Source: Kiloniellales bacterium
GTDB lineage: Bacteria > Pseudomonadota > Alphaproteobacteria > Kiloniellales > JAKSDN01
Assembly: GCA_028280455.1 (NCBI GenBank)
Contig: JANQLT010000074.1
Coordinates: 1 to 64,000 of the forward strand
Reading direction: 5' to 3'
DNA: 64,000 nucleotides
The notes under the pieces were generated by a model. The model worked only from the letters and a program-made list of their open reading frames with translations, was not told the origin of the DNA and ran no database searches. The number at the start of each line of letters is the position of its first letter. Position 1 is the stretch's first letter. The position numbers were made by a program, and so were the translations under genes. Shown piece after piece: positions 1-64,000 of this stretch.

Positions 1-95
1 GGTGAGGGGGCAGGTCGTTTCCCTTTGGCGGCGGGACGGCGATGACACCTAAGTCGGCAAAGCGCTAGTTACTCGACGCCGACGGCGACCCGAGA

Positions 96-950
96 TCACG
101 CGGCGCGGCACTCGGCGATGAAGGCGATGAGCAGCTCGCTGATCTGCTCGGGCTGGTCTTCCATGGCGAAGTGGCCGCAGTCGGGCAGCAGGTGCAGCAC
201 CGAGCCGGGGATGGCCGCATGCAGCTTGCGCGCCCAGTCGACCACCTGCCAGGCGTCGTTCTGTCCCCAGATGATCTGGACCGGCAGGGCCGCCAGCTCC
301 GCCAGCCGGTGGCTGATCTCGGCGGTGTGCTTGTGGTCGTAGTGCGCCACCTGGTGCTGGAACAGGCTGGCCTGGCCGACCGGCCCGGAGATCAGGTCGA
401 GATAGACCTCCAGGGAGCTGGCGGCGAACTTCTCCCGATGCTCGACGGTGCTCAGCAGCCATTCGCGGAAGTGCGCCCGATGCTCGCCGTCCGGCTTCTT
501 GATCAGCGCATCGAGGCCGGCCTTCATCTGCTCATTCGTCCGCTTCGACGGCCAGCTGTCGAAGCTGACGCAGTCGATCAGGGTCAGGCTCTTCGCCCGT
601 TGCGGATGGAAGATGCAGAGCCGCTGGGCGATGGCGCCGCCGATGTCGTGGGCGACGACGTGGGCGCTCTCCAGCCCCCAATGCGCCATCAGGCCCTGCA
701 GCACCGGCACCTGTCCCGTGACGGAGGTGTCGACGGATGGGGAGGCCGGGCGCTCGGAGGCGCCGTAGCCCAGCAGGTCGAAGACGTGCACCCGATGCCC
801 CGCCTCGGTCAGCCGCGGCGCCACCTGGCGCCAGATGTAGGACGACGACGGCGTGCCGTGGACCAGCACCACAGGCTCGCCCTGGCCGATGGCGGCGCAG
901 GCGATGCGATGGCCGGCGATCAGGACGTTCTCGTCGGTGAGGCTGGACAT
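96..950 (-). CDS. alpha/beta hydrolase (haloalkane dehalogenase-like fold)
   Basis: 284-aa ORF with VVLVHGTPSSSYIWR oxyanion region, AHDIGG nucleophile-elbow-like motif and C-terminal DCGHFAMEDQPEQ His motif. Confidence 0.9.
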   Translation of the reverse strand: MSSLTDENVLIAGHRIACAAIGQGEPVVLVHGTPSSSYIWRQVAPRLTEAGHRVHVFDLLGYGASERPASPSVDTSVTGQVPVLQGLMAHWGLESAHVVAHDIGGAIAQRLCIFHPQRAKSLTLIDCVSFDSWPSKRTNEQMKAGLDALIKKPDGEHRAHFREWLLSTVEHREKFAASSLEVYLDLISGPVGQASLFQHQVAHYDHKHTAEISHRLAELAALPVQIIWGQNDAWQVVDWARKLHAAIPGSVLHLLPDCGHFAMEDQPEQISELLIAFIAECRAA

Positions 951-996
951 CGCTCGATCTCCCTAGCGGACGATCACTTGTCGTTCAGCGGTCTCA

Positions 997-1533
997 TCAG
1001 TTCGAGGGCGCGGCCTCCGGCTGGAGCAAGGTCACGGCGGTCTGCCGCGCGGCGCGGAAGGCTTCATGGCCCAGGATGGGCCAGGCGGCCGTCGCGCCTT
1101 CGTGCAGAAGGTAGAGGCTATCGGCCAGGTCCGGCCGTCCCGAACGGCGGCCCAGGAGCGAGCGGGTGGCTTCCTTCTGGCGCGCGACCGTGGCGCGGAT
1201 CTCGTCGTTCGAGGGGTGCGCCGCGAGCGCGTGGAGGAACAGGCAGCCCGATGCGGTTTCGCCGCTCATCCAAGCTTCGATCCGCCCGAAGAGGTGCTCG
1301 ATCGACGCCGGGCCGTCGGCCGGGGCGCCCGCCTCGACGAAGTCGAGATAGCGGTCGTGGCGGTGCGTGAGCGCGGCGACGACCATGGCGTCGCGCGACG
1401 GGAAGTACTTGTAGAGCGTCCGCAGGCTGACGCCGGCGGCATCGCGCAAGGCGTCGACGCCGGGCTCGAGGAACCCGCGGTCGACGAAACAGGCTTCCAG
1501 GCGCGCCGCGATCTGGCTCGGCAAATCGGTCAT
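997..1533 (-). CDS. TetR/AcrR family transcriptional regulator
   Basis: 178 aa; N-terminal HTH GVDALRDAAGVSLRTLYKYFPSRDAMVVAAL typical of TetR. Confidence 0.92.
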   Translation of the reverse strand: MTDLPSQIAARLEACFVDRGFLEPGVDALRDAAGVSLRTLYKYFPSRDAMVVAALTHRHDRYLDFVEAGAPADGPASIEHLFGRIEAWMSGETASGCLFLHALAAHPSNDEIRATVARQKEATRSLLGRRSGRPDLADSLYLLHEGATAAWPILGHEAFRAARQTAVTLLQPEAAPSN

Positions 1534-1543
1534 GCTAGACGCA

Positions 1544-1561
1544 GTAGAACGTTCGTTTTAC
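1544..1561. promoter_or_regulatory. candidate TetR operator
   Basis: GTAGAACG-TT-CGTTTTAC: near-perfect 18-bp palindrome (7/8 arm matches) 11 bp upstream of the TetR start codon. Confidence 0.55.
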
Positions 1562-1594
1562 CTCGTCAAGCGGAAATCGATCGCTGGAACGGCT

Positions 1595-3943
1595 CTAGCG
1601 CCTGAGGTCGTTGCAGACGCAGATCGGGAAGAAGTCGTCGATCTGATGCCGGCCGGCCGAGAGCCCGGGGCAGATGCTCTCGTCCCAGACCTGCAGATGC
1701 AAGATATAGCCGCAGCACTCGCCCGGCACCTCCTCGCCGTTCGGCCCGACATGGGCGCGGTCCAGGGTGAGGGCCGGCTCGGCGGGGTTGCAGACCCGGT
1801 CCAGGCGCCGGAAGTCGAGGACCGTCAGGATGCCCGGCGTCTTGGGCGGGATGACGCCGGCCGGCGGGTTGGCGGTCGGGCAGCGCACGCCCGGCTCGCC
1901 GACCCGGCCGCTGCCGACGAAGGGCCCGCCCCAGGGCGGCCCGCTCGGCCCCGGGATCGGCAGGTTGAACCAGGGGCCGCCGTCCTTCTTGATGCGCAGT
2001 CGGTAGCCGCCGAAGTTGTCGCTCGGGTTCGCCGTGTTGCCTTCCTCGATGTACTCGTCGTAGGCGATGCCGAGCAGCGAGGCCGGCCAGGGCTGCAGGC
2101 AGTCGCCGCCGTCGGCGGCGAACTTGCTGAGCACGATGCTGCCGCAGGGCGGCAGGCCGGAGACTTGCGTGATCTCGCCGTGGATATCCTTGTTGTCGAA
2201 CCAGGCCTGCTGCAGGTCGTGCTTGATGCCGCCGCCCGTGTCCTCGACCGAAAGCCGCAGGGTGTAGCGGCCGCTGTGGCAGTTGCTCGTCGGCAGCGGC
2301 GTCGAGGCCCAGAGCGCCGGCGCCGGGCAGGGCGGCTCGGAGGGCTCGATCGGGAAGGACTGCGGCGTCTCGGTCGACCAGCGGCTGGCCTGCAGCCAGT
2401 TCCAGACCGGCGAGCAGGCGGCCGGCGGCCAGTGCATCTCGCGCCAGCGCGAGGTCAGCGCGCCTTCGAAGATCTTGGTGCTGCTGGCGTCGAGCTGCAG
2501 CAGGGTGTTGTAGTCGACCTGCCAGAACTGGACGAAGCCCGGCAGGGTCGGGTCGACCACGAAGCCCGGGTGGTAGCTCAGGGTGAAGCGCTTGATGTCC
2601 TGGCCCGAGCAGCCGCCGATGTTGGCGCTGCCGACGACCCGCAGGCGGGTGCCGAAGGCGCGCACCCGGTTGCCGGCGTCGGTGAGCTGGGCGGTCGGAT
2701 CGAAGATGCCCGGCGGCTCGGCCGCTTCGATGCCCTCGAGGCCGCGGATCCAGACCAGGTTGCGCTGCAGCTCGAAGGTGATCGAGCAGCACTGCGGCGT
2801 GCCGCTCTGCGAGGAGTAGAGGCAGAGCCGGATCTCGACGGCGCCGCTGTCGACGTAGGGGAAGGTCTCGAGATAGCCGAGCGTACCGTTGAACAGGCCG
2901 CAGGCGCCCTGCGCCGCGCCCCCTGGGTACTTGATGCCGGCCGAGCTGTAGGGCCCGACGCCGCCTTCGCGCCACTCCAAGGTGTAGTGGCTGCAGAAGG
3001 CGCCGGCCGCCGTGCCGACGATCTCGACGCCGCGCAGGATGCCGGCGACCGGGATCTCCTGCTCCTCGGTGCAGCCGCTCGGCTTGGCGATCTCACAGAC
3101 TAGAGGGCCGAAGCAACGCCGCACGCAGAGCCAGTAGAGCAGCAGGCAGATAAGGACCTGCAGGAAGTTGCGCGAGCGCGCCAGGCAGCAGCCGAAGCGG
3201 ATGGCGCAGAGGCACCAGCAGCGGCAGAACCAGAAGAAGGGCTCCTGCGACAGCTTGGCGAAGGCCTCCTTGCCGAACAGCGCCTCGGCGACCTCCGGGT
3301 TGTGCAGCCGCTCGAAAACCTGGCCCAGCTCGGCCTCGCCTTCCTCGCAGTCGATGCGGCCCTCGAGCACGTCGTCCGGGACGCTCGTCGCGAAGTCCAT
3401 GACCGCGAGCTGCTCGGTCAGGTAGGGCTTGTAGGCGCCGGCGAAGGCCTGCACGAGCTTCTGGAAGTCGGCGCGCTGCTCCGCCGTCAGCGGCTCGGCC
3501 ACGGGCTGGCCGATCACCCGGCGGACGCAAAGCCAATAGCGGTAGAGGTAGTAGACGAAGGCCCGGAAGTTGCGCGGCCCCCGGCAGACCAGCCAGCCGA
3601 AGACCATGCAGCAGCGAATGTGCAGGAAGCACCAGCGCCAGCGCTCGATCGGCCCGAGGGTCTCTTGCGCCTCCTTGGGCAGGATCCGCAGGGCGACTTC
3701 TTCGGTGAAGAAGGCCTCGAAGATCCTGTGGGCCTGCTCGATCTCGTCGTCGCAGTCCGGCGGGTTCTTCTCGGCCTCCTTGCGCAAGCGCCCGGCGTCG
3801 CGGACCCGTTTGACGTCCTCCTCGACCACCGGCTTGTAGGCCTCGAGCAGCGCCTTGAGAACGACCTGGAAGTCCTCGCTGTCGAGGATCTCCTTGTGCT
3901 CTTCGAGCAGCGCTTTGGCTACCGGAACCTCGTTTTCGGGCAT
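1595..3943 (-). CDS. large Cys-rich protein of unknown function with duplicated N-terminal module and beta-rich C-terminal region
   Basis: 782-aa ORF with RBS-like GGGGAGGA before ATG; internal duplication (DFQ..AYKP....YWLCVRR..GxPV twice) argues the ORF is real. Confidence 0.85.
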   Translation of the reverse strand: MPENEVPVAKALLEEHKEILDSEDFQVVLKALLEAYKPVVEEDVKRVRDAGRLRKEAEKNPPDCDDEIEQAHRIFEAFFTEEVALRILPKEAQETLGPIERWRWCFLHIRCCMVFGWLVCRGPRNFRAFVYYLYRYWLCVRRVIGQPVAEPLTAEQRADFQKLVQAFAGAYKPYLTEQLAVMDFATSVPDDVLEGRIDCEEGEAELGQVFERLHNPEVAEALFGKEAFAKLSQEPFFWFCRCWCLCAIRFGCCLARSRNFLQVLICLLLYWLCVRRCFGPLVCEIAKPSGCTEEQEIPVAGILRGVEIVGTAAGAFCSHYTLEWREGGVGPYSSAGIKYPGGAAQGACGLFNGTLGYLETFPYVDSGAVEIRLCLYSSQSGTPQCCSITFELQRNLVWIRGLEGIEAAEPPGIFDPTAQLTDAGNRVRAFGTRLRVVGSANIGGCSGQDIKRFTLSYHPGFVVDPTLPGFVQFWQVDYNTLLQLDASSTKIFEGALTSRWREMHWPPAACSPVWNWLQASRWSTETPQSFPIEPSEPPCPAPALWASTPLPTSNCHSGRYTLRLSVEDTGGGIKHDLQQAWFDNKDIHGEITQVSGLPPCGSIVLSKFAADGGDCLQPWPASLLGIAYDEYIEEGNTANPSDNFGGYRLRIKKDGGPWFNLPIPGPSGPPWGGPFVGSGRVGEPGVRCPTANPPAGVIPPKTPGILTVLDFRRLDRVCNPAEPALTLDRAHVGPNGEEVPGECCGYILHLQVWDESICPGLSAGRHQIDDFFPICVCNDLRR
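3098..3469 (-). repeat. second copy of intragenic duplicated Cys-rich module (aa ~159-282)
   Basis: DFQKLVQAFAGAYKP...DCEEGEAELGQVFERL...FFWFCRCWCLCAIRFGCCLARSRNF...LLLYWLCVRRCFGPLV aligns with the first copy. Confidence 0.75.
3500..3874 (-). repeat. first copy of intragenic duplicated Cys-rich module (aa ~24-148)
   Basis: DFQVVLKALLEAYKP...DCDDEIEQAHRIFEAF...RWRWCFLHIRCCMVFGWLVCRGPRNF...YLYRYWLCVRRVIGQPV. Confidence 0.75.
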
Positions 3944-3992
3944 GACTCGTCCTCCCCGTTGCGCGCATCGGGCAAAGCTGTGATCCGCCGTC

Positions 3993-4013
3993 CCCCGGAT
4001 GTCCCATCCGGGG
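3993..4013 (-). promoter_or_regulatory. leader hairpin upstream of the Cys-rich gene
   Basis: CCCCGGATG-TCC-CATCCGGGG perfect 9-bp stem, 3-nt loop, about 50 nt upstream of the start codon at 3943. Confidence 0.45.
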
Positions 4014-4255
4014 TCACGCGAGGATCGCGTCGCATGTCGGTTTGGCGCGTTTTCCCCCGCGCGAGACCGATGATGCGGCCGGTCGCCTTCGCGCGGGTGT
4101 GACTTGCGCGGGAGAAGCCTGTGGCTTGCTGGTGAGAGAGTTGGGACGTGACCGCAGAGCGCGGCTTAGGAGTTGCGTCTAAGGAACCGGCACCGCGATG
4201 CGAATTCGACTCTCGAACGGCGCCGATGCCGCCTCAGGTCGTCGCGTCCCGCCCC

Positions 4256-4324
4256 TGCACCTGATGCTTGCGCCGCGCCACCTAGTCGGCCAGCGCCTCG
4301 TCGGTCGGCGGATCGAGGGGTGGC
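4256..4324 (-). pseudogene. degenerate duplicate of the mttB-family 3' end (distal direct repeat of the island)
   Basis: 62/69 identical, without gaps, to 5675-5743; on the minus strand encodes ..DEALAD*VARRKHQV with an in-frame TAG. Confidence 0.85.
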
Positions 4325-4752
4325 CGAGATGGCTAGAATGCTGGTAGGGAATCGCCACGATTGGCGAACAAAACAAGAATATGTTGACTTATTAGTTTCA
4401 GTATGCAGTCTTTCTGCAATAGAAAGGCTTCAGTCTTGCCAGCAGACATCGTCCAACGCCCGTCTGCTCATCAGAGGTTCGACTCAGTCCAGCGATTGGG
4501 GCTGATGCCAGACGACCAGCGAGGCGATGACTTTTTGAGCTCTGAAATGCGCGATGCAGAGCGAACTGCGATTGGTTTGACGAAACCTGAGATCGGTGAC
4601 GGGAACCTAGATCGTCGATTGCTGGAAGGCTGTAAGCGAATCAGTTCTCTTGCTCGTACCTTCGAAGCGTTGGTAGCAGAAGAATCTGGCCGCGCCCTTC
4701 CACCGCTAGTCCGAGCATCGCGCAAGCATGGTCCAGATCTGATGAGTTCGCC

Positions 4753-5103
4753 ATGAATAGGCCTCTGATGAAGCCCGTCGTTCGGTTTTTGAGCGACCTG
4801 CAGAAAACTGGCGGGCTCAAGGGAAGCGACATTGCCAACTTCACTGACGTCTCAAAGTCGACAGTCTCTCGTTGGTCCAGCGGTGAGAAATCTCCTCATC
4901 CCCAAAAGCAGCTCTTTCTATCCGATCTGCACTACGTGGTTATGCGCTTGAGCGAGTATTATGGCGCCGAGGAAATCCGAGCTTGGCTCTATGCAATGCA
5001 TCCTCAACTCGACGGAAGGCGTGCGATCGACCTCATCTACGAAGATCGGTCTGAAGAGATCCTGAACGTTCTCGATCGGCTCGATGCGGACGTCTATCTC
5101 TAG
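4753..5103 (+). CDS. Xre/ParS-type antitoxin (MbcA/ParS/Xre family)
   Basis: HTH (LKGSDIANFTDVSKSTVSRWSSGEKSPHP), C-terminal MbcA/Xre-like region (AEEIRAWLYAMHPQLDGRRAIDLI), immediately upstream of a RES-domain ORF. Confidence 0.85.
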   Translation: MNRPLMKPVVRFLSDLQKTGGLKGSDIANFTDVSKSTVSRWSSGEKSPHPQKQLFLSDLHYVVMRLSEYYGAEEIRAWLYAMHPQLDGRRAIDLIYEDRSEEILNVLDRLDADVYL

Positions 5104-5105
5104 CG

Positions 5106-5663
5106 ATGGGCCCTCCCATCAGGGATAGCGGTCTGCTCGATGCTCTCGAGCAAATGAAGCAAGAGCCGTTCTCTGGAAATGTTTGGAGGTCAGTTCGAGA
5201 AGGTAGGGATCCAACGGAGTGCTCCAGTGCAGGAGGGCGCTGGGATGATCGGTCATTCGATGTTCTGTACACCTCAGAGGCTCGCGAGGGTGCGCTAGAG
5301 GAACGGAGGTTCCATCTCTTTAGAGGTCAGCCATTCCCTCCATCCTTGGTCCGCTATGAAATGTTTGAGTTGTTTGCAGAACTCACCGCCGTTATCTCAC
5401 TCGACAGCCTCGAAACACTCCAAGCAGTTGGGATGAACACAAACAACTATGGTAGGGCTTCGCATGCGGATAGGGTGATCGAGTATCCTCGATCACAAGA
5501 GATTGCAGAAGCGTGCTTTTTTCTCGGTGCGGATGGCATTCTGGTACCAAGTGCGCGGCATGCGTCGCGCAATCTCGTGATCTTCTGCGAACAAGAGAAG
5601 CCTATGAAGATTGAGCTTATGCGTAGCCACGGGTTCATCGACTGGTCCGAAGGTCAGCCCTAA
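5106..5663 (+). CDS. RES-domain toxin
   Basis: VWRSVREG...SAGGRWDDRSFDVLYTSEAREGALEE R/G/RW/Y/E signature of RES family; 2 bp after the antitoxin stop. Confidence 0.85.
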   Translation: MGPPIRDSGLLDALEQMKQEPFSGNVWRSVREGRDPTECSSAGGRWDDRSFDVLYTSEAREGALEERRFHLFRGQPFPPSLVRYEMFELFAELTAVISLDSLETLQAVGMNTNNYGRASHADRVIEYPRSQEIAEACFFLGADGILVPSARHASRNLVIFCEQEKPMKIELMRSHGFIDWSEGQP

Positions 5664-5664
5664 C

Positions 5665-7200
5665 TTAAGCCCCATGCACCTGATGCTTGCGTCGCGCCAC
5701 GTAGTCCGCCAGCGCCTCGTCGATGGCCGGGTCGAGGGGTGGCTGCTCGTATTCGGTGAGGAGCTGCTTCCAGATCTGGTTGGCGCGCTGCTCGGCGGTG
5801 ACCTGGCCGCGCTCGACCCAGCTGTCGTAGTTGTCCCAGTTGGAGAGCAGGGGGGCGTAGAAGGCCTCTTCGTAGCGCGCCATGGTGTGGGCGGTGCCGA
5901 AGAAATGGCCGGCCGGGCCGACCTCGCGCAGGGCGTCGAGGGCCAGCGTGTCCTCGTCGACCTGTAGGGGCTGCTGCGCGGCGGCCATCATCTGCAGCAT
6001 CTCGGCGTCGATGATCAGCTTCTCGAAGGAGGCCGTCAGGCCGCCGCCGAGCCAGCCGGCGGCGTGCATGATCAGGTTCGCCTGGCCGGTCATGGCACCC
6101 CAGAGCGCCATCTGGCTTTCGTAGGCCGCCTGGGCGTCGTTGGTATTGGCGGCCGTGACGTTGCTCGAGCGGAAGGGTAGGCCGAGGCGCCGGGCGAGCT
6201 GGCCGGAGACCTGGGCGGCCTGGACGTACTCCGGCGTGCCGAAGGCGGGCGCGCCGGTCTTCATGTCGACGTTGGAGGTGAAGCCGCCGTAGAGCACCGG
6301 CGCGCCGGGCCGGACGATCTGGGCCAGGGCGATGCCGGCCATGGCCTCGGCGTGCTGCTGGGCCAGCGCGCCGGCCAGGGTGATCGGCGACATGGCGCCG
6401 GACAGGGTGAAGGGCGTGACGATCACCGCCTGGCCGTGCGCCGCCATGGCCATCAGGCCCTCGGCCATGGGGATGTCGAGCTGCAGCGGCGAGTTGGTGT
6501 TGATGACGCAGGTGAAGACCGGCGTCTCGGCCAGCGCCTCGAGGTCCTTGCCGAGCATGATGGCGGCCATCTCCAGCGCGTCCACGGCCTGCTGTCGGCC
6601 GAGGCCCCAGGGCTGCCAGTTCTTGTCCAGCAGCCGGATCTGCGCCAGGTAGAGGTCGAGATGCCGGGTCTCCGCCGGCCGGTCGAGCGCCTCGAAGCCG
6701 CCGCCGCCTTCCTGGTGCAGCACCTCCAGGCTCTGCACCAGGCGCAGGAAGTCGCACATCTCCTCGAAGCTGCCGTCGCGCCGGCCCTTGTCGAGGTCCA
6801 TGCAGTAGGCCGGGCCGCCGACCGAGACGAAGACCGCCCGGTCCGCGGCGATCTCCAGGTTGCGCGCCGGGTTGCGGGCATGAAGCGTGAAGCGCGGCGG
6901 CGCCTTGGCGACCAGTGCCTCGACCAGCGCGCGCTCGAAGCGCACGCCTTCGCTGCCCTCGTCGACATCGAAGCCGGCGCCGGCGAAGGCGGCGCGCGCC
7001 TCGGCCGACAGCACCTTGAGGCCGATCTCCTCGAGGATGGTCAGCGCGGCCCGGTGGATCGACTCGATCTCGTCGGCGCTGACGATCTCGAGCGGCGCGT
7101 TGCGATAGGTGACCGTCTGCCAGGGCCGCTGGCTGAGGGCGCCGACGCTCCGCTCGCTGCGGGCGGCGCGGCGGCGGCGGGCGCTGCTGCGTTCGGTCAT
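5665..7200 (-). CDS. trimethylamine methyltransferase family protein (non-pyrrolysine MttB homologue, COG5598-like)
   Basis: 511 aa, full-length without internal amber codon; GGPAYCMDLDKGRRDGSFEEMCDFLRLVQSL, NTNSPLQLDIPMAEGLMAMA, PVLYGGFTSNVDMKTGAPAFGTPEY typical of MttB superfamily. Confidence 0.9.
   Translation of the reverse strand: MTERSSARRRRAARSERSVGALSQRPWQTVTYRNAPLEIVSADEIESIHRAALTILEEIGLKVLSAEARAAFAGAGFDVDEGSEGVRFERALVEALVAKAPPRFTLHARNPARNLEIAADRAVFVSVGGPAYCMDLDKGRRDGSFEEMCDFLRLVQSLEVLHQEGGGGFEALDRPAETRHLDLYLAQIRLLDKNWQPWGLGRQQAVDALEMAAIMLGKDLEALAETPVFTCVINTNSPLQLDIPMAEGLMAMAAHGQAVIVTPFTLSGAMSPITLAGALAQQHAEAMAGIALAQIVRPGAPVLYGGFTSNVDMKTGAPAFGTPEYVQAAQVSGQLARRLGLPFRSSNVTAANTNDAQAAYESQMALWGAMTGQANLIMHAAGWLGGGLTASFEKLIIDAEMLQMMAAAQQPLQVDEDTLALDALREVGPAGHFFGTAHTMARYEEAFYAPLLSNWDNYDSWVERGQVTAEQRANQIWKQLLTEYEQPPLDPAIDEALADYVARRKHQVHGA
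5675..5743 (-). repeat. direct repeat within 3' end of mttB-family gene (proximal island boundary)
   Basis: 62/69 identity to 4256-4324 in the same orientation. Confidence 0.85.
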
Positions 7201-9275
7201 GGCCGCACTCCTTCAGGGTCCAAGACTGTCGTGCGCTCGCGGCGCGGCATCTTCACGCTGTCCGGCTCCTCGAGCTCGCGGGCGTAGCGGTGGCCGGCGT
7301 GGACGGCGTCGGCGACGGAGGAGGGCACCAGGCAATCGCCGATCCGCGTCACCGACGCGATGCCGGCCTCCTTCAGCGCCTCCGGCTCGGCCATCAGCGC
7401 GTCGTAGAGCGCGCGCTCCGGCAGGCGGCCGGTCACCAGGAGCAGCGTGCCGCAGGCCAGCGTCTTCTGACGGCCGGTGTAGATGCAGTCGACGGTGATC
7501 GATTGGCCGCCGACGGCCGAAAGCCGGTGGGTCAGGACGGTCTCCAGGCCCAGCTCCATCAAGCGCGCCTGGATGAAGGCCTGCTCGTCTGTCATCTGGG
7601 TCCAGGTCGAGAGCATGGTGCCCGGCGTCACCAGGGTGACTTCGCGGCCCTCCAGCAGGAAGCGCTCGGCCAGCGCGCCGGCCATGTAGTAGTGGTCGTC
7701 GTCGTAGACCACGAGAGGGCCTTCGGGCGCCTGGCCGGCGAAGATGTCGTCGGGCGTCAGCACGCGGCCGGCGCCGTTCAGGCCCGGCGGCGTCTCGACA
7801 TGGCCGCCGACGCCGTCGCGCCGCCAGCGGCTGCCGCTGGCGATCACCACGTGCTCGGCGCCCAGCTCGCGGACGTCCTCGGCGCCGAGCGCGCTCTCCC
7901 GGTAGACCTCGACGTTGGCCATGGGCTCCAGGCGCTGTGCCCGATAGTCGCGCACGCGGATCCAGGTGCCGAGGCCCGGCAAGGTCGAATCGCGCAGCAG
8001 CCGGCCGCCGAGCGCTCGGCCCGCCTCGGCGAGCGTGACCCGGTAGCCGCGGCGGGCCAGGGCGAGCGTCGCCTCCAGGCCGGCCGGGCCGGCGCCGACC
8101 ACCAGCACCCGGGCCTCGGACCTGGCCGGCTGGATGCGCTCCGGGTGCCAGCCGCGGCGCCATTCCTCGCCCATGGTCGGGTTCTGGGTGCAGCGAAGGG
8201 GCGTGCCCTCGTTGTTGGCCGAGCGGCAGATGTTGCAGCCGATGCACTCGCGGATCTCGTCCTCGCGGCCCTCGTCGATCTTGCGCGGCAGGAAGGGGTC
8301 GGCGATCGAGGGCCGGGCGGCGCCGATGAAGTCCTGAATGCCGCGCTTGATCTGGCCGACCATGGTGTCGGGCGAGGTGAAGCGGCCGACGCTGACCACC
8401 GGCTTGCTGGTCAGGCTCTTGACGAAGGCGATGCTGTCTTCCTCGTAGCCCTCGGCGGAGAAGCGGGCGCTGCGGGAATCGTTGCCGTTGCCGCCGGCCA
8501 GGTTGACGTCCCAGAGGTCCGGCAGCTCGGCCAGCATCGCCACCACCTCGCGGCCTTCGCCCTCGCTGGTGATGCCCTTGGGGCCCTTCAGCTCGTCGAC
8601 CGCCAGGCGCAGGGCCACGGCGCAGCGATCGCCGATCGCCTCCTTGGTGTCTTCCAGCAGCTCGCGCAGCAGCCGCGCCCGGTTCTCGAGCGGACCGCCG
8701 TACTCGTCGCTGCGCTGGTTGGTCAGCGGCGAGAGGAACTGGAAGGGCAGGTAGTCGTGGCCGGCGTAGACGTAGACGATGTCGAAGCCGGCGCGCCGGG
8801 CGCGCAGGGCCGCGGCCCGGTGCCAGTCGCGAAAGGCGGCGATGTCGGCCTTGTCCATGGCCCGCGCCTGGCCCGGCTGCCAGAACACGGCCGAGTGCTC
8901 GGAGGGCGAGAGCATGGGCTCGCGGGTCAGGCGGTTGGGCGAATGGGAGCCGCCGTGCCAGAGCTCGATGCCGGCCAGCGCGCCGTGGGCCTGGATCGCC
9001 TCGACCGTCGGCGCCAGGGCCTTCACGTCCTCCTCGTCCCAGAGCGAGAGGTAGGCGTAGGGCGAATCGTCCGAGCTCGGGTGGATCGAGCAGTATTCCG
9101 TGCAGACGACGCCCCAGCCGCCCTCGGCCTTGAGGCCGCGCAGCGCGGCGCCGGCTTTCGGCCGGGCCAGGCCCATGCCGGTCGCATGGGGCGTCTGGTA
9201 GAAGCGGTTCGGCGCCGTCACCGGGCCGATCCGCACGGGCTCGAACAGGATGTCGTAGCGCGGGTTCCGGGGCAT
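7197..9275 (-). CDS. NADH:flavin oxidoreductase / TMADH-histamine dehydrogenase-like flavoprotein
   Basis: YDILFEPVRIGPVTAPNRFYQTPHATGMG; CIGCNIC..CTQN 4Fe-4S motif; VLVVGAGPAGLEA dinucleotide-binding domain; overlaps mttB by 4 bp. ORF extends to 9437 but ATG at 9275 fits the family N-terminus. Confidence 0.9.
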   Translation of the reverse strand: MPRNPRYDILFEPVRIGPVTAPNRFYQTPHATGMGLARPKAGAALRGLKAEGGWGVVCTEYCSIHPSSDDSPYAYLSLWDEEDVKALAPTVEAIQAHGALAGIELWHGGSHSPNRLTREPMLSPSEHSAVFWQPGQARAMDKADIAAFRDWHRAAALRARRAGFDIVYVYAGHDYLPFQFLSPLTNQRSDEYGGPLENRARLLRELLEDTKEAIGDRCAVALRLAVDELKGPKGITSEGEGREVVAMLAELPDLWDVNLAGGNGNDSRSARFSAEGYEEDSIAFVKSLTSKPVVSVGRFTSPDTMVGQIKRGIQDFIGAARPSIADPFLPRKIDEGREDEIRECIGCNICRSANNEGTPLRCTQNPTMGEEWRRGWHPERIQPARSEARVLVVGAGPAGLEATLALARRGYRVTLAEAGRALGGRLLRDSTLPGLGTWIRVRDYRAQRLEPMANVEVYRESALGAEDVRELGAEHVVIASGSRWRRDGVGGHVETPPGLNGAGRVLTPDDIFAGQAPEGPLVVYDDDHYYMAGALAERFLLEGREVTLVTPGTMLSTWTQMTDEQAFIQARLMELGLETVLTHRLSAVGGQSITVDCIYTGRQKTLACGTLLLVTGRLPERALYDALMAEPEALKEAGIASVTRIGDCLVPSSVADAVHAGHRYARELEEPDSVKMPRRERTTVLDPEGVRP

Positions 9276-9489
9276 CGGACGCGGCTCACGGCTGCTTGTT
9301 GAATGATCGTATAGCAAGATTTGTAGCATGACGCCGGTTCCGGAGGGAACAGGAATCTTATGCAATCCGGGGCGTTGCGCCCACTGGCGGCATCGTGAAC
9401 GCTGGGCGATTGCGCCGCGGTGCCCGAGGGACCACATGCCCTCCAGCGCGTCCGCCCAAGCCTGTCATGTCACGAGGGAGTCCCGAGCC

Positions 9490-9945
9490 ATGCTGTCGTT
9501 CCGTGCCCTGTCGCCGCTCTATTTCCTGCTGGCCCTGGTGGTCGCCGCCCCGGCGGCTCTGGGCAAGGACCCGATCTTCACCTCGACCTTCAGCGACGTC
9601 GGCGCCAGCGGCTACGACGTGGTCGCCTACTTCAAGGAGAACAAGCCGGTCGAGGGCAGCGACGCGCACGAGGCCGAGTGGATGGGCGCGACCTGGCGCT
9701 TCGCCAGCGCTGAGAACAAGGCGGCCTTCGAGCAGGACCCCGAGGCCTACGCGCCGCAGTACGGCGGCTACTGCGCCTGGGCCGTCTCCCAGGGCTACAC
9801 CGCCAGCACCGATCCCGAGGCCTGGAGCATCGTCGGCGGCAAGCTCTACCTGAACTACAGCAAGGGCGTGCAGCAGCGCTGGGAGCAGGACATCCCCGGC
9901 AACATCGCCAAGGCCGACGGCAATTGGCCCGGCGTGCTCAACTGA
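9490..9945 (+). CDS. YHS domain-containing secreted protein
   Basis: Signal-peptide-like N-terminus; SGYDVVAYFKENKPVEGSDAHEAEWMGATWRFASAENKAAFEQDPEAYAPQYGGYCAWAVS. Confidence 0.9.
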   Translation: MLSFRALSPLYFLLALVVAAPAALGKDPIFTSTFSDVGASGYDVVAYFKENKPVEGSDAHEAEWMGATWRFASAENKAAFEQDPEAYAPQYGGYCAWAVSQGYTASTDPEAWSIVGGKLYLNYSKGVQQRWEQDIPGNIAKADGNWPGVLN

Positions 9946-9980
9946 GGGATTTCACCTGACGCCAAGGTCCGGCGCGCCGC

Positions 9981-12212
9981 TCAGGCCGGCCGAGACGGTC
10001 CGTCGAGGGCGTCGCGCAGGGCCTTGGCCAGGGGCTCGAGCCGAATAGGCTTGCTGAGCAGGACGGCGCCGCAGCTCGTGGCGCCGTTCTCGCATTCAAT
10101 CTCCCGCGGATAGCCGGATATGAAGACCACCCTGAGATCGGGCGCGGTCGTGCGCGCCTGCTTGGCGAAGGCCGGCCCCGAGACGCCGCCCGGCAGCACG
10201 ACATCCGAGAACAGCAGGTCCGGGACGCAGCCGTTCGCCATGACCGCGTGTCCGCTCGTCGCATCGGCGACGTCGACCGTCCGATAGCCGAGCCGCTCCA
10301 AGGTGCGGACCGCGCAGGCCCGCACCTCGTCGTCGTCCTCGATGATCAGGATCGTCTCGCCCTGGCCGCGCGGCGTCGCCTCGTTGCTCCAGGGGTCTTC
10401 CTGCCGTTCCTCGCCGTCGGCCCGCGGTAGGAACAGCGTGACGCTGGTGCCGCGTCCCGGCTCGCTGTCGATCGTCACGTGGCCGCCCGACTGCTTGGCG
10501 AAGCCGTAGACCATGGAGAGGCCGAGCCCGCTGCCCTCGCCGACATCCTTGGTCGTGAAGAAGGGCTCGAAGGCCTTGGCCTGGACCTCCGGCGACATGC
10601 CGCTGCCGTTGTCCCGCACCGACAGCGCGACGTAGTCGCCGGCGGCGATCTCCCTGTCGCGGCCGCAGTCGTCCTCGTCGAACCGGACGTTGCGGGCCTC
10701 GAGCGTCAGCGTGCCGCCGGCGGACATGGCGTCGCGGGCGTTGATCGCCAGGTTGAGGAGCGCGTTCTCGAGCTGGCCGGGGTCGACCATGACGTGGCCG
10801 AGCCCTTGCTCCAGATCGGTTTCGATCTTCAGGGTCTCGCCGAGCGTCCGCCGGGACAGGACCATCGTGCCGGCGACCAGGCGATCGATGTCGGTCGGCC
10901 TCGGCTGCAGCGGCTGCTGGCGCGAGAAGGCCAGGAGATGATCGGTCAGGTCCGCGCCCCGCTTGGAGGCCCGCAGGATCGCGTTGACCAGCAGGTCATC
11001 CTTGCCGATGCGGTCGGCGATCAGCTCGGCGTTGCCCTGGATCACGGCGAGCAGGTTGTTGAAGTCGTGGGCGACGCCGCCGGTGAGCTGGCTGATGGCT
11101 TCCGCCTTCTGGGCCTGATGCAGGCGTTGGGCGGCGAGCTTCCGCTCGGTGATGTCGCTGGTCAGGCTGCAGACCCCGACCACCGCGCCCTCGTCGTCGG
11201 TCAGCGGCAGCTTGGCGTTGAAATAGTAGCGGGTCTCGCCGTCGATCTCCTCGCTGGTCTCCTGCTGTATCGCCTTGCCGCTGGCCACCACTTCGGCGTC
11301 CGCCTTCATGTAGACCTCGGCGGTCTCCCGGGGCAGGTAGTCGTCGCATCGCTTGCCGATGAAACCGACCGGCGTCTCTTGCATGCGCGCGGCCACGTTG
11401 TCGCTCACGGCCATGATCCGGCCGTCGGTGTCCTTGAGGACGATCTGGATCGGCGAGTTCTTGAGGATCGCCCGGAGCCAGCGATCGCGCACGCAGATCT
11501 CCTGTTCGGTGCGCCGCTGCTCGGTGATGTCCTGGCTGGTGCCGATCTCGCGCACGACCTTTCCGGTCTCGTCGAGGATCGGCTGGGCTGCCTCGCGCAC
11601 GTAGCGCGAGCTGCCGTCGGCCGCCAGGGTGCGATACTCGATCTTGACCGCCTGGCCGGCGCGCAGCTTGCGCATCTGCTCCTTGAAGGCGGCCCGGTCC
11701 TCGGGGTGGGTGAGGCTGAAGGTGTCTTCCAGTGCGGCGGCGCGGGCGATGTACTGCTCGGGCGTCAGGCCGTGCAGGCGGGCGTGCTCATCGGAGCAGT
11801 AGATGCAGCGGTCCGCGACGGCGTCCCAGACGTAGTAGCCGATCTTGCCGACCTGCGAGGCCTGATGCAGCCAGTCCTCGCGCTCGCGCAGCGTCCTCTC
11901 CGTCTCCCGCCGCACGGCGATCTCCTTGGACAGGCGCTCGTTGATCTCCGACCGGTGCTGGGATTCGCGCTGCCAGTCCTTCCAGCGCCGATAGGAGAAC
12001 CAGGCGAAGCCGAGGGAGCCCAGGGCGAGGGCCGTGAAGATCTCGTCGAGCTCCCAGTCCTCGTACGCCGCCGACCACAGGGCGAAGAGCTCGAAGAAGT
12101 CGACCCAGCCGGCGACCAGGAACAGGGCGAGCAGGACGGCAAGGCCGAGGACGAGGTCCCGCTTCGCCCGGCTGCGCGCTTTGCTGTCCGTCACGATCTT
12201 CCGCCCCGCCAT
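9981..12212 (-). CDS. PAS-domain hybrid sensor histidine kinase with C-terminal receiver domain
   Basis: H-box GGVAHDFNNLLAVIQGNAEL, N box, GEGSGLGLSMVYGFAKQSGG, receiver TILIIEDDDEVR...LLFSDVVLPGG. Confidence 0.93.
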   Translation of the reverse strand: MAGRKIVTDSKARSRAKRDLVLGLAVLLALFLVAGWVDFFELFALWSAAYEDWELDEIFTALALGSLGFAWFSYRRWKDWQRESQHRSEINERLSKEIAVRRETERTLREREDWLHQASQVGKIGYYVWDAVADRCIYCSDEHARLHGLTPEQYIARAAALEDTFSLTHPEDRAAFKEQMRKLRAGQAVKIEYRTLAADGSSRYVREAAQPILDETGKVVREIGTSQDITEQRRTEQEICVRDRWLRAILKNSPIQIVLKDTDGRIMAVSDNVAARMQETPVGFIGKRCDDYLPRETAEVYMKADAEVVASGKAIQQETSEEIDGETRYYFNAKLPLTDDEGAVVGVCSLTSDITERKLAAQRLHQAQKAEAISQLTGGVAHDFNNLLAVIQGNAELIADRIGKDDLLVNAILRASKRGADLTDHLLAFSRQQPLQPRPTDIDRLVAGTMVLSRRTLGETLKIETDLEQGLGHVMVDPGQLENALLNLAINARDAMSAGGTLTLEARNVRFDEDDCGRDREIAAGDYVALSVRDNGSGMSPEVQAKAFEPFFTTKDVGEGSGLGLSMVYGFAKQSGGHVTIDSEPGRGTSVTLFLPRADGEERQEDPWSNEATPRGQGETILIIEDDDEVRACAVRTLERLGYRTVDVADATSGHAVMANGCVPDLLFSDVVLPGGVSGPAFAKQARTTAPDLRVVFISGYPREIECENGATSCGAVLLSKPIRLEPLAKALRDALDGPSRPA

Positions 12213-12268
12213 CAGGGATTTCCCTGCTCTGGAGAAAGGGCATAGCCAATCCGGCCGGCAATGAGAAG

Positions 12269-12301
12269 GGCCCCGGCGCGTACAGCGCCTGCCCTGGGGC
12301 C
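12269..12301 (-). terminator. candidate hairpin terminator after the cox accessory genes
   Basis: GGCCCC/GGGGCC outer and GGCGC/GCGCC inner stems between 12303 gene end and HK start; weak T tract. Confidence 0.4.
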
Positions 12302-12302
12302 G

Positions 12303-13940
12303 TCAGCCGGCCGTCTTGAGCCTGGCCAGGCCGTCCGGCGTGTCAACGTCGGTCAGCACGGCGTCGTCGGGCATCGGCACCTCGGCCACCAGCTCCGGGT
12401 AGTCGCCGATCAGGGCCTTGGCGCCGACGTCGCCGGCGATGGTCTGCAGCTCCGCCAGGAACTGCCGGCCGAGAAGCACGGGATTGCCGCGCTTGCCTTG
12501 CCAGGTCGGGATGCAGATCGCCCGGCCTTCGAGCGGGCTGAAGGCGGCGATCAGGCGGTCGATCGCCTGGGCGCCGACCAGCGGCATGTCGCCGAGGCAG
12601 ACCACGACGCCGTCGCTCTCCTCGGGCAGGGCGCCGAGGCCGCGGTGCAGCGAGGTGCTGAGGCCGCCGGCATAGTCCGGGTTGTGGACCAGGGTGACGG
12701 GCTGCCCGGCGAGGGTGCTTTCCACCGCCTCGCGCTCGTGGCCGGTGACCACGATCACCGGCTCGGCCTGGGAGGCGAGGGCGGCGCGCACGGCGTTGAG
12801 CAGCATCGGCCGGCCCTCGACCTCGGCCAGCAGCTTGTTGACCCGGCCCATGCGGGTCGAGCGGCCGGCCGCCAGCACCAGGGCGGCGATGCGCGGCGCC
12901 CGCGGCACCTCGGCCGGTGCCTGAGCCTCGACCGCGGCGGCGCGGGGCAGGGGCCGGATCGGGATCTCCTTCAGCAGGCCGCCGGCGCCCATGGTCATGA
13001 CGTCGCGCGGCGCGACCGGCAGGTCGGCCAGCAGGCGCTGCAGCACCCAGTCGAAGCCGTTGACCTTGGGCGAGCGGGCGCAGCCGGGCAGGCCGATCAC
13101 CGGCAGCCCGTCGAGCTCGGCCAGCAGCATCAGGTTGCCGGGGTCGACGGGCATGCCGAAATGCTCGATGGCGCCGCCGGCGGCGGCGATGCCGGCCGGC
13201 ACCACGTCGCGCCGGTCGACGATGGCCGAGGCGCCGGAGACCAGCAGCAGCTCGCAGCCGGCTTCGCGCAACTCGCCAAGGGCCGCGGCGACGGCCTCGG
13301 TCTCGTGGCCGCAGCGCCGCTCCTCGGCCTCGGCGCAATCGAGCGCCGCCAGGCGGCTGTCGATCGCCGCCCGGGTCTTGTCGAGCAGCGAAGCCTTCTG
13401 CGCCGGCAGCGTGGTCTGCACCAGCCCGACCCGGCGCGGCCGCAAGGGCGCCAGCGACACCAGCGGCCCGGCGCCCTCGCCGGCCAGGGCCAGGCAGGCC
13501 TCCAGCACCCGGCGCGGCACGGCGAAGGGGATGATCTTGATGGTCGCCGCCATCTGCTTCGGCTCGACCAGGTCGTAGGGCGGCAGGGTGGCGATGGTGA
13601 CCGCCTCGTCGACCAGGTTGAGCCGGTCGAGCCGGGCGCGGTCCAGGGCCAGCACGCCGCGCCCCTCGGCGATCAGGTTGCAGCGGCCGGTGAAGGCGGC
13701 GCTGGCCGTCAGGTTCGAGCCGCGGACCGCGGCGGCGATGGCGGCGGCGACCTCGTCCTCGTGGACGTCGCCGGCTTCCAGGCGCGCCGCGATGACCTTG
13801 GCGATGCCGGCGGCACGCAGGGCCGCGACGTCCGTCTTGGAGAGCCGCCGGCCCTTCTTGAAGCGGGCGTTGCCGGCCTTCAGCGCGTGGGCCAGGATCG
13901 CGCCCTCGGCCTCGGCCAGCGGCGTCTCGCCGAAGATCAC
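12303..13940 (-). CDS. molybdopterin-binding (MoeA/MogA-like) / NTP-transferase (MobA/MocA-like) fusion protein
   Basis: GTG start (VIFGETPLAEAEGAILAH); LLVSGASAIVDRRDVVPAGI MoCF-binding motif; C-terminal ALVLAAGRSTRMGRVNKLL nucleotidyltransferase. Confidence 0.88.
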   Translation of the reverse strand: MIFGETPLAEAEGAILAHALKAGNARFKKGRRLSKTDVAALRAAGIAKVIAARLEAGDVHEDEVAAAIAAAVRGSNLTASAAFTGRCNLIAEGRGVLALDRARLDRLNLVDEAVTIATLPPYDLVEPKQMAATIKIIPFAVPRRVLEACLALAGEGAGPLVSLAPLRPRRVGLVQTTLPAQKASLLDKTRAAIDSRLAALDCAEAEERRCGHETEAVAAALGELREAGCELLLVSGASAIVDRRDVVPAGIAAAGGAIEHFGMPVDPGNLMLLAELDGLPVIGLPGCARSPKVNGFDWVLQRLLADLPVAPRDVMTMGAGGLLKEIPIRPLPRAAAVEAQAPAEVPRAPRIAALVLAAGRSTRMGRVNKLLAEVEGRPMLLNAVRAALASQAEPVIVVTGHEREAVESTLAGQPVTLVHNPDYAGGLSTSLHRGLGALPEESDGVVVCLGDMPLVGAQAIDRLIAAFSPLEGRAICIPTWQGKRGNPVLLGRQFLAELQTIAGDVGAKALIGDYPELVAEVPMPDDAVLTDVDTPDGLARLKTAG

Positions 13941-14656
13941 GCGGCGGCCTCGGCGTCCGGCACCCGGCGCGGCGCGCCGCGGCGCACCTGGGTCACCTGG
14001 GCCATGATCGAGATGGCGATCTCGGCCGGGCTCTTGGCGTTGATCGGCAGGCCGATGGGCGCGTGGATACGGCCGATGGCCCGCTCGTTGAGGCCCAGCT
14101 CGGCGAGCCGCTCGACCCGCTTGGCGTGGGTCCGCTTGCTGCCCAGGGCGCCGATGTAGAAGGCCCGGCTGTCGAGCGCGGCGAGCAGGGCCGGGTCGTC
14201 GAGCTTGGGATCGTGGGTCAGCACGACGATGGCGCTGCGCTGGTCCGGCTTCAGCATCTTGATCGCCTCGTCCGGCCAGTCGGTCATCAGGGTGACGCCG
14301 GGGAAGCGGTCCTCGCTGGCCCAGGCCCGGCGCGGGTCGACGACGATCACGTCGTAGCCGGCGGTCTGCGCCATCGGCAGCAGCGCTTGCGTTACGTGGA
14401 CGGCGCCGACCACGATCATGCGCGGCGGCTGGGCGTAGACCTGCACGAAGGTCTTGCCGTCGGCGAGCTTGCCGCTCTTGTCCAGGCCGATGGCCTCGCG
14501 GACGGTGACGAGCTGCAGCTTGTCGAGCGTCAGATCGCCCAGGCTCTCCTTGTCGTCGACCAGGGCCTGGGCGCCGCTTTCCAGGTCGGTGACCATGGCG
14601 ATCGGCCGCTTGCGCTCGCGCGCGGCGCGCAGCTCGACGAACAGGGACCGCTTCAT
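13937..14656 (-). CDS. XdhC family protein
   Basis: 239 aa with MIVVGAVHVTQALLPMAQTAGYDVIVVDPR Rossmann motif, ALDSRAFYIGALGSKRTHAKR, HAPIGLPINAKSPAEIAISIMAQ; 4-bp overlap with next gene. Confidence 0.9.
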   Translation of the reverse strand: MKRSLFVELRAARERKRPIAMVTDLESGAQALVDDKESLGDLTLDKLQLVTVREAIGLDKSGKLADGKTFVQVYAQPPRMIVVGAVHVTQALLPMAQTAGYDVIVVDPRRAWASEDRFPGVTLMTDWPDEAIKMLKPDQRSAIVVLTHDPKLDDPALLAALDSRAFYIGALGSKRTHAKRVERLAELGLNERAIGRIHAPIGLPINAKSPAEIAISIMAQVTQVRRGAPRRVPDAEAAA

Positions 14657-14683
14657 CGCTCCATCGCTCTCTTCCCGGCCGTC

Positions 14684-15007
14684 TCAGCCGATCGGCTCGA
14701 CGTAGACCTGGATCTTGCCGCCGCAGGCCAGGCCGACCTCCCAGGCCTGCTCGTCGGTGACGCCGTACTCCAGGAGCTTGCCCTCGCCGCTGATCATGGC
14801 CTCCTTGGCCTCGTGGACCACCGCGCCCTCGATGCAGCCGCCGGAGACCGAGCCGACCATGTTGCTGGCCTCGTCGACCAGGAGCTGGCTGCCGATCGGC
14901 CGGGGCGAGGAGCCCCAGGTCTCGACCACGGTGGCCAGCGCGCAGTGCCGGCCCTCCTCGAGCCAGCGCGCCGCGACGCTCAAGATGTCCTCGTTCGGCT
15001 CCGTCAT
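14684..15007 (-). CDS. XdhC/CoxI N-terminal-type protein
   Basis: ALATVVETWGSSPRPIGSQLLVDEASNMVGSVSGGCIEGAVVHEA motif. Confidence 0.9.
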   Translation of the reverse strand: MTEPNEDILSVAARWLEEGRHCALATVVETWGSSPRPIGSQLLVDEASNMVGSVSGGCIEGAVVHEAKEAMISGEGKLLEYGVTDEQAWEVGLACGGKIQVYVEPIG

Positions 15008-16293
15008 GCTCTCGCCGCCTCTCGCCATTCGGTGACGCCCTCCTCGCGCCGGCTGCCGGCGCGGCCGAGGACCTCGGTGAGCTGGGCCAGGCTCTCCAGG
15101 TTGTGCACCGGCCGGAAGGCGTCGACATGGGGCATCATGGCCCGGGCACCCTGTGATTTTGGGGCATAGGCATCATAGCGCAAGAGCGGGTTCAGCCAGA
15201 TCAGCCGCCGGCAGGACTTGTGCAGCCGCTCCATCTCGCGGCCCAGGTCGCGAGCGCCCTCGCGGTCCAGGCCGTCGCTGATCAGCAGCAGCAGCGCGCC
15301 CTGGCCCAGGACCCGGCGCGACCAGCGGCTGTTGAAGTCGTGCAGGCAGGCGCCGATCCGCGTGCCGCCGCCCCAGTCGAGCACCTGGGCCGAGACCTTC
15401 TCAAGTGCCTCGTCGACGTCCTTGTGGCGGAGCTGGCGGGTGATGTTGGTCAGGCGCGTGCCGAACAGGAAGGTGTGCACCCGGTCGCGGTCGTTGGTGA
15501 TGGCATGCATGAAGTGCAGCAGCATGCGCGAGTAGCGGCTCATCGAGCCGGAGATGTCGCAGAGCACGACCAGGGGCGGCGGCCGGCGGCGCTGCGACTT
15601 CCAGCGCAGCGGGATCGATTGGCTGCCGGCCCGCAGGGCCGCCCGCAGGCTCGCCCGCAGGTCGGCCCGGCGGCCGCGCCGGTCGGCCCGGTAGCGCCGG
15701 GTGGCGACCTGCTGGATCGGCAGGCGCATGGCGGCGATGGCCTTCTTGGCCAGCGCCATCTCCTCGGCGCTCATGGTCTCGAAGTCCTGCTGGCGCAGCA
15801 CTTCCTGGTCCGACCAGGTCAGCACCGCGTCGATCTCGATCTGCTCCTCGCGGCCGCCCTCCCGTCGCCCCTCGCCGGGGAAGAAGGCGTCGGCGACCCG
15901 CTGGCTGAGCGGCTTCTCCGGCTCCGCCATGCCCTCGGCCAGGGTCATCTCGGGCAGCAGCAGGTGCATCATCTTCTCGAGGAAGCGCGGGTTGCGCCAG
16001 AAGACGTGGAAGGCCTGGTCGAAGATCTCCCGCTGGTCGCGCCGGTTGACGAAGACCGCATGAAGCGCCCAGTAGAAGTCGTCGCGCCGGGCGATGCCGA
16101 CCGCTTCCACGGCCTCCACCGCCTGCAGCAGCTTGCCCGGCCCGACCGGCAGCCCGGCGACCCGCAGGGCCCTGGCGAAATGCATGACGTTCTCGGCCAG
16201 CCGGCCGCTCTCCAGCGGCGCGTCGGCGAGCTGCAGGATCAGCGGGCTCGGGGCAGCCTCGCCGCTCGCGCCGCCGTTGCCGGGCTCGGTCAT
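15004..16293 (-). CDS. coxE: VWA domain-containing CoxE-like protein
   Basis: 429 aa; PPLVVLCDISGSMSRYSRMLLHFMHAI MIDAS; GGGTRIGACL; neighbours CoxD and XdhC. Confidence 0.9.
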   Translation of the reverse strand: MTEPGNGGASGEAAPSPLILQLADAPLESGRLAENVMHFARALRVAGLPVGPGKLLQAVEAVEAVGIARRDDFYWALHAVFVNRRDQREIFDQAFHVFWRNPRFLEKMMHLLLPEMTLAEGMAEPEKPLSQRVADAFFPGEGRREGGREEQIEIDAVLTWSDQEVLRQQDFETMSAEEMALAKKAIAAMRLPIQQVATRRYRADRRGRRADLRASLRAALRAGSQSIPLRWKSQRRRPPPLVVLCDISGSMSRYSRMLLHFMHAITNDRDRVHTFLFGTRLTNITRQLRHKDVDEALEKVSAQVLDWGGGTRIGACLHDFNSRWSRRVLGQGALLLLISDGLDREGARDLGREMERLHKSCRRLIWLNPLLRYDAYAPKSQGARAMMPHVDAFRPVHNLESLAQLTEVLGRAGSRREEGVTEWREAARA

Positions 16294-16344
16294 GGTGTCC
16301 GCCCGTCGAGAGCGGCGGAAGCGGATAGATCACCCCCACCCCGA

Positions 16345-16423
16345 CCCTCCCCCATCGAGGGGGAGGGAGATCGTGCAGAGAAACGTCGAGGCGCGGAATT
16401 CCCTCCCCCCTTGTGGGGGAGGG
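16345..16423. repeat. paired REP/BIME-like palindromes
   Basis: CCCTCCCCC-ATCGA-GGGGGAGGG (16345-16367) and CCCTCCCCC-CTTGT-GGGGGAGGG (16401-16423), same 9-bp arms. Confidence 0.8.
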
Positions 16424-16461
16424 TTAGGGAGGGGGGCCTTTTCTGTTTTCCCACTTCCCCC

Positions 16462-17403
16462 TCACGCCGCGCCGAGCGACGCCATCTCCTGCTTGACGTC
16501 GTCGAGCAGGCGGGCGGCCTCGCTGTCCTGGATCTTCGAGATGTCGTCCTGGTACTTGAGCAGCACGCCGATGGTGTTGTCGATCGAGTCCGGGTCGAGC
16601 GCCACCTTGTCGAGCTGGGTCAGGGCGTCGGCCCAGTCGATGGTCTCGGCCACGCCCGGCAGCTTGAAGAGGTCGGTCTCGCGCAGCTTCTGGACGAAGC
16701 CGACGATCTCGGCCGAGAGCCGGGCCGGGGTGCCGGGCGCCTTGACCCGCAGGATCTCCAGCTCGCGCTCGGCGCTGGGATAGTCGAGCCAGTGGTAGGT
16801 GCAGCGGCGCTTCAGGGCGTCGTGGATCTCGCGCGTGCGGTTCGACGTGATGATGACGATGGGCGGCGCCGGCGCCTTGATGGTGCCGAGCTCGGGGATC
16901 GTCACCTGGTAGTCCGACAGCACCTCGAGCAGGAAGGCCTCGAAGGGCTCGTCGGTGCGGTCGAGCTCGTCGATCAGCAGCACCGGCGGGCCGGCATCAT
17001 GAGGCTGCAGGGCGTTCAGCAGCGGCCGCGACAGCAGGAAGCGCTCGGAGAAGATGTCGCTCTGCAGCGCGCCGCGGTCCCGGTCGCCGCTGGCCTCGGC
17101 CAGGCGGATCTCGATCATCTGCCGCGGGTAGTCCCACTCGTAGACCGCCGAGGCGACGTCCAGGCCCTCGTAGCACTGCAGGCGGATCAGGTCGCGGCCC
17201 AGGGTCTCGGCCAGGACCTTGGCGATCTCGGTCTTGCCGACCCCGGCCTCGCCCTCGAGGAACAGCGGCCGGCCGAGCGCCAGGGAGAGGTAGAGCACGG
17301 TCGAGAGGCTGCGGTCCGCGACGTAGTGCCCGGCCTCCAGCAGCGCCAGGGTCTCGTCCACGTCGGCGGGCAGGGCGCGGGGCGAGGAATCGTTTTGGGA
17401 CAT
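16462..17403 (-). CDS. coxD: MoxR family AAA+ ATPase (CoxD-like)
   Basis: LFLEGEAGVGKTEIAKVLAETLGRDLIRLQCYEGLD Walker A; PPVLLIDELDRTDEPFEAFLLEVLSD Walker B. Confidence 0.92.
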   Translation of the reverse strand: MSQNDSSPRALPADVDETLALLEAGHYVADRSLSTVLYLSLALGRPLFLEGEAGVGKTEIAKVLAETLGRDLIRLQCYEGLDVASAVYEWDYPRQMIEIRLAEASGDRDRGALQSDIFSERFLLSRPLLNALQPHDAGPPVLLIDELDRTDEPFEAFLLEVLSDYQVTIPELGTIKAPAPPIVIITSNRTREIHDALKRRCTYHWLDYPSAERELEILRVKAPGTPARLSAEIVGFVQKLRETDLFKLPGVAETIDWADALTQLDKVALDPDSIDNTIGVLLKYQDDISKIQDSEAARLLDDVKQEMASLGAA

Positions 17404-17487
17404 GGCGTTAGGGCAGGTTCCGGACAACTCGATGAAGCGCGCCGCCAGCCTATCCGGCAGGCTGCCCGGGCGCAACGTGCGCCGCCG

Positions 17488-18201
17488 CTAGCCAGCCTCC
17501 GGCTCGCCCGTCAGCGCCCGCAGCGAGCGCGAGTGGAACTCGCGGCGGTAGAGGATGTAGATGACGTAGAGCGTGGTGGCCATGAAGAGCGCCGGGTGCA
17601 GGAACCAGGCGAGCGCCGCCAGGGCGAAGAAGTAGGCGCGCAGGCCGCGGTTGAAATGGCGGGCCGCCAGTTGGCTGATCCTGGCCGCGCGCAGCGCCGT
17701 CTTGCGGCAGTCCGCGTCGTCGGAGCCGGCCGCCGGGGTCGCGCCGACCAGCACCGAGCTGTAGTTGTGCAGCCGGTAGGTCCAGGCGAACTTGAAGAAG
17801 GCGTGGGCCATCACGACGATCAGCAGCAGCACCTTGAAATGCCAGCTCTGCGGCGTGCCCGGGTCGATCAGGGGCAGGCTGGCGAGGATGCCGATCGCCT
17901 GCTCGCCGGCGCCCAGGGCGGCGATCAGGCCGCCGACGGCGAAGATCGAGGTCGAGGCGAAGAAGGCCGCGCCGTTCTGCTGGCCGGCGATGATGCTGGT
18001 GTCGACGATGCGCAGCTCCCGGCGCATCATCTGCAGCATCCAGTCGCGGCGGAAGTCGTCCATCACCTTCATGATGCTGCGCGCCCGCCAGCGGCCGTCG
18101 GCGACATGCGCGTAGCCGAACCAGCAGGCGACGAAGAGGCCGAAGGCCAGGATGTCCATGAGGTGTTGCTCGGGCACGACTCGCTCCAGTGTCGGGCCCA
18201 A
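17488..18201 (-). CDS. DUF599 family membrane protein
   Basis: 237 aa; MDILAFGLFVACWFGY...RRDWMLQMMRRELRIVDTSIIAGQQNGAAFFASTSIFAVGG. Confidence 0.88.
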   Translation of the reverse strand: MGPTLERVVPEQHLMDILAFGLFVACWFGYAHVADGRWRARSIMKVMDDFRRDWMLQMMRRELRIVDTSIIAGQQNGAAFFASTSIFAVGGLIAALGAGEQAIGILASLPLIDPGTPQSWHFKVLLLIVVMAHAFFKFAWTYRLHNYSSVLVGATPAAGSDDADCRKTALRAARISQLAARHFNRGLRAYFFALAALAWFLHPALFMATTLYVIYILYRREFHSRSLRALTGEPEAG

Positions 18202-18263
18202 CCCAGCAAGCCCGGGCCGGCTTGTCCAGCCCGGCCCGGTCGCGCGCTATATGATGTGCTGCG

Positions 18264-18629
18264 CTACTTGGTCGCCCAGGTGCCGTCTTGCTTGAGCAGG
18301 CGGGTGCCGGGCGGCGACTGCTGGATGATCTCCTTGGCGTAGAGCCGGCCGACCTGGTCGACCGGCACGTTCTGCTCGGCGGCGCGCTGCTTATAGATCT
18401 GGTGGCGCTTGCCGTTCACGCCGCGCACGAACTCCAGATAGCTCTGGTCGATCGCCTCGGCGTAGCCGTCGAAGCGCTCGCCGACGAGGCCGGCGGCCCG
18501 GAGCTGGTTGAGGTCCTGGGCGCTGGCCGGCGTCGCGGCCGGCGGCAGCGCGAGCGCCGCCAGCAGCAACAGCAGCGCGAGCAGCGAGCGGATCAGTCCC
18601 TGTCCCAGCTTGGGTCCGGTGCGCAGCAT
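18264..18629 (-). CDS. ydbL: YdbL family protein (DUF1318)
   Basis: Signal peptide; AAGLVGERFDGYAEA...VNGKRHQIYKQRAAEQNVPVDQVGRLYAKEII. Confidence 0.9.
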   Translation of the reverse strand: MLRTGPKLGQGLIRSLLALLLLLAALALPPAATPASAQDLNQLRAAGLVGERFDGYAEAIDQSYLEFVRGVNGKRHQIYKQRAAEQNVPVDQVGRLYAKEIIQQSPPGTRLLKQDGTWATK

Positions 18630-18643
18630 GGCTCAGCCTTCTC

Positions 18644-18889
18644 CTAGAACACGTCGGGGTTGGCCTGGATGTCCTCCTTGGCCTTCTCTTCGAGAGTGAC
18701 CCGGACGTCGGCCTGGATGTTCAGGTTGATGGTGATCGGGTCCTTCGGCGCCTCGACCTTGACCGTCGGCGCGCAGGCCACGACGAGGAACACGGCGCAG
18801 AGGCCGGCCGCCACCTGCCGTCCGGACGGGGCGGCGGTGCGGCGGTGCGAAACCTGCACTCGGGAGTCTTGCGGCGCGAGCTCGGTCAT
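18644..18889 (-). CDS. ynbE: YnbE-like lipoprotein
   Basis: Lipobox-like VVACAPTVKVEAPKDPITINLNIQADVRVTL. Confidence 0.88.
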   Translation of the reverse strand: MTELAPQDSRVQVSHRRTAAPSGRQVAAGLCAVFLVVACAPTVKVEAPKDPITINLNIQADVRVTLEEKAKEDIQANPDVF

Positions 18890-18991
18890 AACCTTCTCCT
18901 CTCGCCCCCCGGCCGTGTCAAAGGTGCGCCGAATCGTCCGCCATGCTGACGGTGGCGCCGACGAAAGGCAAGCTGTGGGGTGTTACGGCGC

Positions 18992-21900
18992 TCAGGGCTG
19001 AAGTCTCCACGAGCGCGAGACCAATTCCTGGGTGATGTCGATGCCGCGCGACAGGGCGTCCAGCACCGGCGTCAGGTCTCCGGTCAGATTTATGTTCAAG
19101 TTGAAGGGGTAACCATCCAGCAAATCTGGATTTTTCCCTTCGAGTTGAACCTTCAACGCAGCCTCGCCGCCGGCCTGCTTGTCGACCCGGATGGCCAGCC
19201 GGTCGTAGTGGAAGTTCTCCAGCGCGCGCATGGTCAGCTCCACCGGATCCTGCAGCAGCGCGAGCGCGTCCTCCTCTCCTTCCGCCTCGACCGGCACGCC
19301 GGCCGGCAGCGCCGGCCCGCGGCCCTCCCGGCGGTAGCTGAGGATGCCGGGCCCGGTCGACTCCAGGCTGCCGTCGCGGATCACCACCGTCTGGCCCTGC
19401 ATCGAGACCGGCAGCACGCCGCGCAGTTGGCCGCTGCCGCTCAGCCCCTCGACCGCCACCTCGCCGAGCAGCCGCTGCAAATCGAGGCTGGCCAGCTCGA
19501 GGCGCAGGTCGTGGCGCGCGCCGGCCGGGTCGAGCAGCGCCTGGCGGACCTGGAAGCGGCTGCCGGCCATCGAGAAGCTGAGATCGGCGATCTCCGCCTT
19601 GGCCGGCACGCCGGGCAGCAGGCGGAAGCGCGCCTCGATGTTCTCGACCGGCAGGGCGCTCTCCAGCTTGCCGATGGTCAGGCGCTGTCCCGGCGGGCTC
19701 CGGGGCGGCCAGAGGCTGTCGAGCGCCAGATCGAGGTCGAGGTCCTCGAGCTTGATGTCCGCGCGCGTCAAACCCAGGTCGCGGACCTGCAGCGTGCCGC
19801 GGCTGCGTAGCTGCCCCGCGCCGTAGGCGCCGGCGGCCTGCAGGGCGACATCGCCGGTGACGCGCTGCAGCTCGGCGAGCTGCGGCGCCAGGTCGCTCGG
19901 CTGCAGCAGGCCGGGCGCGAAGCTGAGCCGCAACGGCGCCAGGGCGACGTCGGCGCTGCCGTCGGCCAGGTTCGCCTCGCCGCTGATCTGCGGCCGCAGG
20001 CCCTGCTCGGCGAGCGGGCCGCTGGCCGCGCCGAGCGCCGCCTCGAAGCTGACCCGCTGGCCGCGCTTGCGGGCCGTGGCGTCGAGCCGGAGCGGCGGCA
20101 GGCCCTGGTAGGCCAGGTCGCCGTTCAGGCTCAGTGCCGGCGAGCCGAAGGTCGCGTCGAAATCGAGGCGGACGCCGAGGCCGGCCAGGCTCGCGCCGAA
20201 ATCGGGCAGGCTGACGCCACCGCCGCTGAGCTGTAGCCGGCCCCGGTAGCGGCCCTGACCCTCGCGCTCGCCGATCAGCTTGAGCCGGGCCGGCTTCAGG
20301 GTCGCGGCAATGGGCGCGCCGTCGCCGCCGGCATAGGACAGCGCCAGGGCGCCGAGCCGGCCGCGCAGGTCATGGGCGAAGCGGTCGCCGCCGGTGCCTT
20401 CCGGGCTCGGCGGGCTGGCCAGCAGGGTGCCCTCGGCGAGGGTCAGCCGCGCCGGCCGGGTCAGCCGCAGGCCCGAGGCGTGGGACAGGCGGGCGACGTC
20501 GATCCGGCCCGGCGCCGAGAGCCCCGCCTCCAGGGCACCCTTCAGCAGGGTCAGGCGCAGGGGTAGCTGCAGGTCGAGGTCGCGCAGGTCGAGCCCGCCC
20601 TGGCGCAGCCGATCGCTTGCCGCCCGCAGCAGCAGCTCGGCTTCGAGCTCGTCGGCCTGGCCGAACAGGCCGCCGACCAGGCTCACCTGGCTGCTCGGCA
20701 CGCCCGGCAGGGGCAGGTCGGCGGCGACCAGGCGGATGTCCGGCAGGTCGGCGTAGGCCAGGTCCTCGGCCAGGGTGACCAGCGCCTCCCGCAGCTCCAG
20801 CGCCAGCCGCGGGCCGCCCTCGTCCGCCGGTGTGGCGGCGGTCAGGCGGCCGTCGAGCTGCAGCTCCTGGGCACCGTCGCCGGGCCGCCAGACCAGGCCG
20901 GCGGGGCTCGGCCCGACCGGCTCCAGGCCGAAGCGCAGGCCCTCCGCCAGCAAGGCCTCGAGGGCGGGCGGCAGGCCGAGGGACGCGAGCCGGGCCGGCG
21001 CGATGCTGCCGAGTGAGCCGGCCGCGCCGGGCTCCAGCGAGACCGTCAGCGCGCCCTCGCCGAGCCTCAGGCTGCCCTCGGCGCTCAGGTCGAGCCCGGA
21101 GAGGGTCTCGGGCACGGCGACCTGGGTCAGCCCGAGGGTGAAGCGGCCGGCGACCTCGCCGCCGAGCAGGCGGGCCAGCGGGCCGCCGGTCTCGGCCTCC
21201 GGCGGCGGCGCGGGCAGGCGCCCGGCGGCCTGCAGGGTGAGCAGGCCCTGGCCGGCCGACAGCGGCCGGCCGACCAGATCGAAGAGCGCGGCGTCGGCCG
21301 AGGCGGCCATCGACAGGCCGAGCCCGAAGGCCGCCTCGCCGAAGGGATCGCGCAGCTCCGCCTGGAAGGCCGAGCGCAGCCGGTCGTCCGTGGCGCGCAG
21401 CCGGCCCTGCGCGGTCACGGTCTCTTCGGACAGGGCGAAAGTCAGGCTGGCATCGCGGAAGCGGGCCTGCTCGAGGCCCAGGTCGGTGAGGACCAGGCGG
21501 CCTTCGAGCCGCTCCGGCCGGCCGTCGCGCAGCAGGCCTTCGAGCTCGCCGGTCAGGCCGCCGATCTCGGCGTCGATGCCGCCGCCGGCCCCCGTCTCGT
21601 CGGCCGTCAGGGCGATGGCGCCTTCCTCGATGGCGAGCCGGCCCGAGGCCGCGCCGTCCGCTGCCATGCCGCCCGTGAAGCGGCCGCGCAGCCGCGCCGG
21701 GCCGCCGCTCGCCTCGTAGCTCAAGTCCGCCGAGAGGCCGCCCTCGGCATCGCTGCTGGCGCGGCCGGCGACGACGACGTCGGCCGGGCCGAAGGGCGTC
21801 AGCAGGATCGCCAGGCCCTCGACCAGCTCGATCTCCGGCAAGGGCGGCGGGCCGCGGTCCTGCGCCGACTCGGTCTCGGGTGCGTCCGACAGCAGGGCCT

Positions 21901-22258
21901 GCAGGCTGCCGAGCGGCGGGCCGCCGCCTGCCAGGTCGATGAGGAAGCGCGGCCGCTCGATCCGCACCCGCTCTACCGGGCTCGCGCCCTCGCCGAAGAC
22001 GTCGTAGGTGACCTCGATGCGCGCGACCGTTGCCTCGTCGGCCAGGCCGAGGCGCAGGGACTCGATGGTCAGGCGCGAGAAGCCGGCCTCGGTGACCGCG
22101 AGGCGCGGCTGCGGCAGGCCCATCGCCTGCAACTGGCCGACGATGACCCGCTCGAGGATCGCGCCGCGAAAGCCCCAGACCAGGGCGAGCCCGGCCAGCA
22201 GCACGCCGAGCATGACCGCGAGGATCAGCACGCGGGGGCGAAGCAGGGTCCAGGGCAA
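18992..22258 (-). CDS. ydbH: YdbH-like AsmA-related intermembrane protein
   Basis: 1088 aa; N-terminal TM; long beta-rich repeats; C-terminal KNPDLLDGYPFNLNINLTGDLTPVL; upstream of ynbE and ydbL. Confidence 0.85.
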   Translation of the reverse strand: MPWTLLRPRVLILAVMLGVLLAGLALVWGFRGAILERVIVGQLQAMGLPQPRLAVTEAGFSRLTIESLRLGLADEATVARIEVTYDVFGEGASPVERVRIERPRFLIDLAGGGPPLGSLQALLSDAPETESAQDRGPPPLPEIELVEGLAILLTPFGPADVVVAGRASSDAEGGLSADLSYEASGGPARLRGRFTGGMAADGAASGRLAIEEGAIALTADETGAGGGIDAEIGGLTGELEGLLRDGRPERLEGRLVLTDLGLEQARFRDASLTFALSEETVTAQGRLRATDDRLRSAFQAELRDPFGEAAFGLGLSMAASADAALFDLVGRPLSAGQGLLTLQAAGRLPAPPPEAETGGPLARLLGGEVAGRFTLGLTQVAVPETLSGLDLSAEGSLRLGEGALTVSLEPGAAGSLGSIAPARLASLGLPPALEALLAEGLRFGLEPVGPSPAGLVWRPGDGAQELQLDGRLTAATPADEGGPRLALELREALVTLAEDLAYADLPDIRLVAADLPLPGVPSSQVSLVGGLFGQADELEAELLLRAASDRLRQGGLDLRDLDLQLPLRLTLLKGALEAGLSAPGRIDVARLSHASGLRLTRPARLTLAEGTLLASPPSPEGTGGDRFAHDLRGRLGALALSYAGGDGAPIAATLKPARLKLIGEREGQGRYRGRLQLSGGGVSLPDFGASLAGLGVRLDFDATFGSPALSLNGDLAYQGLPPLRLDATARKRGQRVSFEAALGAASGPLAEQGLRPQISGEANLADGSADVALAPLRLSFAPGLLQPSDLAPQLAELQRVTGDVALQAAGAYGAGQLRSRGTLQVRDLGLTRADIKLEDLDLDLALDSLWPPRSPPGQRLTIGKLESALPVENIEARFRLLPGVPAKAEIADLSFSMAGSRFQVRQALLDPAGARHDLRLELASLDLQRLLGEVAVEGLSGSGQLRGVLPVSMQGQTVVIRDGSLESTGPGILSYRREGRGPALPAGVPVEAEGEEDALALLQDPVELTMRALENFHYDRLAIRVDKQAGGEAALKVQLEGKNPDLLDGYPFNLNINLTGDLTPVLDALSRGIDITQELVSRSWRLQP

Positions 22259-22514
22259 GTCTCTCTCCGGCCTCTCCGGCTGTCGTTCCGCCGTTCCGGC
22301 TGTTGCCGGGCATCTTCGCCGCGGCTTCAGCCAAAGGCGAGCCTTGCCTGTTCATGCGCCGGTCAGGCCGCCGGGGCTAGGCTCTTTGGATGGCGAGATC
22401 CGAGGGCTCGGCTAGGTCGCTCGATCGAGCCATCAGAGGGCCTTAGGGAGGCAATCTTGACGCCCAAGGTCAAAGACGCCGAAGATAGCGGCTGGGCAGG
22501 GGGGATGCTCAGGA

Positions 22515-24644
22515 ATGAGACGGCGAGGGCGAGACTCGACGGCGCCGGAGTCCGTGCGCCTGTCGCGCCGGCCTGGGGGCTTGGCCGGGGCCGTCGCCCT
22601 GCTGTCCCTGCTCTGGGCCGGGCCGCTGCTGGCCGACGATGATGCGATCGTCCTCGAAGAGCCGCGTATCGAGATCGACCTGCAGGGGCGCGATCCGAGC
22701 GGGCTGCGGATCATGATCGGCGATGCCCTGGGCGGCGACTTCGTGTCCTTCGAGGGCGGGCAGGCGATCGTCACCGTGCCCTTCCCGGAGTCCTCCGATC
22801 CCTTCACGGTCTCGCTGACGGACGGCGAGAGCGGCGAGGCGGTCTTCGAGCAGCGCTACCGCATGGCGCCCTACCAGCCGCTCGACCGCGTCGAGGTCGA
22901 CGTCTACGGCCAGATCGACCCCTACGGCACCTTCTTCGCCGACATCGAGCCGGACCGGCCGCCGGACATGTTCGACTCCTTCAGGGGCGACTCCGACGCG
23001 GTGGCCGGCGGCTCGCTCGAGCTGGGGATCGACGACTGGAGCCTGTCGCTGCGCGCCGAAGGCCTGCACACCACGCAGGACTTCAAGCAGTTCCGGGACG
23101 ACGGCGGCCGGGCGGACATCTCCGACATCCTCGGCGCCCTCGACTATCGCGGCGACCAGGTCCAGGCCCACATGGAGTTCGGCGACGCCTACCTGGAGGG
23201 CAACTCGCCGCTGTTCAACGAGGGCTTCTCGTCCCGCGGCTTCTCCGGGCAGGTCTTCCTGTTCGACGAGCGGATCAAGATCACCGGCGGCTATTCCTAC
23301 GGCAACGACATCGCCGGCGCGCGCAACCTGGCGGGCATCGACGATCCCAAGAACAACCGCGCCGCCGGCAGCCTCGACCTGACGCTCTGGCGGGACGACT
23401 ACGTCTCCCTGACCACCCGCGGCAGCTACTACCAGGTCGAGCGGCCGGAGGAGCTCGGCTTCTTCGACGGCGGCACGGCGGTCGGCGAGCGCGCCGAGAT
23501 CTGGGGCACCGGCGCCACCCTCGGCCTGTTCAACGAGCGCATCGTGGTCTCGACGGACTTCGCCTGGTCGAACTACGCCAACCCCTCGGACTTCAATCTG
23601 GGCGTCACCGACTTCACGACCTTCGACGTCATCGAGGTGGACAGCGAAGAGGACAACGCCGAGCGCCACCGCATCGACGCGCGGGTCTGGGACGGCGAGC
23701 GGCTACAGATCGACGTCTTCGGCGAGTACAGCCGGATCGGCCCCTTCTACCGCTCCGTCGAGACCTACGTCGCGCCGGACCGCCGCACCTACCTGGCCGG
23801 CGCCACACTGTCCTTCGACCCGATCACCATCGGCATCGAGCGCGAATCCTTCGACACCAACATCGAGGGCTTCAGGGGCGCCCAGAAGACCCACGAGATC
23901 ACCGAGCTGGGCCGGGTCGAGCTGGACCTCGAGGACTACCGCGAGGGCTTCGGCGAGCCGCAGGGCGGCGAGACCTGCCTGGCCTGTCAGGCGATTCCCA
24001 GCAGCATCTCCTTCGAGGTCGAGCGCTGGCAGGTGAAGGGCACCAACGGTCAGGAGCTGATCCAGACGCCGGGCCTGTTCTTCAGCCCCAGCTCGATCAT
24101 CAACGAGAGCACCGAGACCTACAGCCTGGTCATGGACTGGGACTTCGATCCCTTCTCCACCAGCCTCGAGTTCTTTCACGCCTACGACAACGACGAGTCG
24201 ATCGGCAACGGCGACCGGGATTCGCGCGAGAACAGCGTCGGTGTCGGCGCCAGCTACTACGGCGGTGTCTGGTCGGTCTCCGCCAACGGATTCGGCGCCG
24301 TGGTCGAGCATCTGGATATCGCCGACGAGGCGGTCGACTACGAGGCCTCCGCCGACGCCGACCTGACGATCAGCCTGGAAGACCTGCCGGACTTCAACGC
24401 CCGCGGCGACATCGCCTGGTTCCGCACCAAGGCCGACGACGACAACGACGACAGCCGCGAGCTGCGCTACAGCGCCCAGGCGAGCCTGGACTTCTCCAAG
24501 TTCCTGCCGGATGTCGCGCCCTGGATTGACAGCTACCTGACCAGCACCTTTCTCTATCAGTGGGAAACGAATAAGACCTTCTTCTTCGGCACCACGCACA
24601 ACATCGAGATGAGCTGGACGGTGAACTTCGGAGTCGAGTTCTGA
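22515..24644 (+). CDS. putative outer-membrane beta-barrel protein, unknown function
   Basis: 709 aa with signal-like segment, alternating beta-rich sequence and terminal Phe (SWTVNFGVEF). Confidence 0.75.
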   Translation: MRRRGRDSTAPESVRLSRRPGGLAGAVALLSLLWAGPLLADDDAIVLEEPRIEIDLQGRDPSGLRIMIGDALGGDFVSFEGGQAIVTVPFPESSDPFTVSLTDGESGEAVFEQRYRMAPYQPLDRVEVDVYGQIDPYGTFFADIEPDRPPDMFDSFRGDSDAVAGGSLELGIDDWSLSLRAEGLHTTQDFKQFRDDGGRADISDILGALDYRGDQVQAHMEFGDAYLEGNSPLFNEGFSSRGFSGQVFLFDERIKITGGYSYGNDIAGARNLAGIDDPKNNRAAGSLDLTLWRDDYVSLTTRGSYYQVERPEELGFFDGGTAVGERAEIWGTGATLGLFNERIVVSTDFAWSNYANPSDFNLGVTDFTTFDVIEVDSEEDNAERHRIDARVWDGERLQIDVFGEYSRIGPFYRSVETYVAPDRRTYLAGATLSFDPITIGIERESFDTNIEGFRGAQKTHEITELGRVELDLEDYREGFGEPQGGETCLACQAIPSSISFEVERWQVKGTNGQELIQTPGLFFSPSSIINESTETYSLVMDWDFDPFSTSLEFFHAYDNDESIGNGDRDSRENSVGVGASYYGGVWSVSANGFGAVVEHLDIADEAVDYEASADADLTISLEDLPDFNARGDIAWFRTKADDDNDDSRELRYSAQASLDFSKFLPDVAPWIDSYLTSTFLYQWETNKTFFFGTTHNIEMSWTVNFGVEF

Positions 24645-25939
24645 TGCGCAGCCTGGTCGCCAGCCTGCTCCTGGCGCTCTTCGGGATCCTCTACGCCATG
24701 CCCGAAGCCGGCGCCGTGCTGCGGGTCTCGCCCAACACCTACAACGTCAACGCGGGCCACGGCATGAAGGTGCTGGTCCGGATCGAGAACAGCAACGGGC
24801 GCTTCCGCTTCGCCGGGCGCGGCACCTTCTGCTTCACCTTCAGCTCGGTGACCGGTTGCACACCCAATCAGGTCATCGGCTTCCAGTCGGCAGCGAGCTC
24901 GAATCTGCCCAACGGCTTCGTCGACGGCGCCGACGTCAACATCGAAATCTCGGCGCTGATCGTCAACAAGGTGCAGACCTTGTTGAACCAAAACCCGTCC
25001 AACGCGCTGTTCTTCTTCGTCATCCAGCTCATCCCCGAAGCCGGCGTCGATCTCGGCAACGGCGCCAACGTGCCCTTCTTCGTGCAGGTCAATTTCCGCA
25101 TGCTCGGCGGCTCGAGTGCCGGCAAGGCGCTGACCATCACGCGCATGAAGCTGACCGCGGTCGAGCCGGGCCGGCCTCTGGTGAAGAACGTCATCATCAC
25201 CGACGAGAACCGGGACAGGGGCGAGTTCTGTCTGGAGATCTGGTACACCGGGACCGGCCGGGTGCGGGGCTCCTGGCAGGCCATCGACACCACGCGCGCG
25301 CCGCCCGGGACCTTCGACCTCAACAGCGAAGCGGCCCTGACCGAAGCGCAGCGGCGCTTCCAGCGCACCTTCCGCGTGATCAAGCCGATCCGGGTCTATT
25401 TCGGGCCGAGGGGCTACATCAAGCTCACGCTGCCCTACGACGAGATTCCGCAGACCCTAAGGGGCGTGAACCTGCTGATCGCGAATTTCGTGGCCTCGCG
25501 CGACCCGGCCTCGCTGATCACCGGCAACAGCCTCGTCGGCAACTCCCTGGTCAGGACGGGCCTGACCATGGAGGGCGACGTGCCGCAGATCCTCTTCCGG
25601 GTCGTGCCGAAGGGCGAGCCCTTCCGGTTCCTCAGCAACGCGCGAGTCGGCGTGAGCGACGCGGCGGCCGGCGCCGCCCGGCAGCTCGTCGTCACCTGGG
25701 AAGCCATGACCCGGCAGAGCTACGTGGTGGAGGTCCTGATCCGCAACCCGGCGACCGGCGGCCAGGAGAAGGCGATCGCGCCGCTCGCCAGCGGCCGGCT
25801 GTCCCTGCCGATCGATGCCTTGCTCGGCCAAGGCACTGTCGACGATCTGGAGGTGTCGCTGACGATCAAGTTGCCGAACGGCGAGGTGCACCCCGAGGCC
25901 AAGCGCTACCGCCTGTCGAGCGCGCCCGCAGCCCAGTAG
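24644..25939 (+). CDS. secreted protein of unknown function, coupled to upstream barrel gene
   Basis: 431 aa; signal peptide MRSLVASLLLALFGILYAMPEAGA; start overlaps upstream stop (TGATG). Confidence 0.8.
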   Translation: MRSLVASLLLALFGILYAMPEAGAVLRVSPNTYNVNAGHGMKVLVRIENSNGRFRFAGRGTFCFTFSSVTGCTPNQVIGFQSAASSNLPNGFVDGADVNIEISALIVNKVQTLLNQNPSNALFFFVIQLIPEAGVDLGNGANVPFFVQVNFRMLGGSSAGKALTITRMKLTAVEPGRPLVKNVIITDENRDRGEFCLEIWYTGTGRVRGSWQAIDTTRAPPGTFDLNSEAALTEAQRRFQRTFRVIKPIRVYFGPRGYIKLTLPYDEIPQTLRGVNLLIANFVASRDPASLITGNSLVGNSLVRTGLTMEGDVPQILFRVVPKGEPFRFLSNARVGVSDAAAGAARQLVVTWEAMTRQSYVVEVLIRNPATGGQEKAIAPLASGRLSLPIDALLGQGTVDDLEVSLTIKLPNGEVHPEAKRYRLSSAPAAQ

Positions 25940-25986
25940 GCGGCGCCCCGTTAGAGGCGCGGCTCACTCGTTTCCCGACAGCTCGG

Positions 25987-26096
25987 CGGCCAGCCTCACC
26001 CTTCGTCAGGCTCACCCTTCGTCAGGCTCAGGGTGAGGTGAGACAATTGATAACGCTCTCCCTCACCCTGAGCCTGACGAAGGGTGAGGCTGGCCG
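25987..26096. repeat. large intergenic palindrome (REP/BIME-like) between convergent genes
   Basis: Right arm 26062-26096 (35 bp) pairs with left arm 25987-26037, which has an extra 16-bp copy of CACCCTTCGTCAGGCT. Confidence 0.85.
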
Positions 26097-26134
26097 CTCG
26101 CACTGAGTTCGCCCGCCTGCCAGAAATCCGGCGG

Positions 26135-26935
<801 letters not shown>

Positions 26936-26949
26936 CTTGGTGCTCCCCC

Positions 26950-29316
<2,367 letters not shown>

Positions 29317-29320
29317 GCTC

Positions 29321-29782
<462 letters not shown>

Positions 29783-30323
29783 CGATCGCTCTCCCTCCTT
29801 GGCGTCGGCCGGGCCGCGGCGCTGAGCCGAGCGGTCTGCCGAACCCGCTTCGTTCCGTTCATGCCGATTGTCGGAGCTGGCCCTGCCCGGGACGATCCGC
29901 GGCAGGGTCCAGAAGGGTCTCAGGCGTCACCGGAGGTAGTGGCGGCCCCGGGCCGGGGCGCCTTTCGATTGTCCCTCCAGAAACCGAGACTCAGCGAAGA
30001 CCTGTTCGGACCTCCGCTCCTCCCTGGCATGTCTCTTATCCGCCGGCCCAGGCTCGAAGCCGGCCTGCCCTAAGGCTTGGCCGTACATTAACCAATGCAA
30101 GAGGCCCGATGCAATTGGTCGATAGCGGGGCCGACGCGAAGCCGCCCCATCGGGACTCGGTCAAAGCGAAATGGAACAAATGATCAGATAGAGAAAAAAT
30201 CTTGAACAATTGTCCATGAAGCGGCACCCTGGTGCCAGTGGCGATCGCGTCTCGCTGCCTGGAGATCCGAGACCCGATCGGACCGCGGAGACGGTGGAAC
30301 AGACCGCAGCAGGGAGAGCAGAC

Positions 30324-31409
30324 ATGAGGAAAACCGGATACGCGAGCTGCCTCGGCGGCGTCGCGCTTAGCTTGCTCCTCGTCGCCAACGGGGCCGGAAG
30401 CAGCCAGGCCGAGCAACTGACGGTGGTCGGCTGGGGCGGCGCCCTGAGCGCGGCCGAGGCCGAGGCCTTCGACAAGCCCTTCACCGCCGAGACGGGCGTC
30501 AAGATCCTGGCCGAGGTCTACAACGGCGGCCTGGCGCAGGTGAAGGCGCAGATCGAGTCCGGCAAGGTCACCTGGGACGTCCTCGACGCCGAGATGACCG
30601 ACGCCGAGCTCGGCTGCGTCGAGGGGCTGCTGGAGGTGATCCCGACCTCCAAGCTGGCGCCCGGCGCGGACGGCAGCAAGCCCGAGACCGATTTCTTCGA
30701 CGACGCGCTGCATGAATGCGGCGTGGCGAACTACGTCTGGGCCAACGTCTACGCCTTCGACAAGCAGGCCTTTCCCGACGGCGGCCCGACCAAGATCGCC
30801 GATCTCTTCGACGTCGAGGGCTTCCCCGGCAAGCGCGGCCTGCGGAAGAGCCCGAAGGCCAACCTGGAGTGGGCCCTGATGGCCGACGGCGTGGCGCTCG
30901 ACGAGATCTACGACGTGCTGGCCGAGCCCGAGGGCGTCGAGCGCGCCTTCGCGGTGCTCGACCGGGTCAAGGACAACACGGTCTGGTGGGAAGCCGGCGC
31001 CCAGCCGCCGCAGCTCCTGGCCGACGGCGAGGTCGCCATGACCTCGGCCTACAACGGCCGGCTGTTCAACGCGATCGTCAAGGAGGGGCAGCCCTTCGAG
31101 ATCGTCTGGGACGGCCAGGTCTGGGACTACGGCGCCTTCATCGTGCCCCGGGGCACGCCGAACCGCGACCGGGCGATCGAGTACATCCGCTTCGCGACCT
31201 CGCCGCAGCGCCTGGCCGACCTGACCAACTACATCTCCTACGGGCCCGCGCGCGCTTCCGGCGTGGCGCTGGTCGCCGACGACATGAAAGGCCATCTGCC
31301 GACCGCCGAAGCGAACTTCGACAAGGGGATCCGGCAGAGCGCGACCTTCTGGTCCGACTACGGCGACCAGCTTCACGAACAGTTCGACGCCTGGCTGGCG
31401 GCGAACTGA
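30324..31409 (+). CDS. ABC transporter substrate-binding protein (PotD/Fe3+-type)
   Basis: Signal peptide then LTVVGWGGALSAAEAEAFDKPFTAETGVKI. Confidence 0.88.
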   Translation: MRKTGYASCLGGVALSLLLVANGAGSSQAEQLTVVGWGGALSAAEAEAFDKPFTAETGVKILAEVYNGGLAQVKAQIESGKVTWDVLDAEMTDAELGCVEGLLEVIPTSKLAPGADGSKPETDFFDDALHECGVANYVWANVYAFDKQAFPDGGPTKIADLFDVEGFPGKRGLRKSPKANLEWALMADGVALDEIYDVLAEPEGVERAFAVLDRVKDNTVWWEAGAQPPQLLADGEVAMTSAYNGRLFNAIVKEGQPFEIVWDGQVWDYGAFIVPRGTPNRDRAIEYIRFATSPQRLADLTNYISYGPARASGVALVADDMKGHLPTAEANFDKGIRQSATFWSDYGDQLHEQFDAWLAAN

Positions 31410-31513
31410 CGATTCGAGCGGGGCGGCGCGTCGCGCTGGCGCGCCGCCCGAATCCTGCGTAACAGAGTGCATCGAAACCGCTCGTTTCGCCGTTGGTCTC
31501 CACGGGCAGCGGA

Positions 31514-32401
31514 ATGGATCAGTTCGAAGCCGTCCAGGATCGCCTGACCAGAGTGCAGGTCGATTTGCCGCCGCAGCTCAGACGGGCCGCCGCCTATCTG
31601 CTCGAAAACCCCGGCGACGTCGCGACCCTCTCCATGAGGAAGGTCGCCGCGAACGCGCAGGTGCCGCTGCCGAACTTCGACCGGCTGGCCAAGGAGATCG
31701 GCTTCACCACCTACGGCGAGCTGCGCGACGTCTATCGCAAGCGCGTTCAGGCCGGCGGCACGATCGGCTATCCGGAGCGGGCCTCCAATCTGCTGTCGGC
31801 CGGCGAAGCCCAGGGCGCCGAGGCGACCTGGGCCGCCTTCCGGGATGCCGCCGTCGGCAACGTCAAGGGCGTGTTCGACAAGATCGACGCCGCGCTGATC
31901 GCCGGCGTGGCGGAGGAGCTGCACCGCCGCCGGCGGATCTACCTCGTCGGCATGCAGGGCTCGCGGCCCTTCATCAGCTACCTGCACTACATCGGCGGCA
32001 TGGCCACGCCCGACGTCAGCACGGTCGGCCGGGACGGCGCGGTCCTCGGCGACGACCTGGTCGATCTGGACGAGCGCGACGCGCTGATCTGTCTGGCGAT
32101 CAGGCCTTGCGCGCGCGGCACGGTGCAGGTGGCCAAGCTGGCCCGGGAGCGCGGCGCGCTGGTCATCGGCATCACCGACAGCCGGGCTTCGCCGCTTGCG
32201 GCGCAGGTCGACCGGGTCCTGCTCGCGCCCGTCGAGAGCCCTTCCTTCTTCGAGTCCTACGTCGGCGCGACCGCGATCATCGAGATGCTGGTCGGCTTCT
32301 ATATGATCGGCGGCGACAAGTCGGCTATCGAGAGGATCGAGAGGATCGAAGCGGACCGCCGCAGCCTCGGGGAATACTGGGACGAGGGGCAGGAGCCGTG
32401 A
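31514..32401 (+). CDS. MurR/RpiR family transcriptional regulator
   Basis: RpiR HTH (LRRAAAYLLENPGDVATLSMRKVAANAQVPLPNFDRLAKEIGF) plus SIS-like domain. Confidence 0.9.
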   Translation: MDQFEAVQDRLTRVQVDLPPQLRRAAAYLLENPGDVATLSMRKVAANAQVPLPNFDRLAKEIGFTTYGELRDVYRKRVQAGGTIGYPERASNLLSAGEAQGAEATWAAFRDAAVGNVKGVFDKIDAALIAGVAEELHRRRRIYLVGMQGSRPFISYLHYIGGMATPDVSTVGRDGAVLGDDLVDLDERDALICLAIRPCARGTVQVAKLARERGALVIGITDSRASPLAAQVDRVLLAPVESPSFFESYVGATAIIEMLVGFYMIGGDKSAIERIERIEADRRSLGEYWDEGQEP

Positions 32402-33309
32402 CCCGGGACGCGGCTCCGGAGTCCCTGCGCGTCCTCGCCTGCCAGTTGGCGGTGCCGGCGACGGCCCGGGCCGAGGACCGGGACGCCCATCTGCGTGATG
32501 CCGCCGAGCGGCTGCGCCGGGCGCTCTCGTCAAGCGGGCCGGTGGATCTGGTCGTGCTGCCGGAGCTGTCGAGCATCGACTATGGCCGCGCGGCCTTCGA
32601 CAGGCTGGACGACCTGGCGGAGCCGCTCGACGGCCCTTCGTTCGAGGCCTGGCGCGCCCTCGCGCGGGAGTTCGGCACCCACCTGGCCTACGGCTTCCCG
32701 CGCCGCGGCGACGGCGGGTTCCACATCGCGCACGCGGTCGTGGCGCCATCGGGCGCGCTGCTCGGGCACTACGACAAGCTGCACCTCGCCCAGTACGGCG
32801 CCTCGATGGAAAAGGACTACTTCAAGGTCGGCGGACACCTCTTCGTCTTCGAGATCGGGGGATTCCGCCTCGCCCCGATCATCTGCTACGACATCCGCAT
32901 CCCGGAGCTGGCGCGCACCCTGGCGGTCGAGCAGGGGGTCAACGTCATCCTGCACTCCGGCGCCTACTACCGGGACCCCTCGTTCTATAGCTGGCATCAG
33001 TTCGCGGTCAGCCGCGCGGTCGAGAACCAGGTCTTCCTGCTGAGCCTCAACCGCGCCGGCGCCTGCTACGGCAGCTCGATCTTCTGCCCGCCCTGGGTCG
33101 ACGGCGACCGAGAGCCGACCCTGCTGTCCGACCACGACGAGGTCTTCCAGCTCTTCACGCTCGACCTCGACGAGGTCGCCTACGCCCGCTCGCGCTTCTC
33201 CTTCTTGCGGGACCGCCTGCCGAGCTACGACCTTCCGGTCGTCGGCAGGGCGCGGGATCGGGCCGAAGAGGACCGCCCGGCGGCTCTGCAAGCACTGGTA
33301 GAGACCTGA
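32398..33309 (+). CDS. carbon-nitrogen hydrolase (nitrilase family)
   Basis: GTG start overlapping upstream stop; VVLPELSS (E), HYDKLHL (K), APIICYDIRIPELAR (C) catalytic motifs. Confidence 0.88.
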   Translation: MTRDAAPESLRVLACQLAVPATARAEDRDAHLRDAAERLRRALSSSGPVDLVVLPELSSIDYGRAAFDRLDDLAEPLDGPSFEAWRALAREFGTHLAYGFPRRGDGGFHIAHAVVAPSGALLGHYDKLHLAQYGASMEKDYFKVGGHLFVFEIGGFRLAPIICYDIRIPELARTLAVEQGVNVILHSGAYYRDPSFYSWHQFAVSRAVENQVFLLSLNRAGACYGSSIFCPPWVDGDREPTLLSDHDEVFQLFTLDLDEVAYARSRFSFLRDRLPSYDLPVVGRARDRAEEDRPAALQALVET

Positions 33310-33391
33310 AATCGGGCTCTCCGCCCTTGCCAGGGGCCGCCGCGACCCCCTTAGATAGAGGCCGGGGACCAAGCGGGGCGGGGGTTTAGCG

Positions 33392-34534
33392 ATCAACGAG
33401 CAGAGCCGGCCGGTCGAAGGCGCCGTCGGAGACGCCGAGCGGGGCGCCGCCCCCGCGATCTCGGCGCGCGGGGTCACCAAGATCTTCGGGGAAGGCGAGG
33501 CCGCCCTGCGGGCGCTCGACGACGTCTCCGTCGAGATCCGCGAGAACGAGTTCTTCACCCTGCTCGGGCCCTCGGGCTGCGGCAAGACCACGCTGCTGCG
33601 GCTGATCGCCGGCTTCGACCAGCCGAGCGCCGGCACCATCCTGCTCGAGGGCCAGGACATCTCGCACCTGCCGCCCTACCGGCGCTCGGTCAACACGGTG
33701 TTCCAGAGCTACGCGCTCTTCCCGCACATGACCGTCGCCCAGAACATCGCCTTCGGCCTGGAGATGCTCGGCCGGCCCCGGGCGGAGGTCGAGGAGACCG
33801 TGGCCTCGATGCTGGCGCTGGTGCGCATGGCCGAGCTGCGCGACCGGCGGACCGAGCAGATCTCCGGCGGCCAGCAGCAGCGCGTCGCCCTGGCCCGGGC
33901 GCTGGCGCCGCGGCCCAAGGTGCTGCTGCTCGACGAGCCGCTCTCGGCGCTCGACTACAAGCTGCGCAAGGACATGCAGATCGAGCTCAAGCGCCTGCAG
34001 CACGAGATCGGCGTGACCTTCATCTTCGTCACCCACGACCAGGACGAGGCGCTGACCATGTCCGACCGCATCGCGGTCATGAACCGCGGCAAGGTCCTGC
34101 AGGTCGGCAGCCCGCGCGAGATCTACGACCACCCGGCCGAGCGCTTCGTCGCCGACTTCATCGGCGACACCAATTTCCTGGAGGCCGAGGTGCTCTCCGC
34201 CGAGGGGCGCCGGGCGACGGTCCGCCTGGCCTCGGGGCGCGAGATCGCCGCCGACCTGCCGGCCGGCCTGGCGCCGAGCGGCCGGGTGACGGTCGCCGTC
34301 CGGCCGGAGCATGCGCGCCTCGCCGCGCCCGGTGCCGCCGAGGCGGAGATCGAGGGGACGCTCGAGAACATCGTCTACCTCGGCACGGACACCCACTATC
34401 ACATCGCCCTGCCGTCCGGCGGCGGCTTCGTCGTGCGCAGCCAGAACCTGCGCGACCGGGCCGAGGCGCACCAGGTCGGCGAGGCGGTCGGCATCGCCTT
34501 CACCGCCGACGCGCTGCAGGTCTTGCGGGACTGA
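33392..34534 (+). CDS. potA: ABC transporter ATP-binding protein (PotA-like); start codon uncertain
   Basis: Walker [23 protein letters not shown] (upstream of the first ATG at 33698), signature [15 protein letters not shown]; no canonical start upstream of Walker A; ATC at 33392 used as provisional start. Confidence 0.85.
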
Positions 34535-34535
34535 C

Positions 34536-35477
34536 ATGGCCAGCGTCGCCCTCGACAACCCCGAGGCACGCGACGCGATCGAGCGCGAGCGCCGGCGCGA
34601 GGTTCAGCGCAAGTGGCTGCTCTGCGCGCCGGCCCTCTTCGTGCTGTTCTGCGCCGCCTCCGGCCCGCTGCTCATCGTCCTGGTCTATTCCTTCCTCGAG
34701 GCCGGCGAATACACGGGCGTCGTCTGGCGGTTCTCCGGCGAGGCCTGGACCAACGTGGTCCTGCAGCGCGACATCTTCGACGGCACGATCTCGATCGCCG
34801 ACGCCCATGTCTCGATCCTCTGGCGCTCGGTCCGGCTGGCCTTCCTGACCACCCTGGTGACCCTGGTCTTCGGCTTTCCGACCGCCTACTTCATCGCGAC
34901 CCGGCCGCCGAGCAGCCGCAACATCTGGCTGTTCCTGATCACCATTCCCTTCTGGACCAACCTGCTGATCCGGACCTTCGCGATCCTCGAGCTGATCCGC
35001 AACGAGGGCTTCGTCAACACCGGCCTGATGGCGCTGGGCCTGATCGACGAGCCGATCCAGATGCTCTACAGCGACTTCGCGATCCTGGTCGGCATGGCCT
35101 ACGTCTACCTGCCGCTCATGGTGCTGCCGCTCTACGCCTCGATGGAGCGGCTCGACTTCAGGCTGGTCGAGGCCGCCTACGACCTCTACGCCACGCCCTT
35201 CCGGGTGCTGCGCCGGGTCATCGTGCCCCTGGCCAAGCCGGGCATCGTCGCCGGCTCGATCCTGGTCTTCATCCCGGCGCTCGGCGCCTTCGTGACGCCG
35301 CGCGTGCTGGGCGGCGGCAAGAAGATGATGCTCGGCAACCTGATCGAGCTGCAGTACGGCGCCGGGCGCAACTGGCCGCTCGGCGCGGCGCTCTCGATCA
35401 CCTTGCTGGCGATCGTCATGGTCGCGCTGATCGTCTACGTGCGCACGGTGCAGCGCGGCGAGGAGGCGCGGACATGA
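34536..35477 (+). CDS. potB: ABC transporter permease (PotB-like)
   Basis: MASVALDNPEARDAIERERRREVQRKWLLCAPALFVLF...; EAA-type loop EAAYDLYATPFRVLRRVIVPLAKPG. Confidence 0.9.
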   Translation: MASVALDNPEARDAIERERRREVQRKWLLCAPALFVLFCAASGPLLIVLVYSFLEAGEYTGVVWRFSGEAWTNVVLQRDIFDGTISIADAHVSILWRSVRLAFLTTLVTLVFGFPTAYFIATRPPSSRNIWLFLITIPFWTNLLIRTFAILELIRNEGFVNTGLMALGLIDEPIQMLYSDFAILVGMAYVYLPLMVLPLYASMERLDFRLVEAAYDLYATPFRVLRRVIVPLAKPGIVAGSILVFIPALGAFVTPRVLGGGKKMMLGNLIELQYGAGRNWPLGAALSITLLAIVMVALIVYVRTVQRGEEART

Positions 35478-36319
35478 GCGTCCAGACCGCCGGCGGGGCC
35501 GCCACCGGCCGGGCAGGCAAGCGCTCGAGCTTCTCGCTGCGGCGCCAGCCGGGCTTCACGACCATCGCGATCATCTGCTTCCTGCTGCTCTATGCGCCGA
35601 TCATCACCCTGGTCGTCTATTCCTTCAACGCGGGCAAGCACATTTCCATCTGGGAGGGCTTCTCCCTGCAGTGGTACGTCTCCGCTTGGCACAACGAGGC
35701 GGTGCAGGATGCGGCCCTGCGCTCGCTGATCCTGGCGAGCCTGGCGTCTTTCTTCTCGACCCTGCTGGCCACCATGGCGGCGCTCGGCACCACCCGTACG
35801 CGGCCCTTCCGCGGCCTGACGGCGATCTACGCGATGATCAACCAGCCGCTGATGGTGCCGGAGATCGTCACCGCCGTGGCGCTGCTGATCCTCTTCGCCA
35901 TCATCAAGGTCGCGACCGGCATCCAAGGCATGGTCTACCTGGTCGTCGCCCACACGGCCTTCTGCATTCCCTTCGCCTATCTGCCGATCCGCGCCCGCCT
36001 CGAGGGCATGGACCTGACCTTGGAGAGGGCGGCGGCCGACCTCTACGCGACGCCCTGGATGACCTTCCGGCGGGTCACCCTGCCGCTGCTCTGGCCCGGC
36101 ATCCTGGCCGGCGCGATGCTCGCCTTCGTCATCTCGCTGGACGACGTGGTGATCACCGAGTTCGTCAAGTCGGCCGGCCAGGAGACCTTGCCGACCTACA
36201 TGCTCGGCCAGCTCCGGCGCATCATCACGCCGGAGATCAACGCCATCTCGACGGCCCTGCTGGCCATCTCGATGTTGATCGTCTCACTCTTCTTCCTGAT
36301 TTCCCGCAAACGCGCCTAG
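35474..36319 (+). CDS. potC: ABC transporter permease (PotC-like)
   Basis: ATG overlaps potB stop; EAA-type loop ERAAADLYATPWMTFRRVTLPLLWPG. Confidence 0.9.
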   Translation: MSVQTAGGAATGRAGKRSSFSLRRQPGFTTIAIICFLLLYAPIITLVVYSFNAGKHISIWEGFSLQWYVSAWHNEAVQDAALRSLILASLASFFSTLLATMAALGTTRTRPFRGLTAIYAMINQPLMVPEIVTAVALLILFAIIKVATGIQGMVYLVVAHTAFCIPFAYLPIRARLEGMDLTLERAAADLYATPWMTFRRVTLPLLWPGILAGAMLAFVISLDDVVITEFVKSAGQETLPTYMLGQLRRIITPEINAISTALLAISMLIVSLFFLISRKRA

Positions 36320-36352
36320 AATGGCGCTATCCAGTCTAAAAGGAGGCAAGGC

Positions 36353-37387
36353 ATGAAGCGGACGTTCATCCCGTCGCTCGTCGCGGCGGCCCTGCTGGTT
36401 GCGGCCGGCGGTGCCCAGGCGGCAGGCGAGTTGAACCTCTACAACTGGGGCAACTACACCAGCCCGGACCTCATCAAGAAGTTCGAAGAGACCCACGGCA
36501 TCAAGGTCACGATCACCGACTACGATTCCAACTCGACCGCGCTGGCCAAGGTCAAGGCGGGCGGCCACGGCTTCGACATGGCGGTGCCCTCGGCGAACTT
36601 CGTCAAGATCTTCATCGAGGAAGGCCTGGCGATGAACACCCGGGTCGACCAGATGGAGAACTTCAAGCACGTCGCCAAGGAATGGCGCGATCCGCCCTGG
36701 GACCCGGGCCGGCAATACAGCGCGCCCTGGCAGTGGGGCAGCGTCGGCATGGTGGTCGACACGGACGTCTACGGCGGCGACATCAACACCTCGGCCGTGT
36801 TCCTCGATCCGCCTGAAGAGCTGGTCGGCAAGATCAACGTCGCACCCGAGATGAGCGACATCATGGGCCTGACGCTGCTCTACGTCGGCAGCGAGCCCTG
36901 CACAGCCGACAAGGTAGCGCTGAAGAAGGCCCGCGACGTCTTGGTCGCGGCCAAGCCGAAGTGGCTGTCGATGGACTACGGCCTGGTCGAGAAGATGCCG
37001 CGCGGCGACTTCTCCGCGGCCGCCTACTGGAACGGCGCGGCCTTCCGCGCGCGCCTCGCCAAGCCCTCGATCAAGTTCGGCTACCCGCGCGAGGGCTTCC
37101 CGCTCTGGATGGACTCCGTGGTCGTGCTCAAGGACGCCAAGAACGTCGAGAACGCCAAGCTGTTCCAGAACTTCATCATGGACCCGGAGAACGCGGCCAT
37201 GATCTCGGCCTTCGCGCGCTACGCCAACGGCATCGACGGGTCTGAGAAGTACATGCCGGAAGACATGAAGGATGCGGTCGAGATCCAGATTCCGGACGAG
37301 TACAAGGACAAGGGAGTCTTCCTCGCGGCCTGCCCGAAAGAGGTCAACGACATCCACACGGCCATCTGGACCGAACTGACCAAGTGA
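36353..37387 (+). CDS. potD: extracellular polyamine-type substrate-binding protein (PotD/PotF-like)
   Basis: 344 aa; signal peptide, GELNLYNWGNYTSPDLIKKFEETHGIKVTITDYDSN. Confidence 0.92.
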   Translation: MKRTFIPSLVAAALLVAAGGAQAAGELNLYNWGNYTSPDLIKKFEETHGIKVTITDYDSNSTALAKVKAGGHGFDMAVPSANFVKIFIEEGLAMNTRVDQMENFKHVAKEWRDPPWDPGRQYSAPWQWGSVGMVVDTDVYGGDINTSAVFLDPPEELVGKINVAPEMSDIMGLTLLYVGSEPCTADKVALKKARDVLVAAKPKWLSMDYGLVEKMPRGDFSAAAYWNGAAFRARLAKPSIKFGYPREGFPLWMDSVVVLKDAKNVENAKLFQNFIMDPENAAMISAFARYANGIDGSEKYMPEDMKDAVEIQIPDEYKDKGVFLAACPKEVNDIHTAIWTELTK

Positions 37388-37400
37388 TCTTCTGAGGTTG

Positions 37401-37427
37401 CCGGGGGCTCGCGGCGCGGGCTCCCGG
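37401..37427 (+). terminator. candidate hairpin downstream of the pot operon
   Basis: CCGGGGGCTCGC-GGC-GCGGGCTCCCGG stem with G-U tolerance; no clear U-tract. Confidence 0.35.
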
Positions 37428-37448
37428 CCAAGACTCCGTTCGGCAGGG

Positions 37449-38321
37449 CTATCGAGCGTCGATGGCCCGCCGCGGCGAGACGGTCAGGGCCAGCCCGACG
37501 AAGATGAGCAGCGCCCCGGCGATCTGCAGCCCCGTTAGCCGCTCGCCGAGCGTCAGGGCCGAGAGGGCGATGCCGAACACCGGCACGAGCAGGAAGAGGG
37601 GCGCGACCGCCGCGGCCGAGTAGGTGGCGAGCAGGCGGCCCCAGATCGCGAAGCCCAAGAGGGTCGCGAGCAGGGCCGAGTAGGCGACGGCGCCGACGAC
37701 CTCCCAGGTGATCGTGGCGACAAGGTTGGCGACCGAGCCCCGGGATTCGAAGACCAAGGACAGAGCGAGAAGCGGTAGCGGCGCGGCCAGGCTCATCCAG
37801 ACCGCCACGCCCAAGGTGTCGACCTTGCCGAGGGACTTCAGGAGGTTGTTGCCCGATGCGCCGCAGAGAGCGGCGATCAGGATCAGGGCCAGTCCGAGGA
37901 GGCCGCCGCCGTCGGCCCGGTCGGCGACCAGGCAGGCGAGGCCGGCCAAGGCCAAGGCAAGGGCGCCCACCTGCCGAAGGTGGAGCCTCTCCGAGAACAC
38001 CAGCATGGCGATCAGGATGGTGAAGAAGGCCTGGGTGTGGACGAGCAGCGACGCGAGGCTGGCCGAGATCCCCTGGGTCATCGAGACGAACATGAAGCCG
38101 TACTGACCCGCGCCGAGGAAGCTGCCGAGCAGCAGGAGCTTCGGCCAGGGCACGGCCGGGCGCGGGATCACCAGGACGAAGGCCGCCGCGCAGAGAAACC
38201 TGAGGAAGGCGAAGAAGATCGGCGGCGTCGCCTCGAGCGCGATGGCCGAGACCGGGAAGGTGGCGCCCCACACGAAGGCCGCAAGGATCGCCAGCAAGAG
38301 GTCGCGCGGGGTCAGGGCCAT
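37449..38321 (-). CDS. EamA/DMT family transporter
   Basis: MALTPRDLLLAILAAFVWGATFPVSAIALEATPPIFFAFLRFL; two 5-TM repeats. Confidence 0.9.
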   Translation of the reverse strand: MALTPRDLLLAILAAFVWGATFPVSAIALEATPPIFFAFLRFLCAAAFVLVIPRPAVPWPKLLLLGSFLGAGQYGFMFVSMTQGISASLASLLVHTQAFFTILIAMLVFSERLHLRQVGALALALAGLACLVADRADGGGLLGLALILIAALCGASGNNLLKSLGKVDTLGVAVWMSLAAPLPLLALSLVFESRGSVANLVATITWEVVGAVAYSALLATLLGFAIWGRLLATYSAAAVAPLFLLVPVFGIALSALTLGERLTGLQIAGALLIFVGLALTVSPRRAIDAR

Positions 38322-38474
38322 GCGGCGGACTCTACTCTCGGCTCTCCGGGTCAATCCAAGGAAAGGACAGGAGCGCAGCCCCGGAAGTCAGCGTCGAATG
38401 TGACTTTGAAATTCGTCAAGCCCGAGGATGACTGATGCAAAAGCTCGATGTGTCGAGCTCATCGAGCTTTGGAG

Positions 38475-39173
38475 TTACTGCGGCGCCCCGCCACCCCCGC
38501 CGAGCCCGAAGATGAAGAGCAGCAGAATGACGACGACGATCAGGCCCGTCACCCAGACGCCGGTCTTGACGCCGGCGCCGACGTTGGGGTCGTCGATCGG
38601 CTCGGGCGGGCCGTGGTGGCCGCCGTGGTCGTCGGCGTGCTCCGCCTGGGCGCCGGCGCCGTGGCTCGCGGCGGCAGCCGCTGCAACGGCCGCCTCGGCC
38701 TGGGGCGCGGCGTCTTCGGCTTCTTCAGCGGCCGGCTGGGCGACATGCTCTTCGAGGTTGGCGAAGAAGTCGCCGGCGAGCTTCTTGGCGGTGCCGTCGA
38801 TCAGGCGGCTGCCGATCTGGGCGAGCTTGCCGCCGACCTGGGCGTCGACCTCGTAGGTCAGCAGGGTGCCGTCGCCGTCCTCGGCGAGGTTGACGGTCGC
38901 GCCGCCCTTGGCGAAGCCGGCCGCGCCGCCCTTGCCCTCGCCGCTGATCCGGTAGCTCTCCGGCGGGTTGAGGTCGGAGAGGGTGACCGAGCCCTGGAAC
39001 TTGGCCGCGACCGGGCCGACCTTGGCCTTCACCTTGGCGTTCATCTCCGTGTCGGAGACCTTCTCGATCTCCTCGCAGCCGGGGATGCAGGCCTGCAGGA
39101 CCTCCGCGTCGTTGAGCGCCGCCCAAACGGTCTCGCGCGGCGCGGCGATCCGCTGTTCTCCGGTCAAATGCAT
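38475..39173 (-). CDS. coxG: CoxG-like SRPBCC family protein
   Basis: MHLTGEQRIAAPRETVWAALNDAEVLQACIPGCEEIEKVSDTEMNAKVKAKVGPVAAKFQG; C-terminal TM anchor. Confidence 0.92.
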   Translation of the reverse strand: MHLTGEQRIAAPRETVWAALNDAEVLQACIPGCEEIEKVSDTEMNAKVKAKVGPVAAKFQGSVTLSDLNPPESYRISGEGKGGAAGFAKGGATVNLAEDGDGTLLTYEVDAQVGGKLAQIGSRLIDGTAKKLAGDFFANLEEHVAQPAAEEAEDAAPQAEAAVAAAAAASHGAGAQAEHADDHGGHHGPPEPIDDPNVGAGVKTGVWVTGLIVVVILLLFIFGLGGGGGAPQ

Positions 39174-39285
39174 GGCGGCCCTCGCTTCCCCAGTCTGCGC
39201 TGTCTCTACCCGTCCTCGTCGGACGCCGCCAAGCTAGCGGCGGCGCCGGGGCCCGGCAAGCTGGGCAGCGTCGGCGCCTCTCGCC

Positions 39286-39750
39286 TCAGAAACGGATGAC
39301 CAGGACCTCGACCCGGCGGTCGGACTGCGCCTCGTCGTTGCCCAGCAGGTCGCTGACCAGGCCCTCGCCGAAGGCCTCGCCGCGGGTCGAGATGTCGAAG
39401 AGCTTGCGCGGCAGGCCCTGCTTCTCGAGGTAGGCCGCGACCGCCTCGGCGCGCCGGAGCGCCAGCTTCTCGTTGTAGGCAGCGTTGCCCTGCTTGTCGG
39501 CCTGGCCCTCGATGCAGATCTTCATGTTGGGGTTGCCGCGGTTCTGCTCGGCGACCTCGTTCAGCTCCTTCCGGTACTCGGGCTTGATCACCGTGCTGTC
39601 GGTGTCGAAGTGCACCACCGTCGGCGCCAGGGCCGTGCCGCCCTGCCGGTTGCAATCGGCCAGGGCCGCCCCCGCCGAGCCGAGCCATAGGGCCGCGGCC
39701 AGCGGCAGGACCAGCGGCCGAATCATCAATCCACGCATCTTGGTTCCCAT
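39286..39750 (-). CDS. OmpA family protein
   Basis: ICIEGQADKQGNAAYNEKLALRRAEAVAAYLEKQGL OmpA-like domain. Confidence 0.88.
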   Translation of the reverse strand: MGTKMRGLMIRPLVLPLAAALWLGSAGAALADCNRQGGTALAPTVVHFDTDSTVIKPEYRKELNEVAEQNRGNPNMKICIEGQADKQGNAAYNEKLALRRAEAVAAYLEKQGLPRKLFDISTRGEAFGEGLVSDLLGNDEAQSDRRVEVLVIRF

Positions 39751-39776
39751 CCCATCCTGGTTGATCCGATCCCCCG

Positions 39777-40676
39777 TCAGCCCCCCAGAAACAGCCGCCC
39801 GACCCGCTCGTCCCGCAGCAGGGCGTCGCCGCGGTCGGCCATGGCCAGGTTGCCGGAGACCAGCACGTAGCCGATGTCGGCGAACTCCAGGCCCTTCTTG
39901 GCATTCTGCTCGACCATGACAATGGTCTTGCCGTCCTTGCGCTGCAAGTCATGCAGGATCTCGAAGACCATGTCGATGAAGCGCGGCTCCAGGCCGATCG
40001 AGGGCTCGTCGACCAGGAGCACCTCGGGCTCCATGACCAGGGCGCGGGAGATCTCCAGCAGGCGGCGCTCGCCGCCTGAGAGCACCTTGGCCGCATGGGA
40101 GCGGCGCTCGGCCAGGCGCGGATACTTCTCGAAGATCTCCTCGGCCTTCCGCTTGGCCTGGGCCGTGGTCTCCATCAGGTAGCCGCCCATCCAGAGGTTC
40201 TCTTCCACGGTCATGGCCGGGAAGACGGACTTGTCCTGCAGGATGTAGGCGACACCCGCGTGACGCAGCTTGTCCTTGGAGGACATGCTCGTCACGTCGC
40301 GGCCGCCGACCGAGATGGTGCCGTCGAAGATGTTGGTGAAGCCGAAGATGGAATGCAGGATCGTCGACTTGCCGGCGCCGTTCGGGCCGATCAGGCAGAG
40401 CGACTGGCCCTTGCCGACCTGCAGGTTGAAGTCGTGCAGGATCTCCATCTTGCCGTAGCCGGCGCGCAGGTCCTTGATCTCGACCTGAACCTCGCCCTCG
40501 ACCAGCTCGGCGACGCGGCCCGGCGGCACGCCCGCCTCTGCAATCGCTTGCGCCTGGCGGTTGACCTCCTCGACCGAGATGACCGTCTCGACCGAGCCGA
40601 CGTGGTAGCCGCTGGCCCGCGTCGGGCCGTCGCCGGCGCGTGTCGTTCCTTCTTGCCGGTCGCTTTGCCCGGCCAT
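39777..40676 (-). CDS. livF: branched-chain amino acid-type ABC ATP-binding protein (LivF-like)
   Basis: Walker A LIGPNGAGKSTILHSIFG, signature LSGGERRLLEISRAL; long N-terminal extension. Confidence 0.9.
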   Translation of the reverse strand: MAGQSDRQEGTTRAGDGPTRASGYHVGSVETVISVEEVNRQAQAIAEAGVPPGRVAELVEGEVQVEIKDLRAGYGKMEILHDFNLQVGKGQSLCLIGPNGAGKSTILHSIFGFTNIFDGTISVGGRDVTSMSSKDKLRHAGVAYILQDKSVFPAMTVEENLWMGGYLMETTAQAKRKAEEIFEKYPRLAERRSHAAKVLSGGERRLLEISRALVMEPEVLLVDEPSIGLEPRFIDMVFEILHDLQRKDGKTIVMVEQNAKKGLEFADIGYVLVSGNLAMADRGDALLRDERVGRLFLGG

Positions 40677-41419
40677 CAGTGGGCTCCCAGGTAGGCGTCG
40701 ATCACCCGCTGGTCGCTCTGGATCTCTTCGGGCGTGCCCTCGGCCAGCAGCTCGCCATGGGCCAGGCAGTAGATCCGCTCGGCCAGGTTCATGATCACCC
40801 GCATGTTGTGCTCGATGACGAAGAGGGTGATGCCGAACTCCTCGTTGGCCCGCTTCAGGCGGTCGATCAGGCCGTTGATCAGGGTCGGGTTGATGCCGGC
40901 GGTGGGCTCGTCGAGCAGCAGCACCCGCGGCTCGTTCATCAGGGCCATGGCGAACTCCAGCAGCTTCTGCTGGCCGAAGGAGAGGTCGCCGGAGATCAGC
41001 TTGCGCTTGGCATAGAGCCCGACGAACTCGAGCAGCCGCTCGGCGCGCTCCCGCGCCTCGGGCGGATGGGCCTGGAACATGCTGCCCCAGCGCGCGTTGC
41101 GGTGGGGCAGGGAGATCAGCATGTTCTGCATGCAGTCCATCTTGGAGTAGATGCGGGTCTGCTGGAAGGTGCGCAGCAGGCCGAGCCGGGCGATCTGCGG
41201 CACCCGCAGCTTGGAGATCTCCTGGCCCTCGAAGCGGATCGAGCCGGCGTCGATCGGGTGGTAGCCGACGATCGAGTTGAACAGCGTGGTCTTGCCGGAG
41301 CCGTTCGGGCCGATCATGCCGGTGATCTTGCCCTGCGGCACCGACAGCGAGATCTCCCGGTTGGCGCGCACGCCGCCGAAGGACTTCGAGACGCCCTCGA
41401 CCTCGATCTGCGGGGTCAT
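40676..41419 (-). CDS. livG: branched-chain amino acid-type ABC ATP-binding protein (LivG-like)
   Basis: MTPQIEVEGVSKSFGG...MIGPNGSGKTTLFNSIVGYH...LSFGQQKLLEFAMAL. Confidence 0.92.
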   Translation of the reverse strand: MTPQIEVEGVSKSFGGVRANREISLSVPQGKITGMIGPNGSGKTTLFNSIVGYHPIDAGSIRFEGQEISKLRVPQIARLGLLRTFQQTRIYSKMDCMQNMLISLPHRNARWGSMFQAHPPEARERAERLLEFVGLYAKRKLISGDLSFGQQKLLEFAMALMNEPRVLLLDEPTAGINPTLINGLIDRLKRANEEFGITLFVIEHNMRVIMNLAERIYCLAHGELLAEGTPEEIQSDQRVIDAYLGAH

Positions 41420-42501
41420 TCGGCGGCCCTCCGGGCGGCGCCGGCGTCGTCGCCGCCGCTGCCGTCGGCGGCCCGGTCGCGGTCCTCGACCACGATGCCG
41501 AAGAGCTCGGGCCACTTGTCCTGGGCCCAGCCGAGCAGGCCCTGCTGGAAGTAGACCACGTTGACGATGATCAGCAGCCCCAGGGCCACCCATTGCCAGC
41601 CGAGCAGGTGGGTCCAGGTGACCTCCTTGATGACGTGGAACAGGGTGGCGCCGATCACCGGGCCCCAGATCGTGCCCTTGCCGCCGAGCAGCGACATGAC
41701 GACCATGAAGATGCCGAAGGTGACGGTCGGGAAGGCGACCTCGAGCGGCTCGATGAAGCCGATCATGTTGCCGAAGATCGCGCCCGAGATGCCGAGGAAG
41801 AAGGCGGCCACGGCCCAGGCCACGGTCTTGTAGCGGAGGGTGTGGATGCCCATCGCCTCGGCCTTTTCCTCGTCGTCGCGGATGGCGTTGATCGCCAGCT
41901 TGAAGCGCGTCGTGTAGAGCCAGCGCAGGAACACGAAAGTGGCCACGGCGCTGGCCAGGCTGAGGAAGTAGAAGATCAGCGAGCGGTCGTCCGGCTCGCC
42001 CGGATAGACCGGCATGGAGATGCCGCCGCCGGCGCCGACCCACTCCCAGGCGCTGACCAGCTCGCCCGCGGCGATGGCGACGCCCAGGGTGCCGATGGCG
42101 AAGTAGGGCCCGCGCAGGCCGAACACGATCCAGCCGAAGATCACCGCGAGCAGGGCCGAGATCACCGCCGCGGCGACCAGGCCGACGGCGATCCCGGTCA
42201 GGTACTGGCTCATGGTCCAGTCGACCTTCACGGCGCCGAAGGCCGAGGTGTACTCGCCGACGTCGTAGTAGAGGCCGATCTGGACGACGGCCGAGATGTA
42301 CATGCCGGCGCCGAAGAAGAGGATGTTGCCGAGCGAGTTGTAGCCCATCTGGCCGCCCATCACGTCCCAGGTCAGGGCGAAGAGGATCATGATCCAGAGG
42401 ACGGCGACCTGCGAGGTGTAGGCCGGGAAGACCAGGGGCGCGAAGATGCCGGCGCCGAGCAGGAGGCCGTAGAGGCCGAGGCGGCGGGTCTCGACGTTCA
42501 T
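41416..42501 (-). CDS. livM: branched-chain amino acid-type ABC permease (LivM-like)
   Basis: MNVETRRLGLYGLLL...YNSLGNILFFGAGMYISA...ALRYKTVAWAVAAFFLGISGA-type LivM sequence. Confidence 0.92.
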   Translation of the reverse strand: MNVETRRLGLYGLLLGAGIFAPLVFPAYTSQVAVLWIMILFALTWDVMGGQMGYNSLGNILFFGAGMYISAVVQIGLYYDVGEYTSAFGAVKVDWTMSQYLTGIAVGLVAAAVISALLAVIFGWIVFGLRGPYFAIGTLGVAIAAGELVSAWEWVGAGGGISMPVYPGEPDDRSLIFYFLSLASAVATFVFLRWLYTTRFKLAINAIRDDEEKAEAMGIHTLRYKTVAWAVAAFFLGISGAIFGNMIGFIEPLEVAFPTVTFGIFMVVMSLLGGKGTIWGPVIGATLFHVIKEVTWTHLLGWQWVALGLLIIVNVVYFQQGLLGWAQDKWPELFGIVVEDRDRAADGSGGDDAGAARRAAE

Positions 42502-43400
42502 TGCACCACCTGGCGGATCCGGCTCTGCTGGATCTGGCGCCAGACCAGGACGGCGACCAGCAGCCCGACCACCGTCGCCTGCTGGAACTCGGCGCCGAGC
42601 ACGAAGCCGCTGTACTGCTCCGCCACGCCGAGCCCGAGCCCGGCCATGATCACCCCCGGCAGGTTGCCGAAGCCGGCCGCGGTCACGATCACGAAGGAGC
42701 GGATCGAATGGGTGATGCCGTAGAAGGGCTGGATCACCCAGATCATGGTGATCAGCACGCCGGCGGCGCCGCAGATCGCGGCGTTCAGCGAATAGGTGAA
42801 GGCATAGACCCGGTCGGTGTCGATGCCCATGATCTTGGCGGCGCGCGGGTCCTGCGCCGTGGCGCGGATCGCCTGGCCCATGCGGCTGCGCTTCATGAAG
42901 ACGACGATCGCCGCGGCCAGTCCGCCGGCCAGCAGGAAGGAGATCAGCTTGATGTCGGCGACGGTCACCTGGTTGCCGAGAATCGAGCGGATCTCGAAGC
43001 CGGACTCGGCCGTCTTCACCTCCGGTCCGTAGATCTGGTTCAAGACCTGCTGCACGACGATGGCGATGCCGAAGGTCGCCAGCAGCGAGGTGAAGAGGTC
43101 GCGGTCGATGACCCGCCGGATCACCAGGACGTAGACGATCCAGCCGAAGGCGAACATCACCACGAAGGCGACCGGCAGGCCGATGATCGGGTGCAGGCCC
43201 CACTCGGCGAGCGTGAAGGCGATGTAGCCGCCCATGATGACGAAGTCGCCCTGGGCCAGGTTCTTGACGTTCATCACGCCCCAGACCAGGGCCAGGCCAT
43301 AGGCGGCGAGGGCGAAAATGGCGCCGATGAAGAGCCCGTCCAGCAGGAGCTGGACGTTGAAGATCGGCGCGATGGTCAGCAGCGACAGGTTATCGAGCAT
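42498..43400 (-). CDS. livH: branched-chain amino acid-type ABC permease (LivH-like)
   Basis: LLDGLFIGAIFALAAYGLALVWGVMNVKNLAQGDFVIMGGYIAF. Confidence 0.93.
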   Translation of the reverse strand: MLDNLSLLTIAPIFNVQLLLDGLFIGAIFALAAYGLALVWGVMNVKNLAQGDFVIMGGYIAFTLAEWGLHPIIGLPVAFVVMFAFGWIVYVLVIRRVIDRDLFTSLLATFGIAIVVQQVLNQIYGPEVKTAESGFEIRSILGNQVTVADIKLISFLLAGGLAAAIVVFMKRSRMGQAIRATAQDPRAAKIMGIDTDRVYAFTYSLNAAICGAAGVLITMIWVIQPFYGITHSIRSFVIVTAAGFGNLPGVIMAGLGLGVAEQYSGFVLGAEFQQATVVGLLVAVLVWRQIQQSRIRQVVQ

Positions 43401-43507
43401 GGACGGTCACGCTCTTGCCGTTTCGACGCGACGACAGGCGATCGTCCCCAGCCGTGGCGGGCCGGGGACGATACGCGATCTCGATTGCCGTTAGTACGAC
43501 GGACGCC

Positions 43508-44749
43508 TTAGTCGCTGGCCTGCCGCGGATAGTTGACGGGATGGGAGGCCCACTTGGAGGGCGCCACCACGTTGTAGCTCCCGTCCTGGATCTGCCGCAG
43601 CACCATCGGCTTGGCGATGTTGTTGCCGGCCTCCGAGAACTTGATCGGGCCGTAGAAGGTGTCCATCTCGGTCGCCGCGATGGCGTCGCGCACCTTCTCG
43701 ATGTCGAAGGAGTTGGCCCGCTCGAAGGCGTCCTTCCAGACCATCACCGCAGCCGAGGCCTGGGCGGACTGGTAGGGCACCGTGGTGTAGCCCTCGAAGG
43801 ACTCCTTGAAGAGCTTGTCGTAGTCGGCGGCCGTGCCGAACATCTCGTCCTCGTAGGACAGCGTCTCGGCCCACTGGGTCGAGCAGAGGATGTCGTTGGC
43901 GCCGGGCCCGAACTTGTCGGTCACCTTGGCCGCCTCGCAGTGGGTGATGGCCATCATCGGCACGTCGATCTTCAGCTCGTTGACCTGCCGCACCGCCGTC
44001 GCCGCGCCCTTCGAGTGGCCGGAGACGATCAGCAGGTCGGGCTTGAGCGCCTTGACCTTGGTCAGGGTCGCCGACATGTCGGAGAGGTCGCGCGGCAGCT
44101 TGTCGTCGATGACGATCTGCATGCCGTACTTGGAGGCATCGTCCATCACGCCGGCCCGCACGTCGAGCGAGAAGGGATCGTTTTCGAAGGCCATGGCGAT
44201 CTTGATGTCTTGCGGCTTCCGCCCCTCCTTCTGGGCGATCTCGGCGGCCAGATCGATGGCGCTGGCCAGGTACTGCTCGGAGGTCGAGAGCACCGCGAAG
44301 AGATACTTGTAGCCCTGGGTGAAGAGCGAGCGCGAGGCGCCTTCCGCCTCGACCATCGGGATCTTGTACTTCTCGGTGACCGGCGCGATCGCCTTGGTCA
44401 GGCCCGAGCTGTAGGGGCCGAGCATGAACTGCACGCCGTCCTGCTTGATCAGCCGCTCGGCGAGCTGCGCGCCGCGGGCCGGAGTCGACTCGTCGTCGTA
44501 GTAGACGACCTTGAGCTTGTAGGACTTGCCGCCGACCTTCACGCCGCCGGTCTCGTTGATCTTCTTGACCGCCAGCTCGTAGCCGTTCTGGGCGTGGACG
44601 CCGTTGGTGGCGTATTTGCCTGTGAGCGAGATGGCCGAGCCGAGGATGATGGTGTCGCCCTCGACCTTGGCCAGGGCCGAGCCGGCCCCGAGCGCCATCG
44701 CCGCGGACAATGCCGTAGCCGCAACGAGGGTCCTTCGCGTAGCTGCCAT
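43508..44749 (-). CDS. livK: ABC transporter substrate-binding protein (LivK-like)
   Basis: Signal peptide MAATRRTLVAATALSAAMALGAGSALA, then DTIILGSAISLTGKYATNGVHAQNGYELAVKKINETGG. Confidence 0.92.
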   Translation of the reverse strand: MAATRRTLVAATALSAAMALGAGSALAKVEGDTIILGSAISLTGKYATNGVHAQNGYELAVKKINETGGVKVGGKSYKLKVVYYDDESTPARGAQLAERLIKQDGVQFMLGPYSSGLTKAIAPVTEKYKIPMVEAEGASRSLFTQGYKYLFAVLSTSEQYLASAIDLAAEIAQKEGRKPQDIKIAMAFENDPFSLDVRAGVMDDASKYGMQIVIDDKLPRDLSDMSATLTKVKALKPDLLIVSGHSKGAATAVRQVNELKIDVPMMAITHCEAAKVTDKFGPGANDILCSTQWAETLSYEDEMFGTAADYDKLFKESFEGYTTVPYQSAQASAAVMVWKDAFERANSFDIEKVRDAIAATEMDTFYGPIKFSEAGNNIAKPMVLRQIQDGSYNVVAPSKWASHPVNYPRQASD

Positions 44750-44988
44750 GACGTGATTCCTCCCGGGTATTCTTGGCTTTTCGCCTTGGTTTCGGCCCCG
44801 CAGGGCGCGTTCGGCGCTCGCGGGGCCTATGCGAATGATCATATCGCGGCGCGAAATCGACGCAAGACCATGTCTCGCGGTGGGTCTCTCGCCGCACGTG
44901 TTGACGCGGCCGCTTCGGCGCTACGACCCTGCGGCTCTTCACCTGTTCGCAGGACATCAACGGTCGTTGATCTCCTGCGGACGGTGCC

Positions 44989-46005
44989 TCAATAGACGCA
45001 GGCGTTCTCGGCCATGTAGTCCGCGATCTCGATCTGGCCGACGACGATCTGCTTCTCGGCCAGCGCCAGAGCCTGCTTCATCTCGTCGGTGATCAGCGCC
45101 TCGTTGTGCTTGTCGAGGGCCCAGGCGACGCCGTCCTCGGCCAGGCCCAGGACCTTGAAGCCGGGCGCCCAGGTGCCGTCCATCGCCGACGTGAAGGCTT
45201 CGGCGACCGCCACGTCGACCCGCTTGACCATCGAGGTCAGCATGGCGCCGGGCTGCAGGTGGTTCTGGTTGGAGTCGACGCCGATGGCCAGCTTGCCGCG
45301 GTCCTTGGCGGCCTGATAGACGCCGAGCCCGGTGCTGCCGGCGGCGGCGAAGATGACGTCGGCGCCGCGGTCGAACTGGCTGACCGCCAGCTCGCCGCCG
45401 CGGGTCGGGTCGTTCCAGGCCGCCGGCGTGTTGCCGGTCATGTTGACCAGCACCTCGGCCTCGGCATCGACATGCTTGGCGCCTTGCTCGTAGCCGCAGG
45501 CGAACTTGCGGATCAGCGGCACGTCCTGGCCGCCGACGAAGCCGATCTTGCCGCTCTCGGAGGCCATGGCGGCCAGCATGCCGACCAGGAAGGAGCCTTC
45601 GTGCTCCTTGAAGACGACGGACTGGATGTTCGGCGCCTCGGCCACGCCGTCGATCAGGGTGAACTTCACCTCGGGCAGCTCGGCGGCCACGGTCTCGACC
45701 GCCGAGGTCTGCGCGAAGCCCACCGCGACGATGATCTCGGCGCCGCGCCGGGCCATGTTGCGCAGGGCCTGCTCGCGCTGCGCCTCCGTCGCCGGCTCGA
45801 ACTCGAGATAGTCGAGGCCGCTGTCCTTCTTGAAGGCCTCGGCGCCGTCGTAGGCGGCCTGATTGAAGGACTGATCGAACTTGCCGCCCATGTCGTAGAG
45901 CAGGCCGGGCGTGAACTCGGCCGCTCGTGAGGGCCCGTTCGCCAAAACCAGCGCGGTGGCCGCAAGGGCCAGGGCCAAGCCGCGTCCTCGTCGCTTCGTT
46001 GCCAT
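44989..46005 (-). CDS. BMP family ABC transporter substrate-binding protein
   Basis: FTPGLLYDMGGKFDQSFNQAAYDGAEAFKKDSG...VGFVGGQDVPLIRKFACGYEQGAKHVD-like BMP/PnrA sequence. Confidence 0.9.
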   Translation of the reverse strand: MATKRRGRGLALALAATALVLANGPSRAAEFTPGLLYDMGGKFDQSFNQAAYDGAEAFKKDSGLDYLEFEPATEAQREQALRNMARRGAEIIVAVGFAQTSAVETVAAELPEVKFTLIDGVAEAPNIQSVVFKEHEGSFLVGMLAAMASESGKIGFVGGQDVPLIRKFACGYEQGAKHVDAEAEVLVNMTGNTPAAWNDPTRGGELAVSQFDRGADVIFAAAGSTGLGVYQAAKDRGKLAIGVDSNQNHLQPGAMLTSMVKRVDVAVAEAFTSAMDGTWAPGFKVLGLAEDGVAWALDKHNEALITDEMKQALALAEKQIVVGQIEIADYMAENACVY

Positions 46006-46094
46006 GCCGGGCCTCCCGTCCCGAGATTGTTCTCGGGAAGGGAAGCACGTTTCGGCAGTCTTGGGTATCCCTCGGCCGCCTCCAGTCAAGCCGC

Positions 46095-47468
46095 CTATTG
46101 CGTGATGATCTCCGGTCCCATCATCAGGGTCGGCAGCCAGGTCGAGACCCAAGGCACGTAGGTGACGATGATCAGGAAGATGAACAGGATGCCGAGCCAG
46201 GGCATGGCCGCGCGGACCACCCGCATGGTCGACATGCCGGCCACGCCAGAGGTGACGAAGAGGTTCAGGCCCACCGGCGGCGTGATCATGCCGATCTCCA
46301 TGTTCACCACCATGATGATGCCCAGGTGAATCGGGTCGATGCCGAGCGAGATGGCGATCGGGAAGACCAGGGGCGCGACGATGACGATCAGGCCCGAGGG
46401 CTCCATGAACTGGCCGCCGATCAGCAGGATGATGTTGACGATGACCAGGAACATGACCGGGCCGAAGCCGGCGCTCAGCATCGAGTTGGCGATCGCTTGC
46501 GGGATCTGCTCGTCGGTCAGCACGTGCTTCAGGATCAGCGCGTTGGCGATGATGAAGAGCAGCATGATGGTGAGCTTGCCCGCCTCGAAGAGCGTCTTCT
46601 TGGTGTCCGGGTGGACGAAGGCGTGGAACACGCCGATGACTTTCTGACCGATGGACATGGTCGCGCCGCGGCCCTCGGCGAAGGGCCCCATGTCGCGGTA
46701 GACGAAGTTGGCGATGACGAAGGCGTAGACCGCGGCGACGGCGGCGGCCTCGGTCGGCGTGAAGATGCCGCCGTAGATGCCGCCCAGGATGATGACGATC
46801 AGCGCCAGGCCCCAGGCCGCCTCGCGGATCGAGGCGAAGACCTCGACCCAGCCGGCCCAGTCCTGGGCCGGCAGGTTCCTGACCTTGGCCACGACGTAGA
46901 TGCCGATCATCAGCATCAGGCCGGCCATCAGCCCGGGGATCACGCCGGCCATGAACATGCGGCCGACCGAGACGTCGACTGCGGCGGCGTAGACCACCAT
47001 GACGATCGAGGGCGGGATCAGGATGCCGAGCGTGCCGGCGTTGCAGATCACGCCGGCGGCGAAGTCGGTCGTGTAGCCGACGCGGCGCATGCCGGCGATG
47101 ACGATGGTGCCGATGGCCACGACGGTGGCCGGCGAGGAGCCGGACAGCGCCGCGAAGAGCATGCAGGCGAAGACGCCGGCGATCGCCAGGCCGCCCTGGA
47201 AGTGGCCGACGCAGGCGATGGCGAAGCGGATGATGCGCCGGGCCACGCCGCCGGTCGACATGAAGGCCGAGGCCAGGATGAAGAAGGGGATGGCCAGCAA
47301 GGTGTAGTGGCCGTCGAAGGCGTTGAACAAGGTGCCGGCGACCGAGGCCAGGGAGGAATCGGACAGCAGCAGCAGGAAGACCATGCTGGCCAGGCCGAGC
47401 GAGATGGCGATCGGCACGCCGATGATCAGCAGGCCGATGACCATGGAGAAGAGCAGGAAGGCATCCAT
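46095..47468 (-). CDS. dctM: TRAP transporter large permease (DctM)
   Basis: 457 aa; GVPIAISLGLASMVFLL, FILASAFMSTGGVARRIIRFA, LIPPSIVMVVYAAAVDVSVG. Confidence 0.94.
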   Translation of the reverse strand: MDAFLLFSMVIGLLIIGVPIAISLGLASMVFLLLLSDSSLASVAGTLFNAFDGHYTLLAIPFFILASAFMSTGGVARRIIRFAIACVGHFQGGLAIAGVFACMLFAALSGSSPATVVAIGTIVIAGMRRVGYTTDFAAGVICNAGTLGILIPPSIVMVVYAAAVDVSVGRMFMAGVIPGLMAGLMLMIGIYVVAKVRNLPAQDWAGWVEVFASIREAAWGLALIVIILGGIYGGIFTPTEAAAVAAVYAFVIANFVYRDMGPFAEGRGATMSIGQKVIGVFHAFVHPDTKKTLFEAGKLTIMLLFIIANALILKHVLTDEQIPQAIANSMLSAGFGPVMFLVIVNIILLIGGQFMEPSGLIVIVAPLVFPIAISLGIDPIHLGIIMVVNMEIGMITPPVGLNLFVTSGVAGMSTMRVVRAAMPWLGILFIFLIIVTYVPWVSTWLPTLMMGPEIITQ

Positions 47469-47471
47469 GGC

Positions 47472-48161
47472 TCAGCCCTCCTTGCCGCGGTTCTGGCCGC
47501 TGGAGGGGCCGCTAAAAGGGCCGTCCGGCGGGTCGTCGGGGCCGCTACCGCCGGCGTCGCGTTGGGCGACGGCTTCCTCGACCAGGTCCTCGGCCTCGTG
47601 GCTGGCGATCAGCAGATCCTGGCGGCCGGTCAGGATCTTGTAGCCGGCCTCGACGAAGCGGTAGAGCAGCAAGGCCATGCCCAGGGGCAGGGCGAAGTAG
47701 GGGATGAAGCGGGGCATCTTCTCGTAGGCTTCGCCTTCGTTCAGCCAGTCGGCCAGGAACTGCAGAAAGGCCGGCATGGGCACGTCGTTGACTTCCAGGA
47801 AGGAGCGCTTGTTGGCGAAGAGCCACCAGTAGTCCCAGCTCCCCTTGAGCAGCAGCAAGGTGAAGGTCAGGCAGCAGCCCAGGGCGGCCAGGGTCATGAT
47901 CTTGCGCGTGGCCGGCGGCACGATGTTCAGCACCGCGTCGACCCCGAGGTGCGCGGTGATCTTCACGCAGTAGGAGACGCCGACCAGGATCAGCCAGGCG
48001 AACAGGAAGACCGTCGCCTCGAGGGCCCAGAGAATGTTGCTGTTGAAAACGTAGCGCGCGATCACGTTGGCGAAGGTGATGATCGTCATCAGACCGAGGA
48101 TGATCGCGATGAAGGATTCCTCGATCTCGTTGACGATCCGCCCGAGCTTGCTGGCGGCCAT
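47472..48161 (-). CDS. dctQ: TRAP transporter small permease (DctQ)
   Basis: FIAIILGLMTIITFANVIARYVFNSNILWALEATVFLFAWLILVG. Confidence 0.92.
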   Translation of the reverse strand: MAASKLGRIVNEIEESFIAIILGLMTIITFANVIARYVFNSNILWALEATVFLFAWLILVGVSYCVKITAHLGVDAVLNIVPPATRKIMTLAALGCCLTFTLLLLKGSWDYWWLFANKRSFLEVNDVPMPAFLQFLADWLNEGEAYEKMPRFIPYFALPLGMALLLYRFVEAGYKILTGRQDLLIASHEAEDLVEEAVAQRDAGGSGPDDPPDGPFSGPSSGQNRGKEG

Positions 48162-48257
48162 CTTTCCCCCCTTGGGATTCTTCTCACGGCCGCTTGTGCG
48201 ACCGCCGGCGGAACGGCGCGGCCCGCCGGAGCAAGCCGCGCCGGGTCCGGTTTCTTC

Positions 48258-49268
48258 TTAGTTGGTCATCGCGTTGGCAGCTTGCGCCGCCTCGATCAGC
48301 TCGGCGCCGATGTCGTCCTCGAACTGATCCCAGACCGGCTTCATGGCATCGACCCAGAGGCCGCGCTGCTCGGGCGTGAGCTGGCGGACCTCGGTGCCGG
48401 CGTCCATGATCAGCTTCTTGTTGGCCTCGTTGACGGCCGTGGACTCGGCGTTGCGCACCTGGCTCACCTCGTCGAGGATCGTCGCGAGCTGGTCGCGGAC
48501 GTCGTCCGGCAGGTCCTGCCAGAACTCGACCGAGGTCACCACGAGGTAGTCGATGATGCCGTGGTTGGACTCGGTGATGCCGTCCTGCACCTCGAAGAAC
48601 TTCTTGCCGTAGATGTTCGACCAGGTGTTCTCCTGGCCGTCGATCACCTTGGTCTGCAGGCCGCCGTAGACCTCCTTGAAGGACATCTTCTGCGGGTTGG
48701 CGCCGAGCGCCTCGAACTGGGCGACCAGCACGTCGGAGGCCTGGACGCGGAACTTCAGGCCCTTGGCGTCATCCGGCGTCAGCAGTGGCTTGGTGGCCGA
48801 GAGCTGCTTCATGCCGTTGTGCCAGAAGGCCAGGCCCTGCAGGCCCTTGCGGCGCATCGAGTCCTTCAGCTTCTGGCCGGCGTCGGAGCTCTGGAAGCGG
48901 TCGACCGCGGCGATGTCGTTGAACATGAAGGGCAGATCGAAGATCCGGAACTTCTTGGTGTACTTCTCGAACTTGGAAAGCGACGGCGCGGCCATCTGGA
49001 CGTCGCCCAGCAGCATGGCCTCGAGCACCTTGTTGTCGTCGTAGAGAGTCGAGTTCGGGAAGACGATCATGCAGACCTTGCCGTCCATCTCCTCGTTGAC
49101 GCGCTTCTCCAGGAGCGAGGCGGCGATTCCCTTCGGGTGCTTGTCGGTGTTGGTGACGTGGCTGAACTTGATGACCGTCTCGCCGTCCTGGCAGGCATCC
49201 GACGCCGCCATGGCGGTGCCGCTGGCGAACGTCATGGCGGCCACGCTGGCCGCGATCAAAAGTCGCAT
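48258..49268 (-). CDS. dctP: TRAP transporter substrate-binding protein (DctP)
   Basis: Signal peptide MRLLIAASVAAMTFASGTAMA; VIKFSHVTNTDKHPKGIAASLLEKRVNEEMDGKVCMIVFPNSTLYDDN. Confidence 0.94.
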   Translation of the reverse strand: MRLLIAASVAAMTFASGTAMAASDACQDGETVIKFSHVTNTDKHPKGIAASLLEKRVNEEMDGKVCMIVFPNSTLYDDNKVLEAMLLGDVQMAAPSLSKFEKYTKKFRIFDLPFMFNDIAAVDRFQSSDAGQKLKDSMRRKGLQGLAFWHNGMKQLSATKPLLTPDDAKGLKFRVQASDVLVAQFEALGANPQKMSFKEVYGGLQTKVIDGQENTWSNIYGKKFFEVQDGITESNHGIIDYLVVTSVEFWQDLPDDVRDQLATILDEVSQVRNAESTAVNEANKKLIMDAGTEVRQLTPEQRGLWVDAMKPVWDQFEDDIGAELIEAAQAANAMTN

Positions 49269-49373
49269 GTAATCCTCCTCGGTTTCTTGTTTCCTATTGA
49301 CCCCCCGCGGTCGAGCGACGAGATGACCTCCACGCCGGACCAGGGCCTCGCCATCCATAGGCTGACCCTGTCA

Positions 49374-49391
49374 CTGCAGATCCCGTGCCAG
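49374..49391 (-). promoter_or_regulatory. candidate sigma-54 (-24/-12) promoter for dctPQM
   Basis: Minus strand CTGGCACGGGATCTGCA versus consensus YTGGCACGRNNNTTGCW (one mismatch), 107-122 bp upstream of dctP ATG. Confidence 0.7.
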
Positions 49392-49490
49392 CTTGGCGCC
49401 GGCCGCGGCAGTCAGCGCAATGTCTCTGGATTACAGGACTTTAGCAGATGTCTGTCTGGAGCGCATAGGCGCCGCGGTGGGTAGGGGCCC

Positions 49491-49533
49491 ACACATCGGA
49501 CTAAGCCGATGTGTAGGAAAGCTCACACATCGG
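49491..49533. promoter_or_regulatory. inverted repeat plus third half-site; candidate DctD enhancer site or dctD terminator hairpin
   Basis: ACACATCGG (49491-49499), CCGATGTGT (49506-49514), ACACATCGG (49525-49533, at the dctD 3' end); about 100-140 bp upstream of the -24 element. Confidence 0.5.
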
Positions 49534-50887
49534 CTTCGGGCAGGAAGTCCTCGCGGCGCAGGCCGTGTCTCTGCATCTTGTCGTAGAGGGTCTTGCGCGA
49601 CAGGCCGAGGCCCTCGTAGGTCGCCTTGAGGTTGCCGCGGTTGCGGGTCAACGCCTGGCTCAGCAGGCTCTTCTCGAAGTCCTCCATGCGGCCGAAGAAG
49701 TCGCCGTCCGGCCGGCCTTCGGCCGCTGGCGCGCCGCCGGGCGTGGGCTCGAGCGCGCCGAGGCCGAGGACGAAACGGTCGACGGCGTTGCGCAGCTCGC
49801 GGACGTTGCCCGGCCAGTCGTGGGCCGTCAGCGCGGCCAGCTCGCCGGGCTCGACCGGCGGGATCTCCTTGCGGTAGCGCGCCCGCGCCTCGCGGGCCAG
49901 GTGATGGAACAGCAGCTCCATGTCCTCCTTGCGCTGCCGCAGGCTGGGCACCTTGAGGGACACGACGTTGAGGCGATAGTGCAGGTCGGCGCGGAAGCGG
50001 CCCTCCTGGCTGGCCTGCCCCAGGTCGAGCTTGGTCGCCGCGACGAAGCGCAGATCGAGCGGCAGCGAGGCGTTCGAGCCGAGGCGCACGACGCTGCGCT
50101 CCTCCAGGACCCGCAGCAGCTTGACCTGCAGGTCGAGCGGCATGCTCTCGATCTCGTCGAGGAAGACGGTGCCGCCGGAAGCGTGCTCCAGCTTGCCGAT
50201 GCGCCGCTTGGTGGCGCCGGTGAAGGCGCCGGCCTCGTGCCCGAAGAGCTCGCTTTCGATGATCTCGGCGGGCAGGGCGCCGCAGTTGACCGCGACGAAG
50301 GGCCCGGCCTCGCGCGGCCCGAACTGGTGCAGCGCCCGGGCCACCACCTCCTTGCCGCTGCCGGTCTCGCCGATCACCAGCGCATCCGCATCGGTCGCGG
50401 CGACGGCGGCGACCTGCTGGCGCAGCCGCTCCATCGTTGCCGACTTGCCGACCAGCACCGCCTCGAGCCCCGTGCGCTCGCCCAGCTCGTCGCGCAGCGC
50501 GCGGTTCTCCAGGACCAGCCGGCGCTTCTCGATGGCCCGGGCCAGCACCTCGGCGAGATGCGTGGTGTCGAAGGGCTTCTCGATGAAGTCGTAGGCGCCG
50601 GCGCGCATCGCCTCGACGGCCATCGGCACGTCGCCGTGGCCGGTCACCAGCACCACCGGCAGGGCGCTGTCGATCTCCAGCGCGCGCTGCAGCAGGGCCT
50701 TGCCGTCCATGCGCGGCATCTTGATGTCGCTGACCACGACGCCGTAGAAGCCGCGGGACAGGCGCTCCAGGATCGGCTCGGGGCGCTCGAAGCACTCGAC
50801 CGCCATGCCGGCCAGCTCGAGGCCCTGCTTCACGGCGTGGCGGATATGGTCCTCGTCGTCGACGAAGAGGACCGCGGCGCTGTCCAT
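49523..50887 (-). CDS. dctD: sigma-54-dependent response regulator (DctD-like)
   Basis: AVLFVDDEDHIRHAV receiver, GETGSGKEVVARALH Walker A, ESELFGHEAGAFTGATKRRIGKLEHASGGTVFLDEI with GAFTGA, C-terminal Fis HTH. Confidence 0.94.
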   Translation of the reverse strand: MDSAAVLFVDDEDHIRHAVKQGLELAGMAVECFERPEPILERLSRGFYGVVVSDIKMPRMDGKALLQRALEIDSALPVVLVTGHGDVPMAVEAMRAGAYDFIEKPFDTTHLAEVLARAIEKRRLVLENRALRDELGERTGLEAVLVGKSATMERLRQQVAAVAATDADALVIGETGSGKEVVARALHQFGPREAGPFVAVNCGALPAEIIESELFGHEAGAFTGATKRRIGKLEHASGGTVFLDEIESMPLDLQVKLLRVLEERSVVRLGSNASLPLDLRFVAATKLDLGQASQEGRFRADLHYRLNVVSLKVPSLRQRKEDMELLFHHLAREARARYRKEIPPVEPGELAALTAHDWPGNVRELRNAVDRFVLGLGALEPTPGGAPAAEGRPDGDFFGRMEDFEKSLLSQALTRNRGNLKATYEGLGLSRKTLYDKMQRHGLRREDFLPEADV

Positions 50888-50889
50888 GG

Positions 50890-52851
50890 CTAGAAGCCCG
50901 AGGCTCGGCGCAGGGCCCCGTCCGCCGTGCCCGCCGTGTCCGTCGTGCCGCTGTCGGCCTCGATCAGCGGCAGCTCGACGGTGAAGAGCGCGCCGCCGTC
51001 GGGATGGTTCTCGGCCCGCAGCGAGCCGTCGAAGTCCTTGATGATGTTGTAGGAGATCGACAGGCCGAGACCCAGGCCGCTGCCGACCTCCTTGGTGGTG
51101 AAGAAGGGATCGAAGATCCGGTCGAGCTGGGCCTCGTCGATGCCGGGCCCGTGGTCGCGCACGCTCAGCAGGAGGCGATCGTTCCGGCTCGAGAGGGCGA
51201 TATCGATCCGCGGCGTCCCGCGCCCCGCCATGGCGTCGAGGGCGTTCAGCAGCAGGTTGGTCATGACCTGCTGCAGGCGCAGCGGGCCGGCCATGACCTG
51301 CAAGTCGGCCGGGCCGGGCGAGAAGCGGACCTCGGCCTTGGCGCTGTCGAGGCGGCCCTTGAGGAACTTCAGGGTCTCCTCGACCACCGCCGTGGGCGAG
51401 ACGGGAATCAGGCGCCGCCGCGGCTTGCGCGCGAAGGCGTTGAGGTGCTTGCTGATCTCGGCCATGCGTCCGGTCAGCTCCCAGATCCGCGTGCAGTTGT
51501 CGCCGGCCTCGTCGAGGCGGTCGCGGGCGATCAGGGTGCCGGCGTTCTCGGCGTAGGAGCGGATGGCGGCCAGCGGCTGGTTGAACTCGTGGCTGATCGC
51601 CGCCGACATCTGGCCGAGGGCTGCCAGCTTGCCGGCCTGGATCAGCTCGTCCTGGGTGCGGCGCAGGGCCTCCTCGGCGCTCCGCCGCTCGCGGATCTCC
51701 TCCTCCAGGCGGAGGTTCGAGGCGGTCAGGTCGGCGGTGCGCTCGCGTACCCGCTGTTCGAGGCGCTCGGCGCCGGCCCGCTCGATCTCGATGCGCTCGA
51801 TCAGGCGCCGGCGCCGCTGCCGCGCCAGGGCCAGGGTCAAGACCGCGATCAGGCAGGCGAGGGCGGTCAGGGCGACGGCCCAGATGGCCTGTCCCCTGGC
51901 CAGGCTGCTGTCGGTCAGGACATGGACGGTCCAGCCCGCCTCCGAGAGCGGGCGCGATTCCACCAGATAGTCGGTCACGCGGGTGCCGCCGCCGTCCGAC
52001 CCCGCCTCGCGGATCGAGACGCGCTCGACGCGGCCGCCGCTCCGCCAATCCGAGTCGAGCGGGCTCAGGTCGCCGAGCCGATACTGGCGGTTGCTCTCGA
52101 TCTCGGCGATGGCCGCTTGGCTCAAGGGGCCGAGGGTCTTGAAGCGCCAGCCCTCGCGGCTGGCGATGAAGATCACGCCGTTGCCGTCGGCGACCATGAC
52201 CTCGTTGGGGGCGGCGGCCCAGGAGGCCTCGATGCGCTTGACGTTCACCTTGACGGCGACGACGCCGAGGATCGCCTCGCCCTCGCGGACCGGGTAGGCG
52301 AAGTAGTAGCCGCGCCGGTTCGAGGTGGTGCCCAGCGCGAAGTAGCGGCCGAGCGCGCCCCTGATGGCCTGCTGGAAGTAGGGCCGGTAGCTGAAGTTGC
52401 GGCCGACGAAGGGCTGCTCGCTGTTCCAGTTGCTGGCGGCGAAGGTCAGGCCCTCGGCGTCCATGAAGTAGGTGTCGGCCGCGCCGGAGATGTCGTTGAC
52501 CGATTCGGCCAGGCGGTTGGCCCGCTCGACGGCACCCGGCGCGCTGCGCTGGCGGAACAGCTCGACCACCTCGCGGCGGCCGGCCAGCATCTCCGGCAGG
52601 ATCTCGTACTTGCGCAGCTCGCCCTTCAGGCTCTGGGTGTAGAGCGCCAGGGTCGCCCGGGCCTGCCGCCGGGCCTGCTCGACGAAGAGCTCCTTGGACC
52701 AGGCGTAGGCGAGCCAGCAGAGCCCGGCGCAGAGCAGGCCGACCAGCGCGACCTTGGCGGCGCGCAGCCAAAGCGCCTGGTCGGCGGCTCCAGGTGCCGC
52801 ACGTTGGCCGATGGCGGACGGCGCAGCCCGCATGCCTCTCTTGCCTCCCAA
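50890..52851 (-). CDS. dctB: sensor histidine kinase (DctB-like)
   Basis: Two TMs with periplasmic sensor; LGQMSAAISHEFNQPLAAIRSYAENAG H-box; adjacent to dctD. Confidence 0.93.
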   Translation of the reverse strand: MGGKRGMRAAPSAIGQRAAPGAADQALWLRAAKVALVGLLCAGLCWLAYAWSKELFVEQARRQARATLALYTQSLKGELRKYEILPEMLAGRREVVELFRQRSAPGAVERANRLAESVNDISGAADTYFMDAEGLTFAASNWNSEQPFVGRNFSYRPYFQQAIRGALGRYFALGTTSNRRGYYFAYPVREGEAILGVVAVKVNVKRIEASWAAAPNEVMVADGNGVIFIASREGWRFKTLGPLSQAAIAEIESNRQYRLGDLSPLDSDWRSGGRVERVSIREAGSDGGGTRVTDYLVESRPLSEAGWTVHVLTDSSLARGQAIWAVALTALACLIAVLTLALARQRRRRLIERIEIERAGAERLEQRVRERTADLTASNLRLEEEIRERRSAEEALRRTQDELIQAGKLAALGQMSAAISHEFNQPLAAIRSYAENAGTLIARDRLDEAGDNCTRIWELTGRMAEISKHLNAFARKPRRRLIPVSPTAVVEETLKFLKGRLDSAKAEVRFSPGPADLQVMAGPLRLQQVMTNLLLNALDAMAGRGTPRIDIALSSRNDRLLLSVRDHGPGIDEAQLDRIFDPFFTTKEVGSGLGLGLSISYNIIKDFDGSLRAENHPDGGALFTVELPLIEADSGTTDTAGTADGALRRASGF

Positions 52852-52941
52852 GGCGAACCGAAGGTCTTTACGACCTTGTTATGGCTTAGAATAACCGGAT
52901 TTCAGCCCTGCGTCCAAAGGCGCCGAGGCCCCTGGAGAAGC

Positions 52942-54630
52942 CTAGAAGTAGGACAGCACCAGCACCACCACGAAGACGGAGATGACGGCGAAGACCGTGC
53001 TGCCGGTCTGCCAGGAGCGCGCCAGGATCCCCTGGGGCCCGTGCAGGTGGAAGACCCGCTCGACCCACCGGCCCAGACCGATGCGCGCCCGGCGCTCCAG
53101 CTTGACGCCGAGATGGCTCGCCTGCTCGAGCAGGAAGCGGGCGGTTCGCGGCAGGAGCCGGCGGTAGAGCCACTCCGAGTCGAAGTTCACGCCGGGCAGC
53201 TCCGGCGGATAGAGCTTGGTGAGCTGCAGGACGACGAAGGCCAGGGCCGAGAAGAACAGGAGCTGGAGCTGCGCCAGCACGTGACTGACCGTGTAGGGCT
53301 CGTAGGACACCTCGTAGGGCAGCAGCCGGTAGAGCGGCTCCGGATAGACGCCGATGCCGATGCAGACGCAGGACGCCAGGAACATCGCCACCAGCATGTT
53401 CGGCCGCGCTTCCTTGACGCGGATTCCCGAATCGTGGGCGAAGAAGGCGAAGTAGGGGATCTTGATGCCGGAGTGGTGGAAGACGCCCGCCGAGGCGAAG
53501 AGCAGGAACAGCCAGACCGCCAGGTGGCCTTCCTTGATCACGGCGGAGAGAATCATCGACTTGGCGATGAAGCCGGAAAACAGGGGGAAGGCGGAGATCG
53601 AGGCGGCGCCGACGATGCAGAACACCGTGGTGATCGGCATGGACTTGTAGAGGCCGCCGAGCTCCGAGCCGTCGATCTTGCCGACCCGGTCCAGCACCGC
53701 CCCCATCGACATGAAGAGGAGCGCCTTGTAGACGATGTGCACGAAGGCGTGGGCGGCGGTCCCGTTGAGGGCCAGCTCGGTGCCGATGCCGATGCCCGTG
53801 ACCATGAAGCCGACCTGGTTGATCAGGCTGTAGGACAGCACGCGCCGCAGATCGTTCTCGATGACCGCGTAGAAGATCGGGAACATCGTCATGGTGGCGC
53901 CGATGTAGATGAGAATGTCGGTGCCCGGAAATCCCCGCGCCAGCGTGTAGACGGCCAGCTTGGTCGTGAGCGCAGAGAGGAAGATCGTGCCGGTCGGCGT
54001 CGCTTCCGGATAGGCGTCGGTCAGCCAGTTGTGCAGCAGCGGGAAGGCGCACTTGATGCCGAAGGCGAGAAGGATCAGCCAGCCGCCCGGTGCATCGAGC
54101 CCGACGTAGTCGAAGGCGATGGATCCTGTGTGGCTGACCCAGGTCAGGATGCCGGCGAGCAGCAGCATGCCCGAGAGGATCTGGATCGCGAAGTAGCGGA
54201 TCGCCGTCGCCTGCGACCGCTCCGAGCGCCGCGCCAGGATCAGGAAGACCGAGGTGACGGCGGTCAGCTCCCAGAACACGAAGAGGGTGATGAAGTCGCC
54301 GGCGAAGACGGCGCCGATCGAGCTGCCGGCATAGAGCGTGCTGGCGACCTGTTGCACGCGGTCGCTGACATGGAGCGCGTAGATCGCGCCGAGGAAGGCC
54401 GCCAGGTGGAAGACGTAGCCGAACACCAGGCTGAGCTTGTCGACCCGCGCCAGGACCAGCGTGTAGTCGAACAGCTCCAGGACGCCGGAGCTGCCCTGGG
54501 ACAGATAGTAGAGATTGACCGCGCCGACGACCGGTGTGGCGAGCAGCACCGCCTGGCGCAGGCGGCCGCCGGTCGCCGCCGCGAGCAGGCCGCCGATATA
54601 GAAGATGAGAAAGGGGGCGACGCTAGTCAT
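52942..54630 (-). CDS. NuoL/M/N (MrpD)-like proton-conducting membrane protein, 562 aa
   Basis: DFITLFVFWELTAVTSVFLILARR; FGIKCAFPLLHNWLTDAYPEATPTGTIFLSALTTKLAVYTLARGF. Confidence 0.92.
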   Translation of the reverse strand: MTSVAPFLIFYIGGLLAAATGGRLRQAVLLATPVVGAVNLYYLSQGSSGVLELFDYTLVLARVDKLSLVFGYVFHLAAFLGAIYALHVSDRVQQVASTLYAGSSIGAVFAGDFITLFVFWELTAVTSVFLILARRSERSQATAIRYFAIQILSGMLLLAGILTWVSHTGSIAFDYVGLDAPGGWLILLAFGIKCAFPLLHNWLTDAYPEATPTGTIFLSALTTKLAVYTLARGFPGTDILIYIGATMTMFPIFYAVIENDLRRVLSYSLINQVGFMVTGIGIGTELALNGTAAHAFVHIVYKALLFMSMGAVLDRVGKIDGSELGGLYKSMPITTVFCIVGAASISAFPLFSGFIAKSMILSAVIKEGHLAVWLFLLFASAGVFHHSGIKIPYFAFFAHDSGIRVKEARPNMLVAMFLASCVCIGIGVYPEPLYRLLPYEVSYEPYTVSHVLAQLQLLFFSALAFVVLQLTKLYPPELPGVNFDSEWLYRRLLPRTARFLLEQASHLGVKLERRARIGLGRWVERVFHLHGPQGILARSWQTGSTVFAVISVFVVVLVLSYF

Positions 54631-54883
54631 CGTAGTAGTCTTCCTTGCGCATCACCAGCTTGCGCATCCAGGTGGCGGCGATCACCAGGAAGAAGCAGCA
54701 GACGAAGCCGTAGAAGGCGTAGAAGCCGAACCACGACTCCACCGAATGCTCGACGTGACGATGGATGACGATGTCGAGGAGCAGGACGATCCCGCACAGG
54801 ACGAAGACCCCGTAGATCAGGGCCTTGACGTTGCGCGGGTTGTCGAAGAGGTGGCTTTTCTCTTTCCGGTCCATGACGGTCAC
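54623..54883 (-). CDS. small membrane protein (86 aa) embedded in Mrp-like operon
   Basis: Two predicted TM segments; overlaps neighbouring NuoM-like gene. Confidence 0.75.
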   Translation of the reverse strand: MTVMDRKEKSHLFDNPRNVKALIYGVFVLCGIVLLLDIVIHRHVEHSVESWFGFYAFYGFVCCFFLVIAATWMRKLVMRKEDYYDD

Positions 54884-54884
54884 C

Positions 54885-56360
54885 CTAAGGCGTTACGATC
54901 CGGAGCAGCATCTCGTATGCCGGCTCCGAGAAGAAGAACAGCGCAAGGCATCCGAGCGAGGTCACCGTGATGGCGATCAGGCAGGGAATCGGCGCTTCGT
55001 GAATGCCCTCTTGGTGGTGATGCCCCGCCACGGCCACGTCGGGCTTGCTGAAGAAGCCGTGGAAGGGGATGGGCATAAGGTAGAGGATGTTCAGAATCGT
55101 GCCGAGGATCAGGACCGCCACCATGGCGAGCTGACCGGCGTCGAACGAGCCCAGCAACAGGAACCACTTGCCCCACATGCCGCCGAAGGGCGGCAGGCCT
55201 ATGATGCTGAGGCTGCCGATCAGGAAGCCGACGGTGGTCAAGGGCATGGTCCGGCCGATGCCGCGCATCTGGCTGACCTCGGTCTTGTGGCTGGCCACCA
55301 TGATGGCGCCGGCGCAGAAGAACAGGGTGATCTTGCCGAAGGCGTGCATCACCAGGTGCAGGCTGCTGCCGACGATCCCCCATTTCGTCGCCAGCATGGC
55401 GCCCAGCACGATGTAGGAGAGCTGGCTGACGGTCGAGTAGGCGAGGCGCCGTTTCAGGTTGTCCTGGCGCAGGGCGATGATCGAGCCAATGAGAATCGTG
55501 GCGGCGGCCATGTAGAGCAGCCAGCTCGTGTTCTCCGCCGCGTTCAGGAAGTCGAGGCCGAAGATGTAGACCACGACCTTGACCACCGAGAAGACGCCGG
55601 CCTTGACCACCGCGACGGCGTGCAGCAACGCGCTGACGGGTGTCGGTGCGACCATGGCGGCGGGCAGCCAGCGGTGCACCGGCATCAGCGCGGCCTTGCC
55701 GATGCCGTACATGTAGAGAAACAGCAGGATGCCGACCTCGGGCCCTTCCACGGAGCCGGCCAGGATGCCGCCCTCGCGGAAGTCGAGCGTGCCCGTGGCG
55801 GTCCAGGTCCAGATCACGGCGACGAGCTGCAAGCCGATCGAGGTGCAGAGCAGGATGCCGAGATAGGTGCGCCCGGCCATGACCGCCTTGCGGTCGCCCT
55901 TGTGCGTGACCAGCGGGTAGGTCGAGAGCGTCAGCACCTCATAGAAGATGAACAGCGTCAGCATGTTGCCGGCGAAGGCGACGCCCATCGTGCCGCAGAT
56001 CGCCAGGGCGAAGCAGATGTAGAAGCGGGTCTGGTTTTTCTCGTTGTGGCCGCGCATGTAGCCGATCGAGTAGATCGAGTTGACGATCCACAGGAAGGAG
56101 GCGACGGCCGCGAAGGTCATGCCCAGGGGCTCGACCTCGAGGCGGATCGGCAGGCCCGGCAGCGTCTCGATCAAGGTCACCGAGGGCTGCGCGCCGGCCA
56201 TCACGTCCAGTAGCAGCGAGGTGACGGTCGCGAAAAGCAGCCCAGCGGTCGCCAGGGTGACGCTCTCGCGCAGGTTCGGTTGCCGGTCGAGCAGGCCGAT
56301 CAGGGGCGCCGCCACCATCGGGATGACGATCGCCAGAGCGGTTGCCGTCTCGGGGGTCAC
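54885..56360 (-). CDS. MrpD/NuoM-like antiporter subunit
   Basis: GTG start at 56360; NMLTLFIFYEVLTLSTYPLVTHKGD, YGIGKAALMPVHRWLPAAMVAPTPVSALLHAVAVVKAGVF. Confidence 0.93.
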   Translation of the reverse strand: MTPETATALAIVIPMVAAPLIGLLDRQPNLRESVTLATAGLLFATVTSLLLDVMAGAQPSVTLIETLPGLPIRLEVEPLGMTFAAVASFLWIVNSIYSIGYMRGHNEKNQTRFYICFALAICGTMGVAFAGNMLTLFIFYEVLTLSTYPLVTHKGDRKAVMAGRTYLGILLCTSIGLQLVAVIWTWTATGTLDFREGGILAGSVEGPEVGILLFLYMYGIGKAALMPVHRWLPAAMVAPTPVSALLHAVAVVKAGVFSVVKVVVYIFGLDFLNAAENTSWLLYMAAATILIGSIIALRQDNLKRRLAYSTVSQLSYIVLGAMLATKWGIVGSSLHLVMHAFGKITLFFCAGAIMVASHKTEVSQMRGIGRTMPLTTVGFLIGSLSIIGLPPFGGMWGKWFLLLGSFDAGQLAMVAVLILGTILNILYLMPIPFHGFFSKPDVAVAGHHHQEGIHEAPIPCLIAITVTSLGCLALFFFSEPAYEMLLRIVTP

Positions 56361-57838
56361 GGCCCGGCTCCGATCAAGGTGCGGGCGGCCTGCTCGGCGA
56401 CGCCCAGGGTCACCGAGGTGTCGACCCCGAAGTAGATGTTGGCCAGGATCAGCAGCCAGGTCGGCGCGAGCAGGATCATGGGCGCCTCGCGCAGGGCGGC
56501 CACCTCCCGGCTCGGCTCCTGGAAGTAGGCGACCTCGACGACGCGCCAGACGTAGGCGATGGCCAGGAGCGAGCTGAAGACCACGAGCACGGCGGCGTAC
56601 CAGTAGCCCTCCTCGAGCGCGGCCTCGATCAGCACCCACTTGCTGATGAAGCCGGTGGTCAGCGGCACGCCGATCAGGCTCAGGCCGCCGACCACGAAGG
56701 CCGCCGAGGTCAGCGGCATCGACTTGCCGACGCCGGCCAGGTCGCGCACCAGTGTCGAGCCCGAGCGGAAGACGATGCAGCCGAGCACCAGGAACAGGCC
56801 GCCCTTCATCATGGCGTGGTTGAAGAGGTGTACGATGGCGGCGCTGACCCCGGTCACGCTGCCGATGGCGAGGCCGAGCACCATGTAGCCGATCTGCGCG
56901 ATGCTCGAGTAGGCGAGCAGGCGCTTGGCATTGGTCTGGAAGATGGCGACCAAGGAGCCGACCAGCATGCCGGCGCCGCCGAGCAGCATCAGGATGGCGG
57001 TCATCGGCACCACGCCGAAGGTGAAGTCGGCGCCGAAGACCGTGAAGAAGACCCGCAAGAGGACGTAGATCGAGACCTTGGTCGCCGTGGCGGCGAGAAA
57101 GGCGGTCACCACCGAGGGGGCGTAGCAGTAGGCATTCGGCAGCCAGAGGTGCAGCGGGAAGACCGCGGCCTTGAGGCCGATGCCGATCAGGATGAAGGCG
57201 ATGGCGGCGTGAACGGACTGCAGGTCCTGGACCTGGGGAATCCGCTCGGCCAGGTCGACCATGTTGAGCGTGCCGGTGGCGATGTAGAGGAAGCCGACGC
57301 CGATCAGGTAGAAGGTCGCGCCGATCGTGCCCAGGATCAGATACTGGTAGGCGGCATGCAGCGCCCGGCGGTCCTTGCCCAGGGCGATCAGCACGTAGGA
57401 CGAGAGCGACGAGATCTCCAGGAACACGAAGAGGTTGAAGGCATCGCCGGTTATGGCGATGCCGAGCAGCCCGGTCAGGCAGAGCAGGTACATGCTGTAG
57501 AAGAGGTAGATCTTGTCCGCCTCGACCTCGTCGGCGACGCTGCGCTTGGCGAAGGGCATGACCACGGCGGCGATCGAGGCGACGATGACCAGCACGAAGG
57601 CGTTGGCTTCGTCGATCCGGAGCTCGATGCCCCAAGGCGGTTCCCAGCCGCCCAGCTCGTAGACGATGACGCCGCCCGCCAGCACCTGCTGCAGCAGGGC
57701 GATGGCGACCGCCAAGCTGGCCCAGGTCACCAGGGTGGCGAAGAGCCAGACCAGGCCGGCATGGCGCAACAGCACGCAGAGCGGCGCGGCGATCAGGGGC
57801 AGCACCACCTGCAGCGCGGGGAGGTGGGCCTCGATCAA
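56357..57838 (-). CDS. mrpD: MrpD-like monovalent cation/proton antiporter subunit
   Basis: DAFNLFVFLEISSLSSYVLIALGKD, GLKAAVFPLHLWLPNAYCYAPSVVTAFLAATATKVSIYVLLR. Confidence 0.93.
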   Translation of the reverse strand: MIEAHLPALQVVLPLIAAPLCVLLRHAGLVWLFATLVTWASLAVAIALLQQVLAGGVIVYELGGWEPPWGIELRIDEANAFVLVIVASIAAVVMPFAKRSVADEVEADKIYLFYSMYLLCLTGLLGIAITGDAFNLFVFLEISSLSSYVLIALGKDRRALHAAYQYLILGTIGATFYLIGVGFLYIATGTLNMVDLAERIPQVQDLQSVHAAIAFILIGIGLKAAVFPLHLWLPNAYCYAPSVVTAFLAATATKVSIYVLLRVFFTVFGADFTFGVVPMTAILMLLGGAGMLVGSLVAIFQTNAKRLLAYSSIAQIGYMVLGLAIGSVTGVSAAIVHLFNHAMMKGGLFLVLGCIVFRSGSTLVRDLAGVGKSMPLTSAAFVVGGLSLIGVPLTTGFISKWVLIEAALEEGYWYAAVLVVFSSLLAIAYVWRVVEVAYFQEPSREVAALREAPMILLAPTWLLILANIYFGVDTSVTLGVAEQAARTLIGAGP

Positions 57839-58263
57839 GAGTCTCGGCCCCTTCCGCCGGCTGGCGCGCCGTCGCCCTTCGGCGCCTCGGCCTCCTCATC
57901 CTCGCGGCGCTGCGCGCTCGCGTCCTGCAGCTCGATCTCCTCCTCTTCGATCGTGCCGTAGGCCTCGCGGATGCGGACCACCAGGGCCAGGCCCAGCGAC
58001 GTCGTCGCCACGCCGACCACGATGGCGGTGAGGATCAGGACGTGGGGCAGGGGATTGCTGTAGACGTCGAAGCGGTCGTCGAGGATCGGCGCGGTGCCGC
58101 CGGCGATCTTGCCGGCGGTGATGTAGAGGATGAAGACCGAGGTCTGGAAGATGTTCAGGCCGACGATCTTCTTCACCAGGTTGCTGCGCGAGATGACGAT
58201 GTAGAAGCCCGTCATCATCAGGACCACGACGATCCAGTAATTGAACAGGCCGGCGCTGAGCAT
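57835..58263 (-). CDS. mrpC: MrpC/NuoK-like subunit
   Basis: SRSNLVKKIVGLNIFQTSVFILYI...DPLPHVLILTAIVVGVATTSLGLALVVRI-type sequence; charged C-terminal tail. Confidence 0.92.
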   Translation of the reverse strand: MLSAGLFNYWIVVVLMMTGFYIVISRSNLVKKIVGLNIFQTSVFILYITAGKIAGGTAPILDDRFDVYSNPLPHVLILTAIVVGVATTSLGLALVVRIREAYGTIEEEEIELQDASAQRREDEEAEAPKGDGAPAGGRGRDS

Positions 58264-58264
58264 C

Positions 58265-58681
58265 TCAGCTGCCCCGTCCGGCGAAACCGTAGAAGATGGT
58301 GATCATCACGGCCGCCACGGTCACGCCGACGCCGAGCTCGATCAGCAGGATGCCGATGTGCTGGCCGTGGGTCTGCTCGTGGGCCAGGACCGAGTAGTCG
58401 AGATAGTTGCCGCCGAGCAGGATGCTCGCCACGCCGACGCCGGCATAGAGCAGCAGCCCGGCGGCGACGAGGAACAGGGCGACGGAGGGCGGCACCACCT
58501 GGCGGGCCCGCTCGACGCCGAAGATCAGGGCGTAAAGGATGATCGCCGCGGCGAAGATGACCCCGGCCTGGAAGCCGCCGCCCGGGCCGAAGTCGCCGTG
58601 GAACTGGACGTAGAGCGCGAACAGCAGGATCGGTGGGATCAAGAGCTTGGCGGCCACGCGCAGGATGCGGTGATGCTTCAC
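58265..58681 (-). CDS. mrpB: MnhB-domain (MrpB-like) subunit
   Basis: GTG start; HGDFGPGGGFQAGVIFAAAIILYALIFG motif. Confidence 0.9.
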   Translation of the reverse strand: MKHHRILRVAAKLLIPPILLFALYVQFHGDFGPGGGFQAGVIFAAAIILYALIFGVERARQVVPPSVALFLVAAGLLLYAGVGVASILLGGNYLDYSVLAHEQTHGQHIGILLIELGVGVTVAAVMITIFYGFAGRGS

Positions 58682-59250
58682 GGCGACTTGCCCCCGGCCC
58701 CGCGGGCGGGCTTCTTCTTGGCCGCCTCCGCCTTCTCGCCGGCTTTGCGTGGGCGCCGGCCGCCGAGCAGCATCAGCACGCCGATGCCGGCGGTGAAGAT
58801 CACCGTCACCTCGCCCAGGGTGTCGTAGCCGCGGTAGCTGGCCAGCACGGAGGTCACGATGTTGGGCACGCCGACCTCGCGGCCCGAGGCCTCGATGTAG
58901 CGCGGTGCCACGTGCTGATGCACCGGCGCCGTCGGGTCGCCGAGCACCGGCATGTCGAAGGTGCCGTAGATCAGGGCCGAACCCGTGACCAGGACCACAA
59001 GGAACGGCATCGGCTTGATCTTCTTCGGCGTCGTCTCGGTTTCTTTGGTCAAGGCGAGCGTGCCGAGCAGCACGATGGTCGAGATGCCGGCGCCGACGGC
59101 GGCCTCGGTGAAGGCGACGTCGACGGCGTCGAGCTCGACGAAGATGCCGGCCGAGATCAGGCTGTAGATGCCGCCGAGCATGACCACGGCGAAGAGGTTG
59201 TGCAGCCGGACGATGGCGATGGCCGTGACCGCCAGGAAGCCCAGCAACAC
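58678..59250 (-). CDS. MbhD/DUF4040-type subunit (MrpA C-terminal-like) with additional TM region
   Basis: RLHNLFAVVMLGGIYSLISAGIFVELDAVDVAFTEAAVGAGISTIVLL is the DUF4040 signature; start codon uncertain. Confidence 0.88.
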   Translation of the reverse strand: MLLGFLAVTAIAIVRLHNLFAVVMLGGIYSLISAGIFVELDAVDVAFTEAAVGAGISTIVLLGTLALTKETETTPKKIKPMPFLVVLVTGSALIYGTFDMPVLGDPTAPVHQHVAPRYIEASGREVGVPNIVTSVLASYRGYDTLGEVTVIFTAGIGVLMLLGGRRPRKAGEKAEAAKKKPARGAGGKSP

Positions 59251-59264
59251 GATGTCGATGATGG

Positions 59265-59750
59265 CTAAGATGGCGTTTTGTCCTTCGCTTCCGTCGCCTC
59301 GTCCGGGCTCGGCTTCGTTTCGTCCTCGCTACGCTTCGTTTCGTCCTCGCTCCGCTCCGCCTTCTCCTCGCTCGGCTTCGCCTCGTCTTCGTTCCGCTTT
59401 GCCTCGTCCTCGCCGCGCTTCGCCTGCTCGGTCTCCGACCGTCGCCGCGGCACGGCCGGCCGGACGGCGCCGTGCAGCGCCGCCTTGGCGAGGGCATGGG
59501 TCGAGGTCGGGCTGGTTATGAAGACGAAGACCACGATGATGATCAGCTTCACCGTCACGATGCTCGCGCCGGCCTGGATGATCAGCCCGATGGAGATCAG
59601 GGCGATGCCGATGGTGTCGACGATGCCGGCGGCGTGCATGCGCGAGTAGAGGTCCGGCAGGCGGATCAGGCCGATGCCGCCGACGATCGAGAACAGCACG
59701 CCGGAGATCAGGAAGGGCCAGGACAGGATGTCGGCGGCCAGCTCCATCAT
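59265..59750 (-). CDS. mrpG: MrpG/MnhG subunit with charged repetitive C-terminal tail
   Basis: PFLISGVLFSIVGGIGLIRLPDLYSRMHAAGIVDTIGIALISIGL; tail of EDEAKRN/EDEAKPS heptads. Confidence 0.92.
   Translation of the reverse strand: MMELAADILSWPFLISGVLFSIVGGIGLIRLPDLYSRMHAAGIVDTIGIALISIGLIIQAGASIVTVKLIIIVVFVFITSPTSTHALAKAALHGAVRPAVPRRRSETEQAKRGEDEAKRNEDEAKPSEEKAERSEDETKRSEDETKPSPDEATEAKDKTPS
59283..59436 (-). repeat. imperfect 21-bp tandem repeats encoding the charged MrpG tail
   Basis: TTCGTTTCGTCCTCGCTACGC / TTCGTTTCGTCCTCGCTCCGC / TTCGCCTCGTCTTCGTTCCGC series. Confidence 0.75.
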
Positions 59751-60034
59751 CCCTCCTCGTCGGCGTTCTGCTGGCCGGGGTGGCCGAGGTCGCGGTACTC
59801 GAAGAACTTCAGGACGGCGATGGTGCCGATGAAGTTGATCAGCGCGTAGAGCAGGGCGATGTCGAGGAAGTCGGGCCGGTCGGTCAGGAAGCCGAAGACC
59901 GCGACCAGCAGGATGGTCATGGTGCCGAAGGTGTTCACCGCCAGGATGCGGTCGTAGACCGTCGGCCCCATCAGCGCCCGCGCGAAGGCCAGCGCCATGG
60001 TCACCAGAATGCCGAGCATGGTCACCGAGAACAT
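59747..60034 (-). CDS. mrpF: MrpF/MnhF subunit
   Basis: MFSVTMLGILVTMALAFARALMGPTVYDRILAVNTFGTMTILLVAVFGFLTDRPDFLDIALLYALINFIGTIAVLKFFE. Confidence 0.93.
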   Translation of the reverse strand: MFSVTMLGILVTMALAFARALMGPTVYDRILAVNTFGTMTILLVAVFGFLTDRPDFLDIALLYALINFIGTIAVLKFFEYRDLGHPGQQNADEEG

Positions 60035-60585
60035 CAGAACTCGCCTTCCATGCGCACGACACGGCGATCCATCTCGCCGGTCTCGAGGTCGGCGGCGAGC
60101 TCCTCGTTCAGGGCGTGGACCTCGATGGTGTGGCCGATCACGTCGATCGAAACCGTGCCCGGCGTCAAGGTGATCGAGTTGGCGTAGATGACGGTGCCGA
60201 ACTCGTCGGCCTGCGAGGCCTTGAGGTGAATCACCCGCGGCGAGATCGGCAGCTTCGGGTCGAGGATCAGGCGCGACGTGGCGATGCTCGACTTGACGAT
60301 CTCCCAGCACAGCCAGACCCAGTAGGTCACCGCGCGCCAGGTCAGGTGAATCGGATGTCCCTCACGGTCGATGACATCCATGCGCCAGGCGATCCAGGCG
60401 ACCAGGGCGCAGGAGACGAGGCCGAGTCCGATCAGCAGGGGCTCGAAGTAACCGGACAGCAGCAGCCAAAGCGCAAAGAGAAAAAAGAAAAGGCTGAACG
60501 ACCGCAAAAGCCCGCCCCCCGGGAAAGCAGCGTACCGCGACCGCTCGGTCGGCCCCCCTAGCCGGGCCGAGCGGCGCGCGATCAT
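60034..60585 (-). CDS. mrpE: MrpE/MnhE subunit
   Basis: FALWLLLSGYFEPLLIGLGLVSC...LVWLCWEIVKSSIATSRLIL..SITLTPGTVSIDVIGHTIEVHALN. Confidence 0.93.
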   Translation of the reverse strand: MIARRSARLGGPTERSRYAAFPGGGLLRSFSLFFFLFALWLLLSGYFEPLLIGLGLVSCALVAWIAWRMDVIDREGHPIHLTWRAVTYWVWLCWEIVKSSIATSRLILDPKLPISPRVIHLKASQADEFGTVIYANSITLTPGTVSIDVIGHTIEVHALNEELAADLETGEMDRRVVRMEGEF

Positions 60586-60619
60586 AATAACGATAGGGGC
60601 AGCGTCAAGGCGAGGTCTA

Positions 60620-61768
60620 TCAGGGGTTTCGCCCTATCGCGGTCTCGATCGCCAGCACCGCCAGGCCGGCGAGGAGGCCCCAGAAGGCGGCGCCGATCTC
60701 GAGGGGCGCGATGCCGGACGCGGTCACCGCGAAGGTGACGGCGGCCCCGAAGCGCTGTCTTTCTTCCACCAGGCACGCCGTCAGGGCGGCGACGAAGGGA
60801 GCGAACAGGGCGATCGCCGCGAAGGTGGCGATCAGCGCCGGCGGAAAGCTCGCGAAGAGCGTCACGAAGGAAGCGCCGAAGAGCGCGAGCAGCAGATAGG
60901 CGCCGGCGTAGATCGGGCCGCAGAGCCAGCGCTTGTCCTTGTCCGGATGCGCCTCCGGGCCGGTGCAGATCGAGGCGGTGATCGACGAGAGGTTCGAGGT
61001 GTGGCCGCCGACGCCGGCGCTCAGCAGCGAGGTCAGGCCGCTCACCGTCAGGATGGCGCGCGACGGCACGGGATAGTCGGCGGCGCGTAGCACGGCGAAG
61101 CCGGGCAGGTTCTGCGAGGCCATGGTGACCAGGTAGAGCGGCAGGCCGAGCCCGATCAGGCTGGCCGCCTCGAAGCGCGGCGCGATCGGGGTGAAGCCCG
61201 AGAGCTGCAGGTTGCCGAGGGGGGCGGTCATGCCGAGCAGCTCGGCCAGGACCACGCCCATCGCCAGCACCGCGAGCACCGACCAGGCCGGCGAGAAGGG
61301 CCGCAGCAGCACGAAGCCGATCGCCAGCGGCAGCACCAGGATCGGCGACGCTATGGCGTGGTCGAACAAGGCGACCACGAAGCCGAAGATCACGCCGGCC
61401 AGCATGGCCGAGGCGATGGCCACCGGGATCCGCTCGACCAGGCGTAGGACCGGTCGGACCGCCGCGGTGAGCAGGACCAGGACGGCGGCCAAGATGAAGG
61501 CGCCGACCGCGGCTTCGTAGTCGATCCCCGAGCTGCTGGCGATCAGCGCCGCGCCCGGGGTCGACCAGGCGGCGAGGATCGGCAGGCGATGGCGGACCGA
61601 CAGCAGCCCCGTGATGGCGGCGATGGCCAGGCAGAGGGCCGAGACCCAGGAGGAGGTCTGCGCCTCGCTGGCGCCCAGCGCCTGCGCCGCGGCCAGGACG
61701 ACCGCCAGGGAGCCGCCGAAGCCGACCAGGACGGCGACCAGCGCCGAGATCACAACCGAAGAGCGCAT
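60620..61768 (-). CDS. benE: BenE family benzoate/H+ symporter-like transporter
   Basis: RLPILAAWSTPGAALIASSSGIDYEAAVGAFI, GHTSNLSSITASICTGPEAHPDKDKRW. Confidence 0.93.
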   Translation of the reverse strand: MRSSVVISALVAVLVGFGGSLAVVLAAAQALGASEAQTSSWVSALCLAIAAITGLLSVRHRLPILAAWSTPGAALIASSSGIDYEAAVGAFILAAVLVLLTAAVRPVLRLVERIPVAIASAMLAGVIFGFVVALFDHAIASPILVLPLAIGFVLLRPFSPAWSVLAVLAMGVVLAELLGMTAPLGNLQLSGFTPIAPRFEAASLIGLGLPLYLVTMASQNLPGFAVLRAADYPVPSRAILTVSGLTSLLSAGVGGHTSNLSSITASICTGPEAHPDKDKRWLCGPIYAGAYLLLALFGASFVTLFASFPPALIATFAAIALFAPFVAALTACLVEERQRFGAAVTFAVTASGIAPLEIGAAFWGLLAGLAVLAIETAIGRNP

Positions 61769-61779
61769 CCACGTCGCCA

Positions 61780-61793
61780 AATTGGATCCAATT
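61780..61793. promoter_or_regulatory. perfect palindromic operator in benE/GntR divergent region
   Basis: AATTGGATCCAATT, perfect 14-bp palindrome, 12 bp upstream of benE ATG and about 60 bp upstream of the gntR ATG. Confidence 0.7.
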
Positions 61794-61852
61794 ATTGAGA
61801 TTGGTCGCAGAAGCAGCTTCCTGTCAACGCGGCTTTTCGCTAGAAGAGCGCC

Positions 61853-62542
61853 ATGGCGAGCCTTCCAGGCGACAGCGCGGCTACGCGGCGGCCGGCCCGG
61901 CGCGGCGACCAGGTCGTGGCCATCGCCGAGGCCCTGCGCGCCGACATCATCGGCGGCGTCCTGCCGGCCGACAGCCCCCTGCGCCAGGAGGTCCTGGCGG
62001 GGCGCTTCGGCGTCAGCCGCATGCCGGTGCGCGAGGCCCTCGGCCGCCTGGACCAGGAGGGCTTCGTCATCCTCAGCCCGAACCGGGGCGCCCGGGTCGC
62101 GCCGGTCAGCGCCGACGACCTGCGGGAGATCTACGAGATGCGCGTGGCGGCGGAGACCCTTGCTTTGCGCTTGGCGCTGCCCGAGCTCTCGAACGCCCAG
62201 ATCGAGCGGGCGGCGGAGATCCAGACCCTGATGGAGACCGCGCCGATCGCCGCCTTCGGCCAGCTCAACACCGAGTTCCACAAGACGCTCTATGGGCCCT
62301 GCGGACGGCGGCGCCTGCTGGCCCACATCGATAGCCTGAGCCTGGCCAACGACCGCTATCTGCGGATCGCCGTCGCCAGCCTCGACTATGCCGACACCTC
62401 CCACGAGGAGCATCGCGCCCTGCTGCGCGCCTGTCGCCGGCGGGACGAGAAGAAGGCGGTCAAGCGCCTCACGCGGCACATCGAGGACGCCGGCGAAGCC
62501 CTTGCAAAGCTGTTGGAATCGTCGGTTCTTGCCAAGCCGTGA
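61853..62542 (+). CDS. GntR family (FCD-type) transcriptional regulator
   Basis: LRQEVLAGRFGVSRMPVREALGRLDQEGFVILSPNRGARVAPVSADDLREIYEMR; FCD C-terminal domain. Confidence 0.94.
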   Translation: MASLPGDSAATRRPARRGDQVVAIAEALRADIIGGVLPADSPLRQEVLAGRFGVSRMPVREALGRLDQEGFVILSPNRGARVAPVSADDLREIYEMRVAAETLALRLALPELSNAQIERAAEIQTLMETAPIAAFGQLNTEFHKTLYGPCGRRRLLAHIDSLSLANDRYLRIAVASLDYADTSHEEHRALLRACRRRDEKKAVKRLTRHIEDAGEALAKLLESSVLAKP

Positions 62543-62582
62543 CGAGGGACCCCCGTCGCGGCTCGGAAGTGGCAGAACCGGC

Positions 62583-63335
62583 TCAGGCCAGCTTGGCGTC
62601 CTCCGCCTGCCAGGGCAGGGCGCGGCGCAGCAGGGCGTCGACGCTGAAGTAGAGCGCCACCGCGATCGCCGCCAGCACCAGCAGGGCGGCGAACATCACG
62701 TCGACCTGCAGGCGGGCGTTGGCGTGCAGCATCAGGTGACCGAGGCCGGCGCTGGAGCCGACCCATTCGCCGACCACCGCGCCGATCGGCGCCACCGCCG
62801 TGGCGACCCGCAGGCCCGAGGCGAGGGCCGGCAGCGCCGCCGGCAGGCGCAGCCGGAACAGGATCGCGCCGCGCGAGGCGTTCATGGTCCGCGCCAGGTC
62901 GAGCCAGCCGGGCTCGGTGCGGCGCAGGCCGTCGAGGAAGGCGGCGGTGACGGGGAAGAAGATGATCAGCGCCGCCATGGCCACCTTGGAGGCCATGCCG
63001 TAGCCGAGCCAGAGCACCAGGATCGGCGCCAGGGCGAAGACCGGGATCGCCTGCGAGACCACCAGCACGGGCAAGACCCAGGGCCGCAACAGCGGCGCGG
63101 CGGCGACCAGCAGGGCGGCGCTGACGCCGAAGAGCGTGCCGAGCAGCAGGCCGAGCAGGATCTCCGCCCCGGTCACCGCCGCGTGATCGAGCAGCTCCGG
63201 CCAGCGCTCGGCCAGCGCGGCCAGGACGGCCTGCGGGCCCGGCAGGATGAAGGGCTCGACCCCGGTGACCTCGACCAGGGCCGCCCAGATCAGGCCGAGA
63301 CCCAGCAGGATGACCAGGCCGCGAAGCAGCTTCAT
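62583..63335 (-). CDS. ABC transporter permease (SsuC/TauC-like)
   Basis: VTGAEILLGLLLGTLFGVSAALLVA, EAA-loop ARTMNASRGAILFRLRLPAALPALASGLRVA. Confidence 0.9.
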   Translation of the reverse strand: MKLLRGLVILLGLGLIWAALVEVTGVEPFILPGPQAVLAALAERWPELLDHAAVTGAEILLGLLLGTLFGVSAALLVAAAPLLRPWVLPVLVVSQAIPVFALAPILVLWLGYGMASKVAMAALIIFFPVTAAFLDGLRRTEPGWLDLARTMNASRGAILFRLRLPAALPALASGLRVATAVAPIGAVVGEWVGSSAGLGHLMLHANARLQVDVMFAALLVLAAIAVALYFSVDALLRRALPWQAEDAKLA

Positions 63336-63484
63336 GGCGCGTGCGTTTCGAGGAGTGGTGATATGGGCCGGCGACCTTAGGCGGCGCGTCGGGGGCGGAC
63401 AAGGCGGCCCGGGCGCTTGGCCCGCCTGGCGCCGGCCCCTAGATTGACTCTCGGAGTCCGCGGTCTGGAGCGCAGAGCGGCAGC

Positions 63485-64000
63485 ATGGATGCAGCGACGG
63501 CGAAGCCGCAGTTCATCGGCAGCGAGATCTATCGCACCTCGACCTACGGCGGCCGCCATCCCTTGGCGATCCCGCGGGTCTCGACCTGCATCGATCTCTG
63601 CCGGGCGCTCGGCTGGCTGCCCGACGAGGTCTACCACGACAGCCCGCGCGCCGCGCCTCAGGCCCTCGAGCGCTTCCACGCGCCGGACTACGTCGCCGCC
63701 TTGCAGGCGGCGGAAGCCAGCCAGGGCGCGCCGGACTCGTTACGCAAGCGGCACAACTTCGGGCGCAACGGCAACCCGATCTTCCCGGAGATCTTCAGCC
63801 GGCCGGCGACCGCGGCCGGCGGCACCCTGTTGGCGACCGAGCTGTTGCTGGCGGCCGGGGCGCGCCGGCCGATCGTCTACAACCCGGCCGGCGGCACCCA
63901 CCACGGCCAGCCCGACCGGGCGAGCGGCTTCTGCTACCTGAACGACCCGGCGCTCGGCCTGCTGGCGCTGCTCGACGCCGGCCTCGAGCGCCTCCTCTAC
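63485..64000 (+). CDS. histone deacetylase family protein (truncated by window end)
   Basis: HNFGRNGNPIFPEIF, YNPAGGTHHGQPDRASGFCYLNDPALGLLALL; HDAC/acetoin utilisation family motif. Confidence 0.9.
   Translation, partial: MDAATAKPQFIGSEIYRTSTYGGRHPLAIPRVSTCIDLCRALGWLPDEVYHDSPRAAPQALERFHAPDYVAALQAAEASQGAPDSLRKRHNFGRNGNPIFPEIFSRPATAAGGTLLATELLLAAGARRPIVYNPAGGTHHGQPDRASGFCYLNDPALGLLALLDAGLERLLY

Follow-up and report, generated by a model that had tools for sequence, protein, structure and literature searches.

The stretch of DNA analysed here (the window, 64,000 nucleotides from a Kiloniellales bacterium) carries near its start a large Cys/Trp-rich gene at positions 1595-3943 of the minus strand, an intact reading frame of 782 aa with an ATG start and no internal stops, delimited from its translation and from homologous loci and present as a single copy in its own genome. 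Comparison with the closest relative, locus L001, indicates purifying selection on the gene (pS 0.40, pN 0.18). Downstream, 61 bp (1534-1594, minus strand) separate it from a TetR regulator gene, which is followed by an alpha/beta hydrolase gene; this short interval is the site where two partner genes, encoding a DUF1360 protein and a small MxCCGQ protein, would be expected, and both are absent from it. Upstream, in the opposite orientation, lies a stretch of low GC content (0.58 vs about 0.69), in which a RES-domain toxin gene (PF08808, 4.4e-19) follows an Xre/MbcA/ParS-like antitoxin gene (4753-5663, plus strand), the antitoxin match of 5.8e-5 falling just under the cut-off. The module in L001 likewise adjoins a toxin-antitoxin-like pair, a ribbon-helix-helix/PIN-like one recognized by eye directly downstream of it (L001 11932-12599, minus strand). 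Beyond the RES-Xre pair, at 5665-9437 of the minus strand, an MttB-like trimethylamine methyltransferase family gene (1e-194) overlaps a gene for an FMN/pyridine-nucleotide oxidoreductase (Oxidored_FMN/Pyr_redox_2) that resembles trimethylamine or dimethylamine dehydrogenases, and the two possibly form a methylated-amine pair.

The N-terminal half of the 782-aa protein is built from two diverged copies of one helical module. Module 1 (aa 24-148; 3500-3874, minus strand) contains a WRWCFLHIRCC helix and ends in YWLCVRR, and module 2 (aa 159-282; 3098-3469, minus strand) is its duplicate, with 31% identity over 127 aa between aa 20-150 and aa 155-290 in BLASTP (E=6e-18). Profile-profile alignment with hhalign gave 99.0% probability (E=3.9e-18, 124 columns), while five column-shuffled profiles used as control reached at most 3.7%. 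The duplication, proposed in the original prediction from the letters alone, is thereby confirmed, and it is also present in homologues. The same prediction had counted about 18 cysteines in the first 300 residues; there are exactly 18, among 36 in the whole protein, and when their conservation was checked in homologues, 15 proved invariant across 17 aligned sequences. The less strict positions are C244, kept in 16 of the 17, and C120 and C252, each kept in 15, so that Cys columns of the N-terminal alignment are invariant in 15 of 18 cases (83%), vs 38 of about 259 non-Cys columns (~15%). Read from the alignment, four cysteines occupy equivalent places in the two modules and are all invariant (C64/C199, C105/C240, C111/C246 and C139/C273). 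The most conserved stretch, FFWFCRCWCLCAIRFGCCLAR (aa 236-256; 3176-3238, minus strand), belongs to module 2 and is near-invariant in 17 homologues.

A full-length AlphaFold2 model built from 17 sequences (pLDDT 75) places helices up to about aa 278 and strands at aa 282-777, and the N-terminal 277 aa modelled alone are helical as well (pLDDT 83.6, pTM 0.82). Fold searches with this half returned only noise, with best E values of 0.9 in PDB and 1.1 in BFVD. A structural match covering both modules was thus sought in these two collections and none was found, in keeping with the earlier statement that no family could be recognized, which also holds for Pfam, NCBIfam, PHROGs, PADLOC and PDB sequences; the best match in those libraries, Metal_resist, has an E value of 0.2, below the cut-off. 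The N-terminal 277 aa, as modelled from a shallow alignment and compared with PDB and BFVD, are therefore probably a new fold. The W/C-rich helices are hydrophobic, with Wimley-White octanol sums of 10-11 at aa 102-120 and 260-278. A simple transmembrane anchor was considered for them and rejected, since relatives have charged residues there, with Arg/Glu in the last helix of module 2 (YRRCLRECFRPL).

The C-terminal half (aa 290-780; 1604-3076, minus strand) consists of predicted tandem Ig-like beta sandwiches. Foldseek matched the model to tandem Ig, cadherin, FNIII, RTX-adhesin and S-layer sandwiches with E values from 2e-7 to 1e-4, the TM-scores being low because relative domain placement differs. 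These matches, together with the predicted strands, support the beta-rich half with sandwich modules that had been suggested from the sequence. Homology among the Ig-like domains within the protein is undetectable by profile, and one such domain is also part of a subtilase that has FG-GAP repeats. Near the C-terminus, the motif GECCGYILHLQVWDES (aa 741-756; 1676-1723, minus strand) has weakly similar counterparts in further large proteins encoded ahead of DUF1360 genes; its form common by eye to the 782-aa family and the large protein of L051, GECCxYxLHLxAWDxT, reaches a profile probability of 10%. The predicted fold of this half is that of tandem Ig-like adhesins, RTX-adhesin repeats and S-layer proteins, but identity to these is about 10%, the all-helical N-terminal half is an addition, and no signal peptide, S-layer anchor or sortase anchor is visible by eye in the 782-aa translation.

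Described at first as an orphan, the protein is one in its own genome only, where it is single-copy and partnerless, while relatives occur in many phyla. Twenty homologous loci, approximately 36-72% identical, were collected, 17 by contig search and three, homologous over the full length, by whole-genome searches (G419, G532 and G536); the large protein is homologous to those of other loci from end to end. Going by record titles, they cover at least eight phyla, namely Pseudomonadota, Gemmatimonadota, Myxococcota, Acidobacteriota, Methylomirabilota, Verrucomicrobiota, Deferribacterota and Rhodothermota, although almost all the named records are metagenome-assembled genomes, in which binning errors may occur. 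Throughout, the family is rare and patchily distributed: among 146 genomes in the search of relatives only the source genome itself has it, 2 of 347 Acidobacteriota gave a full-length match, and it was found in 4 of 95 Methylomirabilota and 1 of 299 Burkholderiales. Neither plasmid records nor 50,697 phage records contain a homologue of the large protein. The tree scatters the Methylomirabilota over three positions and the Burkholderiales over two, for the most part strongly supported, a pattern that indicates horizontal transfer.

At the other loci, the large gene has constant company. In 17 of the 20, a gene for an integral membrane protein of the DUF1360 family (PF07098; match 4.4e-8) lies directly downstream on the same strand, separated by about -4 to +25 bp, and in 18 of the 20 a gene for a small protein of ~83-120 aa follows, which starts with M(G/S/A)CCGQ and has a conserved beta-like segment at its end. 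This third reading frame usually starts inside the DUF1360 frame, an overlap that makes it easily missed by annotation; the table of plasmid genes consulted has no entry for the MxCCG gene of Burkholderia plasmid p2 (L048 8308-8559, plus strand). Both partners have conserved Cys pairs, which in DUF1360 include a DCxxC motif. L009 retains the small MxCCGQ gene only, and L003 and L004 have neither partner. In the source genome, which is 97% complete, the DUF1360 partner is absent from the site and was not found elsewhere; the MxCCGQ gene was not found either, with a profile that does find targets in other genomes. Since the source genome, which holds the large protein as the only one of the three, as well as L003 and L004, lack both partners, these are not strictly needed. 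No other neighbours are generally shared among the loci. DUF1360, to which the 782-aa protein itself is unrelated, includes the Bacillus sporulation protein YjcA, and no function for DUF1360, DUF6603 and related families was found in the part of the literature that was covered. The large protein, DUF1360 and MxCCGQ thus make up, on well-supported grounds, a horizontally spread three-gene module, of which we found no description in that same part of the literature.

The partner pair is not confined to relatives of the 782-aa protein. Searches started from the partners located it behind different large proteins in plasmid p2 of Burkholderia sp. FERM BP-3421 and in G719, G1242, G188, G185 and G333; the large proteins that it follows in L048, L051, L059, L060, L061 and L062 are unrelated or half-related ones. 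The large proteins of L048, L051, L059 and L061 are distantly related to each other, while no signal of common origin with other large proteins was obtained for that of L060. The carboxypeptidase-regulatory-like large proteins of plasmid p2, G719, G1242 and G185 share the operon position, both partners and W/C-rich patches with the 782-aa protein, but their similarity to it is not significant (hhalign at most 2%). Per 60 aa, core proteins contain 12-15 W or C residues, vs a mean of 4.1 in 163 other genes; two variants are only weakly enriched, with 7 (L060) and 5 (L062).

Further evidence comes from L046, a second large protein of G536 with a GEVED domain (PF20009) and no partners beside it. 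Its C-terminal half is homologous to that of the 782-aa protein (hhalign 99.8%, E=4e-29, 432 columns), which has no GEVED domain and carries the Cys/Trp helical pair as its N-terminal half instead. The GEVED N-terminal half of L046, in turn, matches the N-terminal half of the L062 protein (BLASTP 6e-58), which itself precedes DUF1360. With its two halves related to L062 and to the 782-aa family, respectively, L046 indicates that halves have been exchanged while the partner pair stayed constant.

The surroundings of individual modules vary. In L051, a 445-aa protein (ERCPGPMSLGDLVYSTTLLPGEKVKLF) with a weak TIG_2 match is encoded right behind the DUF1360-MxCCG module (4959-6296, minus strand), and it has no plasmid relatives. 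A run of very large uncharacterized genes, one with DUF6603 (7e-85), directly follows the module in L014 (13399-22222, plus strand), and a protein joining trypsin-like and phospholipase-D-like domains is encoded beside it in L060 (4336-6777, minus strand). In L062 (9768-15373, plus strand), one DUF1360 gene is followed by two small genes in a row, MxCCG-type or related, and these by genes for a sigma-factor-like protein, a possible anti-sigma factor and a TPR-CHAT protein.

We tentatively read the large protein as an envelope-associated recognition or adhesion scaffold. Attachment to the envelope is suggested by the constant membrane-protein partner, the hydrophobic W/C helices, the W/C density and the adhesin-like arms. 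The original prediction had offered a metal-, redox- or membrane-associated scaffold, and it is the membrane part that has gained support, from the conserved DUF1360 neighbour and the same helices. More is learnt from the two partner genes and the shuffled domains, neither of which that prediction could have seen. In the proposed arrangement, the large protein would be held at the cell envelope, its two W/C-rich helical modules joining DUF1360 in docking at or within the membrane and stiffened by module cysteines that may form Zn sites or disulfides. Pointing outward, the Ig-like C-terminal arms would bind a surface ligand (a neighbouring cell, a polymer or a phage), and the small CC protein could assist assembly or link the membrane pair to these arms. 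Binding specificity would then change with the large protein while the membrane pair stays constant, and the intact but partnerless copy of the source genome might work alone, borrow other partners or be in slow decay. With similar reserve, we envisage a modular trans-phylum envelope system in which the constant DUF1360 and MxCCGQ pair serves to display large recognition proteins that can be swapped, a new duplicated Cys/Trp helical fold being borne by one class of them. Several points speak against such a scaffold. In relatives, the charged Arg/Glu in the last helix of module 2 would not suit a simple transmembrane helix; no signal peptide or export route, as a surface location would call for, is visible by eye; W/C richness is weak in L060 and L062; and the source genome, L003 and L004 do without the partners.

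That no signal peptide is visible in the sequence would fit a cytosolic metal or redox scaffold, which we regard as a somewhat unlikely account of the protein. Each module would then bind Zn or Fe-S through a four-Cys site (C64/105/111/139 and C199/240/246/273), the DCxxC of DUF1360 and the MxCCG protein would hand on the metal or electrons, with the Ig-like half as a rigid holder. The four invariant cysteines placed equivalently in both modules, the invariance of 15 of the 18 N-terminal cysteines and the conserved Cys pairs of the partners all agree with this. Set against them, no metal-binding or redox family is matched, tandem Ig-like arms are typically carried by exported proteins, and the neighbours share no metal or redox genes.

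A role in defence or inter-bacterial conflict, with the large protein as recognition or effector part, DUF1360 as membrane effector or release protein and a tie to nearby CHAT or trypsin-type proteases, seems unlikely to us. It draws on CHAT proteins near L043, L059 and L062, on trypsin-like proteins in the vicinity of L013 and, joined to a PLD domain, of L060, on sigma factors adjoining L002 and L011, and on the patchy, incongruent distribution and exchangeable large proteins. These CHAT, protease and sigma neighbours occur in a minority of loci, however, and only the two partners are generally shared; PADLOC gave no match, no toxin fold was recognized, and nothing of the kind stands beside the 782-aa gene except the separate RES-Xre pair. 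CHAT and protease genes were considered as parts of the module itself and rejected, the loci being too few. A leftover structural module of a phage or gene-transfer agent, made of a tail or baseplate protein and a small head-tail-like partner, is very improbable: the weak phage family match of DUF1360 (PHROG 781, 2e-4) and the C-terminal beta segment of the MxCCGQ protein, which is reminiscent of small phage structural proteins, are set against the empty search of the phage records, the lack of matches among BFVD folds and of any PHROG for the large and MxCCGQ proteins, and, by eye, the lack of phage genes around the inspected loci.

Returning to the envelope scaffold, the novelty would lie in the three-gene module and the probably new N-terminal fold, not in the Ig-like half. 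None of the family libraries searched names this protein, although it recurs across distant phyla with a helical fold that has no match, cysteines that hardly vary and two faithful partner genes. DUF1360, a family without a function, gains a constant genomic partner and with it a testable role, and the whole points to display on a mix-and-match principle among environmental bacteria, overlooked by annotation pipelines because of the overlapping small gene.
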